From contig NZ_JAAWWS010000153.1 in assembly GCF_012272825.1 (NCBI RefSeq), positions 62,001 to 126,000 on the forward strand: DNA of 64,000 nucleotides. Direction: 5' to 3'. Both the position numbers and the translations under genes were made by a program. Source of the DNA: Wenzhouxiangella sp. XN79A. Lineage in GTDB: Bacteria; Pseudomonadota; Gammaproteobacteria; Xanthomonadales; Wenzhouxiangellaceae. Of this stretch, positions 1 to 64,000 are shown piece by piece. The number at the start of each line of letters is the position of its first letter. The stretch's first letter is position 1. Below the pieces are notes generated by a model. The model searched no databases and had not been told where the DNA came from. It worked only from the letters and a program-made list of their open reading frames with translations.

Positions 1-552
1 GCGCGTACCGGTGGGGGTTTGCCCTCCGGTGAGGGTCGTGGCGCGGAAAATCGCGCAGTGCCGCGGAGAAGGAAGGGCTTGCCTGGGTACAGAGGCATTG
101 GAACCTGAAGCGAAGCCGGATCATTGCCGGTGGCTCGGTTCGAACACAGGCCGCTTCGCTCGACGGTTGTGGCCGACCAGCGACACACCGGCCTGGCCCT
201 GGCTTCGCGGATGCATCCGGGGCCACTGTAACCCGCAGCCGGAGCGAGCCCGGCCGCTTCGCAGACACCGGCCCACCATCATTGCCCGCAAGCCACTGCC
301 CGTTCCGCCGCCTGTAAGAGCGCTTTTGCCTACTTTTGTCGCGACTGACAAAAACAGGTCGCCAGAAAGCGCGAAGCGCGTGGCGAAATGCTTGTAGCCA
401 GAACCCCGGCAAAGCCGCCAGACGCGGCTTCAACGAAACCGGCAGAAAGCAAACACCCCTCGGCCGTATCCAGACCGCGAGCCAGGCTCAGTTCGAGTCA
501 GATCGACTGGATCGGCGCCGATCGAGCTCGACTCGACCGTCGACGCTGCCCC
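1..552. other. Stretch without a recognisable gene
   Basis: I find no reading frame here that looks like a protein family and no RNA gene. Short open frames exist on both strands but are arginine/proline/alanine-rich translations typical of GC-rich non-coding DNA. The part around 331-380 contains a short inverted repeat, listed separately. The minus-strand gene to the right ends at 553, so this is its downstream flank. Confidence 0.6.
321..395. repeat. Probable dispersed intergenic repeat with a TTTTGTC/GACAAAA stem
   Basis: TTTTGTC at 334-340 pairs with GACAAAA at 347-353 across a 6-base loop. It is followed by AGGTCGCC and a GCGCGAAGCGCG palindrome (370-381). Related TACTTTTGTC-type hairpins are, from memory, scattered in intergenic DNA of Xanthomonadaceae and relatives. 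Only one copy is visible here, so calling it dispersed is inference. Confidence 0.35.
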
Positions 553-1716
553 TCAGAACGCATTCAATCCGGTCAATTCCCGCCCCACCACCAGCTGATG
601 GATGGTCTCGGTGCCCTCGTAGGTGATCACCGACTCCAGGTTCAGCATGTGACGGATCGGAACGTATTCCAGGGTGATGCCGGAGCCGCCGAGCAGGTCG
701 CGGCATTCGCGGGCGATGTCGAGCGCCATGCGCACGTTGTTCCACTTGGCGAGGCTGACCTGGGTCGGGTGCATCCTGCCGGCGTCCTTCAGGCGGCCGA
801 GGCGCAGCGAGATCAGCTGGGCGGCGGTGATGCGGCGGGCCATGTCGGCCAGGCGCAGCTGAACGGCCTGGTTGGCGGCCAGCGGGCGTTTGAACAGTTC
901 GCGGTCGGCGGTGTAGCGCAGGGTCTCGTCGAGGCAGGCCTGGGCGGCCCCGATCGGACCCCAGGTAATGCCGTAGCGGGCCTGGTTCAGGCACGAAAGC
1001 GGCCCCTTCAGCCCCTTGACCTTGGGCAGCCGATTGGACTCCGGCACCCGGACGTTATCGAAATACAGTTCCGAGGTCACCGACGCGCGAAGCGACATCT
1101 TGGCCTTGATGTCGCGTGCCTCGAAGCCCCTGGAGTCGGTCTCGACGATGAAGCCCTGGATGCCGTCCTCGGTGCGCGCCCAGACGATCGCGATCTGTGC
1201 CAGCGTCCCGTTGGTGATCCACATCTTGGCGCCGTTGAGGATCCAGTCCTCGCCGTCGCGCCTGGCGTGGGTCTTCATGTTGGCCGGATCCGATCCGCCG
1301 TGCGGTTCGGTCAGACCGAAGCAGCCGATCACCTCGCCAGCCGCCATCTTCGGCAGCCAGGTTTCCTTCTGCTCTTCCGAGCCGAAGGCGTGAATCGGAT
1401 ACATGCACAGCGAGGACTGCACCGACACGAAGCTGCGAAGCCCGGAATCGCCGCGCTCGAGTTCCTGGCAGATCAGTCCGTAGCTGACGCCGTTCAGTCC
1501 CGCGCAACCGTAGCCCTCGAGGCTGGATCCGAGCAGGCCCAGGTCGGCGATCTCGGGAATCAGCTCGGTCGGGAAGCGCCCCTCGTCGAAGCACTCGGCA
1601 ATGATCGGCAGCGCCTTCTGGTCGACGAAACGGGCCACCGATTCGCGGATCATCCGCTCCTCGTCGGTCAGTTCGTCGGCAATGGAATACAGGTCGAGGG
1701 GATCGAGAGAATGCAT
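553..1716 (-). CDS. gcdH: Glutaryl-CoA dehydrogenase (acyl-CoA dehydrogenase family)
   Basis: A flavoprotein expected to oxidise and decarboxylate glutaryl-CoA to crotonyl-CoA in lysine/tryptophan breakdown. The 387-residue length fits the family. Visible are the acyl-CoA dehydrogenase blocks FGLTEPHGGSDP (FAD/substrate loop), KMWITNG, and the C-terminal TYEGTETIHQLVVGRELTG, which carries the catalytic glutamate in the YEGT form used by glutaryl-CoA dehydrogenases. I start it at the ATG giving MHSLDPLDLYS at 1716. The frame stays open upstream to 1944 but that stretch does not resemble the family and overlaps the divergent cytochrome gene. It stands alone and is transcribed away from the cytochromes. 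A different short-chain acyl-CoA dehydrogenase is the main alternative. Confidence 0.88.
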   Translation of the reverse strand: MHSLDPLDLYSIADELTDEERMIRESVARFVDQKALPIIAECFDEGRFPTELIPEIADLGLLGSSLEGYGCAGLNGVSYGLICQELERGDSGLRSFVSVQSSLCMYPIHAFGSEEQKETWLPKMAAGEVIGCFGLTEPHGGSDPANMKTHARRDGEDWILNGAKMWITNGTLAQIAIVWARTEDGIQGFIVETDSRGFEARDIKAKMSLRASVTSELYFDNVRVPESNRLPKVKGLKGPLSCLNQARYGITWGPIGAAQACLDETLRYTADRELFKRPLAANQAVQLRLADMARRITAAQLISLRLGRLKDAGRMHPTQVSLAKWNNVRMALDIARECRDLLGGSGITLEYVPIRHMLNLESVITYEGTETIHQLVVGRELTGLNAF

Positions 1717-1831
1717 GGGTCGGAACGCTCCGATGACGTGCGGATTTACGGTCGATGCCGTGCGGGCCCGGGTTGCGGCAGGGTCGCCCGGCGGACCGCC
1801 GGATTCTGGGATGGAATTGTACACGCAGCAC

Positions 1832-1860
1832 CTGCATGCAAGGTGGACGCCGGCTATAAT
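1832..1860 (+). promoter_or_regulatory. Candidate sigma-70 promoter for the tandem cytochrome genes
   Basis: A perfect TATAAT lies at 1855-1860. A weak -35 (CTGCAT, 1832-1837) sits 17 bases upstream. An in-frame ATG at 1859 lies inside the -10 box, which argues that the cytochrome starts at the later ATG at 1895. Confidence 0.5.
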
Positions 1861-1894
1861 GTCGCGATTGCTCGAACATGCGGAAACCACTCTG

Positions 1895-2215
1895 ATGCGA
1901 CGCTCATTGATTGCCCTCGCGCTGCTGCTCGGGGCCCCGATCACTGCTGCCGCCGAAGGCGACGAGGCCCGCGGCAGGATCCTGGCCTACACCTGCTCCG
2001 GCTGCCACGGAATCCCGTTCTACAACAACACCTATCCGACCTACACGGTGCCGAGACTCGGCGGGCAGAACGAGGGCTACATCGTCAGCGCCCTCAAGGC
2101 CTATCGTGCCGGTCAACGCAAGCATCCGAGCATGCAGGCGCAGGCCAATACGCTGTCGGACCAGGACATCGCCGACATCGCCGCCTACCTGACCGCACTG
2201 GGAGAGGACGCATGA
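1895..2215 (+). CDS. Periplasmic monoheme cytochrome c (class I)
   Basis: A 106-residue exported electron carrier. Residues 1-20 form a signal peptide ending in TAAA. The heme-binding motif CSGCH is at residues 34-38. A likely axial methionine lies in KHPSM, followed by the SDQDIADIAAYL helix typical of cytochrome c4/c553-like proteins. The start at 1895 is preferred because the upstream ATG overlaps the -10 element and would put a charged leader before the signal peptide. Its TGA overlaps the ATG of the next cytochrome (ATGA), so the two are translated as a pair. The redox partner cannot be told from the sequence. Confidence 0.87.
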   Translation: MRRSLIALALLLGAPITAAAEGDEARGRILAYTCSGCHGIPFYNNTYPTYTVPRLGGQNEGYIVSALKAYRAGQRKHPSMQAQANTLSDQDIADIAAYLTALGEDA

Positions 2216-2574
2216 ACACGGGCACGACGCTGGATACGACGATCCGCAGGCTTTCCGCGCTGACCGCCGCCCTGCTGCTTGTCGGCACCGCGACCACGGC
2301 GGTGGCCGGAAACCCGCAGCGCGGGCTCGAGAAATCGCAGGTCTGCCAGTCCTGCCATGGCCGCAACGGCGACGAAGCGCTTCAGGACGATTATCCGATC
2401 CTGGCCGGCCAGCATGCCGACTACCTCGAGCATGCGCTGCGCAGCTACCGGGACGGCACGCGGGAGAACGCGATCATGGCCGGCTTCGCGGCCACCCTCA
2501 GCGATCAGGACATCGCCGACCTGGCGGCCTGGTACGCCAGCCAGGACGGCCTGACCGAGCTTTCCTTCGACTAG
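2212..2574 (+). CDS. Periplasmic monoheme cytochrome c, second of a tandem pair
   Basis: A 120-residue class I cytochrome c. After a longer polar N-terminus comes a hydrophobic signal segment (about residues 14-32). CQSCH is at residues 45-49. A likely axial methionine follows in AIMAGFAATLSDQDIADLAAWYASQ. The SDQDIADLAAW end block is shared with the upstream protein, so the pair may have arisen by duplication, or the two may act like the halves of a diheme cytochrome c4. It overlaps the preceding gene by 4 bases. Downstream is about 210 bases without a visible gene or strong terminator for this strand. Confidence 0.87.
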   Translation: MNTGTTLDTTIRRLSALTAALLLVGTATTAVAGNPQRGLEKSQVCQSCHGRNGDEALQDDYPILAGQHADYLEHALRSYRDGTRENAIMAGFAATLSDQDIADLAAWYASQDGLTELSFD

Positions 2575-2785
2575 CGGGCCATGCAACAAATCAGGTAACG
2601 CTCAGAGCCACTGGGCCGGCGCGAATCAAGGCGCGTTTCGCAGGGAATGGCATGCTGTATTTCCGAGCGAGGACGATTCGCTGTGCGGACAAGGACCAAG
2701 CAAGGGCGCGAGCTCATTCATGAATAATGCGGGCTAATCTCCAGGCCTGGGTCGGCCCGTTCGGGCACCGCGACCACGCGCGATG

Positions 2786-2811
2786 AACGCCCCGGCTTCG
2801 ACCGGGGCGTT
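2786..2811 (-). terminator. Hairpin downstream of nfuA, probable terminator
   Basis: A perfect 10-base stem (AACGCCCCGG / CCGGGGCGTT) with a 6-base loop lies just after the nfuA stop. The T-tract on the minus strand is poor (TTC after the stem), so termination strength is uncertain. It could also act for the cytochrome transcript on the other strand. Confidence 0.5.
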
Positions 2812-2817
2812 CGCGTA

Positions 2818-3393
2818 TCAGTAGTAGGGGTTGCGCCCCGACGAATGATCGGTCGCGTCGAGCACCTCGCGGATCTCCGGGACGGCCTCACGCAGCTGGG
2901 TCTCGATGCCCTGCTTGAGCGTAACGTCGACCATGCCGCAGCCGTGGCAGCCGCCGCCGAACTGCAGCACCACGTCCCGCTGCTCGGTGACTTCGACCAG
3001 CCCGACCCGGCCACCGTGGCTGGCCACCATCGGGTTGACCCGGGTATCGAGCACCCAGGCCACGCGTTCGTCGAGCGGCGCATCGTCGGCCGGCGCCTGC
3101 CCCTTCAGGCCCGGCGCACGGATGCTCAGCTCACCGCCGGTGTCGTCGCGCTCGAAGTCGATCATCGCACCGCGCAGCGACTCCCCGCTGGCGGGCTCGA
3201 CGAACAGCGTGAAGTCGCCGCAGTCGATCGCGACGTCCTCGGCCTGCTCCTGGCCGACCGGACAGTAGTTCAGTTCGACGTCGGCGTTCGGCGTGCCGGG
3301 GTGATGGACCACCAGTCGCAGCCCCGTGTGCGGCGGCTGTTCGGAAAGCAGGTGGTTGAAATAATCGCGAGCACTGGGAGTGACGGTCAGCAT
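2818..3393 (-). CDS. nfuA: Fe/S biogenesis protein NfuA
   Basis: A 191-residue iron-sulfur cluster carrier that transfers 4Fe-4S clusters to apoproteins. The N-terminal half (about residues 1-95) is the degenerate A-type HesB-like domain. The C-terminal half is the NifU/Nfu domain with the cluster-binding CHGCG (Cys149 and Cys152) inside the FGGGCHGCGMVDVTLK block. Length matches E. coli NfuA (191). It stands alone, separated by about 45 bases from the esterase gene upstream and followed by a hairpin. A separate SufU-like scaffold lies at 46647-47072, so this genome encodes at least two cluster-handling proteins outside a classical isc/suf block. Confidence 0.93.
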   Translation of the reverse strand: MLTVTPSARDYFNHLLSEQPPHTGLRLVVHHPGTPNADVELNYCPVGQEQAEDVAIDCGDFTLFVEPASGESLRGAMIDFERDDTGGELSIRAPGLKGQAPADDAPLDERVAWVLDTRVNPMVASHGGRVGLVEVTEQRDVVLQFGGGCHGCGMVDVTLKQGIETQLREAVPEIREVLDATDHSSGRNPYY

Positions 3394-3438
3394 CGGCGTG
3401 GCAGAGGTTGAAGTCCGCCCGCAGTATATCGCACCGAT

Positions 3439-4494
3439 TCAGTCCTGTTTGAGACGGGCCGCAATCCAGGGCAGCGAATGGTCGAACCGCCAATCGAGCC
3501 CACTGTGGGTGCCATCGAACTCCTCGTGGTGGTGGGCGATGCCGGCCGCGTCGAGACGCTGATGGAATTGCCGGGTCCCGTAGTGGATGAAGTACTGGTC
3601 GCGCCGACCGGCGTCGATCCAGAGACCGCGCAGCTCACCCAGCGCCTCCAGCGCCTCGCCGTTCCAGCGCACCGGATCGAAGTCCAGCCAGCGCGCCCAG
3701 ATCGCATCGTCCAATCTCGCGGTGTGCAGGTCGAACGGCAGCGCCAGACCCAATGGGCGGTCCGGCTCCGGCGAATAGCTGGCGGCCAGGCACAGCGTCA
3801 TCAGCGCATGGAACGATCGCCCGGACGGGCGGCGGGCACGCCAGAAGGCACGGACGAAAGCTTCGACGTCACCGTCGTACAGGGCCAGTTCGTCGCAGAC
3901 CGCGGCGAAGTCGCGCTGGTAGACGCGGTCGAAGCCGGCGTCCCCGGCGTGACTGGCCACGGCACCGAACAGGCCCGGCCGCGTGCGAGCCAGGTGCAGC
4001 GCGCCGAAGCCGCCGGAGGACTTGCCGAACGCGGCGCGCCCGGCGGCCTCGGCGACCGTGCGGTAACGGCGGTCGACGCTCGGCACCAGCTCTTCGGCGA
4101 TGTGCCGGGCGTAGTCGCCGATCGACGGTGAGTCGACGAACTGGTTGCCACCCAGCGCGGTGTAACTGTCGGGCATCACGCACAACAGCGGCGGCAGGCG
4201 GCCGCCGGCGATCAGTCGGTCGAGGCGCTCGGGCAGCGACTCGCCGTGGTTCTTCCAGGCCACCTGCGCCTGACCGGAGCTGGTGTAGGCGGCCAGCGAG
4301 TACAGCACGGGAAAAGCCCGGTCGGTGTCGTCGTAGCCCGGCGGCAGGTAGACGTGTACGTCCCGCGTCGAGGGATCGCCGAGCGGATTGCCGGCCAGAC
4401 AGGCCGAATCCAGCGCGAAGCGATCGACCCGGCCGACCGAAGCGGGGCGCGCCGGGCGCAGCGGAACCTCGTGCGGCGCGTCCGGTGGCGTCAT
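3439..4494 (-). CDS. Putative esterase, alpha/beta hydrolase (esterase D / enterochelin esterase-like)
   Basis: A 351-residue cytoplasmic hydrolase with no signal peptide. It has the putative-esterase fold: VYLPPGYDDTDRAFPVLYSL near the N-terminus, a nucleophile elbow GKSSGGFGA (Ser within GxSxG), and a C-terminal FDGTHSGLDWRFDHSLPW supplying the histidine. It lacks the GHSMGGHG elbow of the S-formylglutathione hydrolase found at 49916. Its ATG overlaps the stop of the WbpM-like gene (ATGA), so it is the last gene of that transcription unit. That link suggests, but does not prove, a role in surface polysaccharide or acyl-group processing. The substrate is unknown. Confidence 0.75.
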   Translation of the reverse strand: MTPPDAPHEVPLRPARPASVGRVDRFALDSACLAGNPLGDPSTRDVHVYLPPGYDDTDRAFPVLYSLAAYTSSGQAQVAWKNHGESLPERLDRLIAGGRLPPLLCVMPDSYTALGGNQFVDSPSIGDYARHIAEELVPSVDRRYRTVAEAAGRAAFGKSSGGFGALHLARTRPGLFGAVASHAGDAGFDRVYQRDFAAVCDELALYDGDVEAFVRAFWRARRPSGRSFHALMTLCLAASYSPEPDRPLGLALPFDLHTARLDDAIWARWLDFDPVRWNGEALEALGELRGLWIDAGRRDQYFIHYGTRQFHQRLDAAGIAHHHEEFDGTHSGLDWRFDHSLPWIAARLKQD

Positions 4495-6377
4495 CCCAGC
4501 GGAATCACCTTGCGCTCGCGCGGCGGAACGCGCTCGAGCTCGGGCACCAGCGCCATCAGCACGTCGCGGATCGCTTCGGAGTCGTACTCGCGTACCGCCC
4601 GCTCGCCGCGCTTGACCAGGTCGGCCAGCCCGGACACTCCGGTGTGAGCATTGCGGGCCAGCAGGATCTTTTCGTGGCCGGTCTTGGCATAGGCCTCGTG
4701 CTCGTGGAACAACTCCTCGAACAGCTTCTCGCCGGGCCGCAACCCGGTGTAGACGATCTCGATGTCGCGGCCCGGCTCCTTGCCGGCCAGCCGGATCAGC
4801 TGCTCGGCCAGGTAGCTGATCCGGACCGGCTCGCCCATATCGAGCACGAACACTTCACCGCCCTCGCCCAGCACCGCGGCCTGCATGATCAACTGACCGG
4901 CCTCGGCGATGGTCATGAAATAGCGCGAGATTTCCGGATGCGTGACGGTGACCGGCCCCCCGGCCCGAATCTGTTCATTGAACAGCGGTACCACCGAGCC
5001 GGTCGAGTTCAGCACGTTGCCGAAACGAACCGTGATGAATCGGGTCGAGGATTCCCGGTTGCACGACTGGCAGTACAGTTCGGCGACCCGCTTGGTGGCG
5101 CCCATCACGTTGCATGGATTGACCGCCTTGTCGGTAGAAATCAGGACGAAGGTGGACACACCGTGACGCTGGGCCGCGTCGGCCATCCGGACCGTGCCGA
5201 TCACGTTGTTGCGGAACGCCTCTCGGACCTGGTTCTGCAGCATCGGCAGGTGTTTGTAGGCGGCCGCGTGGAAGATCACTTGCGGCTTGTGACGCGAGAC
5301 CATGCGTTCGACCGTGGCCGGATCGCAGACGTCGCCGAGCACGGTGTCGACGACCAGGTCGCGGAATTCCTTGCGCAGCCGGTAGTCGATCCTGTAGAGG
5401 TTGTATTCGGAGCTGTCGAGCACGACCAGGCCGGCCGGATCGAGGCGCGCGATCTGGCGGCACAGCTCGGCGCCGATCGATCCGCCTCCGCCGGTGACCA
5501 GCACGCGCTTGCCGGCCAGGCCCGAACGGATCGCGTTCCAGTCCAGTGAGACCGGATCGCGGCCGAGCAGGTCATCGATGGCGACCGGTTTGAGATCTTC
5601 GAAGCGGGTGATGCTGGCGCCGAGCTCCTTGAGCGTCGGCAGCGTCTTGAATTCCACCCCGGCCTGCTCGCAGCGCTCGACGATGCGCTGCATCTGGGTA
5701 TTGGTGGCCGACGGGATCGCGATCACCGCCAGGTCGATCGCCGCTTCGCGAACCACACGGGGCAGTCGATCGATACCGCCGATCACCGGCACACCGTCGA
5801 TCTCGGTGTTGCGAAGGCGGCTGCTGTCGTCGAGGAAGCCGACCACTTCGAACCCGCCCCGGCGACGCAGCTCGGGCAGCAGCAACCGGGCCGAACGGCC
5901 GGCGCCGAGAATCAGCGTGCGCTGGCTGGCGCGGCGCCAGCGGACTTCGGTGCGCATGTCCTTGATGGTGCGGAACACCAGTCGCGGCAGGCCGAGGGCC
6001 AGCAGCAGCAGGGTCGGATACAGCCAAAGCATCGGGGCCAGCTCGCGCACCGCGACATCCATGGTCAGCAGCACCGCGGCCGCGGCCACCGCCCCGAGCA
6101 GCGAGGCGCGAACGAGGTTGCCCAGATCCGGAAGACTGGCGAAGCGCCACAGCCCGCGGTACAGACCGACGCGCCAGTAGATCAATGCCTGCAGGCCCAG
6201 CAGGAGTGCGATTTCGGCGCCCGACCGAAGCAGCGAGGGCCAGGCCACCTCGAACGCGGCGGCGGCGACCCAGCGAGCGGCCAGCCAGGCGACCACCAGG
6301 GCCAGCAGGTCGTGGACGATCACGAAGGCTCGGATGTTGTGGTACCGGGGCGCCCGTCGCAGTGCACGAAGATTCAT
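4491..6377 (-). CDS. Membrane nucleoside-diphosphate-sugar dehydratase, WbpM/CapD/FlaA1 family
   Basis: A 628-residue inner-membrane enzyme expected to carry out 4,6-dehydration of a UDP-HexNAc for O-antigen or capsule sugars. About four transmembrane helices occupy the first ~140 residues (from MNLRALRRAPRYHNIR). A first nucleotide-binding region follows (GAGRSARLLLPELR, then VVGFLDDSS). The catalytic short-chain dehydrogenase domain has RVLVTGGGGSIGAE, ISTDKAVNPCNVMGATKR (the Ser-Met-Lys type site) and a LRPGEKLFEE tail. The start at 6377 is the ATG that overlaps the upstream stop (ATGA) and begins the first membrane segment; the open frame upstream is not family-like. It follows a WbpL-like transferase, the same order as at the end of Pseudomonas O-antigen loci. 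Confidence 0.88.
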   Translation of the reverse strand: MNLRALRRAPRYHNIRAFVIVHDLLALVVAWLAARWVAAAAFEVAWPSLLRSGAEIALLLGLQALIYWRVGLYRGLWRFASLPDLGNLVRASLLGAVAAAAVLLTMDVAVRELAPMLWLYPTLLLLALGLPRLVFRTIKDMRTEVRWRRASQRTLILGAGRSARLLLPELRRRGGFEVVGFLDDSSRLRNTEIDGVPVIGGIDRLPRVVREAAIDLAVIAIPSATNTQMQRIVERCEQAGVEFKTLPTLKELGASITRFEDLKPVAIDDLLGRDPVSLDWNAIRSGLAGKRVLVTGGGGSIGAELCRQIARLDPAGLVVLDSSEYNLYRIDYRLRKEFRDLVVDTVLGDVCDPATVERMVSRHKPQVIFHAAAYKHLPMLQNQVREAFRNNVIGTVRMADAAQRHGVSTFVLISTDKAVNPCNVMGATKRVAELYCQSCNRESSTRFITVRFGNVLNSTGSVVPLFNEQIRAGGPVTVTHPEISRYFMTIAEAGQLIMQAAVLGEGGEVFVLDMGEPVRISYLAEQLIRLAGKEPGRDIEIVYTGLRPGEKLFEELFHEHEAYAKTGHEKILLARNAHTGVSGLADLVKRGERAVREYDSEAIRDVLMALVPELERVPPRERKVIPLG

Positions 6378-7408
6378 TCGTCTTCTCTCTCTGCCTGTGC
6401 CCGTTGCCTGGCCAGAAACCAGACCGCGAGCAGGAAGACCCCTGTCGTCAATGCGACCCACCCCTCCCGGTCCGGCCGGACCACCGCGACCACGAAAGCC
6501 GGCGCAACGACCAAGACGTTGAGCCCGGCCAACGCGATCAGAACCCTTCGATGAGTCCAACCGCTCCTGATCAGGCATTGGTAGGCGTGCTCGCGGTGCG
6601 GAGTATACCACCGGGCCCCGCGAACCGAACGCCAGACCAGGGTCGCGGTGGCATCGACGACGAACGGCGAGACCGCAATGAACGCGGCCCAGACCGAAAG
6701 GTGCCCCGCGGCGCTGCCGATCAGCGCCAGGGCCCCGAGCACGAAGCCCAGCGTCAGCGAACCGGAGTCGCCGAGGAAGATGCGCGCCGGCGGGCGGTTC
6801 CAGACCAGGAATGCCGCGGACGCTGCGGCCAGCGCAGCGGCCGTGGCCGCCGGCAGCGCGGCGCCGGCGCGATCGAACGCCCAGGCCATCAGCAGGCCGG
6901 CCGCAAGCGCTTCGAGCGCGGCCAACCCGTCGCTGCCGTCCATGAAATTGAACAGGTTCATCATCCAGACCACCGCCGGCACCGCCAGCAGCGACCAGAG
7001 CAACGGCACCGCGACCTCGACGCCGTTGAGCGAGATCGACGGCACCCCACCGACCGCGGCCACCGAGACCGAGGCCACCGCAAGCTGCACCGGCAGCCTC
7101 ACCCGCACCGGCAGCGGGCGATGGTCGTCCCAGGCCCCGAGCAACGCGACAACTGCGATGCCCACGGTCAGGACGACCCAGATGACAACGTGCTCGCTGC
7201 CGGCCGCGCCACCGGCGCCGATCAGCATCAGCGCCGCGAGCAGGCCGAGCGCCAGCGCCACGCCGCCGCCGCGGGCGACCGGACGGTCGTGACTCCGCCG
7301 CGGGCCGGGTCGGTCGATCAGACCGCGCCGCGACACATAGCGATGCACGATCGGCAGCAGGAGCAGGGTCAGGACGGCCGCGATCACGGCCGACAGCGTC
7401 GCCGTCAT
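6374..7408 (-). CDS. Undecaprenyl-phosphate glycosyl-1-phosphate transferase, WecA/WbpL (MraY) family
   Basis: A 344-residue polytopic membrane enzyme that would start O-antigen synthesis by moving a sugar-1-phosphate to undecaprenyl phosphate. Family motifs are present: NLFNFMDGSDGLAALEA (catalytic aspartates), FLGDSGSLTLGFVLGALAL, and the cytoplasmic HREHAYQCL histidine loop characteristic of WecA/WbpL rather than MraY. The ATG at 7408 overlaps the lapB stop (ATGA), and the gene's own stop overlaps the WbpM-like start. No glycosyltransferases, wzx or wzy are next to it, so the rest of the pathway must be elsewhere. Confidence 0.88.
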   Translation of the reverse strand: MTATLSAVIAAVLTLLLLPIVHRYVSRRGLIDRPGPRRSHDRPVARGGGVALALGLLAALMLIGAGGAAGSEHVVIWVVLTVGIAVVALLGAWDDHRPLPVRVRLPVQLAVASVSVAAVGGVPSISLNGVEVAVPLLWSLLAVPAVVWMMNLFNFMDGSDGLAALEALAAGLLMAWAFDRAGAALPAATAAALAAASAAFLVWNRPPARIFLGDSGSLTLGFVLGALALIGSAAGHLSVWAAFIAVSPFVVDATATLVWRSVRGARWYTPHREHAYQCLIRSGWTHRRVLIALAGLNVLVVAPAFVVAVVRPDREGWVALTTGVFLLAVWFLARQRAQAEREDE

Positions 7409-8577
7409 TCGCCCAGCACCCCGCTGACCGGACGGGTGGTCTCCCACTGCCGACAGCTCGGGCACTGCCAGTGCCAGGTGCTGCCGCTGAAGCCGCACTG
7501 CTCGCAGCGGAACCGCGGCTGCCCCTGCATCAGGCGATCCATCAGGCGCGTCAGCAGGTCCGGCTCGATCGCATCGAGCCGATGACCGTGCTGGTTCAGT
7601 AGATCGACCAGGTACTGCAACCCGCGCACGCTGGGCCGCTGTTCGAGCCGCTCGAGCAGGATTTCGATCACACGCCCCGGGTCCCGCTCGACGTCCAGAC
7701 GGGCCAGGCCCAGCAGCGGCGCAATGATCGGGGTCCGCTCCGACAGCTGCGCCAGCCAGGCACGCAGTTCGTCGACCCGATCCCGGCGGCGATGGGTCTC
7801 GATCAGCCGGTCGAGCACCAGCGCGATCAGCTCCGGGTCGCGTTCGCAGGCGGCCCGGTCGGCGCGGATGGCGTCGTCGAATCGTCCTTCGTCGAACGCC
7901 AGGCGTGCCTCGATCAGCGCCGCGCGCGCACAATCGCGCACATAGCCGCGCGCCGAGGCCAGTTGACTGATCGCGGTGTCGCGGTCACCGTCTTCGCGCG
8001 CCGCCTCGGCCAGCTCGCAGTGGAACTGGGCGATCAGCGCGTCGCTCGATTCGCCGGTGACCCGGGCCAGGGTCCGGGCCTGGACGATGGCCCGTGGCCA
8101 GTCCTTTTCCTGCTGGTAGATCGCCAGCAGGTTGCGTACCGCGGTCTCCGAGAACCGGCCCTGTTCGGCCAGCTCCGAATACAGCTTTTCGGCCCGATCG
8201 AGCAGCCCGGCGCGCATGTAGTCTTCGCCCAGCTCCAGCAGCGCCTGGGTGCGGTGCTGCTCGGACAATTGCGGTCGGCTCATGATGTGGCGATGGAAGC
8301 GGATGGCCTTGTCGGTTTCGCCGCGTCGCCGGAACAGGTTGCCCAGGGCCAGGTGGGTTTCGACCGTCTCGGTGTTGATCTCGGCCAGCCGCAGGAAGAC
8401 CTCGATGGCCTTGTCCGGCTGTTCGTTGAGCAGGTAGTTCAGACCCCGGAAGTAGTTCGACGACAGGTCGCTTCGCTGCCGGCGCTCACCGCGACCGAGC
8501 TGCCGACGAGCCAGCCACCACCCGCAACCGGCCGCCACGGGCAGCAGCGCGAGCGCAGCCCACGTCAGTTCACTCAT
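7405..8577 (-). CDS. lapB: Lipopolysaccharide assembly protein B (TPR protein)
   Basis: A 390-residue inner-membrane TPR protein. In E. coli LapB (YciM) binds FtsH and LpxC to control LPS synthesis. It has one N-terminal membrane anchor (SELTWAALALLPVAAGCGWWLARR), then LSSNYFRGLNYLLNEQPDKAIEVF and a run of tetratricopeptide repeats. A C-terminal rubredoxin-like zinc/iron knuckle has two CxxC pairs (FRCEQCGF and WQCPSCRQW). Length agrees with E. coli LapB (389). The start at 8577 overlaps the end of lapA by 8 bases; the upstream in-frame extension reads through lapA and is not used. Confidence 0.93.
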   Translation of the reverse strand: MSELTWAALALLPVAAGCGWWLARRQLGRGERRQRSDLSSNYFRGLNYLLNEQPDKAIEVFLRLAEINTETVETHLALGNLFRRRGETDKAIRFHRHIMSRPQLSEQHRTQALLELGEDYMRAGLLDRAEKLYSELAEQGRFSETAVRNLLAIYQQEKDWPRAIVQARTLARVTGESSDALIAQFHCELAEAAREDGDRDTAISQLASARGYVRDCARAALIEARLAFDEGRFDDAIRADRAACERDPELIALVLDRLIETHRRRDRVDELRAWLAQLSERTPIIAPLLGLARLDVERDPGRVIEILLERLEQRPSVRGLQYLVDLLNQHGHRLDAIEPDLLTRLMDRLMQGQPRFRCEQCGFSGSTWHWQCPSCRQWETTRPVSGVLGE

Positions 8578-8833
8578 CCGTGGACGAAGAGACGCGCAGA
8601 TCGCGCCCGGCGGTCGACGATGCGCGTCGTCGCCCGGTTCGCACGACCAGCCCGCCAAGCAGCAGGCCGACGAGCAGTCCGGCGCCGGACGCGGCCGCCA
8701 CCACGGCACCCAGCGAGGTGGTCCAGCGAACCAGACCGAGATCCAGCGTGACGGGGTCGGCGTTGAGCACACCCAGCACCAGGCCGAGCGCGACGCCGGC
8801 GAGGACGATCAGCGCGAAGAGCCAGCGCAGCAC
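8570..8833 (-). CDS. lapA: Lipopolysaccharide assembly protein A (LapA / DUF1049)
   Basis: An 87-residue inner-membrane protein with two transmembrane helices (about residues 4-24 and 42-64) joined by a short periplasmic loop with NADPVTLDLG. This is the LapA-domain signature. It sits between ihfB (3 bases upstream) and lapB (8-base overlap), the standard gammaproteobacterial arrangement. It partners LapB in LPS assembly control. The C-terminal tail after the second helix is basic then Ser/Thr-rich. Confidence 0.88.
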   Translation of the reverse strand: MLRWLFALIVLAGVALGLVLGVLNADPVTLDLGLVRWTTSLGAVVAAASGAGLLVGLLLGGLVVRTGRRRASSTAGRDLRVSSSTDE

Positions 8834-8836
8834 GAC

Positions 8837-9136
8837 TCAGTCCTGTACGGCCTGGGCGGCCGCGTTGACGCGTTCGCGGAGTTCCTTGCCGGGCTTGAAA
8901 TGCGGGACGTGCTTGCCCGGGAGGGCAACCGCTTCACCGGTCTTGGGGTTGCGCCCCATGCGCGGCGGACGGAAATGCAGGGAAAAGCTGCCGAAACCGC
9001 GAATCTCGATGCGTTCGCCGCTGGACAGGGCCGCGCTCATCTGCTCGATGATCGTACGCACCGCCAGATCGACGTCGGCCTGGCTGAGATGCTTCTGCTC
9101 AGCGGCAAGCTTTTCGATCAGTTCCGACTTGGTCAT
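8837..9136 (-). CDS. ihfB: Integration host factor subunit beta
   Basis: A 99-residue DNA-bending protein of the HU/IHF family. It has the N-terminal [11 protein letters not shown] helix, the [10 protein letters not shown] turn and the arm motif [32 protein letters not shown]. It would pair with IHF alpha (not in this window) to bend DNA in transcription, recombination and replication. It follows rpsA as in E. coli, but a strong hairpin lies between them (9185-9207), so it probably has a partly independent transcript. Confidence 0.95.
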
Positions 9137-9184
9137 GGTCGACGAAGATTCCCTCGGGCGGTTCCCTCAACCGCTAAGAAGAAC

Positions 9185-9207
9185 GGGCCGTCGCGTGGCG
9201 ACGGCCC
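9185..9207 (-). terminator. Intrinsic terminator after rpsA
   Basis: A perfect 10-base stem GGGCCGTCGC / GCGACGGCCC with a 3-base loop is followed on the minus strand by GTTCTTCTTAG, a T-rich tail. It lies 18 bases past the rpsA stop and 48 bases before the ihfB start. It may end most rpsA transcripts or act as a partial attenuator for ihfB-lapA-lapB. Confidence 0.75.
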
Positions 9208-9225
9208 GACGGTTGGTGCAGTGGA

Positions 9226-10893
9226 TCAGTCCTTGCCGAGCTGCTCGCGCAGCAGTTCACCCAGCTTGGTTCCGCCGGCCTTCGGCGCCTGGTACTGATC
9301 GACGGCTTCGGCGAGTTCGTCCTCGTCCTTGGCCCGGATCGACAGCGTCAGGTTGCGCGACTTGCGGTCCAGCGCGACGAACTTGGCTTCGACTTCGTCG
9401 CCGACCTTGTACAGCTTGGTCGCATCGTCGACGCGTTCCTTCAGCATGTCGTTGGCCTTCAGATAGCCATCGACGCCGTCGGCCAGTTCGACCACCGCAC
9501 CGCGCTCGTCGATTTCACGGACCCGGCCGGTGACGATGGAGCCGCGCGGATGCTCGGCCATGTAGGTGGCGAACGGGTCCTGATCCATCTGCTTGATGCC
9601 CAGCGAGATGCGCTCGCGTTCCGGATCGACGGCCAGCACGACGGCCTCGACTTCCTCACCCTTGCGGAAGTTGCGGATCGCTTCCTCGCCCGGGGTCATC
9701 CAGGAGATGTCGGACAGGTGGACCAGGCCATCGATATCGCCTTCCAGACCGATGAAGATGCCGAAGTCGGTGATCGACTTGATCGTGCCGGAGACCTTGT
9801 CGCCCTTGTTGTGCAGCGCGGCGAAGGCTTCCCACGGGTTCGGCTTGACCTGCTTCATGCCCATCGAGATGCGGCGGCGCTCCGGATCGACGTCGAGCAC
9901 CATGACCTCGACTTCTTCGCCGATGTGCACGACCTTGTTCGGGTTGACGTTCTTGTTGGTCCAGTCCATTTCAGACACGTGGACCAGGCCTTCCACGCCA
10001 TCCTCGATCTCGACGAAGCAGCCGTAGTCGGTGATGTTGGTGACGCGACCGAACAGGCGCGAGCTCGGCGGGTAGCGGCGATCGATGTTGTCCCACGGAT
10101 CCTCGCCCAGCTGCTTGAGGCCCAGCGAGACGCGCATGCGCTCGCGGTCGAACCGCAGCACGCGGACTTCCAGCTCGTCGCCGACCTCGACCACTTCGGA
10201 CGGGTGACGAACGCGTTTCCAGGACATGTCGGTGATGTGCAGCAGGCCGTCGATCCCGCCCAGGTCCAGGAACGCACCGTAGTCGGTGAGGTTCTTGACC
10301 ACACCCTTGACCACCGCGCCTTCGTCCAGGCGTTCGATCAGGTCTTCGCGCTCGGCGGCGAACTCGTGCTCGACCACGGCGCGGCGCGACACCACCAGGT
10401 TGTTGCGGCGACGATCCAGCTTGATGATCTTGAACTCGAGGTCCTTGCCCTCGAGGTAGGTCGGATCGCGCACCGGCCGAACGTCGACCAGGGAGCCCGG
10501 GAGGAAGGCGCGGATGCCGTCGATGCTGACGGTGAAGCCGCCCTTGACCTTGCCGGTGATCTGGCCGATGACGTTCTGCTCTTCTTCCGAGGACGCTTCG
10601 AGCTTGTCCCAGATCCGAGCGCGCTTGGCCTTTTCACGCGACAGGCGGGTCTCGCCGAAACCGTCCTCGACGGCGTCCAGCGACACTTCCACATCGTCGC
10701 CCACTTCCACTTCCAGCTCGCCGTCGGGCTGGCGGAACTGGTGGATGGGCACGATGCCTTCGGACTTCAGTCCGGCATTGATCACCACAACGTCGTTGCG
10801 GATCTCGACCACGCGTCCGGTGACGATCGCACCCGGACGGAGGTGGGCTTCATTCAGGCTCTCTTCGAAAAGTTCGGCAAAGGATTCAGTCAT
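9226..10893 (-). CDS. rpsA: 30S ribosomal protein S1
   Basis: A 555-residue ribosomal protein that recruits mRNA to the 30S subunit. It contains six S1 repeats (recurring GxVxxITDYGxFVxxxGxxGLVHxSD blocks), the full complement for gammaproteobacteria (E. coli 557). The start at [13 protein letters not shown] (10893) matches the family; an in-frame extension to 11046 does not. The 195 bases between cmk and rpsA form a leader whose only purine-rich site (AGGAAA) is poorly spaced from the ATG. This fits the known weak Shine-Dalgarno and autoregulation of rpsA, though regulation here is inferred. Confidence 0.97.
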
Positions 10894-11046
10894 GTGTAAG
10901 TACGATTTTCCTGCAGGATGCCGGTGCAAGGGGTTCCAGGTCTGAAAAGGTCGGGCCCGGCGTCCTGTCGTCTGCGTCCCCAACGGACGCTCGTTGAAAA
11001 AACACGCCAGCGGTGCCGGAATCCGGCCGCCACGGCGCACTCGCAT

Positions 11047-11065
11047 GGGATCGTTCGAACGACCC
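11047..11065 (-). other. Palindrome in the cmk-rpsA interval
   Basis: TCGTTC/GAACGA arms (51-62 of this line, flanked by GGG and CCC) make a near-perfect palindrome 24 bases past the cmk stop. It has no T-tract, so it is not a clear terminator. It could be an RNA structure in the rpsA leader or a protein site. A six-T run on the minus strand lies further down at about 10997-11002. Confidence 0.35.
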
Positions 11066-11088
11066 GGTCCAGGCGTCGTCGGTTGCGA

Positions 11089-11784
11089 TCAGTCTTCCCG
11101 GGAAGGCAGACGGATCCGCGAGCGGACCCGTTCGAGAATGCTCGCAACGACCTTGTCCAGCGCCAGATGGGTGGTGTCGATCACCTCCGCATCCTCGGCC
11201 GGCACGGTCGGCGCGATGGCCCGCTCGCGATCGCGGCGGTCCCGCTCCTGCATGTCCCGAAAAAGACGCGCAAGAATAACAGGTTCCCCTTTTTCCTTCA
11301 ACTGCTTATAGCGCCTCTTCGCCCGTTCGTCGACGCTGGCGTCGAGGAACACCTTGACCGGCGCGTCGGGAAACACCACGGTCCCCATGTCGCGACCGTC
11401 GGCGACCAGGCCCGGCGGCCGGCGACAGTCGCGCTGCAGCGCCAGCAGCGCGGCGCGGATCTCGGGGATCGCGGCCACCTTCGAGGCCATCGCGCTGACC
11501 GGCTCGGTGCGCAGCTGCGGTCCGACCGGGCGACCGTCGAGCAGCACGTCGATGCCGTCGTCGCCGGGGCGGAACGACAGCGGCAGTCGGCGGCTCAGCG
11601 CGATCAGCGCGTCGCGCTGGTCCTCGCCCAGCCCCTGCTCCAGCGCGGCCAGCGCCACGGCGCGATACACGGCGCCGGAATCCAGCACCTGCCAGCCGAG
11701 TTCCGCGGCGACGCGGGCCGAGACCGCGCCCTTGCCGACGCCCGACGGGCCGTCGATGGTCAGCACCGGCACGTCGCCGTTCAC
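11089..11784 (-). CDS. cmk: Cytidylate kinase
   Basis: A 231-residue (d)CMP kinase that recycles CMP/dCMP to the diphosphates. It has the P-loop GPSGVGKG (residues 12-19), the DSGAVYRAVAL block, and the DGRDMGTVVFPDAPVKVFLDAS and ERDRRDRERAIAPT motifs of bacterial CMP kinases. The start codon is GTG at 11784, overlapping the aroA stop (GTGA), so translation is coupled to aroA. The aroA-cmk-rpsA order is conserved in gammaproteobacteria. Confidence 0.95.
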   Translation of the reverse strand: MNGDVPVLTIDGPSGVGKGAVSARVAAELGWQVLDSGAVYRAVALAALEQGLGEDQRDALIALSRRLPLSFRPGDDGIDVLLDGRPVGPQLRTEPVSAMASKVAAIPEIRAALLALQRDCRRPPGLVADGRDMGTVVFPDAPVKVFLDASVDERAKRRYKQLKEKGEPVILARLFRDMQERDRRDRERAIAPTVPAEDAEVIDTTHLALDKVVASILERVRSRIRLPSRED

Positions 11785-13094
11785 TGCTGCTCCTCCACGT
11801 CCGCGCCGAGCGTGCGCAGATCGTCGACGAAGCCGGGGTAGCTGGTCGCGATCCAGTCCGCACCGTCGATCTCGACCGGACCGTCGGCAACCAGCGCCAG
11901 CACCGCCAGGCTCATCGCCACGCGGTGATCCCCGCCGGCATCGACCCGGCCGCCGGCGACGCCGCCGCCGACGATCCGTGCGCCGTCCGGACGCTCATCG
12001 ATCGCCACGCCCAGCCGGCGCAGCTGTTCGGTCATCACCGCGATGCGGTCGGACTCCTTGACCCGGAGCTCTTCGGCGCCGCGGATCTCGGTCACGCCGT
12101 CGCTGGCCGCAGCCAGCGCCATCAGCATCGGGAACTCATCGATGGCCAGCGGAACCCACTCGACCGGCACCTCGATGCCGACCGGCCGACCGGCATGGTG
12201 CACGACCAGGTCGGCGACCGGCTCATCGCCGGCCGCATCGCCGTCGGCCGCGGCCCGGCGATCGACGCTCCCGGGCGCCATCCGCTCGACGATCCGGAGC
12301 ACGCCGTCCCGGGTCGGATTGATGCCGACCCCGGCAATCCGGACCTCGGAGCCCGGAACCAGCAGCGCCGCGGCCAGCGCGAACGTGGCCGACGACAAGT
12401 CGCCGGGCACCGCAACGCGCGCCCCACCGAGACGGACCGGACCGTCGATCTCGACGCTCAGGCCATCGACCCGTACCGCGACGCCGAAGGCCGGCAGCAG
12501 TCGCTCGGTGTGATCGCGCGACGGCGCCGGCAGGGTGATGCGCGTAGTGCCGGGAGCGTTCATGCCGGCCAGCAGTACGGCGGATTTGACCTGCGCGCTG
12601 GCAATCGACAACTCGAGGTCGACCGGCCGCAGCGGACCGGGATGCAGGACCAGCGGGGCCCGCCCTTCCCGGCTCTCGATCCGCGCGCCCATTCGCGCCA
12701 GCGGCTCGATGATGCGGTCCATCGGTCGGCGCGAAAGCGAGGCATCGCCGGTCAGCGTGACGACACCGCCGTGCAGGTCCGGGTGGCCGACCAGCGCGCC
12801 GGCCAGCAGGCGGATGCCGGTGCCGGCATTGCCGAGGTCCAGCGCCTCGGGCGGGGCCTGCAGGCCGCCGCCGTGAACCCTCAGGGTGGCGCCATCGCGT
12901 TCCACGCGGGCACCGAGCGCTTCCATCGCGGCCAGGGTGGCGCGTGTGTCCTCGCCCTCGAGAAACCCGCTGACCTCGGTCGTGCCCTCGGCCAGGCCGC
13001 CGAACAGCACCGCCCGGTGCGAGATCGACTTGTCGCCGGGGGCCCGGATCGTGCCCGCCAACGGGGAGCGCGCCGGATGGACGCGAAGACGCAT
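11781..13094 (-). CDS. aroA: 3-phosphoshikimate 1-carboxyvinyltransferase (EPSP synthase)
   Basis: A 437-residue shikimate-pathway enzyme joining phosphoenolpyruvate to shikimate-3-phosphate. Signature blocks are APGDKSISHRAVL near the N-terminus, LGNAGTGIRLLAG, SAQVKSAVLLAG, RDHTERLL, IDEFPMLMALAAAS and LRVKESDRIAVM. The loop glycine in NAGT is present. It lies 4 bases from hisC and overlaps cmk, in the usual hisC-aroA-cmk-rpsA block. No pheA, serC or tyrA is seen upstream; secB-gpsA are there instead. Confidence 0.95.
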   Translation of the reverse strand: MRLRVHPARSPLAGTIRAPGDKSISHRAVLFGGLAEGTTEVSGFLEGEDTRATLAAMEALGARVERDGATLRVHGGGLQAPPEALDLGNAGTGIRLLAGALVGHPDLHGGVVTLTGDASLSRRPMDRIIEPLARMGARIESREGRAPLVLHPGPLRPVDLELSIASAQVKSAVLLAGMNAPGTTRITLPAPSRDHTERLLPAFGVAVRVDGLSVEIDGPVRLGGARVAVPGDLSSATFALAAALLVPGSEVRIAGVGINPTRDGVLRIVERMAPGSVDRRAAADGDAAGDEPVADLVVHHAGRPVGIEVPVEWVPLAIDEFPMLMALAAASDGVTEIRGAEELRVKESDRIAVMTEQLRRLGVAIDERPDGARIVGGGVAGGRVDAGGDHRVAMSLAVLALVADGPVEIDGADWIATSYPGFVDDLRTLGADVEEQQ

Positions 13095-13098
13095 GCGC

Positions 13099-14229
13099 TC
13101 AGCTCCCGAGGATTTCGCCGAGTGCGCCGAGCAGGCGCTGGTTCTGACGCTCGGTGCCGACGGTGATCCGCAGATAGTCGTCGAGACCGTAGTTGCCGAC
13201 CGGGCGAACGATGATCCCGCGCTGGAGCAGCGCCTCGTTGAGCTCGGCGCCGCTGCGGTCGAACCGGGCCAGCACGAAGTTGGCCGCCGACGGCACCACG
13301 CCCACGCCCAGCGCGGCCAGCCCGTCGCGCAGCTGGACCAGGCCAGCGGCGTTCATCCTGCGCGACTCGTCGATGAACGCCTGGTCCTTCAGCGCCGCCT
13401 CGGCCGCGGCCAGCGCCAGCGAGTTGACGTTGAACGCGGGCCGGACGCGGTTGAGCAGGTCGGCCACGCCGGGATTGGACAAGGCGTAGCCGACCCGCAA
13501 CCCGGCCAGGCCGTAGGCCTTGGAGAAGGTCCGGGTCACGACCAGGTTCGGAAACCGCTCCAGCCAGGTCGAGGCATCACCGAGCTCGTCGGACTCGGCG
13601 TACTCGGTATAGGCCTCGTCGACCACGCAGATCACGTGGCCGGGCAGCGAGGCGAGGAAATCGCGCACGCGCTCACCGGGCAGCCAGGTGCCGGTCGGAT
13701 TGTTCGGATTGGCCAGGAACACGATCCGGGTGTCCGGATCGACCCGTTCGTAGAGCGCGCGCAGATCGTGGCCCAATGCCATCGGGTGATCGGCCGGCAG
13801 CGCCGGCGCCACCGAGGCTTCGGCGCCCACCATCCGGGTAGCGATCGGATACACCGCGAAGCAGTACTGCGAGAACACCGCCTTGAGACCCGGCCGCAGG
13901 AAGGCCTGGGCCAGGAACACCAGCACGTCGTTGGAGCCGTTGCCGAGCGTGATGCAGGCCGGGTCGACGCCGTGCCTGGCCGCCAGTGCCGCCTTCAGGT
14001 GGTAACCGTTGGCGTCAGGATACAGCCACAGGTCCTCGGCCGCGCCGCGGACTGCCTCGAGCGCCAGCGGGCTGGCACCCAACGGGTTCTCGTTGGACGC
14101 CAGCTTGATCGAATCGGTGACGCCGTACTCGCGTTCGAGTTCGTCGATCGGCTTGCCCGGAGTGTAGGGCTCGAGCCGGCGCACGCCGGGTACGGCCAGC
14201 TCGTTGTAGTCCAGCGTTTCCATCAGCAT
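13099..14229 (-). CDS. hisC: Histidinol-phosphate / aromatic aminotransferase (HisC family)
   Basis: A 376-residue PLP-dependent class I/II aminotransferase. It has KLASNENPLG, the YPDANGYHLK block, FLANPNNPTG, and the Schiff-base lysine (about Lys237) in TRTFSKAYGLAGLRVGY. It is not in a his operon but immediately before aroA. In pseudomonads a HisC paralogue (hisHb/hisC2) in that position serves phenylalanine/tyrosine synthesis, so an aromatic amino acid role is a reasonable inference here. Two Met codons (14229 and 14223) are possible starts, differing by two residues. Confidence 0.88.
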   Translation of the reverse strand: MLMETLDYNELAVPGVRRLEPYTPGKPIDELEREYGVTDSIKLASNENPLGASPLALEAVRGAAEDLWLYPDANGYHLKAALAARHGVDPACITLGNGSNDVLVFLAQAFLRPGLKAVFSQYCFAVYPIATRMVGAEASVAPALPADHPMALGHDLRALYERVDPDTRIVFLANPNNPTGTWLPGERVRDFLASLPGHVICVVDEAYTEYAESDELGDASTWLERFPNLVVTRTFSKAYGLAGLRVGYALSNPGVADLLNRVRPAFNVNSLALAAAEAALKDQAFIDESRRMNAAGLVQLRDGLAALGVGVVPSAANFVLARFDRSGAELNEALLQRGIIVRPVGNYGLDDYLRITVGTERQNQRLLGALGEILGS

Positions 14230-14244
14230 TCCCGCATCGAATCG

Positions 14245-15279
14245 TCAGTCGGTCTCGGCCTTGGGCTCGCGTTCCATCAGCACGCGCACGCCCTTGGCCG
14301 CGTTCCAGCCCTTGAACAGGATCCCGTGGACCTGCTCGGAGATCGGCATTTCCACGCCGGCCCGCTCGGCCGCCCGCATCACTTCCTCGGCCGCATCGAC
14401 ACCCTCGACGACCTGGCCGATCTCGGCCCGGGCCTGGTCGGCGCTGCCGCCGCGCCCGAGCGCAAGGCCGAAACGCCGGTTGCGCGAGGCGTCGCCGGTG
14501 CAGGTCAGGACCAGGTCGCCCATGCCGGCCAGGCCGGTCAGAGTGCGGGCCTGGCAGCCCAGTGCTTCACCCAGGCGCATCATCTCGGCCAGGCCGCGGG
14601 TGATCAGCGCTGCCCGGGTGTTGTCGCCCAGGCCCAGGCCGTCGGCCATGCCGCAGGCAATGGCCAGCACGTTCTTGACCGCCCCGCCGAGCTGGGCGCC
14701 GTTCAGGTCGGCGGTGTAGTAGGCGCGGAAGCTGGAACCATGCAGCAGTTCCGCCCAGGCCCGGCCGAACTCCGGTGTCGATGCGCCGACCGTCACGGCG
14801 GTCGGCAGTCCGCGTGCGACTTCGCCGGCGAACGACGGGCCCGACACCGCGGCCAGCGGAATCGCATCGCCCAGTCGGTCGCGGGCCAGCGCACTGAGAA
14901 AACGGCCGGTGCCGGGCTCGAAGCCCTTGGTCGCCCAGGCCAGCCCGGTCTCGGTCGTCACATGATCGGCGATCGCGTCCAGCGTTTCACCGAAGGCGTG
15001 GCTGGGCGTGACCACGAGGATGCGAGACGCGCCCTGCATCGCAGCGGCAGGATCGGCGATCGGCTCGATCGCCGGATCCAGCTCGACGCCGGGCAGGTAG
15101 CGGGCATTGCAGCGCGCCCGGCGCATCGCGCGGACGTGCTCGAGGTCGCGACTCCACAGCCGGACCGACCGACCCACGCGAGCCAGCTGGATCGCCAGCG
15201 CAGTGCCCCAGGAACCGGCCCCCAGCACCGCGACCGATCCCTGCGCCTGCCCGTCTCCGTTGACCCCGTTCGGCGTCAC
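14245..15279 (-). CDS. gpsA: Glycerol-3-phosphate dehydrogenase [NAD(P)+]
   Basis: A 344-residue cytoplasmic enzyme making sn-glycerol-3-phosphate for phospholipids. It has the dinucleotide-binding VLGAGSWGTALA, the LAWATKGFEPGTG segment, AVSGPSFAGEVARGLPTAV, and the GGAVKNVLAIACGMADGLGLGDNTRAALITRGLAEM block with the catalytic lysine. The start is GTG at 15279, giving a short leader before the Rossmann fold. It lies 19 bases after secB, the same pairing as in E. coli. Confidence 0.95.
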   Translation of the reverse strand: MTPNGVNGDGQAQGSVAVLGAGSWGTALAIQLARVGRSVRLWSRDLEHVRAMRRARCNARYLPGVELDPAIEPIADPAAAMQGASRILVVTPSHAFGETLDAIADHVTTETGLAWATKGFEPGTGRFLSALARDRLGDAIPLAAVSGPSFAGEVARGLPTAVTVGASTPEFGRAWAELLHGSSFRAYYTADLNGAQLGGAVKNVLAIACGMADGLGLGDNTRAALITRGLAEMMRLGEALGCQARTLTGLAGMGDLVLTCTGDASRNRRFGLALGRGGSADQARAEIGQVVEGVDAAEEVMRAAERAGVEMPISEQVHGILFKGWNAAKGVRVLMEREPKAETD

Positions 15280-15298
15280 CGCAGCGCCCCCGAGCGGT

Positions 15299-15799
15299 TC
15301 ACTCGGCCGCGCCGTTCGGCGCCTGGCCCTGGCCCTGCTGAGCCTGCTGCATGCGCTGTGCGTAGATCTGCTCGAAGTTGATCGGCTGCAGCGGCGGGGC
15401 GACGAAGCCCCCGGCGGCGATCATCTGGCCGACCTGGGTGCGCGCATACGGGAACAGCAGGTTCGGGCACAGCACGTTGATCACGTACGGCAGCTGCTGC
15501 TCGCTGAAGCCGACCAGCTGGAAGATGCCGGCATAGTGCACCTCGGCGATGAACGCGGTCCTGTCGCCCTGCTTGGCCGTCACGGTCACCGTCAGGATGA
15601 CCTCGTAGCGGCCATCCTCCAGCGTGTTGACGCGCTGGGAGAGATTCAGGTTCATGTCCGGCTGCCCTTCGGCGCCGTCCAGGCCCAGCGCGCCCGGCGC
15701 TTCGAAGGAGGCATCCTTCAGAAAAACGTGCTGGACGGTCATGCTGGCCTGCTGCTGGTTCTCGGCGCCGGTCGCGGCGTCGCTCGGTTGTTCTGCCAT
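15299..15799 (-). CDS. secB: Protein-export chaperone SecB
   Basis: A 166-residue cytosolic chaperone that holds preproteins unfolded and delivers them to SecA. Recognisable SecB blocks are QHVFLKDASFEAPGA, EVILTVTVTAK, VHYAGIFQLVGF, VLCPNLLFPYARTQVGQMIAAGGFVAPPLQPINFEQIYAQR. The N-terminal 20 residues are an acidic/Gln-rich extension and the C-terminus is Gln-rich. It sits between the rhodanese-like gene and gpsA as in E. coli, but without grxC in between. Confidence 0.96.
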   Translation of the reverse strand: MAEQPSDAATGAENQQQASMTVQHVFLKDASFEAPGALGLDGAEGQPDMNLNLSQRVNTLEDGRYEVILTVTVTAKQGDRTAFIAEVHYAGIFQLVGFSEQQLPYVINVLCPNLLFPYARTQVGQMIAAGGFVAPPLQPINFEQIYAQRMQQAQQGQGQAPNGAAE

Positions 15800-15886
15800 G
15801 TCGTTTCTTTCCTTAGCGGTTCGCTTGTTCGAAAAAGGGTCGGATTCCGCGCCGCGGCCCCGGGGGTTCCGATGCGGGCGGAGCGG

Positions 15887-16426
15887 TCAGTCGGCCGATT
15901 CGTCCTTCGACGGCCCGGTGGATCCTTCGGTCGGCCTGTTCGGCGTCGCGCCGGAGGCGCGATCGGCGGACTTCTGCTTGTCGCGGTTCTTCTTCTTGCC
16001 CTTGCCGCGGGTCACCGGCTGGTTGTCGGCGCGCCACTGGGTCAGGCCGCCCTTGAGCACGTGGACCTGCTCGAAGCCCAGCTTGGTCAGCCGGGTGGCC
16101 ATCTGCGGGGCGACCTGGTTGTTCTTGCAGTAGATCAGGATCGGCCGTTGCCGGGCCTTCAGCAGCGCCTGGTTGCCGGCCTCGATCCGCGACGGCGGCA
16201 TGTGCTGGGCGTTCAGGATGTGCGCTTCGGCGTGATCCTTGCTGTTCGAAACATCGAGGATCAGCGGATCCTGACGATTGATCAACAGGATCGCCTGGTG
16301 GGTTTCGAGCTCCTTCCAGCGGCGCGCCATGCGGCCCAGTTCGGTGGCGATCAGGGCGGCCAGCACGACCGCGAACGCGCCGGTGAGCAGCGGGTGGTTA
16401 CCGATGAAGACGAGAACCTGTTCCAT
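15887..16426 (-). CDS. Membrane-anchored rhodanese-domain protein (YibN-like)
   Basis: 179 residues: one N-terminal transmembrane helix (about residues 8-27), then a rhodanese domain (about 38-137) with the active-site loop CKNNQV (Cys100), then a lysine-rich, acidic, low-complexity tail after residue 140. Rhodanese domains carry sulfur as a persulfide; the substrate is not known. YibN occupies this position upstream of secB in E. coli. It is the first gene of the minus-strand block and faces gpmI across a 113-base divergent promoter region. Confidence 0.85.
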   Translation of the reverse strand: MEQVLVFIGNHPLLTGAFAVVLAALIATELGRMARRWKELETHQAILLINRQDPLILDVSNSKDHAEAHILNAQHMPPSRIEAGNQALLKARQRPILIYCKNNQVAPQMATRLTKLGFEQVHVLKGGLTQWRADNQPVTRGKGKKKNRDKQKSADRASGATPNRPTEGSTGPSKDESAD

Positions 16427-16501
16427 GCGTAAGCAGCTGTCCGTGCAAAACCGCCATTATCTCGCATTCCCGCCGGCCCTGCTACCTCGTCTGCGCTGTG
16501 G

Positions 16502-16507
16502 GATAAT
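16502..16507 (+). promoter_or_regulatory. Candidate -10 element for gpmI
   Basis: GATAAT lies 32 bases before the gpmI ATG in the gap between two divergent genes. The hexamer 17 bases upstream (CTGCTA) is a poor -35. Confidence 0.35.
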
Positions 16508-16539
16508 TCGGCGCTGAAGCCCCCCCGAATCGGTTCCGG

Positions 16540-18063
16540 ATGACTGCCAAGACTCCGCTGCTGCTCCTGATTCTCGACGGCTGGGGCGTCCGCGACGCCG
16601 CGCCCGACAACGCCATCAGTACCGCCGACACGCCGAACTGGGACCGGCTGTGGGCCACCTGTCCGCACGCGCTGCTCGACACCTCGGGCGAGGCGGTCGG
16701 CCTGCCCGACGGCCAGATGGGCAATTCCGAAGTCGGCCACATGAACATCGGCGCCGGCCGGGTCGTCTACCAGGACTTCACCCGGATCACCCGGGCGATC
16801 GCCGACGGCAGCTTCCACGACAATCCGGCGCTATGCAAGGCAATGACCGCCGCGCCCGACACCACGCTGCACCTGGTCGGTCTGCTGTCGCCAGGAGGGG
16901 TTCACAGCCACGAGGACCACCTGTTCGCGCTTCTGGCCATGGCCGCCGAGCGGCACCCGGGCCCGATCGCCGTCCACGCCATCCTCGACGGTCGCGACAC
17001 GCCGCCGCGCTCGGCCGCAGCGTCGCTGGAGCGCCTGCAGCAGGCCGTCGATGGCATCGGGCAGGCACACATCGCCACGGTCGGCGGGCGCTACTTCGCA
17101 ATGGATCGCGACAACCGCTGGGACCGCGTCCGCCGGGCCTGGGATGCGATCGTCGAGCGCCGCGCCGAACAGCAGGCCGGATCGGCACGCGACGCACTGG
17201 AGTCGGCCTACTCGCGGGGCGAAAACGACGAATTCGTCCAGCCGACGCTGATCGACGATGGCGCAGCGGTCCGCGACGGCGACGCGGTCATCTGGTTCAA
17301 CTTCCGCGCCGACCGGGCCCGCCAGTTCTGCCGAGCGCTGGTCGAACCCGGCTTCGACGGCTTCGAGGCGCGCCGGCCGGCGCTCGCGGCGATGACCACG
17401 ATGACCGCCTACCTCGACGGTCTGCCGGTCGACGTTGCGTTTCCGCCCGCGCGCATGGACCACCTGCTCGGCGAGGAACTCGCTCGTCACGGCCTGGCCC
17501 AGCTGCGGATCGCCGAGACCGAGAAATATGCCCATGTCACCTACTTCTTCAACGGCGGCGAGGAGCGGGTGTTCGACGGCGAGCAGCGCGTGCTGATCCC
17601 GTCGCCGGACGTGGCTACCTACGACCTGAAGCCCGAGATGAGCGCACCGGAGCTGACCGAACGACTGGTCGAGGCGATCCACCGCGGGACCCATGCAGTA
17701 ATCGTCTGCAACGTCGCCAACCCGGACATGGTCGGCCACAGCGGCATCTTCGACGCCGCGGTGGCGGCGGCCGAGGCGGTCGATCGGCTGCTCGGCCGGG
17801 TCGTCGAGGCGATCGGCGAGGTCGATGGCGAACTGCTGGTCACCGCCGATCACGGCAACGTCGAGCAGATGACCGACCCCGAGACCGGCCAGCCGCATAC
17901 CGCTCACACCGTCAACCCGGTGCCCCTGGTCCACTTCGGCCGCAGCGCGCGCATCGACGACCGCGGCAGCCTGCGCGACATCGCACCGACGATGCTGCAC
18001 CTGCTCGGCCTGCCGGTGCCGGAGGCGATGACCGGCCGACCCCTGGTCCATCCCGACGAATGA
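16540..18063 (+). CDS. gpmI: 2,3-bisphosphoglycerate-independent phosphoglycerate mutase
   Basis: A 507-residue manganese-dependent glycolytic enzyme of the alkaline phosphatase superfamily, converting 3-phosphoglycerate to 2-phosphoglycerate. It has LLLILDGWG at the N-terminus, the catalytic serine (Ser63) in GQMGNSEVGHMNIGAGR, and the metal-binding AHVTYFFNGG, NPDMVGHSG and TADHGNVEQM blocks. Length is typical (E. coli 514). Its stop overlaps the ATG of the EnvC-like gene (ATGA); a gpmI-envC pairing is common in gammaproteobacteria. Confidence 0.96.
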   Translation: MTAKTPLLLLILDGWGVRDAAPDNAISTADTPNWDRLWATCPHALLDTSGEAVGLPDGQMGNSEVGHMNIGAGRVVYQDFTRITRAIADGSFHDNPALCKAMTAAPDTTLHLVGLLSPGGVHSHEDHLFALLAMAAERHPGPIAVHAILDGRDTPPRSAAASLERLQQAVDGIGQAHIATVGGRYFAMDRDNRWDRVRRAWDAIVERRAEQQAGSARDALESAYSRGENDEFVQPTLIDDGAAVRDGDAVIWFNFRADRARQFCRALVEPGFDGFEARRPALAAMTTMTAYLDGLPVDVAFPPARMDHLLGEELARHGLAQLRIAETEKYAHVTYFFNGGEERVFDGEQRVLIPSPDVATYDLKPEMSAPELTERLVEAIHRGTHAVIVCNVANPDMVGHSGIFDAAVAAAEAVDRLLGRVVEAIGEVDGELLVTADHGNVEQMTDPETGQPHTAHTVNPVPLVHFGRSARIDDRGSLRDIAPTMLHLLGLPVPEAMTGRPLVHPDE

Positions 18064-19202
18064 AGCGCTGCGCCGCGTGGGCGCTGGTGGCCGCGCTGGC
18101 GCTGCCCGGGCTCGCCCTGGCCCAGCCGCGCGACCCGGCCGAGGTCGAAGCCGAGCTGGCCGAACTGCGCAGCCAGATCGAGTCCATCGCCGCCCAGCTC
18201 GCCGAACAGCGCGAAACCGAACAGGCCGAGCAGGCCGCGCTGGCCGGGATCGAGCGAGAACTGGCCGGGCTGGCCCGCACCCTGCGCGAAACCGAGACCG
18301 CGCTGACCCGGGTGCGCGGCGAGATCCAGGACCTGCAGGACGAGGCCGGATCGCTGCAATCGGCGATCGAAACCCAGCGCGAGCGACTGGCCGACCAGCT
18401 GCAGGCCGCCTACCGGCTGGGTTCCCAGTCACGCCTGCGCACCCTGCTCAATGCCGAGGACCCGAACCGGATCTCGCGCCAGCTGGCGATGCACGGCTAC
18501 CTGGGCCGGGCCCGCGCCGAGCTGGTCGACGCGCTGGTCGACAACGAGCGCGAACTGGCCCGGGTGCTGACCACCACCCGCGAGCGTGAGCTCGAACTCG
18601 AGCAGCTCGGCGAACGTCAGCGCGCGGCGCTGGCCGCACAGCAGGACGCCCGCGAAGCCCGCGAACGGGCGTTGGCCGACCTGGCCCGGCGGATCCGCAG
18701 CGACGAGGCACAGCTGGCCGAGCGCCGGGCGGCCGCGGCCGAACTGCAGGACCTGCTCGAGCGACTTTCCAGTGTGCTGGCCGACATCCCGCCGGAACTC
18801 GCCGCACGCCCGTTCGGCGACCTGCGCGGCGCGCTGCCGATGCCGCTGGACGGCCCGGTCCGGGCCGCCTATGCCGATCGTCGCAACGCCGACAGCGCCT
18901 GGCTGGGCTGGCTGATCGAGGCCGAGACCGGCGACGAGGTGCGCGCCGTCGCCTATGGTCGGGTGGCCTACGCCGACTGGCTGCGCGGCTACGGAATGAT
19001 GCTGATCCTCGACCACGGCGACGGCTGGATGACCCTGTACGGGCACAACCAGGCGCTGCTGGCCGATGTCGGCGACTGGGTCGAACCGGGCCAGGCCGTC
19101 GCCCTGGCCGGGGCCTCCGGTGGCGAGGGCGCCACCGGGCTGTACTTCCAGCTGCGCCACCAGGGCGAGCCGGTCGACCCGGCCGGCTGGCTGGATCGCT
19201 GA
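18060..19202 (+). CDS. envC: Murein hydrolase activator EnvC (coiled coil plus degenerate LytM domain)
   Basis: A 380-residue periplasmic protein. It has a signal peptide (residues 1-22, ending ALAQ), a long Glu/Ala/Leu/Arg-rich coiled coil to about residue 245, then a LytM/M23 domain. The domain keeps the fold markers (VRAVAYGRVAYADWLRGYGMMLILDHGDGWMTLYGHNQ) but lacks the HxH zinc motif: where active enzymes have HLHFE it reads LYFQLRHQG. This is the EnvC type, which activates amidases at the division site instead of cutting peptidoglycan. It is coupled to gpmI by an ATGA overlap and converges on the AbgT gene 14 bases away. Confidence 0.88.
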   Translation: MKRCAAWALVAALALPGLALAQPRDPAEVEAELAELRSQIESIAAQLAEQRETEQAEQAALAGIERELAGLARTLRETETALTRVRGEIQDLQDEAGSLQSAIETQRERLADQLQAAYRLGSQSRLRTLLNAEDPNRISRQLAMHGYLGRARAELVDALVDNERELARVLTTTRERELELEQLGERQRAALAAQQDAREARERALADLARRIRSDEAQLAERRAAAAELQDLLERLSSVLADIPPELAARPFGDLRGALPMPLDGPVRAAYADRRNADSAWLGWLIEAETGDEVRAVAYGRVAYADWLRGYGMMLILDHGDGWMTLYGHNQALLADVGDWVEPGQAVALAGASGGEGATGLYFQLRHQGEPVDPAGWLDR

Positions 19203-19216
19203 TTCGCCCCGCTGCG

Positions 19217-20800
19217 TTACGGGTAGACGTAGCCGGCCTGCAGACCCAGCGGCAGCCCCAGCGCCCAGTACAGCAGCAGGAATGCGGTCCAGAGCACCGC
19301 CAGCGCGATCGCGTACGGCAACATCATGGAGATCAGCGTGCCGATGCCCGCGCCCTTGGAATAGCGCGTGCAGAACACCACGATCAGCGGAAAGTACGGC
19401 AGCAGCGGCGTGATGATGTTGGAGCTCGAATCCCCGACGCGGTATGCGGCTTGAGTCAACTCCGGGGAAATCCCCAGCCGCATCAGCATCGGCACGAAGA
19501 TGGGCGCGATGATCAACCACTTGGCCGAGGCGGAGCCAACGAACAGATTGACCATGATGGTCAACCCGATGATGCCGACGATCGTGAACTGAGCTGGAAG
19601 CTCCAGACTGCCCAACCAGTCGGCGCCGTTGATCGCGAGCAGCAGACCGAGGTTCGAATTGGTGAAGGCGGCGATGAACTGGGCGGCGAAGAACGCCATC
19701 ACGATGTAGTAGCCCATCGATTCCATGGACTTGCTCATCCCGGTGACGATGTCCCTGTGGCTATCGATCGTTCCGGCGACGTAGCCGTAGACCACGCCGG
19801 GAATCAGGAAGAACAGGAAGATCAGCGGCACGATCGAGCGCATCAGCGGCGAGCCGAACGAGGTCACACTCTGAAAGAAGGTCAGCGCGGGATCCGGATC
19901 GCGCAGTGGTGACCCGGGGATCAGGACCGCGACGGTCACCAGGATCGCGGCAAGCGCGATGCTTGCAGTCGCCCATTTCAGGCCTTTCGACTCGGCGGGC
20001 GTCAATTCTTCGAGTGTGGGCATGTCGGACATATCGCCGTCGACCGGCGTGTCCTTGGCCAGGCGCGGTTCGATCACCTTGTCGGTCAGCCACCAACCGA
20101 CCGCGACGATCAGTAGCGACGATGCGGCCATGAAGCCCCAATTGGCCAGTGGATTGATGTAGAGATCCGGGTCGAGGACCTGCCCGGCTTCCTGGGTGAT
20201 GCCAGCCAGCAACGGATCGATCGCGGAGGGCACCAGATTGGCGGAGAATCCGCCCGACACGCCGGCGAAGGCCGCTGCGATCCCGGCCAGGGGATGACGT
20301 CCGGCGGCGTAGAACATGACCGCCCCGAGTGGAATGACCACCACGTAGCCGGCATCGACCACGATATTGCTCAGAATCGCGATCAGGATCAGCATCGGGG
20401 TCAGCAGCCGAATCGAGGTCCAGCCGAGCAGCTTGCGCAGGGCCGCGCTGACGAAACCCGTGTGCTCGGCGACGCCGACCCCGAGAAGCGCCACCAGAAC
20501 GATCCCGAGCGGTGCGAAGTTGACGAACACCGAGACCATGTTGACCAGGAAATTCACCATCTGGTCGCCGGCGAGCTGGTTGACCACCTGAATCGGTTCG
20601 CCGGTACTCGGGTGAATCGCGTTGAAGGTGAATTGAGCCAGGATGGCCGAGGCGATCCAGACCACGATCATCAGAAGGAAGAACAGAACCGCCGGATCGG
20701 GCAGCCTGTTGCCGACGACTTCGATGAAATTCAGCGCACGATTCAGCCAGCCGTCGTTGGTACCGGGCCGATCGGCCGGTGTGGGTTCGGTGGTATTCAT
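19217..20800 (-). CDS. AbgT-family transporter (first of two)
   Basis: A 527-residue inner-membrane protein with about 12 hydrophobic segments. The family was named for p-aminobenzoyl-glutamate uptake, and some members export sulfonamides by proton antiport. Clear family blocks are NRLPDPAVLFFLLMIVVW near the N-terminus, the DAGYVVVIPLGAVMF and AGVSGGFSANLVPSAIDPLLAG hairpin region, and the second hairpin VGDSSSNIITPLLPYFPLIV. A paralogue lies at 51939-53474. No abgA/abgB peptidase genes are adjacent, so the substrate cannot be inferred from context. It is probably monocistronic. Confidence 0.88.
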   Translation of the reverse strand: MNTTEPTPADRPGTNDGWLNRALNFIEVVGNRLPDPAVLFFLLMIVVWIASAILAQFTFNAIHPSTGEPIQVVNQLAGDQMVNFLVNMVSVFVNFAPLGIVLVALLGVGVAEHTGFVSAALRKLLGWTSIRLLTPMLILIAILSNIVVDAGYVVVIPLGAVMFYAAGRHPLAGIAAAFAGVSGGFSANLVPSAIDPLLAGITQEAGQVLDPDLYINPLANWGFMAASSLLIVAVGWWLTDKVIEPRLAKDTPVDGDMSDMPTLEELTPAESKGLKWATASIALAAILVTVAVLIPGSPLRDPDPALTFFQSVTSFGSPLMRSIVPLIFLFFLIPGVVYGYVAGTIDSHRDIVTGMSKSMESMGYYIVMAFFAAQFIAAFTNSNLGLLLAINGADWLGSLELPAQFTIVGIIGLTIMVNLFVGSASAKWLIIAPIFVPMLMRLGISPELTQAAYRVGDSSSNIITPLLPYFPLIVVFCTRYSKGAGIGTLISMMLPYAIALAVLWTAFLLLYWALGLPLGLQAGYVYP

Positions 20801-20923
20801 TCCGGCAGGTTCCCCGTGGAGTCGTTGTTGTGGATGGGTCGGGCCCGACGCCGGACGACATCGAGCGGCGGAAAAACTACCACAACCGGTCGCCCCGGGC
20901 CACCGCAGGCCCGGACGGACGGG

Positions 20924-21232
20924 TTACCGCTTGCGGCCGGGACCGTCCAGCGGCAACGGCGTGACCTTCTCGCCGCTGGTCCGGTCGCGGATCACGCTGG
21001 TTCCGCGCTTGCGCACTTTCTCGACCCGGACCACCGACTGTATCGGCAGCAGCAACTCCTCGGTGTCGCGGAATTCCTCGCGCATCCGCTCCTCGACCGG
21101 GTCGACGACCACGCCGCTGTCGGCGAACTGCAGCCCGGCGGCAGTGATGAAGCCGTACAGGTGTGCGCTGTCGACGCGTTGAGCGAACAGTTCGTAGACC
21201 TTGCCCTGATTGAAGAACACGATCTTGTACAT
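20924..21232 (-). CDS. DUF1820 family protein
   Basis: A 102-residue cytoplasmic protein of unknown function. It begins MYKIVFFNQGKVYELFAQRVDSAHLYGFI, the conserved start of the DUF1820 family of gammaproteobacteria, and ends in a basic tail. It contains VVVDPVEERMREEF and a VIRVEKV-like strand block, suggesting a small all-beta fold; that is inference. It is the last member of the gspA-gspB-rhomboid strand run, 42 bases after the rhomboid stop. Confidence 0.75.
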   Translation of the reverse strand: MYKIVFFNQGKVYELFAQRVDSAHLYGFITAAGLQFADSGVVVDPVEERMREEFRDTEELLLPIQSVVRVEKVRKRGTSVIRDRTSGEKVTPLPLDGPGRKR

Positions 21233-21274
21233 GACAGTCTCCGATGCGGATTCGCAGGGTCGATCGAGCCGGCG

Positions 21275-21946
21275 TCAACGCCGGCCGAACAGTCGGAACA
21301 GGCCGGCCGTGGTCAGACCGGCGAAGAAGCCCGCGACGTGGGTCCACCACGCCACGGCACCCGACATGGGGCCGAACACCCAGTACAGCAACTGCAGCGT
21401 GAACCACGAACCGATGACCAGCAGCGCCGGGATCCGCGCGAACTGCAAGAACAGCCCCAGCGGCAGCCACACGCCCAGGCGCCGGGTCGGGAACAGCCCC
21501 AGGTACAGGCCGATGATTGCCGAGACACCGCCGCTGGCACCGACCACCACGCGCTCGAGTTCCGGCGTGCCGACGACCACCGACAGGTTGGCCACGCCAC
21601 CGAGCAGCACGAAGGCGACCAGGAAACGGAAGCCCCCGATCGCCCGCTCGACCGGAATCCCGAACACCCACAGATAGGCAAGATTGCCGCCGAGGTGCAG
21701 CCCGCTGCCGTGCACGAACAGGGCCGTCAGCAGCCCCAGTGCGCGCAGCGGTTCACCCTGCCCGCCCAGCACCTCGGCCAGATCGACCGGCGAGAAGCCG
21801 AGCGCCGCCTGGCGGGTCGCGGCGCCTTCGACCGGCAGTACGGCATCGAACACGGCCACCGCCACCAGCACCACGGACAGCCCGATCACGCTGACCGGGA
21901 ATCGGCCGTCCGAACGCCGATCCCCGGTACCGCGGACCACGTTCAC
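21275..21946 (-). CDS. Rhomboid-family intramembrane serine protease
   Basis: A 223-residue membrane protein with about six transmembrane helices. Catalytic features are intact: HLGGN with the oxyanion His84/Asn88, the nucleophile Ser138 in GASGGVSAIIG, and the general base His203 in WWTHVAGFFAG. It starts at a GTG (21946) overlapping the stop of the GspB-like gene (GTGA), so it is translationally coupled to it. The active-site context is that of ordinary rhomboids rather than rhombosortases, whose serine loop I recall as GxSGxxHG. Natural substrates are unknown. The link to secretion accessory genes is noteworthy. Confidence 0.85.
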   Translation of the reverse strand: MNVVRGTGDRRSDGRFPVSVIGLSVVLVAVAVFDAVLPVEGAATRQAALGFSPVDLAEVLGGQGEPLRALGLLTALFVHGSGLHLGGNLAYLWVFGIPVERAIGGFRFLVAFVLLGGVANLSVVVGTPELERVVVGASGGVSAIIGLYLGLFPTRRLGVWLPLGLFLQFARIPALLVIGSWFTLQLLYWVFGPMSGAVAWWTHVAGFFAGLTTAGLFRLFGRR

Positions 21947-22812
21947 TCGATCCAGATCCGGTAGTCGCGGAACTCGACGACCACACCGCCCCTGCGGATC
22001 TCGGCCAGGCGCACGCCCTCGGCCACGGTGTCGCCCTCGCCGTAGCGCTCGCCGCCGATCAGCACGAAGCGGGCCGCCGGATCGCTGGCGAAGACATGCA
22101 CCGCGAGATCGATATCGGGAAATTCGCCGCGCAGCGCGGCCGGCAGCTCCCACGGGTTGATCGCGTTGGCGCGCGGATCCCGTACCGCGGGGTCAGCCGG
22201 TATCGGAGGCGATGCCGATGCGTTCGGTCCGACCGGCGCGGCCGACTCCGGCGACAGGTCGGGCGGCTGGGACCGCGACGGCTCCGACCAGCGCCCGGCG
22301 CGCTCGGGCTCGGCGGGTGGGGGCGGCTCTGCGGCACCGGCAGGAACAACGCCCGGTCCGGAATCGTTCCGCCCGGCGAGCCGGTCGGGTGCCGGGCCGG
22401 CGGCTTCCGGACCCGGAGCGTCGGGCTCGGCGGCTCGCCGCATGGTTTCCGCCGCCGCGACCGTCGGTGCCGGATCCTGCACGGCTTCGACCGCCGGCGG
22501 GCGACGGTAGGCATCGGCGCGCAGCGCGCGCTCGTCCGGGGTGGCAACGACGGCCGGCGCGGAGGCCAGCGACGAACCGTTGGCCGGCGCCGGCTCGTTG
22601 CCGCCCGGCAATCCCGGCGCGCCGAGCATCCACCAGGCCGCGGCCGCCACGACCAGCGCAGCGAGCAGCAGCAGCATGGTGCGCCGACCGAATCGGCCCG
22701 GCGGCGGCGCCGATCTCCCGGCCGAGGGCCCGGTCGGCAAGCCCAGCGGAGGCGAGGAGCTGCGCTGGCGGCGTTGTTCGGACTTGCGCAGGGCATCGAG
22801 CAGCAGCGACAT
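21943..22812 (-). CDS. gspB: GspB-like type II secretion accessory protein
   Basis: 289 residues. It starts with MSLLLDALRKSEQRRQ, the common cytoplasmic start of GspB/MshK-like proteins. One transmembrane helix follows (about residues 47-66), then a long Pro/Ala-rich linker. The C-terminal GspB domain runs from INPWELPAALRGEFPDIDLAVHVFASDPAARFVLI to RIWIE. With GspA it is thought to help the outer-membrane secretin pass through or assemble in peptidoglycan. Its ATG overlaps the gspA stop (TGATG) and its own stop overlaps the rhomboid start. No other gsp genes are in the window. Confidence 0.85.
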   Translation of the reverse strand: MSLLLDALRKSEQRRQRSSSPPLGLPTGPSAGRSAPPPGRFGRRTMLLLLAALVVAAAAWWMLGAPGLPGGNEPAPANGSSLASAPAVVATPDERALRADAYRRPPAVEAVQDPAPTVAAAETMRRAAEPDAPGPEAAGPAPDRLAGRNDSGPGVVPAGAAEPPPPAEPERAGRWSEPSRSQPPDLSPESAAPVGPNASASPPIPADPAVRDPRANAINPWELPAALRGEFPDIDLAVHVFASDPAARFVLIGGERYGEGDTVAEGVRLAEIRRGGVVVEFRDYRIWIE

Positions 22813-24338
22813 CAGGCGTCCCCCCCGGCCGAATCGTTCGGCGCGGTCAGGTACAGCCGGGTGACCGGGCCGACCATGCCGTCGACGCGCAGGCCATGGC
22901 GGCGCTGGAAGCCGCGCACCCAGGTCTCGAACTCGTCATCGTAGTCCGGGCCGACGGCGCCGGTCCACGGCCGGTCGGCGAGCGCGGCGGCGGCCTGCTT
23001 GATCTCGCCGATGGCCGGATCGACATCGCCGTTGCGCCAGACCCGGCCGGAATCCGGCCAGACCACGTGGAAATCGCCGAGCCACCGGGCCTCGACCGCA
23101 TCGGCCGGGACCCGGAATTCCTGGCCGGACTGGCGGATGCGCAGCTGGCGCTCACCGAGCGCCACCAACAGCACCAGCGCATCGTCGGGCTCGGTCAGGC
23201 GCAGCACCACCGGCCGGCCGAGCGTGCGGATCAAGGCCAGGTTGCCGCGCAGCCGGTGGCAGGCCAGGCCTTCGGCAAACTGCTCGTCGCAGGCCCGGCG
23301 GACCAGCTCGACGTCGACGTCCGGCCACAGCGCAGCGGTTTCGCGCCACGCGTCCCGGGCCGTCGCCGCGTCGAGCACCGGTTTCCAGGTCGGCACCGGA
23401 TCGTCGGCCGGGGGTTCGGGCATCCGGTTCAGCGACCAGACCATGCCGGCGGCGACCGCCAGGACCAGCACGACCGCGACCAGCGACAGGGTGCCGGTCA
23501 GGCGCCGCCGGCCGCCCTCCTCGTCGCCGACCACCACCTCGCCGGCGGCCCGGTTGACCAGCTTGGGCGAAATCCGGTCGGTTTCCTCGGCGTAGCCGGC
23601 CATCAGCGCCCGATCCGCGATGATGTTGATCAGGCGCGGCACGCCGCCCGAAACGTGGTGCAGCGTGCGCAGGGCGGCCGGCGTGAACGGACAGCGCGCA
23701 GCGCCGGCGATGCGAATCCGGTGGCGCACGTACTCGGCGGTCTCGGCCTGCCCCAGCGGCGCCAGGTGATAGCGCGCGGTGATTCGCTGGGCCAGCTGGC
23801 GCAACGACGGTCGCGAAAGCAGCTCGCGCAGCTCGGGCTGGCCGAGCAGGATGATCTGCAGCAGCTTGTCGGTGGCCGTCTCGAGGTTGGTCAGCAGGCG
23901 CACCTGCTCCAGCGTCTCGCGGCTCATGTTCTGGGCCTCGTCGACGATGAGCACCGCTCGCTCGCCATCGGCGTGGATTGCCAGCAGCCGGCGGTTGAGC
24001 CGCTCGTTGAGATCCTCCAGGCTGCCGTCGGAGTCGTCCAGCGGCACTTCCAGCTCGCGGCAGACCGCGCGCAGCAGTTCGCGCGGCTCCAGCATCGGGT
24101 TGAGCACCAGCGCGATGTGGGTCTTCTCGGGCACCTGCTCGAGCAGCAGGCGGCACAAGGTGGTCTTGCCGGTCCCGACTTCGCCGGTCAGCTGGACGAA
24201 TCCCCCGCTGCCGCCCCGACCGATGCCGTACAGCAGGTGGGCCAGCGCATCCTGGTGGCGCTGGCTCAGATAGACGAAACGCGGATCCGGCGTGATCGAG
24301 AACGGCCGCTCTTCGAGTCCGTAGAACTGTTCATACAT
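22812..24338 (-). CDS. gspA: GspA/ExeA-like AAA ATPase with peptidoglycan-binding domain
   Basis: 508 residues in three parts. A cytoplasmic AAA ATPase (about residues 1-265) has Walker A GEVGTGKTT (52-60), a Walker B with LIVDEAQNM and an FSITPDPRFVYLS start block. One transmembrane helix (about 280-300) follows. The periplasmic part ends in a peptidoglycan-binding domain (about 430-500; GPDYDDEFETWVRGFQRRHGLRVDGMVGPVTR). This is the ExeA/GspA layout, working with GspB/ExeB on secretin assembly. I prefer the ATG at 24338 (MYEQFYGLEERPF), the usual start of the family, over a GTG at 24353. Confidence 0.88.
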   Translation of the reverse strand: MYEQFYGLEERPFSITPDPRFVYLSQRHQDALAHLLYGIGRGGSGGFVQLTGEVGTGKTTLCRLLLEQVPEKTHIALVLNPMLEPRELLRAVCRELEVPLDDSDGSLEDLNERLNRRLLAIHADGERAVLIVDEAQNMSRETLEQVRLLTNLETATDKLLQIILLGQPELRELLSRPSLRQLAQRITARYHLAPLGQAETAEYVRHRIRIAGAARCPFTPAALRTLHHVSGGVPRLINIIADRALMAGYAEETDRISPKLVNRAAGEVVVGDEEGGRRRLTGTLSLVAVVLVLAVAAGMVWSLNRMPEPPADDPVPTWKPVLDAATARDAWRETAALWPDVDVELVRRACDEQFAEGLACHRLRGNLALIRTLGRPVVLRLTEPDDALVLLVALGERQLRIRQSGQEFRVPADAVEARWLGDFHVVWPDSGRVWRNGDVDPAIGEIKQAAAALADRPWTGAVGPDYDDEFETWVRGFQRRHGLRVDGMVGPVTRLYLTAPNDSAGGDA

Positions 24339-24374
24339 GGCAGATGGGTTCACGCCCGGGTCGTTGCGTCATGG

Positions 24375-27300
24375 TCAGTCCGACAGCACCATCAGCGAAG
24401 CGTTGCCTCCGACCGCCGCGGTGTTGATCGTCCGGGTGCGCTCGACCGCGAACCGCGGCAGGTAGTGCGGCCCACCCGCCTTCGGCCCGGTACCGGACAG
24501 CCCTTCGCCGCCGAACGGCTGCACGCCGACGACCGCGCCGGTCATGTTGCGGTTGACGTAGGCGTTGCCGGCCCGGACCTGGCGACAGAGCGTCTGCTGG
24601 ACCCGATCGATCCGGCTGTGGACCCCGAAGGTCAGACCGAAGCCGGTGCCGTTGATGGCCTCGACGACCCGATCGATGTCGCGGGCGCGGTAGCGGGCCA
24701 CGTGCAGGATCGGACCGAACACCTCGCCGTCGAGCTGTTCGATACCGCGGATCTCGTAGGCGCGCGGTGCGAACCAGTACCCCTGCGGGCGGGCGCCGTG
24801 CATCGGCACGCGGGCCAGGCAACTCGCCTCGCGCTCCATCCGGTCGGCATGCCGCTGCAGCATGTCGTGCTGCGCGCCATCGATGACCGGGCCGATGTCG
24901 CAGTCCAGCGTGCCCGGCCAGCCGACCCGGAGTTCCTGCATCGCACCGGCGAGCATCCGGAACACGTGGTCGGCCACGTCGTCCTGTACATAGAGCATGC
25001 GCAGCGCCGAGCAGCGCTGACCGGCCGAAAGGAACGCCGACTGGATGACGTCGCGCACGACCTGCTCGGCCAGCGCCGAGGAATCGACGATCATCGCGTT
25101 CTGACCGCCGGTCTCGGCGATCAGCGTGGCCAACGGCCCGTCGCGCTCGGCCAGCGTGCGATTGATGGCGCGTGCGGTCCCCGTCGAGCCGGTGAACGCG
25201 ACCCCGGCGATGCGCGGATCGCGGGTCAGCGCCGCGCCCAGCGCGCCGTCGCCGGGCAGCAGTTGCAGCACCGGCTTCGGCACACCGGCCTCGTACATCA
25301 GTTCCACGGCCCGGGCGGCGATCAGCGGGGTCTGCTCGGCCGGCTTGGCGATCACCGCGTTGCCGGCGACCAGCGCCGCGACCACCTGGCCGGTGAAGAT
25401 CGCCAGCGGAAAATTCCATGGACTGATGCAGACGAACACGCCGCGACCGTGCAGCGACATCTCGTTGTGCTCGCCGGTCGGCCCCGGCAGCACCGTCGGC
25501 TCGGCGAACTGCTGGCGCGCCTGCATCGCGTAATAGCGACAGAAATCAGCCGCCTCGCGAACCTCGGCGACGCCGTCTCGCAGCGACTTTCCGGCCTCGC
25601 GCACGCACAGTGCCATCAGCTCACCGCGGTGCGCCTCGAGCCGGTCGGCGATCCGGTCGAGAAGTTCGGCCCGCTCGATCGCCGGGGTGGCGTCCCATTC
25701 GCGCTGCGCCGCCAGCGCGGCGTCGATCGCGGGCGTCGCGGCGTCGGCCGTGGCGACGGCGACTTCGCCGACCTCGTCATCGCGGTCGGCCGGCGAGCGA
25801 ACCCGGCGCGGCGGTTCCGACGGCAGCCCGTCGACGCCCATCGGAATGGCGGTCCAGGTCGAACGGCCATCGCCGCGCATCTGCTCGGCCAGCGACTCCA
25901 GCGCGGTCTGGCTGGCGAAGTTGATTCCGGAGGAATTGCGCCGCTCGCGGCCGAACAGGTCCACCGGCAGGGGAATCCGCGGATGCCGCAGGGTCTCGAA
26001 GCCGCGCACGGCTTCGATCGGGTCGGACACCACCTCGGCCGGCGGCAGCTTCTCGTCGACGATGCGATTGACGAACGACGTGTTGGCCCCGTTCTCGAGC
26101 AGCCGGCGGACCAGGTAGGGCAGCAGGTCCTTGTGGTTGCCGACCGGGGCGTAGACCCGGCAGTGGCCGTTGAACCGGCCGCTGTCGAGCACCTCTTCAT
26201 ACAGTTCACGGCCCATGCCGTGAAGTCGCTGGTATTCGAAATCGGTCCGCTCGCCGGCCAGCGCGTTGATCGCACAGATGGTGTGGGCATTGTGGGTGGC
26301 GAACTGCGGATAGAACGCGTCGCGAGCCTCGAGCAGGCGCCGCGCACAGGCCAGGTAGCTGACGTCGGTATTCGGCTTGCGGCTGAACACCGGGTAGCCT
26401 TCGTGGCCTTCGACCTGGGCGAACTTGATCTCGGTGTCCCAGTAGGCGCCCTTGACCAGCCGGATCGGAATCCGGTGGCCGGTCCGCCCGGCCTGCGCCT
26501 CCAGCCAGGCGATCGCCGTCCAGGCGCGCTTCTGGTAGGCCTGCAGGGCCAGTCCGAACCCGTCCCAGCCGGCCAGCGATTCGTCCTCGAGCACCGCGGC
26601 GAACACATCCAGCGACAGCATCAGGCGCTCGGCCTCCTCGGCATCGACGGTCAGCGCGATGCCGGCCTGCCGGGCCCGTTGCGCGAGATCGAGCAGGACC
26701 GGGGTCAGTTCCGCGAGCACGCGCTGGCGCTGGGCCGGCTCGTAGCGCGGATGCAGTGCCGACAGCTTGACCGAAATGCTCGGCGCGTCGAACACGTCGC
26801 GACCGTCGTGGCGCTGGCCGATCGCGTCGATCGCATCGGCATAGGCCCGGCGATACCGCTCGGCGTCGTCGGCCGTCAACGCGGCCTCGCCGAGCATATC
26901 GAAGGAATAGCGGAACTGCCGATTGCCCTTCCGGCCGGCACGTTCCATCGCCTCCTTGATGGTCCGGCCCATGACGTACTGGTGGCCCATGATCCGCATG
27001 GCCTGGCGAATCGCCATGCGCACCACAGGCTCGCCCGACTTGTTGGCCATCCGGGCCAGCACCGAGGAGACATCGCGGCGCGTCGAGCGGCCGACCCGGA
27101 CCAGCCGGCCGGTCAGCATCAGGCCCCAGGTGGAGGCGTTGACGAACAGCGACTCGCTCTTGCCGAGATGGGACTCCCAGTCGGCGTCGGACAATTTGTC
27201 GGCGATCAGGCGCTCGGCGGTGTCGGAATCGGGGATCCGCAGCAGTGCTTCGGCCAGGCACATCAGCACCACGCCCTCCTCGGAGGAGAGGTCGTACTCG

Positions 27301-27530
27301 CGCATGAAGGCTTCCATCGCGCCCTGGTCGTCGGCGCGCCGGCGAACCTGCTCGACCAGCGCGACCGCCTGGTCGCCGATCGCGGCGCGCGCGGCTTCGT
27401 CGAGCCCGATCGCGGCGAGCATCCGGGGCACGTGGTCGTCCTCGGGAACGGCCCAGGCCTGGTCCATCGCCCGCCGCAGCGGCTCGTCGGGAAACGGCTC
27501 CCGGATCACGAACGGAAACTCCGCGCTCAT
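24375..27530 (-). CDS. putA: Bifunctional proline dehydrogenase / P5C dehydrogenase PutA (short form)
   Basis: 1051 residues. It oxidises proline to glutamate: FAD-dependent proline dehydrogenase in the first half, NAD-dependent aldehyde dehydrogenase in the second. The PRODH barrel shows SVKLSALHPRYE, TVDAEEAERLMLSLDVF, RLVKGAYWDTEIK and ATHNAHTI. The ALDH part shows FPLAIFTGQVVAALVAGN, the general-base Glu near residue 807 (IAETGGQNAM) and the nucleophile Cys near 840 (SAGQRCSALRM). It lacks the N-terminal ribbon-helix-helix repressor domain of E. coli PutA (1320 residues), so it is not a self-repressor. The start is the ATG giving MSAEFPFVIREP; the upstream extension is not family-like. 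It runs divergently from the cox operon. Confidence 0.94.
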   Translation of the reverse strand: MSAEFPFVIREPFPDEPLRRAMDQAWAVPEDDHVPRMLAAIGLDEAARAAIGDQAVALVEQVRRRADDQGAMEAFMREYDLSSEEGVVLMCLAEALLRIPDSDTAERLIADKLSDADWESHLGKSESLFVNASTWGLMLTGRLVRVGRSTRRDVSSVLARMANKSGEPVVRMAIRQAMRIMGHQYVMGRTIKEAMERAGRKGNRQFRYSFDMLGEAALTADDAERYRRAYADAIDAIGQRHDGRDVFDAPSISVKLSALHPRYEPAQRQRVLAELTPVLLDLAQRARQAGIALTVDAEEAERLMLSLDVFAAVLEDESLAGWDGFGLALQAYQKRAWTAIAWLEAQAGRTGHRIPIRLVKGAYWDTEIKFAQVEGHEGYPVFSRKPNTDVSYLACARRLLEARDAFYPQFATHNAHTICAINALAGERTDFEYQRLHGMGRELYEEVLDSGRFNGHCRVYAPVGNHKDLLPYLVRRLLENGANTSFVNRIVDEKLPPAEVVSDPIEAVRGFETLRHPRIPLPVDLFGRERRNSSGINFASQTALESLAEQMRGDGRSTWTAIPMGVDGLPSEPPRRVRSPADRDDEVGEVAVATADAATPAIDAALAAQREWDATPAIERAELLDRIADRLEAHRGELMALCVREAGKSLRDGVAEVREAADFCRYYAMQARQQFAEPTVLPGPTGEHNEMSLHGRGVFVCISPWNFPLAIFTGQVVAALVAGNAVIAKPAEQTPLIAARAVELMYEAGVPKPVLQLLPGDGALGAALTRDPRIAGVAFTGSTGTARAINRTLAERDGPLATLIAETGGQNAMIVDSSALAEQVVRDVIQSAFLSAGQRCSALRMLYVQDDVADHVFRMLAGAMQELRVGWPGTLDCDIGPVIDGAQHDMLQRHADRMEREASCLARVPMHGARPQGYWFAPRAYEIRGIEQLDGEVFGPILHVARYRARDIDRVVEAINGTGFGLTFGVHSRIDRVQQTLCRQVRAGNAYVNRNMTGAVVGVQPFGGEGLSGTGPKAGGPHYLPRFAVERTRTINTAAVGGNASLMVLSD

Positions 27531-27764
27531 CGCTTCAGGTTCTCCCGGCTGATGCCACTCCAGAAAAAGCAGGTTCGAACGCACGACGGCACCAGGACGG
27601 AGACGTCGCTTCAGGGCCCGCGCGGACGCGGTGCGCGCCAGTGTAACGCAACGCGAAGCGGGCGCCATACCGGACGCTCGAGAATGCATTTGCGTGAAGG
27701 TTCAGACCTCCCCGGGAAATGCGATTCCGCTACAATACGCCGATGGTGAAACGACCGGATCCCG

Positions 27765-28289
27765 ATGCTTCGCACGGAGGTTTCCTGCCAGAACCCGGAC
27801 GGTGAGTGCCTGGAACTGTTGTCCAATCTGTCGCTGACCCTGGACAGGCTGGCCGGCATCTTCCTGGTCCTCAGCGCGGTCACGCTTCTCGTGGCCCTGC
27901 TGCCGACGCTCATGGGCTACTGGCCGATCTTCGTGATCGCGATCGTTCACCTCGCCATCGTGGGCTGGTGTTTCCGGCTCGCCTGGCGCGGGTTCTGGCG
28001 CCGTCAGCATGTCTGCGTCACCGATGATGAAGTGACGCTGATCGACTGTTCGGCTCGCGGAACCCGGGAACAGCACTGGCCGACCGGCTGGGTGCGGGTC
28101 GAAGTCGATCGCCGCGGGCGCGAGCCCCGGCTGTTGCTCCGGCTCCACGGTGAGCGGGTCGAGCTCGGTGACTTCGCGCCGGTCGAAGAGCGGCTCGAGG
28201 CCGCGCAGTGGCTGGAGCGGACGCTGGCGCCGCGTTCGGCCTGGAACGGCAACACGACCACCCACGACGTACACAAGACCAACGAGTGA
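27765..28289 (+). CDS. DUF2244 family membrane protein upstream of coxB
   Basis: A 174-residue protein with two closely spaced transmembrane helices (about residues 30-75, LDRLAGIFLVLSAVTLLVALL and PIFVIAIVHLAIVGWCF). A soluble C-terminal part (RQHVCVTDDEVTLIDC to WLERTL) follows. It belongs to DUF2244, often found just before cytochrome c oxidase subunit II in proteobacteria. That position suggests a part in oxidase assembly or regulation, unproved. Its stop is 7 bases before the coxB ATG. A TACAAT hexamer at 27731-27736 is a possible -10 element, but no good -35 is seen. Confidence 0.78.
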   Translation: MLRTEVSCQNPDGECLELLSNLSLTLDRLAGIFLVLSAVTLLVALLPTLMGYWPIFVIAIVHLAIVGWCFRLAWRGFWRRQHVCVTDDEVTLIDCSARGTREQHWPTGWVRVEVDRRGREPRLLLRLHGERVELGDFAPVEERLEAAQWLERTLAPRSAWNGNTTTHDVHKTNE

Positions 28290-28296
28290 GTTCAGG

Positions 28297-29481
28297 ATGA
28301 AGAGAACCAATGAAATGATCGTCGGCCTCGCGATGGTCGCGGTGATCTCCGTGATCACCTGGGCCCTGTTCGCGGTCGGCGACAACATGACGCCGGGCGT
28401 GACGCCGTTCAGCAAGGACGTCTACCAGCTGCACATGATCATCCTCGGCATCGTGACCGTGATCGGCGTGCTGGTGTTCGCGGCGATGTTCACGTCGATC
28501 TACCTGCACCGCAAATCGCGCGGCGCCAAGGCGGCCCAGTTCACTCACTCGACCAAGGCCGAAGTCACCTGGACCGTGATCCCGATCCTGATCCTGGTGG
28601 TGATGGCGGTCCCGGCCACCCAGGTCCTGATCGACATGGAGGACACCAGCGGGGCAGAGCTGAACGTCAAGGTCACCGGCTACCAGTGGCTGTGGGAATA
28701 CGAGTACATCGAAGACGAGATCCAGTTCTATTCGGCGCTGGATCGCGACAGCAACTATGCCCGCCAGATCGGCGCGACCCGCGATCCTCGCGAGGTCGAG
28801 AACTACCTGCTGGAAGTCGACAAGCGCGTGGTCCTGCCGACCGACACCCGGATCCGTTTCCTGCTGACCTCCAATGACGTCATCCACTCCTGGTGGGTGC
28901 CGGACCTCGGCTGGAAGCGCGACGCGATCCCGGGCATGGTCAACGAGGCCTGGACGCTGATCGAAGAGCCGGGCATCTACCGCGGCCAGTGCACCGAGCT
29001 GTGCGGTAAGGACCACGGTTTCATGCCGGTGGTCATCGAAGCCGTCACGCCGGAGGAATACCGCGCCTGGGTCGACAGCCAGAAGGCCGAGATGGCCGCC
29101 AACGACAACGCCGCCGAGCGCACCTGGACCCGGGACGAACTGATGACGCTGGGTGCCGACGTCTATGCCGCGCAGTGCGCCAGCTGCCACCAGGGCGACG
29201 GCAGCGGCCTCGAACCGGCCTTCCCGGCCCTGGCCGGCAGCGCCGTGACCGTGGGTGCGATCGAGGACCACATCGATCTGATCATGAACGGCCGTCCGGG
29301 CACCGCGATGGCCGGCTTCGGACAGCGCCTGGCGGCCGAGGACATCGCCGCGGCGCTGACCTACACGCGCAACGCATTCGGCAACGAAACCGGCGACATG
29401 GTCCAGCCGATGCGCATCCTGAAGCTGAAGAACGGGGTTGTCGAAGGCGGCGTGGCCGACACCGGCCCGGCAGGCCTCTGA
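28297..29481 (+). CDS. coxB: Cytochrome c oxidase subunit II with C-terminal cytochrome c domain
   Basis: A 394-residue subunit that carries the CuA centre and receives electrons. Two N-terminal transmembrane helices (about 7-27 and 48-68; the second is followed by [24 protein letters not shown]) precede the cupredoxin domain with the CuA ligand loop [16 protein letters not shown] fused class I cytochrome c domain follows with CASCH (residues 294-298) and a likely axial methionine in [11 protein letters not shown]. This is the caa3-type arrangement. The start at 28297 ([13 protein letters not shown]) is preferred over upstream in-frame codons that overlap the DUF2244 gene. Confidence 0.95.
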
Positions 29482-29533
29482 AACCCGTCTCCGACGAACC
29501 CGAAACGCTCGCAGCATTACGCAAGGGAAGGCA

Positions 29534-31144
29534 ATGACGACGCAAACCGCACACGCAGACGACCATCACCACGAGGCGCCGAAAGGCCTGGCGCGCTGGC
29601 TGTTCACGACCAATCACAAGGAAATCGGGTCGCTGTACCTGATCTTCTCGCTGGCCATGTTCCTGGTCGGCGGTGCGATGGCGATGATCATCCGCGCCGA
29701 ACTGTTCTCGCCGGGCCTGCAGCTGGTCAACCCCGAATTCTTCAACCAGATGACCACCATGCACGCGCTGGTGATGATCTTCGGCGCCGTCATGCCGGCC
29801 TTCGTCGGCCTGGCCAACTGGATGGTGCCGATGATGATCGGCGCGCCGGACATGGCCCTTCCACGAATGAACAACTGGTCGTTCTGGATCCTGCCCTTCG
29901 CGTTCCTGATGCTGCTCTCGACGCTGTTCATGCCGTCGGGCGCGCCGGCCTCGGGCTGGACGCTGTATCCGCCGCTGTCGCTGCAGGGTGGCAACAGTTT
30001 CGCGTTCGTGATCTTCGCCATTCACCTGATGGGCATTTCGTCGATCATGGGCGCGATCAACATCATCGCCACCATCCTGAACATGCGCGCACCCGGCATG
30101 ACCCTGCTGCGCATGCCGCTGTTCGTCTGGACCTGGCTGATCACCGCGTTCCTGCTGATCGCCGTGATGCCGGTGCTTGCCGGCGCGGTCACCATGCTGC
30201 TGACCGACCGCTTCTTCGACACCAGCTTCTTCAACGCGGCCGGCGGCGGCGACCCGGTGATGTACCAGCACATCTTCTGGTTCTTCGGCCATCCCGAGGT
30301 CTACATCATGATCCTGCCTGCGTTCGGGATCATCTCGGAGATCATTCCGACCTTCTCGCGCAAGCCGCTGTTCGGCTACACCGCGATGGTCTACGCCACC
30401 GCCTCGATCGCGTTCCTGTCGTTCATCGTCTGGGCGCACCACATGTTCACCGTCGGCATGCCGCTCGGTGCATCCCTGTTCTTCATGTACGCAACGATGA
30501 TCATCGCGGTGCCGACCGGGATCAAGGTCTTCAACTGGGTCTCGACCATGTGGCGAGGCTCGATGACCTTCGAAACCCCGATGCTGTTCGCGATCGCCTT
30601 CGTCATCCTGTTCACCATCGGCGGCCTGTCCGGCGTGATGCTGGCCATCGTTCCGGCCGACTTCCAGTACCACGACACCTACTTCGTGGTGGCCCACTTC
30701 CACTACGTCCTGGTCACCGGCGCGGTGTTCGCGATCATGGCTGCGGCGTATTACTGGCTGCCGAAGTGGACCGGCCACATGTACGACGAGCGACTCGGAA
30801 AGATCCATTTCTGGTGGTCGACGATTTCGGTCAATGTGCTGTTCTTCCCGCAGCATTACCTCGGCCTGGCCGGCATGCCACGACGGATTCCGGACTACGC
30901 GGTCCAGTTCGCCGAATTCAACATGATCTCGTCGATCGGCGGCTTCGCGTTCGGTCTGGCCCAGCTGCTGTTCGTCTACATCGTGATCAAGTGCGTGCGC
31001 GGCGGGGAGAAAGCCACCGCCCAGGTCTGGGAAGGTGCCCGCGGCCTGGAGTGGACGGTGCCCTCGCCGGCCCCGCTGCACACCTTCGACACGCCGCCGC
31101 TCGTCGACGATTCGCTCGAGCACAAGGACCGGCTGCCGAGCTGA
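29534..31144 (+). CDS. coxA: Cytochrome c oxidase subunit I
   Basis: A 536-residue, 12-helix catalytic subunit with heme a and the heme-copper oxygen-reduction site. Seen are [13 protein letters not shown], the heme a ligand region [10 protein letters not shown], the CuB/tyrosine block [27 protein letters not shown] and the double-histidine HYVLVTGAV region. Residues fit the A-family (mitochondrial-like) enzymes. A good ribosome-binding site (AAGGGAAGG, 29523-29530) precedes the ATG at 29534. The N-terminal leader is histidine-rich (HADDHHHEA). Confidence 0.97.
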
Positions 31145-31145
31145 C

Positions 31146-31280
31146 ATGGCGCGGCAGGACAGCAATCGTGAAGCACCGGTCACACGACGGCGGGGCGCCA
31201 GGCGCACCGCCGTCGTGCTGGCGGTGATTGCCGGAATCATCTATGCGGCGTTCATCGGGCGCGGCGTGTTCGGAGGCTGA
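31146..31280 (+). CDS. Small cytochrome oxidase assembly-type membrane protein
   Basis: A 44-residue protein: a basic N-terminal half (REAPVTRRRGARR) followed by one transmembrane helix (TAVVLAVIAGIIYAAFIG) and a short end. Its ATG lies one base past the coxA stop. Tiny single-helix proteins of this type sit between coxA and ctaG in many beta- and gammaproteobacteria and are annotated as small oxidase assembly proteins. The function here rests on that position. Confidence 0.7.
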   Translation: MARQDSNREAPVTRRRGARRTAVVLAVIAGIIYAAFIGRGVFGG

Positions 31281-31293
31281 ATCGAGGAATCGC

Positions 31294-31851
31294 ATGAGTA
31301 ACGACGCACCACAGAGTACGACACGAACGGTAGCCAAGCTCGCGCTGCTCGCCGTGGGCATGTTCGGGTTCGGTTACGCCCTGGTCCCCCTCTACGACAA
31401 GTTCTGCGAGGTCACCGGACTGGGCGGGCGCACCGGCGACGCGGTCGCCGAAATCGTCGACGCGCCGGACTCGGACCGCACCGTGCAGGTCCATTTCGAC
31501 TCCAACGTCAATTCGGCGCTGGACTGGGAGTTCAAGCCGGTCGAAAAATTCATGGACGTCCAGCCCGGCCGGATGTACGAGACCACCTACATCGCCCACA
31601 ACCGGACGAACCAGACCATCGTCGCCGCGGCCGTGCCGAGCGTCGCGCCCGGCCAGGCGTCGCTGTACTTCAACAAGACCGAGTGCTTCTGCTTCGAAAA
31701 GCAGTTGCTGGGTCCGGGCGAGTCGCGTGAGATGCCGGTGCGGTTCTTCGTCGACGATCACCTGCCCGGCAAGATCGACCTGATCACCCTTTCCTACATC
31801 ATCTACAAGAACGAGGACGAGACCGAACGGGTCGCCGCCGTCGGACCCTGA
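31294..31851 (+). CDS. ctaG: Cytochrome c oxidase assembly protein CtaG/Cox11
   Basis: A 185-residue copper chaperone that delivers copper to the CuB site of subunit I. One N-terminal transmembrane helix (about 13-33, ending in ALVPLYDKFCEVTG) anchors a periplasmic immunoglobulin-like domain. The copper-binding CFCF motif (Cys131, Cys133) is in the NKTECFCFEKQLL block, and the domain ends with DLITLSYIIY. A GAGGA ribosome-binding site precedes the ATG at 31294. It lies between the small assembly gene and coxC, as usual. Confidence 0.95.
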   Translation: MSNDAPQSTTRTVAKLALLAVGMFGFGYALVPLYDKFCEVTGLGGRTGDAVAEIVDAPDSDRTVQVHFDSNVNSALDWEFKPVEKFMDVQPGRMYETTYIAHNRTNQTIVAAAVPSVAPGQASLYFNKTECFCFEKQLLGPGESREMPVRFFVDDHLPGKIDLITLSYIIYKNEDETERVAAVGP

Positions 31852-31889
31852 GGCTCAACGTCCGGAATCCATCGGGAGTCAACACCACC

Positions 31890-32750
31890 ATGGCAAGCGC
31901 AAACTACTACGTTCCCCATACCGCGAAATGGCCGATCGTCGGATCCATCGGTCTGTTCCTGCTGGTATCGGGTTTCGCGAACTGGATGAACGGCAGCACG
32001 ATCGGCCCCTGGATGGCCATCGCCGGCGCCGCCACGGTCATCCTGATGATGTTCGGCTGGTTTGCCGACGTGATCCGGGAATCCGAGGCCGGCCTGTACA
32101 ACGACAAGGTCGACGCCTCGTTCCGTCAGGGCATGATCTGGTTCATCTTCTCGGAAGTCATGTTCTTCGGCGCGTTCTTCGGCGCGCTGTTCTACGCCCG
32201 GATCTTCGCGGTGCCCTGGATCGGCGGCGAGGGCACCGGAGTCATGACCAACAGCCTGCTGTATCCGGAATTCCAGGCCGCCTGGCCGACCAACGGTCCG
32301 GCCGGACTCGGCGGTGATTTCAAGACCATCGGCGCCTTCGAACTGCCGCTGATCAACACGTTGATCCTGCTGACCTCCGGCTGGACGATCACCATGGCCC
32401 ACTGGGCGCTGAAGAAGATGCAGCGCAAGGCCCTGGTGGGCTGGATGCTGGCGACCGTGGCGCTGGGCGTGATCTTCCTGTTCCTGCAGTCCTACGAATA
32501 CGTCCACGCCTACCGCGACCTGGGCCTGACGCTGGGTTCGGGAATCTACGGGTCGACCTTCTTCATGCTGACCGGATTCCACGGACTGCACGTGACGGTC
32601 GGCTCGATCATGCTGCTGGTCATCGCGTTTCGCTGCATGAAGGGCCACTTCAAGCCCGACCACCACTTCGGTTTCGAGGCAGTGGCCTGGTACTGGCACT
32701 TCGTCGACGTGGTCTGGCTGGTGCTGTTCCTGTTCGTCTACGTGGTCTGA
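31890..32750 (+). CDS. coxC: Cytochrome c oxidase subunit III
   Basis: A 286-residue, seven-helix subunit that supports proton uptake and oxidase stability. Family blocks are YYVPHTAKWPIVGSIGLF, RQGMIWFIFSEVMFFGAFFGALFY, LILLTSGWTITMAHWALKK, GFHGLHVTVGSI and FGFEAVAWYWHFVDVVWL. It ends the operon, followed 50 bases later by a strong terminator. SURF1, ctaA (COX15) and ctaB, which often follow, are not here. Confidence 0.96.
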   Translation: MASANYYVPHTAKWPIVGSIGLFLLVSGFANWMNGSTIGPWMAIAGAATVILMMFGWFADVIRESEAGLYNDKVDASFRQGMIWFIFSEVMFFGAFFGALFYARIFAVPWIGGEGTGVMTNSLLYPEFQAAWPTNGPAGLGGDFKTIGAFELPLINTLILLTSGWTITMAHWALKKMQRKALVGWMLATVALGVIFLFLQSYEYVHAYRDLGLTLGSGIYGSTFFMLTGFHGLHVTVGSIMLLVIAFRCMKGHFKPDHHFGFEAVAWYWHFVDVVWLVLFLFVYVV

Positions 32751-32800
32751 ACCGCGAACAGGCGACGATCTACCGTCGGCCGCTGCCGCGGCCGGGAAAG

Positions 32801-32822
32801 AAGGGGCTTCGGCCCCTTTTTT
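32801..32822 (+). terminator. Intrinsic terminator of the cox operon
   Basis: AAGGGGC / GCCCCTT stem with a TTCG tetraloop, followed by a run of six T (32817-32822). It lies 50 bases past the coxC stop. Confidence 0.88.
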
Positions 32823-32984
32823 CATGCCTGGCACGTCGCACTCGCCCGCCCGCATGGGTGGATGGCCCGCGCCGCGGCGGCGGCCGCTGCAGTCTTCGAC
32901 CAGGCGCGCGTCATGATCGTCGGACACGCCGTCGATCGCACGATGCCGCCCCAGCGGAACCCGCCGCAGTACTGTCCGGGCACG
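32823..32984. other. Convergent spacer between the two terminators
   Basis: Part of the roughly 308-base gap between the coxC and infC stops. Between the two terminator hairpins I see no gene, no repeat and no regulatory site. Confidence 0.6.
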
Positions 32985-33007
32985 AAAAAGGGGCCGTTCG
33001 GCCCCTT
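32985..33007 (-). terminator. Intrinsic terminator of thrS-infC
   Basis: On the minus strand AAGGGGCC / GGCCCCTT with a 4-base loop is followed by further T residues (TTTTT in all). It lies about 50 bases past the infC stop and shows that the transcript ends there, without rpmI and rplT. Confidence 0.82.
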
Positions 33008-33058
33008 CTTCCATGACGCCGTCGCGGCCCAGGCGAACCGCCGCCGCCCGACCGTACG

Positions 33059-33577
33059 TCAGGTCTTCTTCGGCGCGAGCATCATCACCATCTGCCGCCC
33101 TTCCATGCGCGGATACTGCTCGACGGTGATCTCGCCTTCCATGTCGCTCTCGACCCGCTTGAGGAGATCCCGACCGAGGTCCTGATGCGCCATTTCTCGG
33201 CCGCGGAAGCGCAGCGTGACCTTCACCTTGTTGCCTTCATCGATGAACCGGCGAAGGTTGCGCATCTTGACATCGTAATCGTGGTCGTCGGTCCCCGGGC
33301 GGAACTTGATCTCCTTGATCTGGATCTGCTTCTGTTTCTTGCGCTGGACCTGTTGCTTCTTGGATTCCTCGAAGCGGAACTTGCCCCAGTCCATGATTCG
33401 GCAGACAGGCGGATCGGCCTGCGGCGCGATCTCGACGAGGTCCATGCCCTCGTCCTCGGCCAGCTGGATGGCATCGCGCAGGCTGCGGATGCCGACCTGT
33501 TCGCCATCGGATCCTACGACCCGGACCTTGGGCGCCGTGATGTCCTGATTGCGGCGCGTCTTCTTGTCGGTTGCGAT
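33059..33577 (-). CDS. infC: Translation initiation factor IF-3, probable AUC start
   Basis: IF-3 prevents non-canonical starts and subunit joining. The family body is plain: [61 protein letters not shown], and the end [16 protein letters not shown]. The first ATG in this frame (33445) would remove about 44 residues of the N-terminal domain. In frame upstream the protein continues as [16 protein letters not shown], and the best start is ATC at 33577. It lies 7 bases from an AGGAGA ribosome-binding site (33585-33590). An ATT at 33583 is too close to that site. This gives 172 residues, near the family's usual 170-180. infC of E. coli uses AUU for autoregulation, so a rare start fits. Confidence 0.9.
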
Positions 33578-33631
33578 GTGAATGTCTCCTTTCGGTGAAT
33601 TGCATCGGGCAGGGTTCGCTCCCGGACCGGA

Positions 33632-35557
33632 TCAGTCCGTCGCGCTGGCCCGCCCTCGCTGATCGACCCACTGGCCGAGCTTGTCGGCGAAGGCCTCGAG
33701 CCGCATCGAGCCGAGATCGTTGCCGTCGCGCTGGCGCACGGCCACGGTCCCCTCCTGCACCTCGCGATCGCCGACCACGAGCAGGAACGGCACTTTGGCC
33801 AGGGTCTGCTCGCGGATTTTAAAACCAATCTTTTCGTTCCTCAAGTCGGCATCAGCGCGAAAACCGAGCTCTCCGAGCCGGCGCGCCACCGAGCTGGCGT
33901 AATCGGCCTGGGCGTCGGTGATGTTCATCACCACGACCTGGACCGGCGCGAGCCACACCGGCAGGTTGCCGGCGTAATGCTCGATCAGCACGCCGATGAA
34001 GCGTTCGACCGAGCCGAGGATGGCCCGGTGGAGCATCACCGGCACCTGCTTTTCGCCGTTCTCGTCGACATAGGCCGCGCCGAGCCGACCCGGCATCGAG
34101 AAATCGACCTGCATGGTGCCGCACTGCCAGACCCGGCCGATGCAGTCGGTCAGCGAGAATTCGATCTTCGGGCCGTAGAAGGCGCCCTCGCCGGGCTGGA
34201 TTTCGTAAGGAATTCCAGCCGCTTCCAGCGCTTCCTTCAGTGCGGCCTCGGCGCGGTCCCAGACCTCGTCGGAGCCCACGCGCTGCTCCGGACGGGTCGA
34301 GAGCTTGACCTGGATGTCGTCGAAGCCGAAATCCTTGTAGACGTCGAAGACCAGCGCGTTGAAGGCCAGCACCTCGTCGCGCATCTGCTCGGGCGTGCAG
34401 AAGATGTGCGCATCGTCCTGGACGAAATTGCGCACCCGCATCAGTCCGTGCAGCGAGCCCGACGGCTCGTTTCTGTGACAGGAACCGAACTCGGCCATGC
34501 GCAGCGGCAGGTCGCGGTAGCTCCGGAGGCCCTGGTTGAAGATCTGCACGTGGCACGGGCAGTTCATCGGCTTGACGGCGTAGGTGCGGTCCTCCGACGA
34601 GGTGATGAACATGTTGTCGGCGAAATTGTCCCAGTGGCCCGACTTCTGCCACAGGCTCAGGTCGACGATCTGCGGGGTGTGGACTTCCTGGTAGTCGGCG
34701 TCGCGCAGGCGCTGGCGGATGTAGTCCTGGATCAGCATGTAGATCCGCCAGCCGTGGTCGTGCCAGAACACCATGCCCGGCGCTTCGGGCTGTGAATGGA
34801 ACAGCCCCAGCTTCTTGCCGATCTTGCGATGATCGCGCTTCTCGGCTTCTTCGAGGCGCTTCAGGTAGGCCTTGAGCTGCTTCTTGTCGCCCCAGGCCGT
34901 GCCGTAGATGCGCTGCAGCATTTCGTTGTCGGAATCGCCGCGCCAGTAGGCACCGGCCAGCTTGGTCAGTTTGAACGCGCCCAGCTTGCCGGTCGACGGC
35001 ACGTGCGGCCCTCGGCAAAGGTCGATGAAATCGCCTTGTCGATACAGCGAAAGCGCCTCGTCGGCCGGAATGTCCTCGATGATCTTCGCCTTGTACTCCT
35101 CGCCCTGGTCGCGGAAGAAGGCCACGGCCTCGTCCCGCGGCAGAACGCTTCGCTCGACCGGGAGGTCCTCGTCGACGATCCTGGCCATTTCCTTCTCGAT
35201 CGCCTCCAGGTCATCGAGATGGAACGGCGTGTCGCGGGCGAAATCGTAGTAGAACCCGTGCTCGACCGTTGGCCCGATGGTCACCTGGGTATCCGGAAAC
35301 AATCGCTTGACGGCCTGCGCCATCAGGTGGGCCGTCGAATGACGGATGACCTCCACGCCCTCCTCGTCACGCCCGGTGATGATCCGCAGGCGGGTGTCGT
35401 TCTCGATCCGGTAGTCGGTGTCGACCAGCCGGCCGTCGACCTCGCCGGCCAGCGCGGCGCGGGCCAGACCGGGTCCGATCGACTCGGCCACTTCATGCAC
35501 CGTGACCGGCGCGTCGAATGATTTCCGGCTTCCGTCCGGGAGCGTGATTTCGGGCAT
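33632..35557 (-). CDS. thrS: Threonyl-tRNA synthetase
   Basis: A 641-residue class II synthetase that charges tRNA-Thr and edits mischarged serine. It begins with the TGS-type domain ([14 protein letters not shown]). The editing domain has [11 protein letters not shown] and EHGFYYDF. The catalytic core has [12 protein letters not shown] (zinc cysteine) and [20 protein letters not shown]. The C-terminal anticodon-binding domain ends about VDQRGR. Length equals E. coli ThrRS (642). The ATG at 35557 is chosen; an upstream in-frame ATG at 35596 lies inside a TACAAT -10 hexamer. infC follows 54 bases later. Confidence 0.97.
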
Positions 35558-35594
35558 CGGTTCTGCCGTGATCCTGAGCGTGTAATGACCCACC

Positions 35595-35600
35595 ATTGTA
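35595..35600 (-). promoter_or_regulatory. Candidate -10 element for thrS
   Basis: TACAAT on the minus strand, 37 bases upstream of the thrS ATG. No good -35 is visible. It argues against the more upstream start codon at 35596. Confidence 0.4.
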
Positions 35601-35749
35601 CCGCGCCGCGGCGCCTGCGGGCGCTGTTGCCGGGCGTTGCGCGCGCGGCCTCCGGCATCGCCGGGAAGGGGTCGTCCCGCGCTGCCTGGCCGAGCGGGTC
35701 CGGCCTTCGGAAGCCATTGGTTCGGAACCCGTTTGATTCAGGAAATCTA

Positions 35750-38700
35750 ATGTTGAAACAATCCATTACCCGCGAAGATTCCACTGGATTCCGGCGCTTT
35801 GCTTGGGTACAGTCGAGCCGGGGAAAGAAGAACACGGGGGAACGAACGCACGTGGTCCATCCGATCCACCGCAGTACCGCCGTTCGAGCCGCAACCGGTG
35901 TGGCGCTGTGCGTGCTGGTCGCTGCAGCCCTGATGCTGACCCCCCTCTCCCAGCCGATCTCGCGCCTGGCCGCCTCGGCCCTGGCCTGGATCACCATCGA
36001 CCTGATCGCCGTGGCCGTCTCGGCCATGATCGCCGGCGCCGCATGGTTGCATTACCTGACCCGCGCCTCGGACCGCATCGCCCTGTTCGGTGCACTGTTC
36101 GCCGGCGTGTTCTCGTTCGAACTCGTGCACGCACTGCAGGTCAATCTCCTCGATACGACCCGCGGCCACGCCAATGGCTCGTACTGGTTCGGCGCCGCGC
36201 GGACCCTGGCCGGCATGGTGCTGATCGCCGCTGCGCTGCCCGAACGCTGGTTCCGTGCGCTCTCGCCGCCGGCCGTCCTGCTGATCGGGCTGCTGGCCTG
36301 GCTGCTGTTGTTGACGCTGATCCTGCTTGCACCCGCCGAAAGCACCGGCCGGGCCGCGCCTATTCCGACCCCCGGTTCGATGCTGCTGATCGCGCTGTAC
36401 CTGTCGGCGGCCGCGCTGCACGCGGCGTGGTTGCTTCGCCCGGCACCCAGCGGCCATGCTTACCTCGTCGCCGCAGGGGTGGTCCTGGCCTTCGGCGAGG
36501 CCGCCATCGCGACCGCACCCGCCGACCCCGGTGTCGGCGAACTGCTCGGACATGCCTTCCGGGTGATCGGCGCGCTGTTCCTCATTCGCGCACTGCTGCT
36601 GGAAATCCCGCGGACGCGGCTGCGGCTGCCCGGCGTCGTCGCCGGCGACCCGGCCGCCGGCCCGGAGCAACTGCCGGACCTGCTGGCCGAAATCGATCGG
36701 TCGACCCGAATCCTGCACCTGCAGGCCAATCCGCCGGACGTGCTCACGGGCGCCGCCCACGCGCTGCGCGGCCGCCGACTCGACGAGATCCTGCCCGACG
36801 AGGCCGTCGATACCTGTCGCGCAGCACTCGCGCAGGTCGAACGCAGCGGCATTCCGCAGCGCGCCTCGATCGAAGTCGGGCTGCCGGCCGGGCGCCGGCG
36901 GATCGAGGTTTCGGTTTCGCGCCGGACGCCGCAGGCCGGAGGCGAGCCGACCTTCACGCTGCTGGCGCGCAGCGACGGCCGTCCGAGCACCCCGGCGGCG
37001 ACCGACGCCGGCAGCGCGCCATCGCGGCTCAACGCAGCGCTGCTGGAACTGCACCGTCAGAGCGCATCGGCCAGCGAGAACGAACTGCTGGTCTCGGCGG
37101 CGTCGATGGCCGAGCAACTGACCCGAAGCCCGATCGCGCGCCTGTTCCGGATCGGAGCCGATGGCCGATTGACGCCGTGCACGGCGCAGACCGGAACCGG
37201 CGACACCACGGTTGCGCAGCCGATCGAACTCGCTCGCGCTGGCGTCTGGGCCGACGGGCTGCGCCAGCAACGACCGATCGTCAGCAACCAGCCCGCACCG
37301 GAGCCCGAGGCCGGATCGGACCCGCTGGGTCAGCTGATGCGGTGGATCAGCCTGCCGGTGAGCGACGATGACGAAGCGCGCCTGCTGTTGGTGGTCGGCA
37401 ACCGCGACACGGCCTACTGCGATCGTGACGTACTCGCTCTGCAGGTGCTGGCCAATGCCGCCTGGTCGGCGGTCAAGCGCAAGCGGCAGGATGGCCGTCT
37501 TCGGCTGCTGTCGATCGGAGTCGACCAGAGCCCGAACCCGATCCTGATCACCGATGCCCGCTCCCGCATCGAGTACGTCAATGCCGCGTTCGAAGCCGTG
37601 ACCGGCTATACCCGCGAGGAGGTGATCGGACAGAACCCCTCGATCCTCGCGTCCGGCCAGACGCCGGAGTCGACCTATCGGGACATGTGGCAGACCCTGT
37701 CGACCGGTCAGCCCTGGCGGGGCGAGCTGATCAATCAGAGGAAGAACGGCCAGCGTTTTCTCGAGCAGGCGCTGATCTACCCGGTCCGCGCCGCCGACGG
37801 CCAGGTCACGCACTACCTGGCGCACATCCGCGACATCACCGAGCGGCGCGAAATCGAGTCGCGCGTCGACCGGCTGACCCGCTTCGACCAGCTGACCGGC
37901 CTGCCCAACCGGACCGCGATCGAGGAAACCCTGGAGCATTTGCTCTCGGCGCCCGATCCGCGGCTGGCCGTGCTCTGGATCAACCTCGACAACTTCAAGC
38001 TGGTCAACGAGAGCCTCGGCCGTGACGTCGGCAACCTGTTCCTGCTCGAAACGGCCAACCGATTGCGCGTCGAACTCGACGAAAACGCGCTGCTGGGCCG
38101 CCAATCCGGCGACAGCTTCCTGGTGGCCCTTCCGCGGGCAAGCCAGAGCGACTCGGCACTGTGCGCCCACCGCCTGATGGACATCATCCAGACCCCGACC
38201 CGCGTCGGCCGGCGGGAACTGGCGGTCACCGCCTCGGTCGGTGCAGCACTGGCGCCGGACGATGCCGACAACGTCGATCGGCTGCTGCGCTACGCAGAAG
38301 CGGCCATGTACGACGCCAAGCGCGAAGGGCGGAACAACCTGCGGTTCTATTCCCGCCGCCTGCAGAGCGTCAGCGAGCGCACGCTGCGCTTGATCAGCGG
38401 CATCGGACCGGCGCTGCAGCGCGGCGAGATGCGGATGGTCTACCAGCCGCAGATGAACCTGGCCGACGGCCGACTGATCGGCGCAGAGGCCCTGATCCGG
38501 TGGCGGCACGCCGAGCTCGGCGACATTCCGCCGTCGGAGTTCATTCCGCTGGCCGAACAGGGCGGCCTGATCAACACGCTGGGCGGCTGGGTCATCGACG
38601 CGGTCACCCACCAGGCGCGAGCCTGGCGCGACGCAGGTCTCGACGTGCCGGTGCTGGCGATCAACCTGTCGGCCTCACAAGTCACCCAGCATGACCTGAT

Positions 38701-39157
38701 CGACCGACTGAACAACGCCGTGGACCACGCCGGCATCGCTCCACAGTGCCTCGAGCTGGAGCTGACCGAGGCTGCCGCGCTGAAGGACCCGACGCTCGCC
38801 GAACAGACGATCGGCGCGCTGAGCGAGAACGGCTTTTCGCTGGCCATCGACGACTTCGGTTCCGGCTACTCGTCGATGAACTACCTCAAGCGCTTCGCCG
38901 TGAACTGCCTGAAGATCGATGCCGCCTTCATCCAGGACCTCGAATCCAGCCAGGACGATCGGGCCATCGTCCGCGCCATCATCCAGCTGGCTCACAGCCT
39001 CGGCATGCGCACCGTTGCCGAAGGCGTCGAGCGCGGCGCCCAGGTCGAGTTCCTGCGCGAACAGGGCTGCGACGCCATCCAGGGCTACTGGTTCGCCCGC
39101 CCGCTCGAAGTCGAAGCGTTCGAAACCTTCTGCAGGAACCACGACGCGCCCGACTGA
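35750..39157 (+). CDS. Membrane sensor with PAS, GAF, degenerate GGDEF and EAL domains (cyclic-di-GMP phosphodiesterase)
   Basis: 1135 residues. About seven transmembrane helices in the first ~260 residues form a MASE-like sensor (SALAWITIDLIAVAV and FGALFAGVFSFELVHAL segments recall MASE3). Then come a weak PAS-like segment (about 310-420), a GAF-like region (about 430-580), a clear PAS (about 600-710: NPILITDARSRIEYVNAAF, GYTREEVIGQNP) and GGDEF (about 725-870). Last is EAL (about 890-1130). The GGDEF signature reads SGDSF (about 786), so cyclase activity is unlikely. The EAL motifs are intact: EALIRWRH, ELTEAA, IDDFGSGYSS, KIDAAFI, VAEGVE, QGYWFARPL. Start chosen at 35750 because an AGGA lies 6 bases before it; GTG at 35852 is an alternative. 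Confidence 0.86.
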   Translation: MLKQSITREDSTGFRRFAWVQSSRGKKNTGERTHVVHPIHRSTAVRAATGVALCVLVAAALMLTPLSQPISRLAASALAWITIDLIAVAVSAMIAGAAWLHYLTRASDRIALFGALFAGVFSFELVHALQVNLLDTTRGHANGSYWFGAARTLAGMVLIAAALPERWFRALSPPAVLLIGLLAWLLLLTLILLAPAESTGRAAPIPTPGSMLLIALYLSAAALHAAWLLRPAPSGHAYLVAAGVVLAFGEAAIATAPADPGVGELLGHAFRVIGALFLIRALLLEIPRTRLRLPGVVAGDPAAGPEQLPDLLAEIDRSTRILHLQANPPDVLTGAAHALRGRRLDEILPDEAVDTCRAALAQVERSGIPQRASIEVGLPAGRRRIEVSVSRRTPQAGGEPTFTLLARSDGRPSTPAATDAGSAPSRLNAALLELHRQSASASENELLVSAASMAEQLTRSPIARLFRIGADGRLTPCTAQTGTGDTTVAQPIELARAGVWADGLRQQRPIVSNQPAPEPEAGSDPLGQLMRWISLPVSDDDEARLLLVVGNRDTAYCDRDVLALQVLANAAWSAVKRKRQDGRLRLLSIGVDQSPNPILITDARSRIEYVNAAFEAVTGYTREEVIGQNPSILASGQTPESTYRDMWQTLSTGQPWRGELINQRKNGQRFLEQALIYPVRAADGQVTHYLAHIRDITERREIESRVDRLTRFDQLTGLPNRTAIEETLEHLLSAPDPRLAVLWINLDNFKLVNESLGRDVGNLFLLETANRLRVELDENALLGRQSGDSFLVALPRASQSDSALCAHRLMDIIQTPTRVGRRELAVTASVGAALAPDDADNVDRLLRYAEAAMYDAKREGRNNLRFYSRRLQSVSERTLRLISGIGPALQRGEMRMVYQPQMNLADGRLIGAEALIRWRHAELGDIPPSEFIPLAEQGGLINTLGGWVIDAVTHQARAWRDAGLDVPVLAINLSASQVTQHDLIDRLNNAVDHAGIAPQCLELELTEAAALKDPTLAEQTIGALSENGFSLAIDDFGSGYSSMNYLKRFAVNCLKIDAAFIQDLESSQDDRAIVRAIIQLAHSLGMRTVAEGVERGAQVEFLREQGCDAIQGYWFARPLEVEAFETFCRNHDAPD

Positions 39158-39811
39158 CGCCGGCCGCGCCACGGTCGCTCGACGCCCGACTGCGAACGGC
39201 ACCGTGCAGTTGCAGGCACCGGACCCTGCAATCGCCGTCGTGGCCGGTGCGGCCGCCTCGAAACCGTCGTCGAAGATGCCCGCACCGCCGAGGATCTCGA
39301 CCCGCCAATTGTCTCCGGTCATCCGGCCATCGACGAAGAACGCATCGGGTTGGACCCCCCATGGATAACTGGCACCGAACTGCAGCCCGAACGACATCGG
39401 ACGCCCGACCGCGCGGAAATCGGGGTGCTGGCCGGGCAGCCCGAACTCGGCTTCGAGCAGCACCCGGTCCAGCACCTGCGACTGGCCAGCCTGGACGAAA
39501 CTCCCGGCGTCGGCGAATGCCAGGACCGAGCCGTCCGCCTGCGGCTGGAACATCACCAGTTGCGCGAAAATACCCTGCTCCGGCGGAACCATCGTCGCAC
39601 TGATGACTTCGGCATCGAGCATCCAGCGCACCGCGGCCACTCCATCGACCGTGGCCGGATCGAGCTGGAAATCGGCCGGCGTCGAAATCACCGGCGACAT
39701 CGCGCCGACGGCGAACTCCTGGCCGTAAGGCACGATGATCAGTCCAACACAGAGCCGGAGGATCAGCGAGCCAAGCGGTGAGCCTCGCGAATCACGGCTT
39801 TGCTCGGACAT
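38675..39811 (-). CDS. Putative exported protein of unknown function, C-terminus doubtful
   Basis: I do not recognise the family. The first ~185 residues look like a real protein: a charged start, a hydrophobic segment (LGSLILRLCVGLIIVPYG), then acidic, phenylalanine/valine-rich sequence with TPADFQLDPATVDGVAAVRWML and PDAFFVDGRMTGDNWRVEIL. At about residues 178-184 comes IFDDGFE, which resembles the xFxDGFE end of many exported proteins I recall from Xanthomonadales relatives. No stop follows. The frame continues through 39157 for 483 bases antisense to the EAL domain, and that part has the composition of a shadow frame. Either the gene lost its stop or frame near 39250, or the whole frame is spurious. 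Confidence 0.4.
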   Translation of the reverse strand: MSEQSRDSRGSPLGSLILRLCVGLIIVPYGQEFAVGAMSPVISTPADFQLDPATVDGVAAVRWMLDAEVISATMVPPEQGIFAQLVMFQPQADGSVLAFADAGSFVQAGQSQVLDRVLLEAEFGLPGQHPDFRAVGRPMSFGLQFGASYPWGVQPDAFFVDGRMTGDNWRVEILGGAGIFDDGFEAAAPATTAIAGSGACNCTVPFAVGRRATVARPASVGRVVVPAEGFERFDFERAGEPVALDGVAALFAQELDLGAALDAFGNGAHAEAVSQLDDGADDGPIVLAGFEVLDEGGIDLQAVHGEALEVVHRRVAGTEVVDGQRKAVLAQRADRLFGERRVLQRGSLGQLQLEALWSDAGVVHGVVQSVDQVMLGDL

Positions 39812-39955
39812 GAGTCACCTGCTCGAATTTTTCGTGGAACATGAAGAACCGGAACTGGACAAGACGATGAAACGGGCCTTCGGAGGGATTTCTCCATCGT
39901 GCCCGAATCCAGAGAAATGGCGGAGGTGGCGTAGAAGACAGTTATGACGGGAATG

Positions 39956-40103
39956 AAATTTCCTTCTCGGGGTTTCTTGGGTGCGCGGACAGCAGTGACG
40001 CGCGGAGCGCAGCGACCGCAGTGTGCCTATATGGCACATGAGGATCGTGAGCACCGAACGGCGCTGCTGGCCGTGTGCCCAAGGAAGCCTGAGAGGGAAA
40101 TTT
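39956..40103. repeat. 148-base foldback (palindromic) element abutting tRNA-Val
   Basis: The two halves are imperfect reverse complements around 40030. AAATTTCCTTCTC (39956-39968) pairs with GAGAGGGAAATTT (40091-40103). TTCTTGGG (39974-39981) pairs with CCCAAGGAA (40078-40086). The core TGTGCC (40022-40027) pairs with GGCACA (40033-40038) over TATAT. Arm positions are mirror-symmetric to the base. Its right end coincides with the last base of the tRNA CCA. Translations of the two strands resemble each other (both begin with KFPS and continue with LG-R), as expected of a palindrome. It is probably a non-autonomous repeat element; no transposase is nearby. Confidence 0.75.
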
Positions 40104-40179
40104 GGTGGGCGATGCTGGATTTGAACCAGCGACCTCTGCCATGTCAAGACAGCGCTCTAACCAACTGAGCTAATCGCCC
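40103..40179 (-). tRNA. tRNA-Val (anticodon GAC)
   Basis: A full cloverleaf is read on the minus strand. The acceptor GGGCGAT pairs with ATCGCCC. The D-arm is TAGCTCAGTTGGTTAGAGC. The anticodon stem-loop CTGTC-TTGACAT-GGCAG has anticodon GAC. The variable region is AGGTC, and the T-arm has GGTTCAAATCC. The discriminator base is A and CCA is encoded in the genome (down to 40103). It is 77 nt including CCA. Confidence 0.97.
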
Positions 40180-40196
40180 GTACAGCCAAGCCCGCA

Positions 40197-40225
40197 AAGA
40201 TACCAAACCGCCCCGAATTTGGCAA
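40197..40225 (-). promoter_or_regulatory. Promoter of tRNA-Val
   Basis: On the minus strand TTGCCA (40225-40220) and TATCTT (40202-40197) are separated by 17 bases. The sequence after the -10 box is GC-rich (TGCGGGC), the discriminator type seen at stringently controlled stable-RNA promoters. The tRNA begins about 18 bases downstream. Confidence 0.65.
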
Positions 40226-40287
40226 CACTCCGGTGAATTTTTTCACTCCGGATCGAACGCGCCCCGGTGCCCCGCTGCGGGCTTGCC

Positions 40288-40293
40288 TATACT
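40288..40293 (+). promoter_or_regulatory. Candidate -10 element for dnaE
   Basis: TATACT ends 6 bases before the dnaE ATG. If it is used, the transcript would begin at or next to the start codon, that is, be leaderless. No ribosome-binding site or good -35 is visible. Confidence 0.4.
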
Positions 40294-40299
40294 TTCCGG

Positions 40300-43200
40300 A
40301 TGCCCGCCGACCCCACCGAATCGCCCGCCGACGAGCCCACGCCGGAGACGCCCGCCCGGGCCGCGTCCTTCGTGCACCTGCGGGTCCACTCCCAGTACAG
40401 CCTGGAGGACGGACTGGCCAAGCCGGCCGCGCTGGTCGCCCGCGCGCGCGAGTTGGGCATGCCGGCGATCGCGATGACCGACTGGCACAACCTGTTCGGG
40501 CTGGTCAAGTTCTACCGCGAGGCCAACCGGGCCGGGATCAAGCCGCTGGTCGGTACCGACCTGCGCATCCTCACGCCCAGCCGGCCGGAGCCGCATGTCG
40601 CCACGCTTCTGGTGATGGACCGCGAAGGCTATCTGAACCTGTGCCGCCTGATCTCGCGCAGTTTCATCGAGGGTCGTCACCAGGGTCAGCCGCGGGTCCA
40701 CGAAGACTGGCTGACCCCGGAGGCCTGCAGCGGATTGATCGCGCTGACCGGCTGGGCCGGCGACGTGGGCCAGGCGCTTGCCCTGGGTCATCCGAACGAG
40801 GCGCGGCGCCGGCTCGATGCCTGGGCCGCGCGCTTCCCGGACCGGCTCTACGTGGAGCTGGCGCGCACCGGCCGCAGCGGCGAACAGGCGGTCGAGTCGG
40901 GGCTGATCGCCGCGGCAATCGACGCCGACGTGCCGGTGGTGGCCAGCAACGATGTGCGCTTCTCGACGCCCGGGGAGTTCCTGGCCCACGAGGCCCGCGT
41001 GTGCATCCACCAGGGGCGTCTGCTCGACGACAAGCACCGGCCGCGCGAGTTCGTCGATCAGCAGTACCTGAAATCACCGGCCGAGATGGGCGAGGTCTTC
41101 GCCGACCTGCCGGTGGCGCTGGAAAACACGGTCGAGCTGGCCAAGCGGCTGAACCTGGAGCTGACCCTCGGCGAGTACGCCCTGCCCGACTTTCCGCTGC
41201 CGGAGGGCGAAACCGCCGACGCGTTCCTGCGCCGCAAGAGCTTCGAGGGCCTCGAGCAGCGCTTGGCGCAGTACGGCCCGGCCGAAGGCCATACCGAGGA
41301 CGACTACCGCGAGCGCGTCGAGCAGGAGCTCGAGGTCATCATCTCGATGGGCTTTCCGGGGTATTTCCTGATCGTTGCCGACTTCATCGCCTGGGCCAAG
41401 AACAACGACGTGCCGGTCGGGCCCGGACGAGGCTCCGGCGCCGGCTCGCTGGTGGCCTGGTGCATCGGCATCACCGAACCCGATCCGCTGCGCTACGACC
41501 TGCTGTTCGAGCGATTCCTGAACCCCGAGCGCGTGTCGATGCCCGACTTCGACATCGATTTCTGCGTCGAGGGCCGCGACCGCGTGATCGACTACGTGGC
41601 CGATCACTACGGCCGCCAGAGCGTCAGCCAGATCATCACCTACGGCACGCTGGCGGCCAAGGCCGCGGTGCGCGACTGCGGCCGCGTGCTGGGCTACAAC
41701 TACGGCTTCGTCGACTCGATCGCCAAGCTCATTCCGCCCGACCTGAACATGACGCTGGAAAAGGCGCTGAAGCAGGAGCCGGAGCTCAATCAGCGCTTCG
41801 AGCGCGAGGACGACACCCGCAGCATCTACGACCTGGCGCTGCAGCTCGAAGGCGTGGCCCGGAACGCCGGCAAGCACGCCGGCGGCGTGGTCATCGCACC
41901 GGGCCCGCTGACCGACTTCACCCCGCTCTACACGGATCCGCGCACCGGCTCGGTGGTGACCCAGTTCGACAAGAACGATGTCGAATCGGTCGGCCTGGTC
42001 AAGTTCGACTTCCTCGGCCTGCGCAACCTCACCATCATCAACTGGGCGCTGAAATCGGTGAACCGGCAGCGTCGCGCGCAGGGCGAGCCGGAGGTCGATC
42101 TCGATCGGCTCCCGATGGACGACGCACCGACCTTCAAGCTGCTCCAGAAGGCCCACACGACGGCGGTATTCCAGCTGGAATCGCGCGGCATGAAGGACCT
42201 GCTACGCAAGCTGGTCCCCGACAGCTTCGACGACATCGTGGCGGCCGTCGCGCTGTTCCGGCCCGGTCCGCTGGACGCCGGGATGGTCGATGACTACGTC
42301 GAGCGCAAGCACGGCCGTGCCACGGTCAAGTACCCGCACCCGCTTACGGAGCCGATCCTGGCGCCGACCTACGGGGTGATCCTGTACCAGGAGCAGGTCA
42401 TGCAGATCGCCCAGGTCGTGGCCGGCTACACACTCGGCGGCGCCGACCTGCTGCGGCGCGCGATGGGCAAGAAGGACCGCGAGCTGATGGCCAGGCAGCG
42501 CGAGATCTTCTGCGCCGGCGCGGCCGACAACGGCGTCGACGCCAACGATGCCGGCCACCTGTTCGACCTGATCGAGACCTTCGCCGGTTACGGCTTCAAC
42601 AAGTCGCACTCGGTGGCCTATGCGCTGGTCGCGTATCACACCGCCTGGTTGAAGGCCCACTACCCGGCCGAGTTCATGGCCGCGGTGCTCTCGGCCGACA
42701 TGGACAAGACCGACAAGGTCGCCAACCTGATCGAGGACTGCCGGGTCATGGGCCTGAGCATCCTGCCGCCGGACATCAACGCCTCGGTCTATCGCTTCGA
42801 GGTCGAGAACGGGCATATCCGCTACGGCCTGGGCGCGGTCAAGGGCGTCGGCGAGGGCGTGATCGAGAACATCGTCCAGGTCCGCGAGCGCACCGGGCCG
42901 TTCCGCTCGCTGACCGGACTGCTGCGCGAGCTCGATCTCGGCAAGCTGAACAAGCGCACGATGGAAACGCTGGTCCGGGCCGGCGTGCTCGACCCGATCA
43001 GCGACAACCGCGCCGCGCTGATGCAGGCACTGCCCGACGCCTGGGCGGCGGCCGAGCGGCACCAGGCCGACTCCGCCGCCGGCCAGGCCAGCCTGTTCGG
43101 CGGCGGAGGCGGGCCGGCCGCCGTTGCCGACGACGATCCGCCGCTGCCCGAAGTCCCGGCCTGGAATGCCCGCCAGCGGCTGCGCGCCGAGCGCGAAACG

Positions 43201-43845
43201 CTGGGCCTGTATCTGACCGGTCACCCGATGGACGACCTGGTCGAGGAACTCGGCGGCTTCGTCAGCTGCCGGATCGAAGCCGTCGGCGAGCGACTCGATG
43301 GCAACGGCGGCGGCAACGGCGAAGGCCGGCGCGGTCGCCGGGTCGGAGTGCCGATGACCCTGGCCGGATTGGTCGTGGCGCTTCGGCGCCGGCCAGGCAA
43401 GGGCGTGTTCGCCGCAATCGACGACGGCAGCGGACGGATGGAGGTCGCGGTGTTCGACCGGGTCATGCAGGAATCCGGCGACGTGCTGGTCAACGACGAG
43501 GTCGTGGTGGTCAGCGGCAAGGTCGATATCGACGACTTCAACGGCGGCTACCGGATGGTCGCCGAACACGTCGAGACGCTGGACCAGGCCCGCGAACGCT
43601 TCGCCCACCACCTCGAGCTCCGCCTGGCCGCGGGCCGGTCGACCCGGGACCTGTCCGAAGACCTGGCCGCCGCGCTGCGTCCGTACCGGCACGGCGACGT
43701 GCCGGTCGTCGTCCACTACACCAACGGCCGCGCCGAGGCCACGCTGAAGCTCGGTCCCGGCTGGCGCGTGCGACCCTGCACCGAACTGCTGGCCGCCGTC
43801 GGCGGACTGGACGCCGTGGAAGCCGCGCGCCTGGTCTATCGATGA
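40300..43845 (+). CDS. dnaE: DNA polymerase III subunit alpha
   Basis: The 1181-residue replicative polymerase. Layout: PHP domain (HLRVHSQYSLEDGLAKPAAL; about 25-300); polymerase palm with the catalytic aspartates in MPDFDIDFCVEGRDRVIDYV; GPGRGSGAGSLVAWCIGITEPDPL; YGTLAAKAAVRDCGRVLG; FFRPGP-like LFRPGPLDAGMVDDYVERKHG; and GYGFNKSHSVAYALVAYHTAWLK. The C-terminal region has helix-hairpin-helix, OB fold (LAGLVVALRRRPGKG, VVVVSGKV) and tau-binding parts. Length fits E. coli (1160). A Gly/Ala-rich insertion (about residues 930-945 and 1000-1015) enlarges the C-terminal part. Start at ATG 40300. Confidence 0.97.
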   Translation: MPADPTESPADEPTPETPARAASFVHLRVHSQYSLEDGLAKPAALVARARELGMPAIAMTDWHNLFGLVKFYREANRAGIKPLVGTDLRILTPSRPEPHVATLLVMDREGYLNLCRLISRSFIEGRHQGQPRVHEDWLTPEACSGLIALTGWAGDVGQALALGHPNEARRRLDAWAARFPDRLYVELARTGRSGEQAVESGLIAAAIDADVPVVASNDVRFSTPGEFLAHEARVCIHQGRLLDDKHRPREFVDQQYLKSPAEMGEVFADLPVALENTVELAKRLNLELTLGEYALPDFPLPEGETADAFLRRKSFEGLEQRLAQYGPAEGHTEDDYRERVEQELEVIISMGFPGYFLIVADFIAWAKNNDVPVGPGRGSGAGSLVAWCIGITEPDPLRYDLLFERFLNPERVSMPDFDIDFCVEGRDRVIDYVADHYGRQSVSQIITYGTLAAKAAVRDCGRVLGYNYGFVDSIAKLIPPDLNMTLEKALKQEPELNQRFEREDDTRSIYDLALQLEGVARNAGKHAGGVVIAPGPLTDFTPLYTDPRTGSVVTQFDKNDVESVGLVKFDFLGLRNLTIINWALKSVNRQRRAQGEPEVDLDRLPMDDAPTFKLLQKAHTTAVFQLESRGMKDLLRKLVPDSFDDIVAAVALFRPGPLDAGMVDDYVERKHGRATVKYPHPLTEPILAPTYGVILYQEQVMQIAQVVAGYTLGGADLLRRAMGKKDRELMARQREIFCAGAADNGVDANDAGHLFDLIETFAGYGFNKSHSVAYALVAYHTAWLKAHYPAEFMAAVLSADMDKTDKVANLIEDCRVMGLSILPPDINASVYRFEVENGHIRYGLGAVKGVGEGVIENIVQVRERTGPFRSLTGLLRELDLGKLNKRTMETLVRAGVLDPISDNRAALMQALPDAWAAAERHQADSAAGQASLFGGGGGPAAVADDDPPLPEVPAWNARQRLRAERETLGLYLTGHPMDDLVEELGGFVSCRIEAVGERLDGNGGGNGEGRRGRRVGVPMTLAGLVVALRRRPGKGVFAAIDDGSGRMEVAVFDRVMQESGDVLVNDEVVVVSGKVDIDDFNGGYRMVAEHVETLDQARERFAHHLELRLAAGRSTRDLSEDLAAALRPYRHGDVPVVVHYTNGRAEATLKLGPGWRVRPCTELLAAVGGLDAVEAARLVYR

Positions 43846-44019
43846 ACCCCCGGACCGTCCCCGGACGGCGCCCTCTTCCAGCGCTCGCCCCTGGCCCGGC
43901 CCTCGACGGCCCCTCGACCCTCTCTCCTCGCTCCTGCCACCCCCCCCATTGACTTCGCCACCGATCGACCGAAGCTACACTCCCAACCCTCCATCGTCCA
44001 AGCGCGCGAGGCTCTACTC

Positions 44020-44994
44020 ATGATTCACGACGATATTCTCACCACCATCGGCCGCACCCCGGTCGTTCGCCTGAACCGCATCGGCCCGTCGCACGTCGAC
44101 CTCTACGCCAAGCTCGAATTCTTCAACCCGATGAGTTCGGTCAAGGACCGCCTGGCGATCGGCATCATCGAAGACGCCGAGCGGCGCGGAACGCTGAAGC
44201 CGGGCCAGACGGTGGTCGAAGCCACCTCGGGCAACACCGGCATCGCGCTGGCCATGGTCTGCGCCGCCAGGGGCTATCCGTTCGTCGCGCTGATGGTCGA
44301 AACCTTCTCGGTCGAGCGACGGAAGCTGATGCGGGCGCTGGGCGCGAAGGTCATCCTGACGCCGAAGGAAGAGAAAGGGACCGGCATGGTCCGGCGCGCC
44401 GCCGAGCTGGCCGAGCGCAACGGCTGGTTCCTGGCCCGCCAGTTCCAGAACCCGGCCAACCCCGAGTACCACGCCAACACCACCGGCCCGGAGATCCTGC
44501 GCGACTTCACCGGCCGCCGACTCGACTACTTCATCACCGCCTGGGGCACCGGCGGCACGCTGTCGGGCGCCGGCCGCGTGCTGAAGGCCGGGCGGCCCGA
44601 CATCCAGGTCATCGCCACCGAACCGGCCGGCGCCGCGCTGCTGTCGGGCAAGGACTGGACGCCGCACAGGATCCAGGGCTGGACCCCGGACTTCGTGCCC
44701 GAGGTGCTCGACCGCGACATGGCCGACCGCATCGTTCCGGTCACCGACGAAGAAGCGCGCGACATGGCCCAGCGGATGGCCCGCGAGGAAGGCATCTTCA
44801 CCGGCATCTCCGGCGGCGGCACCGTGGCGGCCATGGTCAAGGTGGCCGAGCAGGCTCCCGAGGGCTCGTCCCTGGTCGCGATCGTCGCCGATACCGGCGA
44901 GCGCTACCTCTCGACCTTCCTGTTCGAGAACGTCAACGAGGACTCCGACCGCGACTGGTTGGTCGAACAGGGCTACGCCGACGAGGACTTCTGA
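44020..44994 (+). CDS. cysK: Cysteine synthase (O-acetylserine sulfhydrylase)
   Basis: A 324-residue PLP enzyme making cysteine from O-acetylserine and sulfide. It has IGRTPVVRLNRI, the PLP lysine Lys42 in KLEFFNPMSSVKDRLA, the phosphate/substrate loop EATSGNTGIALA, and the AWGTGGTLSGAGRVLK and GISGGGTVAAM blocks. These are closer to CysK than to CysM, but the two classes are not separable with certainty by eye. A TTGACT (43949-43954) and TACACT (43976-43981) upstream have a 21-base spacer, too long for a convincing promoter. The last 22 bases overlap the stop end of the next minus-strand gene. Confidence 0.88.
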   Translation: MIHDDILTTIGRTPVVRLNRIGPSHVDLYAKLEFFNPMSSVKDRLAIGIIEDAERRGTLKPGQTVVEATSGNTGIALAMVCAARGYPFVALMVETFSVERRKLMRALGAKVILTPKEEKGTGMVRRAAELAERNGWFLARQFQNPANPEYHANTTGPEILRDFTGRRLDYFITAWGTGGTLSGAGRVLKAGRPDIQVIATEPAGAALLSGKDWTPHRIQGWTPDFVPEVLDRDMADRIVPVTDEEARDMAQRMAREEGIFTGISGGGTVAAMVKVAEQAPEGSSLVAIVADTGERYLSTFLFENVNEDSDRDWLVEQGYADEDF

Positions 44995-45425
44995 GGACGG
45001 GTCACGACGACGTACACCAGGCCGGCCAGGGCGCCGGCCAGGCACAGCAGCGTGACACCCAGCGGCGTGCGCGCCGCGGCGATCGCGGTGATCGGCAGCG
45101 CCCATTGCATGGCCAGCAACAGCGTCGCCAGGGCGGTGAACCCGGCCAGCGGGAACAGCGCGCTGCGCCAGCCCGGCCGGAGCCGGGCCAGCCCGGCCGC
45201 CACCGGCCAGGCCACGATGAATCCGGCCGCGATCAACGCAGCATAGAGCGGCGCGAACCGGACCAGGTCGTGGGCCAGCATCCCCAGCCGCTCGCCGAGC
45301 GGTACCGGCACACCCAGTGCGACCAGCGCCGCGGCGTTCGTCCAAACCTGGACCAGCGTGCCGCCGAGCGCGGCGACGACCACCGCCAGTACCCAGCCCA
45401 GCACCACACGGACGCGCCGCGTCAT
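44973..45425 (-). CDS. Small four-helix membrane protein of unknown function
   Basis: 150 residues with four predicted transmembrane segments: about 6-27, 55-78, 88-110 (LFPLAGFTALATLLLAMQWAL) and 118-141 (LGVTLLCLAGALAGLVYVVV). I do not recognise the family. The start at MTRRVRVVLGWVL (45425) gives a typical membrane protein; the open frame continues far upstream antisense to the aldose dehydrogenase gene and that part is a shadow. It converges on cysK with a 22-base overlap and diverges from the dehydrogenase, leaving 63 bases for both promoters. Confidence 0.65.
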   Translation of the reverse strand: MTRRVRVVLGWVLAVVVAALGGTLVQVWTNAAALVALGVPVPLGERLGMLAHDLVRFAPLYAALIAAGFIVAWPVAAGLARLRPGWRSALFPLAGFTALATLLLAMQWALPITAIAAARTPLGVTLLCLAGALAGLVYVVVTRPQKSSSA

Positions 45426-45488
45426 GGTTTCTCTGCGCGCGTCGCGCTGGTATTCTCGGCCGTACACCCGGCCCGATCGTCCCTGCCC

Positions 45489-46598
45489 ATGCGAATCCTT
45501 CCCCGCTCGTTCATTGCGCTGCTGCCGTGGCTGCTGGTGCTGCTCGCCACCGCGGCCTCGGCGCGAGACTACCAGATCGACACCGTGACCGACGGGCTGA
45601 ACTGGCCGTGGTCGCTGGCCTTCCTGCCCGACGGGCGAATGCTGGTGACCGAGCGCGGCGGCGACCTGCACATCATCGACAACGGTCGGCTTCAGGACGC
45701 GCCGGTCGCCGGCCTTCCGAAAGTCTACGCCAACAGCCAGGGCGGGCTGTTCGAAGCGCTGCCGCACCCGGACCACGCGACCAACGGCTGGGTCTACCTG
45801 TCCTACGCGCACGGCACGCCGGAGGCGAACACCACTCGCGTCAGCCGGGCCCGCCTGGACGGCAACCGGCTGGTCGATCTCGAAGTGCTGTTCACGGCCC
45901 GGCCGACCAAGGACACGCCGGTCCACTACGGCGGCCGGATGGCCTGGCTGCCGGACGGCAGCCTGGTGCTCGGCCTCGGCGACGGCTTCGACTTCCGGGA
46001 ATCGGCCCAGCAGCCGGACAGCCACCTGGGCAGCATCGTGCGGATCGGTGCCGACGGCTCGGTGCCCGCCGACAACCCCTTGGTCGGCCGAGCCGATGCC
46101 CGGCCCAAAACCTGGAGCTACGGCCACCGCAACGTCCAGGGCCTGGCCTGGGACGACCGGCGCGGCGTGCTGTGGCAGCACGAGCACGGTCCACGCGGCG
46201 GCGACGAGATCAACGTGATCGAAGCCGGCGCGAACTACGGCTGGCCGGTCGCCACCCACGGCATCGACTACTCCGGTGCATCGATCTCGCCGTACACCGA
46301 GCGACCCGGCATGGTCGACCCACGGCTGGTCTGGACGCCGTCGATCGCCCCGGCCGGGCTGGCCATCTACCGCGGCGAGCCGTTCGCCGACTGGGACGGC
46401 GACCTGCTGGTCAGCGCGCTGGCCGCGCGACAGCTCCGCCGGGTCGAACTCGACGGCGAGGAGATCGTCGGCCAGCACCTGATGCTCGAGGAGCTCGGCG
46501 AGCGGCTTCGCGACGTACGGGTCGGCCCCGACGGGCTGGTCTACGTGCTGACCGATGCCGCCGAGGGCCGCCTGCTGCGGCTGAGCCCGGCCCCTTAG
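45489..46598 (+). CDS. Periplasmic PQQ-dependent aldose sugar dehydrogenase (YliI-like)
   Basis: A 369-residue six-bladed beta-propeller of the soluble glucose/aldose dehydrogenase family. Residues 1-25 form a signal peptide (LPWLLVLLATAASA). The family motifs are GLNWPWSLAFLPDGRMLVTER, HYGGRMAWLPDGSLVLGLGD, SYGHRNVQGLAWD, the HEHGPRGGDEINVIEAGANYGWP block and APAGLAIYRGEPF. It oxidises sugars with PQQ, a cofactor that may be taken up from outside; no pqq genes are in the window. Start at ATG 45489. It converges on the SufU-like gene 48 bases downstream. Confidence 0.88.
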   Translation: MRILPRSFIALLPWLLVLLATAASARDYQIDTVTDGLNWPWSLAFLPDGRMLVTERGGDLHIIDNGRLQDAPVAGLPKVYANSQGGLFEALPHPDHATNGWVYLSYAHGTPEANTTRVSRARLDGNRLVDLEVLFTARPTKDTPVHYGGRMAWLPDGSLVLGLGDGFDFRESAQQPDSHLGSIVRIGADGSVPADNPLVGRADARPKTWSYGHRNVQGLAWDDRRGVLWQHEHGPRGGDEINVIEAGANYGWPVATHGIDYSGASISPYTERPGMVDPRLVWTPSIAPAGLAIYRGEPFADWDGDLLVSALAARQLRRVELDGEEIVGQHLMLEELGERLRDVRVGPDGLVYVLTDAAEGRLLRLSPAP

Positions 46599-46631
46599 GG
46601 GCCCCGCGACGCGCCGCCCGCGAGTCCCGAC

Positions 46632-46648
46632 GACCGCCGCGGGCGGTC
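46632..46648. terminator. Hairpin between two convergent genes, weak terminator candidate
   Basis: GACCGCC / GGCGGTC with a 3-base loop lies in the convergent gap and overlaps the last two bases of the SufU-like gene. No T-tract follows on either strand. Confidence 0.3.
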
Positions 46649-47072
46649 AGCGCCGCGGGGAGACGGCGTCGAGCGCCGTCTCCCACGGCAACAAGGCGTT
46701 TCTTACCCTCGAAGGGAACTTCGATACCGCTCGCAGGCAGTTGATTTCATTGAACTCGCCATCATCCGGATGCTCGGGATCCTCGAGCAGGGCCCGGAAT
46801 CTGGCCGCGTCGTTGGCAAGTCCGTCGACCGACCGTCCGCGCAACCACTCGGTCAGCATCGACGCCGATGCGGTGGTCACGGCACAGGCCTCGCCGTGCC
46901 AGCCGGCGTCCTCGATGCGGCCGTCCTCGACGGTGAGCTCGACGATGAGGTCGTCACCGCACAGCGCGTCCAGTCCCCGCGCCCGATGGGTCGCTGCGGG
47001 CAACTCGCGCCGATTCCGCGGCGTTCGGTTGTGATCCAGGATCACCTGCTGATAGAGCTCGACCAGGGCCAT
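46647..47072 (-). CDS. SufU/IscU-like iron-sulfur scaffold protein
   Basis: A 141-residue NifU N-terminal-type scaffold. Three conserved cysteines are present: in LCGDDL, in GEACAVTTASASML, and in NEINCLRAVSKFPSRVRNALLPW. The last is the SufU-style end (LxxVxxFPxRxxCxLLxW), here with Asn where SufU often has Cys. It begins MALVELYQQVILDHNRTPRN, as family members do; an ATG three codons further upstream (47081) is possible. No sufS, sufBCD or other isc gene is beside it, so it may act as a stand-alone sulfur acceptor or scaffold. Confidence 0.85.
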   Translation of the reverse strand: MALVELYQQVILDHNRTPRNRRELPAATHRARGLDALCGDDLIVELTVEDGRIEDAGWHGEACAVTTASASMLTEWLRGRSVDGLANDAARFRALLEDPEHPDDGEFNEINCLRAVSKFPSRVRNALLPWETALDAVSPRR

Positions 47073-47224
47073 GGAGCGCATTCTATCGCCGCACGGACCT
47101 GCGCCCGACCGGGACCGCAGCGCGGATGACCGGCGCCCCCTCGGCGAGATCGCCGGGGTGCTCCGCAACGGCAGCCTGGTCTCGGGCCGGGACTCGCCGA
47201 TGAGCGCCGCGAAGACGCAAAACG

Positions 47225-47233
47225 TGATACAGT
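47225..47233 (+). promoter_or_regulatory. Candidate extended -10 promoter for the RhlE gene
   Basis: TGaTACAGT fits an extended -10 element. It would give a 5' leader of roughly 135 bases before the helicase ATG at 47377. Long leaders are common on cold-inducible helicase genes, but no known RNA element is recognised here. Confidence 0.4.
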
Positions 47234-47376
47234 GCCGTCGGCGCTGAGGGTGGATCGTTCCGATCGACTCTCGGTGGCTCGCTTCGCGGATGTACTCCCA
47301 CCAAGGCCCTCCCCGATTCGTAGTTCGCCGTCGACCTCGATGGCCTTTCGCCTTGGTGCTCAAGGAACTTCATCCG

Positions 47377-48732
47377 ATGACATTCGAACCTCTCGGCCTC
47401 CGAGCCGAACTCCTGCGCGCCATCGACGCGCAGGGCTTTACCTCTCCGACCCCGATCCAGCAGCGGTCCATTCCGGTGATCATGGAGGGGCGCGACATCA
47501 TGGCCAGCGCCCAGACCGGCACCGGCAAGACCGCCGCGTTCGCGCTGCCGACGCTGCAGCGGCTGGCCGATGGGCGCAGCCGGAACGGTGCGGGCCGACC
47601 GGCCGTTCGCGCCCTGGTCCTGGCGCCGACGCGTGAGCTGGCGGCCCAGGTCCACGAGAACTTCCGCGACCTCGGTCGGCACCTGCCGCTGAAATCGGCA
47701 GTGGTCTTCGGCGGCGTCAACATCAACCCGCAGATCAACACGCTCAAGCGCGGCGTCGACATCCTGATCGCCACGCCCGGTCGCCTGATCGACCTGATGG
47801 AGCGCCGCTGCGTCCAGCTGGACCAGCTCGAAGTGCTGATCCTCGACGAGGCCGACCGGATGCTCGACATGGGCTTCCTGCCGGCGATCCAGCGCATCCT
47901 CAAGGCCGTGCCCGCCCGCCGCCAGACGCTGCTGTTCTCGGCCACGTTCTCGGCCGAGATCACGAACCTGGCCGCCCGGTTCCTGAACGATCCGGTGCGC
48001 GTCGAGACCGCGCCGCCGAACTCCACGGTCGAAGCGATCGCACAGAAAGCGATCCCGGTCGACCAGGACCGCAAGCGGGAGCTGCTGTCGTGGATGATCG
48101 GCAGCAACGACTGGCACCAGGTGCTGGTGTTCACCCGCACCAAGCACGGCGCCAACCGCCTGGCCAAGCAGCTGGAATCCGACGGCGTTTCGGCCGCGGC
48201 CATCCACGGCAACAAGAGCCAGGGAGCACGCACCCGGGCCCTGGGCGACTTCAAGTCCGGAAAGATCCGGGCCCTGGTGGCCACCGACATCGCCGCGCGC
48301 GGGCTGGACATCGAGCAGCTGCCGCACGTGGTCAACTACGACATCCCGGAAGTGCCCGAAGACTATGTCCACCGGATCGGCCGCACCGGCCGCGCCGGCC
48401 GCGACGGCCTGGCCGTGTCGCTGGTCGCCGGTTCCGAACACGGCAAGTTCGAAGCCGTGCGCAAGCTGGTCAAGGTCGAGATTCCGACCGAGATCATGGA
48501 CGGGTACGAGCCGACCGAGCCGCTGAATCATTCGACCAAGTCGAAGCGAGGTGGCGGTGGCGGCGGTGGCGGCCAGCGGACCGGCAATCGGACCGGCAAT
48601 CAGGCAGGAAACCGCGGCGGCAACGCTCGCGCCGCGCGCAGCGGCGGCCCGCGCAAGCGCGGCGGCGGTTCCGGCAACGGTCGCGGCCAGCAAGGCCGAT
48701 CGCAGCGCGGCGGCCGCCGCAAGGCGGCCTGA
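47377..48732 (+). CDS. rhlE: DEAD-box RNA helicase RhlE
   Basis: A 451-residue ATP-dependent RNA helicase. Helicase motifs in order: Q motif with [21 protein letters not shown], Ia [74 protein letters not shown]. After residue ~385 is a Gly/Arg/Asn-rich RNA-binding tail (GGGGGGGG, then RGG-like repeats). The start at [13 protein letters not shown] follows an AAGGAAC site. RhlE-type helicases take part in ribosome assembly and RNA decay. Confidence 0.93.
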
Positions 48733-48785
48733 ACCCGGCTCGCCGGACCGGTATCATCGGGGCCTCGTACTACGGAGCCCCGACC

Positions 48786-49895
48786 ATGCAGACCCGTGCC
48801 GCAATCGCCTTCGAACCCGGCCAGCCGCTCTCGATCGAAACCGTCGACCTGGCCGGCCCGCGCGCCGGCGAGGTGCTGGTCGAGATCAAGGCCACCGGCC
48901 TGTGCCACACCGACGCCTACACGCTGTCCGGGCGCGATCCCGAAGGCCTGTTTCCCGCCATCCTCGGCCATGAAGGCGCCGGGGTCGTGCTCGAGGTCGG
49001 CGACGGCGTGAGGTCGCTGCAGCCCGGCGACCACGTCATTCCGCTCTACACCCCCGAATGCCGGGAGTGCGAGTACTGCCTGAATCCGAAGACCAACCTG
49101 TGCCAGTCCATTCGCGAGACCCAGGGCAAGGGCGTGATGCCCGACGGCTCGTCGCGATTCAGCCTCGACGGCGAGCCCTTGTACCACTACATGGGCACCT
49201 CGACCTTCGCCAACCACACCGTGCTGCCCGAGATCGCGCTGGCGAAGATCCATCCCGACGCGCCGTTCGACAAGGTCTGCTACATCGGCTGCGGCGTGAC
49301 CACCGGAATCGGCGCGGTGATCTGGACCGCCGGGGTCGAACCCGGCTCGAAGGTCGTGGTCTTCGGGCTCGGCGGCATCGGCCTGAACGTGATCCAGGGC
49401 GCCCGGATGGCCGGTGCCGAGCAGATCGTCGGGGTCGACCTCAACCCCCGGCGGCGCGAACTGGCCGAGCGATTCGGCATGACCGATTTCGTCGACCCGA
49501 AGGACGTCGACGGCGATCTGGTGCCCTATCTCGTTCACCTGACCGGGGGTGGCGCCGACTACAGTTTCGAGTGCATCGGCAATGTCGAGGTCATGCGCCA
49601 GGCGCTGGAGTGCTGCCACAAGGGCTGGGGCACTTCGGTGATCATCGGCGTGGCCGGTGCCGGCGAGGAGATCGCCACCCGGCCGTTCCAGCTGGTCACC
49701 GGTCGCAACTGGCGCGGCAGCGCCTTCGGCGGCGCACGGGGCCGGACCGACGTGCCGAAGATCGTCGACTGGTACATGGATGGCCGGATCGACATCGACA
49801 GCCTGATCACCCACACGCTGCCGCTGGAGAAGATCAACGACGGCTTCGACCTGATGCACGCCGGCGAGTCGATCCGCTCGGTCGTCGTCTACTGA
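48786..49895 (+). CDS. frmA: S-(hydroxymethyl)glutathione dehydrogenase (class III alcohol dehydrogenase)
   Basis: A 369-residue zinc enzyme that oxidises S-hydroxymethylglutathione, formed from formaldehyde, to S-formylglutathione. It has [12 protein letters not shown] (catalytic zinc Cys), [12 protein letters not shown], the structural zinc cluster [29 protein letters not shown], and [18 protein letters not shown] for NAD. It matches class III enzymes closely. It is followed 20 bases later by the S-formylglutathione hydrolase gene, giving a full formaldehyde-to-formate module. A TATCAT hexamer at 48752-48757 may be its -10 element. Confidence 0.96.
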
Positions 49896-49915
49896 CCCGG
49901 ACCGGACCCTCCCGC

Positions 49916-50764
49916 ATGCCGATCGAACTCGAACAGCTCCATCACTGCCATGGCGGCCGCCAGGGCTTCTACCGCCATCGCTCCGCGGAATGCGGCGGCG
50001 ACATGCGCTTCTCGGTGTTCGTGCCGCCGCATGCCGCCGGCGACCGGCTGCCGGTGCTCTACTACCTGTCGGGCCTGACCTGCGGTCCCGACGTGTTCCC
50101 GATCAAGGCCGGGGCGCAGCGCGTGGCGGCCGAGCTGGGCCTGGTGCTGGTCTGCCCCGACACCAGCCCGCGCGACACCGGCATCAAGGGCGCGACCGAG
50201 GACTGGGACTTCGGCGAGGGCGCCGGCTTCTACCTCGACGCGACCCAGCCGCCGTGGTCGGCCCGCTTCCGGATGTACAGCTACGTGACCCGCGAACTGC
50301 CGGCACTGATCGAGGACGACTTCCCGGTCGACCCCGCGCGCTGCGGCATCTTCGGCCACTCGATGGGCGGCCACGGCGCGCTGGTGCTGGGCCTGCGCAA
50401 TCCGGAACGCTACCGCTCGATCTCGGCCTTCGCGCCGATCGTCGCGCCCGGCCGGGTGCCCTGGGGCCACAAGGCCCTGCCCCGCTATCTCGGCGAGGAT
50501 CGCGACGACTGGGCGCGCTACGATGCCTGCGCGCTGGTTCGGCGTCGCCCGCACCCGAGCCCGATTCTCATCGACCAGGGGCTGGACGACCCGTTCCTGG
50601 ACGAACAGCTGCAGCCGGAACGTTTCGAGGCCGCGTGCGCCGAGGCCGGCCAGGCCCTGGAACTGCGCCGGCACGCCGGCTACGACCACGGCTACTACTT
50701 CATCCAGAGCTTCGTCGAAGACCATCTCCGCCACCACGCCGTGGCGCTCGCCGAACCGGCCTGA
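49916..50764 (+). CDS. frmB: S-formylglutathione hydrolase
   Basis: A 282-residue esterase D-type hydrolase that splits S-formylglutathione into formate and glutathione. It has LPVLYYLSGLTCGPDVF, CPDTSPRDTGIKGATEDWDFGEGAGFYLDATQ, the nucleophile Ser149 in GHSMGGHGAL, and the histidine in GYDHGYYFIQSFVEDH. It lies 20 bases after the dehydrogenase gene, certainly co-transcribed. The specific residue blocks leave little doubt about the assignment. Confidence 0.96.
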   Translation: MPIELEQLHHCHGGRQGFYRHRSAECGGDMRFSVFVPPHAAGDRLPVLYYLSGLTCGPDVFPIKAGAQRVAAELGLVLVCPDTSPRDTGIKGATEDWDFGEGAGFYLDATQPPWSARFRMYSYVTRELPALIEDDFPVDPARCGIFGHSMGGHGALVLGLRNPERYRSISAFAPIVAPGRVPWGHKALPRYLGEDRDDWARYDACALVRRRPHPSPILIDQGLDDPFLDEQLQPERFEAACAEAGQALELRRHAGYDHGYYFIQSFVEDHLRHHAVALAEPA

Positions 50765-50868
50765 GCGGCCCGTCCGGCCGATCGGAGCGGCTTGATTCTC
50801 GCTGTCATCGATGTTGGATGCGCGCGCGGATGCAACGGCAACAAGGGGCACGGAGCGAGCCGTCCGAC

Positions 50869-51048
50869 ATGGTGCTGGAATTCATCCGCAGACATCACCT
50901 GCTCGGCGCGCTGCTGCTTGCGCCGGCCACCGTCCTGTATGCGGTCGGCCCGGGTCTCAGCGTGCTGATCGTGGCCGCCGTCGCGCTCGGGCTGACCGAC
51001 TGGGTGCTGCTGCTCTCCGCCTCGGGCCGGCGGGATCCCGAGCCCTGA
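50869..51048 (+). CDS. Small two-helix membrane protein of unknown function
   Basis: 59 residues from the ATG at 50869, with two hydrophobic stretches: LLGALLLAPATVLYAVG and GLSVLIVAAVALGLTDWVLLL. Start and end are basic/polar. An ATG at 50830 would add 13 residues. It lies about 100 bases after frmB on the same strand and 28 bases before the convergent SYLF gene. No family is recognised, and short hydrophobic frames can arise by chance, so it is only moderately supported. Confidence 0.5.
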   Translation: MVLEFIRRHHLLGALLLAPATVLYAVGPGLSVLIVAAVALGLTDWVLLLSASGRRDPEP

Positions 51049-51076
51049 ACCCGGGTGCACCCCGCCAGCGAGTGGA

Positions 51077-51664
51077 TCACTCTTCGTTCAAGGCCCGCCA
51101 CTTCCAGTAGCGCGTCGCACCGACGGTGGCCTGCAGCGCGATTCCCGAATCCAGCAGCTGGTAGGTGACCACGTCGAGATCCACGCTCTGCCGACCGGCG
51201 GCGGCCCCGCCCATGTTGCCGCTCTTGGCCGTGGCTTCGGCGCGGCCGGACGCATCCCATCCGACGTCGCGGAAGCGCTCGAAGTCCTCGACATCGCGGA
51301 ACACGATGACCTCGCGGTAGTCCTTCAGCCCGACCCCGAAACCGACCCCGGCACCGCCGGCCTTCATGAACGTCGTTTCGCCGCTGGCCGAGGTCAGCAC
51401 GCCGTAGCCGCCTTCGGTCTGCAGAAGGATCAGGTTCTGACTGGCCGCGTCGAACACCGCGTATCCGGCCGCCGACGCGATCCGCTCGCGGGCCTCCGGT
51501 CGTTCGCGGTACAGCTGCGCCAGGGCCTGATCGCGCATGTCCAGAATCGTGGCGCGCTTCTCCGCCGGCGTGGCGCCCAACGACGCGCAACCGCCGAGCA
51601 CCAGCACCGTGGCCAGCAGCAACGCCAGCGCGGCGATCATGGAGCAGGTCGAATTCCGGTTCAT
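51077..51664 (-). CDS. SYLF/YSC84-domain lipoprotein
   Basis: A 195-residue predicted lipoprotein. The signal sequence ends in a lipobox LGGC at about residue 25. The mature part is a SYLF (YSC84) lipid-binding domain: AGYAVFDAASQNLILLQTEGGYGVLTSASGETTFMKAGGAGVGFGVGLKDYREVIVF and a C-terminal LQATVGATRYWKW. Bacterial members are periplasmic or outer-membrane-associated and of unclear function. It is transcribed divergently from the second AbgT gene, with 274 bases between. Confidence 0.82.
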   Translation of the reverse strand: MNRNSTCSMIAALALLLATVLVLGGCASLGATPAEKRATILDMRDQALAQLYRERPEARERIASAAGYAVFDAASQNLILLQTEGGYGVLTSASGETTFMKAGGAGVGFGVGLKDYREVIVFRDVEDFERFRDVGWDASGRAEATAKSGNMGGAAAGRQSVDLDVVTYQLLDSGIALQATVGATRYWKWRALNEE

Positions 51665-51881
51665 TGTCGGCACCTCGCGAACAGCATGATTGGATGCTCG
51701 ATCGTACCGCAGCCGCGTGCTCCCTCGTGGGCGGTTCGGATGGCCGGCCACGAAGCGAGTCCCGGGTTGAAGTCGCCCGGGCCCCCGACGAATCCGCCCA
51801 AGGCGTTGAAGCGGCATGACAAAGAGCGATCGGGCCGCTGTCAGCGGGACTGCCGGCCAAGGCCGGCGGGAATCGTGAAGG

Positions 51882-51910
51882 AGGACATGCCTGGACTGCA
51901 TCAGTATACT
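51882..51910 (+). promoter_or_regulatory. Candidate promoter of the second AbgT gene
   Basis: TATACT (51905-51910) lies 28 bases before the ATG. AGGACA (51882-51887), four of six matches to the -35 consensus, lies 17 bases upstream of it. Confidence 0.45.
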
Positions 51911-51938
51911 CGCCGATCACCCCGCGCCTCTTCAGCCA

Positions 51939-53474
51939 ATGCCTTCCAGCAACACGCGTTTCGCGAGCTTCGTCGAGCGGGTCGGACACAGGATTCCGGA
52001 CCCGGTGATCATCTTCATGGCGTTCTATCCGGCGGCCTTCCTGCTGACCGTGCTGATGGGCGGCCACAGCTTCGAAACCCTCGGCGCCGGCGGCGAGCCG
52101 GTCGAATACAGCATTCTGCCGATGCATCATGCCGAACACGTGCGCTGGATCTTCGAAAACGCCCTGCTCGCCAACTGGCTGGGCTTCGGCGGTGGCGTAC
52201 TCGGGGTGATCCTGGTGGTGATGCTGGCGGTGGGGGTGGCCGAAAACTCCGGCATGTTCGGCGCATTGATCAAGCGCGCGGGCGCCCACCTGCCACAGTC
52301 GGTGCTGCCGCTCTTGCTGATCTTCCTCGGCATCATGAGTTCGATGGCCACCGACGCCGGCTACCTGGTCCTGATCCCGCTGGCCGGCCTGCTGTATGCC
52401 GGCATCGGCCGCAACCCGCTGATCGGCATGGCCGCGGCCTTCGCAGGTGTCTCGGCCGGATTCAGCGCCAACCTGATTCCCGGCCCGGTCGACGCCATCA
52501 TCGGCCTGAACGCGAAGGTCTTCGCCGAAGCGCAGGGCGTGCCGTTCGTCGACGCAGCCGGCCAGGCCCTCAATCCCGTGACCATGCACCTGTGGTTCAT
52601 CATCACCTCGACCTTCGTGCTGTCGGCCACCGGATTCTGGGTCACCCGGCGGTTCATCGAACCGCGGCTCGACGGTCAGGACTTCGTCGTGCCGGCCGAG
52701 ATGAAACCCGGCGAGTTCCAGGTCACCGACGAAGAACGCCGGGGCCTGCGCGCAGCCGGCCTGGGCACGCTGGTCGCCCTGCTGATGATTCTCGGCCTGG
52801 CATTGGGCCCGCTGGCCGCGTTCACCGACGAAAGCGGCACGGTCGTGCGCCCCTGGCAGAACAACATCATCCTGCTGATCTCGCTGTTCTTCGTCGTCAC
52901 CGGCACGTTCTACGGCGTGGCCGTGGGCAAGTTCCGCAAGGTCTTCGACGTGGTCCTGGCCATGGTCGGCCAGATGAACACCATGGGCTACATCCTGGTC
53001 CTGACCTTCTTCTGCTACAACTTCCTCGGCCTGCTCGGCTACAGCGGCCTGGGGTCGTACATCACCTATCTCGGCGCCGAAACCCTGCAGGCGCTCGGAC
53101 TGCAGCAGTTCCCGATCCTGCTGCTGATCGGGTTCATCCTGACCACCGCGATCATCAACATCTTCATCGGCGGGCTGACCTCGAAGTGGATGCTGCTCGG
53201 CCCGATCTTCGTGCCGATGCTCTACTTCGTGAACCCGGCGATGACCCCGGACCTGGTCGCCGCGGCGTACCGCGTGGCCGATTCCTCGACCAACATCATC
53301 ACCCCGATGATGACCTACGCCGGTGTCATCCTGGCCTTCATGCGCAAGTACAGGCCGGACATGGGCTTCGGCGAGATGCTGATGATCATGCTGCCGTATT
53401 CCATGGTGTTCCTGGCCGTCTGGACGGCGCTGCTGATCGGCTTCTTCACCCTCGGCATTCCGCTCGGCGTCTGA
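51939..53474 (+). CDS. AbgT-family transporter (second of two)
   Basis: A 511-residue polytopic inner-membrane protein of the same family as the one at 19217-20800. It has RIPDPVIIFMAFYPAAFLL, STDAGYLVLIPLAGLLYAGIGRNPLIGMAAAFAGVSAGFSANLIPGPVDAIIG, GGLTSKWMLLGPIFVPML and VADSSTNIITPMMTYAG. Compared with the first copy its periplasmic insertion differs (VIGLNAKVFAEAQGVPF), and its N-terminus is shorter. No peptidase or folate gene is beside it. The substrate is unknown; p-aminobenzoyl-glutamate uptake or drug efflux are the published functions for the family. Confidence 0.88.
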   Translation: MPSSNTRFASFVERVGHRIPDPVIIFMAFYPAAFLLTVLMGGHSFETLGAGGEPVEYSILPMHHAEHVRWIFENALLANWLGFGGGVLGVILVVMLAVGVAENSGMFGALIKRAGAHLPQSVLPLLLIFLGIMSSMATDAGYLVLIPLAGLLYAGIGRNPLIGMAAAFAGVSAGFSANLIPGPVDAIIGLNAKVFAEAQGVPFVDAAGQALNPVTMHLWFIITSTFVLSATGFWVTRRFIEPRLDGQDFVVPAEMKPGEFQVTDEERRGLRAAGLGTLVALLMILGLALGPLAAFTDESGTVVRPWQNNIILLISLFFVVTGTFYGVAVGKFRKVFDVVLAMVGQMNTMGYILVLTFFCYNFLGLLGYSGLGSYITYLGAETLQALGLQQFPILLLIGFILTTAIINIFIGGLTSKWMLLGPIFVPMLYFVNPAMTPDLVAAAYRVADSSTNIITPMMTYAGVILAFMRKYRPDMGFGEMLMIMLPYSMVFLAVWTALLIGFFTLGIPLGV

Positions 53475-53563
53475 CCGCGGGCGCACCGCCTTCCCTTTGG
53501 TCCAGTGGCGCGCGGCCGGCCGAGCCGTCAGGCTGGTCGCCGAACCACGAGGGAGCGTCGTCG

Positions 53564-54256
53564 ATGAACCGAACCGTGCTTCGCGCGCTGGGCGCGCTGC
53601 TGCTGTTGACCGCGGCCTCCGGGGCCTGGGGCTGCCGCGACGCCGTCGTGCTGGTTCACGGCAATACCGGCAGCCCGTCGGACTGGACCACCACCGTTGC
53701 CGAACTTCTCCAGCGCGGCTGGGCCTCGTCGGAGATCTTCACTCCCTCCTGGGGATCGGGCTGCGCGGCGTGCAACAACCATTCGGGCAGCGAGGAGACG
53801 CCGGTCCGGATCGCACTGGCCGACGCGCTGCAGACCTCGTGCACCGGACGGATCGATGTCATCGGTCACTCGATGGGCGCCACGCTGGCGGCCCGGCAGC
53901 TGGCCGAGTTCGATCTGGCCTCCTCGGTCGACGCCTTCGTCGGCATTGCCGGTGCGTTCCGCGGTCTGTGGTCCTGCGGCCGGTACCCGTGGAACGTATG
54001 GACCTCGACCTGCGGCGACTGGGGCCTTTCCGTGGGCAGCCCCTTTCTGACCGCGCTGGACGGCGCACCGCTGGCCGGCCGGGTCTATTCGATCAAGTCC
54101 TGGTCCGATCAGATCGTCTGCGCGACCGGCGTGTGTACCGTCGGCGGTATCCACAGCTCGCGGATCAACGGCGAAACGGCCAGCTACACGTTCGGCTACG
54201 GCCATTTCGGCCTGCAGTCGGCCACGCCGTCGTTCCAGGTCGACCTGATCGAGTGA
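53564..54256 (+). CDS. Exported lipase-like alpha/beta hydrolase
   Basis: 230 residues with a signal peptide (1-23, ending SGAWG) and several cysteines in the mature part, suited to the periplasm or secretion. It begins VVLVHGNTGSPSDWTTTV. The triad is complete by eye: Ser103 in GHSMGATLA, Asp182 in SWSDQIV and His214 in GYGHFGLQ. It resembles class 2 (EstA/LipA-type) lipases of Bacillus, which have the same small fold. A GAGGGAG ribosome-binding site precedes the ATG at 53564. It stands 89 bases after the AbgT stop and 9 bases from the convergent glycosylase-like gene. It may be a substrate of the type II pathway implied by gspA/gspB; that is speculation. Confidence 0.8.
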   Translation: MNRTVLRALGALLLLTAASGAWGCRDAVVLVHGNTGSPSDWTTTVAELLQRGWASSEIFTPSWGSGCAACNNHSGSEETPVRIALADALQTSCTGRIDVIGHSMGATLAARQLAEFDLASSVDAFVGIAGAFRGLWSCGRYPWNVWTSTCGDWGLSVGSPFLTALDGAPLAGRVYSIKSWSDQIVCATGVCTVGGIHSSRINGETASYTFGYGHFGLQSATPSFQVDLIE

Positions 54257-54265
54257 TCCGCGGGC

Positions 54266-54844
54266 TCACCGCGGCCTGCCGAGCACGCGGTTCACTCGAC
54301 GACGCAGCAAGGGCACGACGTGGTCTTCGAACCAGGGATTGCGCTCGAGCCAGGCGTTGTTGCGCGGGCTCGGATGCGGCAGCGGGATGACCGGCCCGGG
54401 GTCGTCGAGCCAGTCTCGCGCGCGCTCGGCCACCGACCGGACCGGTCCCGGCAGATGCCAGGCCTGGGCGTGCCGGCCGATCACCAGCGTCAGCGCGATG
54501 TTCGACATCCGCTCCAGGAACTCGGTCCGCCACAGCGGCGCGCACTCGGGTCGGGGCGGGGCATCGCCGCCGACAGCCCGTCCCGGATAGCACAGCCCCA
54601 TCGGCAGGATCGCCACCAGGCGCGGGTCGTAGAAGGTCTTTTCATCGAGCCCCGTCCAGTGGCGCAGACGGCGGCCGCTGGGGTCCTGGAACGGGATGCC
54701 GGACTCGTGCGCGATCCGGCCCGGCGCCTGGCTGGCGATCAGGATCCGCGCCGTTGGGTGGACCTGGAAAACGGGCCGAGGCCCCATCGGAAGCGCCTCG
54801 GCACATACACGGCAGGCGCGCGCTTCACGGGCCAGGCGGTCCAT
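54266..54844 (-). CDS. Uracil-DNA glycosylase superfamily protein
   Basis: 192 residues. Motif 1 reads ASQAPGRIAHESGIPFQDPSGRRLRHW, a GxxPG...G.PF pattern as in family 4/5-like glycosylases. Motif 3 reads PHPSPRN. This small uncharacterised branch is widespread in proteobacteria. It has CRVCAEALPMGPRP near the N-terminus but not the four-cysteine cluster of family 4 enzymes, so an iron-sulfur cluster is doubtful. The motif 1 position of the usual catalytic acid is Ala/His rather than Asp/Glu, so activity on uracil is unproved. The ATG at 54844 avoids overlap with the upstream hydrolase gene, which ends 40 bases before it. Confidence 0.8.
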   Translation of the reverse strand: MDRLAREARACRVCAEALPMGPRPVFQVHPTARILIASQAPGRIAHESGIPFQDPSGRRLRHWTGLDEKTFYDPRLVAILPMGLCYPGRAVGGDAPPRPECAPLWRTEFLERMSNIALTLVIGRHAQAWHLPGPVRSVAERARDWLDDPGPVIPLPHPSPRNNAWLERNPWFEDHVVPLLRRRVNRVLGRPR

Positions 54845-54884
54845 CGATCCGTTCACCGCGTCGAGGCCCTGCGACAGGACGGTC

Positions 54885-56501
54885 TCAGGAATCGACCCGC
54901 GCGGCGCGCTGTTCCAGGCCGCCCTGGTGCAGCACCACGGCCACCACATCGCCGTCCTCATCGCGCTCGAAGTGGAGCTCGGCCTCGACGACCTTGTAGA
55001 AGAACACGTCGTCGCCGCTCGGATAGACCGGGAAGAACGGCTGGCCGCTCAGCTGGACTTCCAGCCCGGACTCGCCGCCGCGGCGCACGGTGAACTTCAC
55101 CTGCGGGGTCAGGGCGTACCGGCCGAGGTAGGCATCGAGCGCCTCGCCGGCAAGCTCCACGGTCTCGCGCTCGGCCTCCGGGGCAAGATCGCCCAGGCGC
55201 TCGGCGCGCTGCACGGCGCCGTTCTGGATGAGCTCCAGGGCCACTACCGCGTCGTCCTCGCGCACGACCCGCAGGCTGGCGTCGATCACGTCCAGTCGAT
55301 AGACGTCCTCGGTGACAGGCACCATCACGACCGGCGCCTGGCCGCTCAACTGGGCGACGAGTACACCGTCGCGCTCGAACACGCGGCCCGGCACCGATTC
55401 CAATCGATACTGGCCGAACACCGACTCGTCGATCTCCACCGGCTCGACGGCCGGTGGATCGAATCCGAACATCGACAGGGCCGGCCCGGTGGGCTGCAGG
55501 TCCCCGGCGACCAGGATCACCAGTGCCTCGTCCGTCGCCGGACGGACCGCGAAGAAGCTTCGATGCCCGGCGGTACCGCCGTTGTGCCAGTACAGCGGGC
55601 CCTGCGCCGTCGCAGCGACGTGCCAGACGCGGGTCACCTCGAACTCGCCGGCCGCGGCGACCGGCTCGAAGTCGGCGGCCGTCGAGTGATCCAGCGAAGG
55701 GTCGCGATCGCCGAGCAGCACATCGGCCAGGCGCAGCAGGTCGCCGGCGGTGCTCCACAGCGCCCCGGCGCCGGCCAGCGCATCGAAACGCCAGGCCGGC
55801 ACGACCTCGCCCTGCGACCAGGCCTGTGCGTGGTTGTCCCCCGGCACGAAGCCGGTGGCCTCGAGACCCAGGGGGACCAGTACCGTATCGGTCAGCGCCT
55901 GCTCGTACCCGGTGCCCGCCCGTGCGCCGAGCAGCCAGCCGAGCAGCCCCGCGCCGAAATTGGAGTACGCGTAGGATCGGCCCAGCGGCTGGCCTTCGCG
56001 CGTGGCCGCGACGGCCTGCAGCAGCGCATCGCTGCCGAAGTCGACGTAGGGATCCTGCGGATCGGCCGGCTGGAAGTTGGCCGGCATCCGCGCAAGACCG
56101 CTGGTGTGCGTGGCCAGCTGTTCAAGCGTGATCCGGCCGACCTCGGGATTGGCGAACTCGACCTGGCCGTCGAGCAACTCGGCCAGCGTGGTGTCGTAGG
56201 CGACCCGGCCGGCGTCGACCTGCTCGGCCAGCAGCAGGTGGGTGAACGGCTTGGTGATCGAGCCGATCGCGTAGGCCGTATCGACGTCCGGTGCCCGGTC
56301 CGAATCGACCGCTCGGGTGCCGGCAGCATGGAGTTCGGTCGCGTCGCCCTGTCGGTAGGCCACGACCACCGACAGCGCCTGTTGGTCCCGGACGGCCCGA
56401 TCGGCCAGTTCGGCCAGCGGCTCGGGGACCGCCAGGGCGGACGAGGCAACGACCAGCGACACGGCGGCGAGAAGTGGGGCGGCGAGGCTCGATGAGGTCA
56501 T
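54885..56501 (-). CDS. Exported serine beta-lactamase-like hydrolase with C-terminal lipocalin-like domains
   Basis: 538 residues with a signal peptide (1-24). The class C beta-lactamase/esterase domain (about 25-345) has SITK (Ser81-Lys84), YSN (Tyr179-Ser180-Asn181) and HNGGTAG (about residue 305). Two beta-rich segments (about 355-440 and 440-538; FGQYRLESVPGRVFERDG, YLGRYALTPQVKFTV) resemble the lipocalin-like C-terminal domains of such hydrolases. Substrates may be D-amino-acid peptides or esters. It follows the membrane-protein gene after one base and is the third gene of the sigma-factor operon, so it is probably under that sigma factor's control. Confidence 0.87.
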   Translation of the reverse strand: MTSSSLAAPLLAAVSLVVASSALAVPEPLAELADRAVRDQQALSVVVAYRQGDATELHAAGTRAVDSDRAPDVDTAYAIGSITKPFTHLLLAEQVDAGRVAYDTTLAELLDGQVEFANPEVGRITLEQLATHTSGLARMPANFQPADPQDPYVDFGSDALLQAVAATREGQPLGRSYAYSNFGAGLLGWLLGARAGTGYEQALTDTVLVPLGLEATGFVPGDNHAQAWSQGEVVPAWRFDALAGAGALWSTAGDLLRLADVLLGDRDPSLDHSTAADFEPVAAAGEFEVTRVWHVAATAQGPLYWHNGGTAGHRSFFAVRPATDEALVILVAGDLQPTGPALSMFGFDPPAVEPVEIDESVFGQYRLESVPGRVFERDGVLVAQLSGQAPVVMVPVTEDVYRLDVIDASLRVVREDDAVVALELIQNGAVQRAERLGDLAPEAERETVELAGEALDAYLGRYALTPQVKFTVRRGGESGLEVQLSGQPFFPVYPSGDDVFFYKVVEAELHFERDEDGDVVAVVLHQGGLEQRAARVDS

Positions 56502-56502
56502 G

Positions 56503-57084
56503 TCAGGACTCCTGTTCGAGTTGGGAAATCTGGTGATCGACGGCCTCGATGGCCGGTTCGAAACTCTTGCGCACCGCCGCGCGGTTGCCGATCTCGATGC
56601 CGGCGAACACGGCGGCCACGAGCAGCGCGTACAGCAGGGCGCCGAGCGTCGGTCCGTTCAGGCTGACGAAGAAGCCGGCCGCACCGAGACAGATCGGCCC
56701 GGAATACCAGCGAGCGACCGAGCGCAGCATGTCGGCCTGGCCGAGCAGCGCGTTGCGCTCCGCGCGCAGGAAGTCCAGCACCGGCTCGGCCGGGTCCGGC
56801 TCCGGGATGCTCTGGCGGACCCGCCAGAGCCGCCAGGGGACGTAGGCAATCGCCGCGAGCAGTCCGACGGCAAACAGGGCCGGAACCCACATCCCCGCCT
56901 GGACCAGGCGCAGCGCGGCGAAGCCGAAGAACGGCAGCATCAGTACGGCGATCAGCGTCTCCAGCCCGTCGCGAGCCCGGACGCGCTGCCACAGTCGCTC
57001 GCGCGCAGCCGGCCGCAGGTCCAGTTCGAGCGCTGCCCGATCGGATCGGGCCTGCCAATCGTTGCGGAGTTCGTTCCAGTCCAT
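56503..57084 (-). CDS. Membrane protein encoded after an ECF sigma factor, candidate anti-sigma factor
   Basis: 193 residues. A soluble, charged N-terminus (MDWNELRNDWQARSDRAALELDLRPAARERLWQRVRARDG) precedes two hydrophobic helices (about 44-90). A cytoplasmic or periplasmic helix follows (FLRAERNALLGQADMLRSVARW), then two more membrane helices (about 130-165) and an acidic end. I recognise no named family and no zinc-binding HxxxCxxC anti-sigma motif. It shares its first bases with the sigma-factor stop (TGATG; a GTG at 57087 is an alternative start), so it is translationally coupled. That position makes an anti-sigma role the best guess. Confidence 0.65.
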   Translation of the reverse strand: MDWNELRNDWQARSDRAALELDLRPAARERLWQRVRARDGLETLIAVLMLPFFGFAALRLVQAGMWVPALFAVGLLAAIAYVPWRLWRVRQSIPEPDPAEPVLDFLRAERNALLGQADMLRSVARWYSGPICLGAAGFFVSLNGPTLGALLYALLVAAVFAGIEIGNRAAVRKSFEPAIEAVDHQISQLEQES

Positions 57085-57545
57085 CACACGCCCTCCATGT
57101 AGGTCTCGGAGAACCGTTGCTTCAATCGCGTCATACGCACCGCGACGGCGCCCGGACTCAGGCCGAGCACCTCGCCGATGTCGTCGCGATGCAGCCCCTC
57201 GAGGTCCAGCAGCAGCACCGCGCGATTGACCGGGTCCAGGGCGGCCAGGAATTCATCGAGCAGCGCGAGCGGGTCCTGCGCGCCGAGTGCGCCGACCGGC
57301 TCGTGGACCAGCGCTTCCGAGGCGGGCCGACGCTTGCGAACATGCTGCAGGGCCGTATTGACGGCCACCCGGTAGATCCAGGTCGACAATGTCGAGCGCC
57401 CCTCGAAACCGTGCAGGCCCCGCCAGATCGCCACGGCGATCTCCTGCAGCAGGTCCTGCCAATCGTTCGGCCCGGCGTACTGGCGCGCGATGCGCGTCAG
57501 ACGGTCTCGGTGTTCATCGATGACCTGGTCGAAGTCGGGGGGCAC
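57084..57545 (-). CDS. ECF-type RNA polymerase sigma factor
   Basis: A 153-residue sigma-70 family protein with only regions 2 and 4. Region 2 is DWQDLLQEIAVAIWRGLHGFEGRSTLSTWIYRVAVNTALQHVRKRR (about 27-75). Region 4 is ALDPVNRAVLLLDLEGLHRDDIGEVLGLSPGAVAVRMTRLKQRF (about 103-148), a helix-turn-helix. The start is a GTG at 57545. It heads an operon with a membrane protein and a beta-lactamase-like hydrolase. Upstream, GGATGTAAATCC on the minus strand (about 57590-57601) is an imperfect palindrome containing TGTAAA, a possible self-recognised -35 region. Confidence 0.9.
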   Translation of the reverse strand: MPPDFDQVIDEHRDRLTRIARQYAGPNDWQDLLQEIAVAIWRGLHGFEGRSTLSTWIYRVAVNTALQHVRKRRPASEALVHEPVGALGAQDPLALLDEFLAALDPVNRAVLLLDLEGLHRDDIGEVLGLSPGAVAVRMTRLKQRFSETYMEGV

Positions 57546-57624
57546 GATCGCTTCCGTTCGGGTTCATGAGGGTTGGATGCACGAAACCGCGCGGATTTAC
57601 ATCCGGCCCGGAACCGGGCGCGAC

Positions 57625-58413
57625 TCAGTCGGAGTGGTTCGGCGCGTCGGCGTCGGGGTCACGGCGTGCCTCGGCCGACCGCCGCTGCTCGCCTTCGACC
57701 ACCGCATCGAGATGATCGAGCTCGCCCCCCGGCCCCCTGCGCCGGGCGTCCAAGCGTTCGAGCGCCTCGACGTGGCCGTAGAGCACCAGCATGTCGTCGG
57801 GGTGAATCTCGATCTCGCCGGACGGGGTGCCCCGGAACGTGCCGTCCTTGCGCTGGACGGCGAGCACCAGGACGCCCTCCTCGGCCAGCGCCGACTGTTC
57901 CAGCGTTCGGCCGGCCAGCCAGTCGCCGGCGTCGACCGCCGATTCGACGATGCGATAGTCGCCGGACAGCCCGAGCAGGCTGGCGAAATCGCGCACCTCG
58001 ATGGTGGTGTAGCGCTTCAGCAGGCGATCGATCCAGCGCGACAAGTGGCGATCGACGAAACGGCTGCTGGCCGCGCCCCGGAGCACGACCAGCCCGGTCA
58101 CGAGCAGGCCGACGCGCAACCACAGCGGCGAATCCTGCTCGGAGCCGATGAAGGCCAGCAGCAGCGAGGAGACCGCGGTGATGATGCCGGCGTTGCCGAC
58201 CAGCATCAGCACCATCAGGATGCGCCGGCGAACCGGGTGATTGACCACCCGTTCCGACTCGGTGGTCGTGAAGCCGGCGCCGGTCAACGCCGATCGGGCC
58301 TGGAACCGTGCCACCTCCCGCGACAGTCCGGTGTGGATCAGGGCCGATGACGCGATCCGGGTCACCAGGAAGGAGATCGCCAGCACGACAAGCAGGGAAA
58401 GGACGGCCAGCAT
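57625..58413 (-). CDS. Membrane protein with a C-terminal TrkA-C (RCK-C) domain
   Basis: 262 residues. A first membrane helix (LAVLSLLVVLAISFLVT) is followed by a loop with ARFQARSALTGAGFTTTESERVVNHPVRRRI. Two more helices (about 66-90 and 98-115) come before a cytoplasmic region and a TrkA-C domain (about 165-230; WLAGRTLEQSALAEEGVLVLAVQRKDG, IEIHPDDMLVLYGHVEALERL). An acidic tail ends it. TrkA-C binds ligands such as nucleotides or ions in potassium channels and transporters. There is no pore-loop or TrkA-N domain here, so it is not a complete channel; its ligand and partner are unknown. Confidence 0.78.
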   Translation of the reverse strand: MLAVLSLLVVLAISFLVTRIASSALIHTGLSREVARFQARSALTGAGFTTTESERVVNHPVRRRILMVLMLVGNAGIITAVSSLLLAFIGSEQDSPLWLRVGLLVTGLVVLRGAASSRFVDRHLSRWIDRLLKRYTTIEVRDFASLLGLSGDYRIVESAVDAGDWLAGRTLEQSALAEEGVLVLAVQRKDGTFRGTPSGEIEIHPDDMLVLYGHVEALERLDARRRGPGGELDHLDAVVEGEQRRSAEARRDPDADAPNHSD

Positions 58414-58419
58414 CGCGCT

Positions 58420-58845
58420 TCAGCGGGCCAGCCAGGTCCAGACGAAGCCGATCCACACCCCGAACAGCACGACCAGCCCGAACGCGAACGCGACCAGTCT
58501 ATGCATGACCCGGTTGCTCGTGCACTGGATGACGCTGTGCACGACGCGTGAGGCGACGAACAGCCAGGCCCCGAGCGCCAGCCAGGCCGGCACGTGGTCG
58601 AGCGCCAGCGCGATCGCGCACAGCGCGTAGAACAGCACCGGCAGCTCGAACAGGTGGTTGTAGTTGTCCGACGCGCGGGTGTCGGTCAAGCGCGCGCTCC
58701 TGTCGGCCGACAGCGCAACGGCCTGCGGGTGGATGCGCCGGTCCTTCATCTCCCGGACGCGCATGATGTACATCCGAGCGGCCACCGCGAAGGTCGAAAA
58801 GACCAGCGCCGCGGCGGCCAGCACGATCGATGCCTCGGGGGTCAT
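58420..58845 (-). CDS. MAPEG-family membrane protein
   Basis: A 141-residue protein with four transmembrane helices and the MAPEG block RASDNYNHLFELPVLFYALCAIAL, followed by ASRVVHSVIQCTSNRVMHR. MAPEG proteins include microsomal glutathione transferases and eicosanoid enzymes; bacterial members are mostly uncharacterised. The ATG at 58845 (MTPEASIVLAAAALVF) is chosen; the open upstream frame overlaps the methyltransferase and is a shadow. It lies 31 bases after the methyltransferase stop and 6 bases before the TrkA-C gene, so these three are likely one transcript. Confidence 0.85.
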   Translation of the reverse strand: MTPEASIVLAAAALVFSTFAVAARMYIMRVREMKDRRIHPQAVALSADRSARLTDTRASDNYNHLFELPVLFYALCAIALALDHVPAWLALGAWLFVASRVVHSVIQCTSNRVMHRLVAFAFGLVVLFGVWIGFVWTWLAR

Positions 58846-58876
58846 CGCGTCCTCCTGTCGGTCATCCGGATCGGTT

Positions 58877-59659
58877 TCATCGCGGCGCGGGCGCCTCCAG
58901 GCGACGGGCGATGTACATTCCGTAGCTGTAATGCGCGCCGCAGCGCCGATAGCGCTCGATCTCTTCGTGTTCGCGCTGAACGATCCCTCGGGCGGCCGGC
59001 GAGTTGCCGTGACGCTCCAGAAACGCGTCGAACCCCTTCTCCAGCGGTCGGTAGTAGCCTTCGAGCCAGCACTCCGGCGGCAGCGTGAAGTAGCCGATCG
59101 GCGAATACCCGGCCTGCTCGAGCACGCCGATCTTTGCCGAGGCCAGGTCGATCTCGGGATAGACCTCGTCCCAGAAGACCTGGAGGTCGTCGGGCCGCGA
59201 CGACGTGGTCCAGGTGATCTCGCTGACCACCAGCACACCGCCGGGCTTCAGCAGGCGGCGCCAGTCCCGCACGCCGCGCTCGAAGCCGAGGTTGTAGATC
59301 GCGCCTTCCGACCACAGCACATCGAACCGGCCGTCACGGAACCGTCCATCGTCGGCGCGCAGATCGTCGATCGAGGCCTTCACCGTCTCGATGCGATCGG
59401 CCACGCCCTCGTCGCGAGCGTGTCGCTCGAGCTCGTCGAGGAACGGCTGGCCGAAATCCACCGCCGTGACCCACGCATCAAGGACTTCGGCCAGCACCCG
59501 CGCCGACGCGCCGGTGCCGCAGCCGAGATCGGCGATCCGGAGCGGCCGATCGGGAGTCAGCCCGGCCAGCTCGATGGCCCGAAGCGTCGCCGCACGGCTT
59601 CCCGGACCCTGTCGCGGGTTGCGGCGGTGGAGATCGAACAGCAAGTCCAACTCGTCCAT
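58877..59659 (-). CDS. SAM-dependent class I methyltransferase
   Basis: 260 residues. Motif I IADLGCGTGASARVL (about 42-56), the acidic end of strand 2 in VTAVDFGQPFL, motif II-like RFDVLWSEGAIYNLGFERGVRDWRRLLKPGGVLVVSE, and a C-terminal substrate region with TTSSRPDDLQVFWDEVYPE. The substrate is unknown; similar proteins are annotated only as class I methyltransferases. The ATG at 59659 gives MDELDLLFDLHRRNPRQGPGS. It heads the MAPEG/TrkA-C run, and its upstream region contains the foldback element at 59712-59956. Confidence 0.85.
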   Translation of the reverse strand: MDELDLLFDLHRRNPRQGPGSRAATLRAIELAGLTPDRPLRIADLGCGTGASARVLAEVLDAWVTAVDFGQPFLDELERHARDEGVADRIETVKASIDDLRADDGRFRDGRFDVLWSEGAIYNLGFERGVRDWRRLLKPGGVLVVSEITWTTSSRPDDLQVFWDEVYPEIDLASAKIGVLEQAGYSPIGYFTLPPECWLEGYYRPLEKGFDAFLERHGNSPAARGIVQREHEEIERYRRCGAHYSYGMYIARRLEAPAPR

Positions 59660-59711
59660 TTTCGATTCCCGGAGGCCGACAGTGCGTTGCCGCGCCGGCG
59701 AGTGTACCCCG

Positions 59712-59956
59712 CCACTCGTCGTGTGACGTACGGAGTGCGCCTGAATCGACAGTGCAAGGCGTAGCCCGCAGTGAAGCGCCAGCCCTCTGCAAGGGACGCA
59801 AGGCCGCAATGTCGGTTCCGGCGCGCTCCTCGAAGGGCGAGCCCGAGCGCCTTCATCCGCGGCGTTCTGTCGCCTGGAAAGGACGCAGCCGTTCCCTGCG
59901 AGACAGGCCTTGCAGCCAAACGCTCTCCGACTCGCCACACCGCACACAATGAGTGG
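59712..59956. repeat. 245-base foldback (palindromic) element
   Basis: The ends are near-perfect inverted repeats: CCACTCGTCGTGTG (59712-59725) pairs with CACACAATGAGTGG (59943-59956), 12 of 14 matching. TGCAAGGC (59753-59760) pairs with GCCTTGCA (59907-59914), again mirror-symmetric from the ends within one base. Further inward, pairing is partial (CGCAG and CTGCG blocks). There is no transposase or protein family in it. It lies between the methyltransferase and the RND permease. Its sequence differs from the element beside tRNA-Val. Confidence 0.65.
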
Positions 59957-60040
59957 TAGCGAACGATCCGCATGGCCCACTAGCCCATCGCGGACGAAGA
60001 CCCCGGCCCGGAACGGTCCGGAACAGGTTTTCTGAATTTT

Positions 60041-60061
60041 TTCAAGCACTTGAATCGATTC
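60041..60061 (+). promoter_or_regulatory. Operator-like palindromes upstream of the RND operon
   Basis: TTCAAG-CA-CTTGAA (60041-60054) is a perfect inverted repeat. It overlaps GAATCGATTC (60052-60061), a perfect 10-base palindrome, in an AT-richer patch 113-133 bases before the permease start. TTGAAT at 60050-60055 could double as a -35 element, but no good -10 follows. No regulator gene is adjacent in the window. The flanking 59957-60040 and 60062-60173 hold nothing else I recognise. Confidence 0.4.
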
Positions 60062-60173
60062 TTGCGCCCGACTTCAGAACGATTCCGAATGTTTTGCCCG
60101 GTCTTCAGGACCTTTCGGGCCCCGATCCGCATGCTGCCCGCCAGGCTCATCGACGTCCACGGGAAGCACCGCC

Positions 60174-63100
60174 ATGAACCTCTTCAAGGCCAGTCACGCC
60201 AACCCGATCGCGACCATCGTCGCGTTCCTCATCCTGTGCATTCTCGGCATTGCCGCCCTGCAGCGCCTGCCGGTGCAGCTCACGCCGAACCTGGACCGTC
60301 CGACGATCAGCATCCTGAACTTCTGGCGCGCGGCCGCACCGGCCGAACTGGAGTCGGAAATCGTCCAACCGCAGGAAGAGCAACTGCGCAATGTCCCGGG
60401 ACTGGAGGAGATCCGCTCGTCGGTGCGCGGCGGAATGAGCATCACGATGCTCGAGTTCGCGGTCGGCACCGACATGCAGTCGAAGTTCATGGATGTGGTC
60501 AATGCGCTGAACCAGGTCGGTTCGCGCCCCCGCGACGCTGAAGAGCCGATGGTCAGCCTCGGCGGACTCGAGCAGCCGCTGGCCAGCATGATGATCCGCA
60601 AGACCGACCCGGCCGGCCGCGGCGACTTCACCGCTGAACAGTCGTTGATCGAGCAGACCGTGGCGCCGGCCCTTCGCGAGATTCCCGGCGTGATCAAGGT
60701 CGAGCTCAACAGCTTCCGGCGCCCCCAGCTCCTGATCGAGTTCGACCCCTACCGGATGGCGGCCCTGGGTCTTTCGCTGGACGACCTTCTTGCTCGAATC
60801 CGCAGCGCCGGCAACGTCTCGGGCGGTTTCGCCTCGGTCGGCCGTCGCGATTACACGGTGCGTTTCCAGGGCCAGTACGCCATCGACGAATGGTCCGGCA
60901 TGATCGTGACCTGGAACGACGGCCGTCCGGTCCACCTCGCCGATGTCGCCACGGTCCGCGAGTCCTTCGAGGAGCAGCGAGGGTTCGCCTACCGGGACGG
61001 CACTCCGGCGTTCTACGTCCAGATCTATCCGGCCGCCAATGCCAATACCGTCGCGATCATGGACGAGGTCAGGCGGCGGATCGACCGTCTGAACCGGGAC
61101 ACACTCGAACCGGCCGGCATGACGATGGTGCTGAGCTTCGATCCGGCCGAACACATCCAGCGCGCCGTGGCGCTGGTCAAGGGCAACCTGGGACTCGGCA
61201 TCGCGCTGGCCATGGGCCTGCTCTACCTCATGCTGCGCGGCTTCCGCGCCACCCTGCTGATCGCGATGACGATTCCTGTCTCGCTGCTTGCCTCGCTGCT
61301 GGTGCTCGACCTGCTCGATCGCAGCCTGAACATCATCTCGCTGGCCGGCCTGGCGTTCGCCGTCGGCCTGGTGCTGGACGCCGCCATCGTGGTCCAGGAG
61401 AACATCGTGCGCTTGTTGCAGCACGGCCAACCGCTGAAGCGCGCCGCGCTGAACGGGACGCTCCAGGTCGCACCGGCCCTGTTCGCATCCACCCTGACCA
61501 CGGTGGCCATCTTCACGCCGATCGTCTTCATGCAGGGCGTCGAAGGCCAGCTGTTCTACGACCTGGCCGTGAGCATGGCCGTCGCGGTCTGCGCGTCGAT
61601 GGCCGCCGCCTTCTTCCTGATTCCCGTGGTGACCGGCGTGGTTCTTCGCCGCAGCGACGATATCGGGCAGCCGCCGCGCTTCTGGCACAGGCTGGCGCGG
61701 CGCTACCTGGCCATGACCGCGACCGACCGGCGCGCCGTCACCTGGCTGCTGCTGCTGGGGCCGGGTGCGGTACTGGCCATCGTGCTGCTCGCCCCGCGCA
61801 CGGACTTTCTGCCCGAAGCTCGCTGGGAAGGCATCATGACGGTGTTCTCGATGCCGCCCGGGGCCAGTTACCAGGCCATGGAGCGGGAAATCGGGCGGAC
61901 GCTGGTCGAGCGGCTGGAGCCGCACCGCACCGGCCAGGCCCACCCCGCCATCCGCGGCTACAACCTGGCCATGACCGAAGGCGGCAAGATCCTGTTCGTC
62001 TACCCCGAGGACCCCGGCGAAGTCGATGCCGTGCTCCGGCTGCTGCGCGAGGAGATCCTCGTCGGCCTGCCCGACACGCGCGCCTTCTCGTTCCAATCCT
62101 CGCTGCTCGATCTCAATGCCGGCAGCAGCCGCGGCGTCTACCTGAATTTCAACGGCGAACTGGACCCCGGCTCGCGAGCGGTAGTCGCCGACACCATGAC
62201 TCGGCTGGGCGAGGCCCTGCCGGGCGCGAACATCCGGCCGCTGCCCGGTCTGCGCGAAGCACAGCCGGAATTGGTCCTGCTGCCCGACGACCGGATGCTG
62301 GGGCAGGCCGGTGTCGATCGTGCAACGGTCGGGACCATGGTGCGCGCCGTCACCAGCGGCGTCTACGCCGGTGAATTCTTCGACGGCAGCGAGCGCCGTG
62401 ACATCATCGTGCGGGCGCCGCGCTGGCAAACGCCCGATGAACTCCAGGCCGTACCCATCCACACGCCGCTGGCCGGCGCACAGACCCTGGGCCAGCTGAC
62501 CGTGACCCGGCGCGGTGCCGGGCCGACCCAGCTGCGCCGGTTCAATGGCGAACGCGCCCTGACGCTCGCCATCACGCCGCCGGACGACATGTCGCTGGAA
62601 GAGGCCCTGGAGCGCATCCGTCCCATCATGGCCGAGGCCGGACAGGCGGTGTCCGAAGGCGTTCACCTGACGCTGTCCGGCGGCTCCGACGACCTGGCCG
62701 AGACCATCCGCACGATGACCTGGAATTTCGCCTTCGCGGTACTGGTGCTGTTCCTTCTCATGACGGCGCTGTTCCGGTCCTCGCTGGACAGCCTGCTGGT
62801 TCTGGCATCGATGCCGCTGGCACTGGCCGGAGGCGTACTCGGCCTGCGTGCGCTGAACCTGCTCGCATTCCAGTCACTGGACCTGCTGACGATGATCGGC
62901 TTCGTGATCCTGATGGGGCTGGTCGTCAACAACGCGATCCTGCTGATCGACCGCGCTCGCCGCGCAGTTGCCGAGGGCCTGGCGGAGGACGAAGCGCTGC
63001 GGATGGCCATCGAAAGCCGGGTTCGTCCGATCTGGATGAGCACACTGACCTCGGTGGTCGGCATGCTGCCGCTGGTCCTCGTGCCCGGCGCCGGCAGCGA

Positions 63101-63254
63101 GATCTACCGCGGCCTGGCCGTGGTCATCGTCGGCGGCATGCTCGCCAGCACCCTGTTTACCAGTCTGTTCATGGCCTCGGCCCTGCGGCTGCGGATGCGG
63201 GTCCGGCAGCTGGTACGGCGCGGCGCGCTCGAACCGATGCCTGCCGCGTCCTGA
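60174..63254 (+). CDS. RND efflux transporter permease subunit (AcrB/MexF superfamily)
   Basis: A 1026-residue, 12-helix inner-membrane pump driven by protons. It has the N-terminal helix NPIATIVAFLILCILGIAALQRLPVQLTPNLDRPTISI, two large periplasmic loops, and the TM4 block LAFAVGLVLDAAIVVQENIVRLL. The second half carries FVILMGLVVNNAILLIDRARR. AcrB has two adjacent aspartates in TM4; here the pair is Asp-Ala, as in many metal-type and environmental RND pumps, so one proton-relay acid is missing. The substrate is not predictable. The adaptor gene follows 34 bases later, the reverse of the usual adaptor-first order; an outer-membrane factor may follow beyond the window. Confidence 0.92.
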   Translation: MNLFKASHANPIATIVAFLILCILGIAALQRLPVQLTPNLDRPTISILNFWRAAAPAELESEIVQPQEEQLRNVPGLEEIRSSVRGGMSITMLEFAVGTDMQSKFMDVVNALNQVGSRPRDAEEPMVSLGGLEQPLASMMIRKTDPAGRGDFTAEQSLIEQTVAPALREIPGVIKVELNSFRRPQLLIEFDPYRMAALGLSLDDLLARIRSAGNVSGGFASVGRRDYTVRFQGQYAIDEWSGMIVTWNDGRPVHLADVATVRESFEEQRGFAYRDGTPAFYVQIYPAANANTVAIMDEVRRRIDRLNRDTLEPAGMTMVLSFDPAEHIQRAVALVKGNLGLGIALAMGLLYLMLRGFRATLLIAMTIPVSLLASLLVLDLLDRSLNIISLAGLAFAVGLVLDAAIVVQENIVRLLQHGQPLKRAALNGTLQVAPALFASTLTTVAIFTPIVFMQGVEGQLFYDLAVSMAVAVCASMAAAFFLIPVVTGVVLRRSDDIGQPPRFWHRLARRYLAMTATDRRAVTWLLLLGPGAVLAIVLLAPRTDFLPEARWEGIMTVFSMPPGASYQAMEREIGRTLVERLEPHRTGQAHPAIRGYNLAMTEGGKILFVYPEDPGEVDAVLRLLREEILVGLPDTRAFSFQSSLLDLNAGSSRGVYLNFNGELDPGSRAVVADTMTRLGEALPGANIRPLPGLREAQPELVLLPDDRMLGQAGVDRATVGTMVRAVTSGVYAGEFFDGSERRDIIVRAPRWQTPDELQAVPIHTPLAGAQTLGQLTVTRRGAGPTQLRRFNGERALTLAITPPDDMSLEEALERIRPIMAEAGQAVSEGVHLTLSGGSDDLAETIRTMTWNFAFAVLVLFLLMTALFRSSLDSLLVLASMPLALAGGVLGLRALNLLAFQSLDLLTMIGFVILMGLVVNNAILLIDRARRAVAEGLAEDEALRMAIESRVRPIWMSTLTSVVGMLPLVLVPGAGSEIYRGLAVVIVGGMLASTLFTSLFMASALRLRMRVRQLVRRGALEPMPAAS

Positions 63255-63288
63255 TTCCTTCATTCCTCGTTGCACAAGGAGATCCACG

Positions 63289-64000
63289 ATGAAAACGCTT
63301 CCCATGCCGACCCTCGTTCTGGTCCTGACCGTGCTGTGTATCGCCCCGCCCTTCTCCGTCGCGCAGGACGCGCCCGTGGTGTCCGTCGGGACGGTGGAAT
63401 CCAGACAGTTGGCGCCCACACTGAGCGTCACGGGCACCGTACAGAGTCGTTTCGACGCTTCGCTCTCGGCCGGCGTGTCGGGCTCGCTGGTCTGGGTGGC
63501 CGAGCCCGGAACGCGCATCGCCGAAGGCGACGCTGTCGCGCGCCTGGACGCACGTCCGTTCGAGCACGCCGTGCGAGAGCTGGACGCGAAGATGGAGCGC
63601 AACTCGATTCGCATCCGCCGACTGGAGCAGGACCTTCGGCGCTACGAGCAACTTCACGAGCAGCATTCCATCGCCGCGCGCGAAGTGGACGAACTTGCCG
63701 CCGAGCTGGACATCGCGCGCACCGATCTCGCCCTGCTTCGCGTCGCGCGCGATCGCGCCCGCGACGAACTGGAACGCACCACCATCGTCGCACCGTTCTC
63801 CGGCGTGGTCAGCGAACGACTGCAGCAGCGCGGCGAAGCGATCTCGGCAACGCAGCCTGTCGCGCGCCTGGTGAGCACCGACGCGCTGGAAATCAAGTTC
63901 CACGGGCCATTGCAGCACAGCCGCCTGCCCGGCCGGACCGGCAGTCTGGACGTCACCGCCGACGGGCACGCGATGGCCTTGCCGGTGCGTGCGACCGTTC
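63289..64000 (+). CDS. RND efflux periplasmic adaptor subunit (membrane fusion protein), cut by window end
   Basis: The first 237 codons are present and open to the window end. The signal peptide (about 1-25, LVLVLTVLCIAPPFSVAQ) is preceded by a strong AAGGAGA ribosome-binding site. Then come the lipoyl-like hairpin (VQSRFDASLSAGVSGSLVWVAEPGTRIAEGDAVARLDARPF), a helical hairpin (about 85-145, rich in Glu/Arg/Leu) and TTIVAPFSGVVSERLQQRGEAISATQPVARLV of the second lipoyl half. The start of the beta-barrel domain follows. It bridges the permease to an outer-membrane channel. No lipobox cysteine is seen, so anchoring is unclear. Confidence 0.9.
   Translation, partial: MKTLPMPTLVLVLTVLCIAPPFSVAQDAPVVSVGTVESRQLAPTLSVTGTVQSRFDASLSAGVSGSLVWVAEPGTRIAEGDAVARLDARPFEHAVRELDAKMERNSIRIRRLEQDLRRYEQLHEQHSIAAREVDELAAELDIARTDLALLRVARDRARDELERTTIVAPFSGVVSERLQQRGEAISATQPVARLVSTDALEIKFHGPLQHSRLPGRTGSLDVTADGHAMALPVRATV

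Follow-up and report, generated by a model that had tools for sequence, protein, structure and literature searches.

What is the sequence that folds back on itself directly beyond the last base of a tRNA-Val gene in Wenzhouxiangella sp. XN79A? The original prediction saw in it one long imperfect hairpin ending at the tRNA's CCA, and took it for a non-autonomous mobile or REP-like unit, perhaps one that favours tRNA 3' ends and serves as the tRNA's terminator. Our results indicate that the foldback is one copy of a widespread, dispersed family of small mobile hairpins, usually found at gene ends.

The hairpin behind tRNA-Val

The window, by which we mean the whole stretch of 64,000 nucleotides analysed, contains a single end-to-end imperfect hairpin at 39956-40103, with a computed folding energy of -100.5 kcal/mol. 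In 200 dinucleotide shuffles the mean was -54.0 (sd 4.0), giving a z of -11.7, and none of the 200 folded as well. ARAGORN places tRNA-Val(GAC) at 40103-40179 on the minus strand (the Rfam tRNA model scores 71.4 bits at 40106-40179), and 40103 is therefore the A of its CCA. Since this last base of the tRNA lies in the outermost pair of the hairpin, the element proper is 39956-40102. The foldback thus has the extent and the right edge that had been described for it. Its parts are as follows.

39956..40102, minus strand (the strand homologous to Rfam sX9, co-directional with tRNA-Val): hairpin element of 147 bp, defined by fold, sequence and orthologues
39956..39998, no strand assigned: left arm of the outer helix, variable between clades with complementarity kept
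39999..40065, plus strand: conserved core, matched at 76.6 bits (E 4.9e-15) by R1, a covariance model of the 66-nt core built from 37 sequences that include the window copy
40022..40038, no strand assigned: terminal stem-loop TGTGCC-TATAT-GGCACA, whose pairs covary among copies
40066..40102, no strand assigned: right arm of the outer helix, directly beside the tRNA CCA, variable between clades with complementarity kept
40103..40179, minus strand: tRNA-Val(GAC) found by ARAGORN, whose final A (40103) is able to pair with 39956

The outer arms are AAATTTCC and GGAAATTT, and the predicted core pairing of TGTGCC (40022-40027) with GGCACA (40033-40038) is present. Conserved bulges occur in the inner core, which is asymmetric. 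The foldback is not among the 25 longest inverted repeats listed for the window, because that search extends arms without gaps. The next minus-strand ORF starts at 39811, so that about 145 bases separate it from the tRNA-Val hairpin. The KFPS-type ORF at 39944-40168 on the plus strand is a spurious frame across the hairpin and the tRNA antisense, ending in ...WWAMLDLNQRPLPCQDSALTN.

A dispersed family at gene ends

In a BLASTN search of its own genome and relatives the window element had one full copy, and several further matches were partial and fell in its centre; searches of plasmids and phages with the window copy gave no match. With R1 the same genome has 22 matches at E<=0.001 at about 11 sites, most of which hold head-to-tail arrays whose units repeat every 124-144 bases and in one case every 210. 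The core is present in 22 of the 61 genomes searched with R1, relatives having 0-49 copies and members of the same genus 3-49; the counts reach 49 (genome G002), 31 (G005) and 29 (G004), and 25 in a member of another family of the same order (G060). These numbers bear out the idea of a dispersed family, as opposed to a single-copy sequence. In an even sample of the phylum the core was found in 16 of 299 genomes. The exact core pattern occurs in species genomes, among the matches listed, in Lysobacterales, Burkholderiales, Thiobacillus, Gallionellaceae, Pseudomonas and others, and nearly all of the loci listed also score with R1. The unit is a 140-150 bp hairpin around the conserved 66-nt core, and members of the family occur in Lysobacterales, Burkholderiales, Pseudomonas and Enterobacterales; E. 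coli K-12 has them at four sites.

Several copies have features of their own. The insect symbionts Regiella and Fukatsuia (loci L079 and L132) carry relatives of the hairpin element, and the arms at L079 are nearly perfect long palindromes, CCGTAGCGAGTGG...CCACTCGCTACGG. The array at 1100-1960 of locus L223 (G000:C107), in the genome of the window and beside what appears to be the end of groEL, consists of degenerate cores in turn with short, GC-rich hairpins that resemble terminators, GAAACAAGAAACCCCGG...CCGGGG; the core may here have been taken up into a different repeat. A second tandem repeat, CTCGTCGTCCCGGGGCCGGCGCAGCCGGAACCCGGGA, lies behind the hairpin copy at the gap gene at 1685-2000 of locus L209 (G000:C50).

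The family also includes a sequence that already has a name. The Rfam model of sX9 (RF02228), described as a Xanthomonas sRNA, aligns on the opposite strand to the core and the adjoining arm. A copy from Pseudomonas oryzihabitans (L117) scores 86.6 bits against a cut-off of 44, and because this match overlaps the R1 match of the same copy we regard sX9 as a member of the hairpin family. Other members score 24-40 bits with the sX9 model, below the cut-off. The window copy is likewise below it (the Rfam search of the window gave the tRNA only, with nothing for sX9 at E<=1 between 39000 and 41000), and its link to the family is R1.

Evidence of movement comes from E. coli, in which one strain has four R1 copies. 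In K-12 MG1655 the R1 matches, each examined individually, lie at pyrH-frr, ffh-rpsP, glrK-qseG and ycbX-rlmL and are unannotated. The one clean empty/filled pair is at ycbX-rlmL, where a wastewater strain lacks 146 bp, that is, a 140-bp element plus one copy of the duplicated 6-bp target site TCTTAG. At pyrH-frr two strains lack 142 bp, with a target duplication that is not clean. The empty site there is a near-perfect dyad, GGGTAAGATTCCGCG-TAAGTAT-CGCGGGGGATCTTACCC, which is interrupted in the filled strains, and its intact state in the empty strains suggests that the empty state is ancestral. At ffh-rpsP the 112 bp missing from one strain lie directly behind the stop codon; the borders are less clean here, and so is the target duplication. 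Counted as matches over 80% or more of the query, and not as filled or empty sites, pyrH-frr is represented in 3,480, ffh-rpsP in 2,208 and ycbX-rlmL in 4,154 of about 5,375 E. coli genomes, and glrK-qseG is covered in all 5,375. Because strains differ in their copies, and because of the pair with the clean 6-bp duplication, we conclude that the element is, or was, mobile, which agrees with its prediction as a dispersed non-autonomous mobile unit. As in a MITE, the units are short, contain no coding gene, have inverted-repeat ends and occur in many copies, and an empty/filled pair (ycbX-rlmL) has a target-site duplication. No autonomous partner with the same ends was seen beside the hairpin copies inspected. 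One gene, lying between two inverted clusters at locus L110, was considered as an autonomous transposase and rejected; by eye its sequence resembles an MscS-type channel gene.

The proposed preference for tRNA 3' ends did not hold up: of 124 clusters in species genomes, only 3 have a tRNA within 300 nt, and what the copies actually adjoin is the 3' end of a gene, in most cases a stop codon. Placement was scored in 149 clusters, drawn from relatives and from species genomes (a set chosen by the exact core pattern); they were treated as independent although some share descent, and genes were called by a simple home-made codon-usage script. On the sX9 strand the upstream neighbour is co-directional with the element in 90 of these clusters and runs the opposite way in 37. 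Where it is co-directional, its stop codon precedes the core by 30-40 nt in 59 of 90 clusters; where it runs the opposite way, a gene start is found at that distance in 2 of 37. Among copies between tandem genes, 58 share the orientation of the genes and 16 have the opposite one (p 1e-6). With a short arm of about 34-36 nt, this puts the start of the hairpin within a few bases of the stop. The tRNA-Val copy is thus one case of adjoining a gene's functional end. One alternative origin of the outer arms, the host gene's own terminator stem, was dropped for most copies because the arms share a lineage consensus across loci.

The tRNA-Val copies and the upkeep of the hairpin

The hairpin is found directly after the tRNA-Val CCA in about 12 genomes of the same family, in two genera, and in degenerate form in one more. 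It is sometimes in arrays of four, and there are three sets of outer arms, each specific to a clade. When orthologous units from 10 genomes (145-148 nt) are aligned and placed on the structure of one unit, 89.2% of the cells pair. Double changes occur at 36 of the 59 pairs, in 112 cells compared with 35.5 in shuffles, and the pairing is lost when partners are slid by 1-3 bases. In the core 96.5% is paired, with 72 double-change cells compared with 22 in shuffles. Compensatory changes therefore link the arms, as had been expected of a genuine foldback. The tRNA-Val copy is an old one shared across two genera, in which pairing was kept while the arm sequence changed, and the orthologous copies form a natural series in which the sequence of a palindrome turns over and its pairing stays.

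RNA-level selection normally passes through G-U pairs. In the tRNA-Val arms, one-sided changes occupy 3 cells compared with the 112 double ones, and A-T pairs are replaced by G-C with hardly any G-T in between. In 125 copies, G-U accounts for only 4.7% of the outer-arm pairs. Since such intermediates are nearly absent, arm-to-arm copying of DNA is a serious alternative, and the switches suggest DNA-level copying between arms rather than RNA selection. Bulges and unpaired bases in the core, which are conserved among copies, cannot arise by arm copying and point to recognition by something.

The surroundings of the tRNA-Val copy vary. In several relatives tRNA-Val and the hairpin are followed by thrS; the window (39157-40267) has another ORF in that position, so that a rearrangement seems to have entered just beyond the element, and a dnaE-like gene is retained on the opposite side of it. 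At about 1166-1647 of locus L048 (G002:C48) a second tRNA-Val, with a CAC anticodon, has similar outer arms near its CCA; the left part of the core is replaced by other sequence, and there is again a tandem pair.

We think it probable that the element is a MITE-like, non-autonomous insertion of 140-150 bp belonging to the sX9 family and kept, for a putative function, as a 3'-end hairpin on the transcript. Insertion would be favoured, or best tolerated, at gene 3' ends, and the inserted hairpin would form, once transcribed, the 3' terminus of the RNA from the gene before it. There it may block 3' exonucleases or replace a terminator, much as has been proposed for YPAL, which is unrelated but of similar build (PMC2229807). 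At tRNA-Val the hairpin would define the 3' trailer and keep the tRNA apart from the gene that follows.

A lesser but substantial chance belongs to a selfish or inert palindrome that survives behind genes, where it is least harmful, and has no function at tRNA-Val. Slippage between the arms (quasi-palindrome correction) would copy one onto the other and so keep them complementary, as the rarity of one-sided changes and of G-U pairs would lead one to expect; the arrays, the scattered presence and the E. coli copy between the divergent genes ycbX and rlmL also fit. Arm-to-arm copying would, however, erase the bulges and unpaired bases conserved in the core, and the strand bias relative to the upstream gene also argues against an inert sequence, as does the fact that the element has stayed at one and the same base behind the CCA in two genera. 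A further reading we hold possible, if doubtful: in one family the palindrome would have become fixed at the tRNA-Val CCA as a permanent 3' processing or terminator module, its pairing kept by DNA copying that renews the arms, and the whole sX9 family, from E. coli to Burkholderiales, would be directed to gene 3' ends by an enzyme.

It is unlikely that the hairpin is simply the intrinsic terminator of the tRNA-Val gene, the role suggested for it in the original prediction. A strong hairpin directly after CCA is what such a terminator would look like, and of eight genomes of the family without the element at tRNA-Val, three have an ordinary terminator-like hairpin there (thrS lies within about 120 bases in five). 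Yet the window copy has no U-tract and the terminator scan finds no intrinsic terminator at the element. Among 133 single copies, five T in a row occur past the long arm in only 19 on the sX9 strand compared with 26 on the other strand. In genomes with the element no terminator-like hairpin was found between it and thrS, except for one about 600 nt away.

sX9 and other named repeats

The name sX9 implies a genuine trans-acting sRNA with its own promoter, a reading that the score of the Pseudomonas copy favours, as does the report that sX9 copies in Xanthomonas are expressed and induced by copper (PMC10924375). Read-through from the upstream gene can explain that expression, and tens of copies per genome, differences in presence among E. 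coli strains and a fixed position behind stop codons make an independent sRNA quite improbable. A REP or REPIN moved by a RAYT, a tyrosine transposase of the Y1_Tnp type, is very improbable even for a dispersed extragenic palindrome behind stop codons: the genome of the window has one Y1_Tnp gene, but R1 found no core in the flanks (about 1.5 kb) of the four Y1_Tnp genes examined, the member of another family with 25 cores (G060) has no Y1_Tnp match, and the unit is 140-150 bp, not 20-40. With no linked RAYT and no U-tract, neither a RAYT-driven REP nor an intrinsic terminator is supported.

Among known systems, REP/REPIN sequences are likewise extragenic, palindromic and multicopy, but they are defined by, among other features, a palindromic unit of 20-40 nt (PMC3733652), and no linked RAYT was found for the sX9 family. 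Another likeness is to palindromic, non-autonomous insertions such as YPAL or RU-2 (167-168 bp). The Yersinia palindromic sequence YPAL is a non-autonomous insertion with target duplications of variable size, targets sites at or beside dyad symmetry and may affect the stability of upstream transcripts (PMC2229807). As a sequence relative it was rejected, the 168-nt RU-2 (sequence from PMC2759123) aligning locally no better than shuffles. ERIC or RU-1 (127 bp) is also an intergenic, palindromic, MITE-like repeat of enterobacteria, but part of the ERIC sequence showed no greater similarity than shuffled sequence did. We assume that RSA of the older E. coli literature, about 152 bp long, may be the same repeat under another name. 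Kristensenii39 and Aldovae3, with five E. coli copies each (PMC2847712), are similar to the hairpin family in length and E. coli copy number, the two properties compared, and may be the same repeats as the E. coli members.

The nearest system remains sX9 itself, which has the same core and adjoining arm and whose model matches many copies of the family. It has been placed in the list of the 20 most prevalent bacterial sRNAs (PMC9029176), a position that a dispersed repeat would give. The E. coli filled/empty pairs bring within reach of experiment both the enzyme that moves such palindromes and the effect of a gene-end hairpin on RNA. While sX9 is described as an sRNA and its model spans about half of the hairpin, the hairpin family behaves as an insertion element; the supposed sRNA is thus better read as a mobile hairpin element, tied to unannotated insertions in E. 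coli K-12 that vary among strains.
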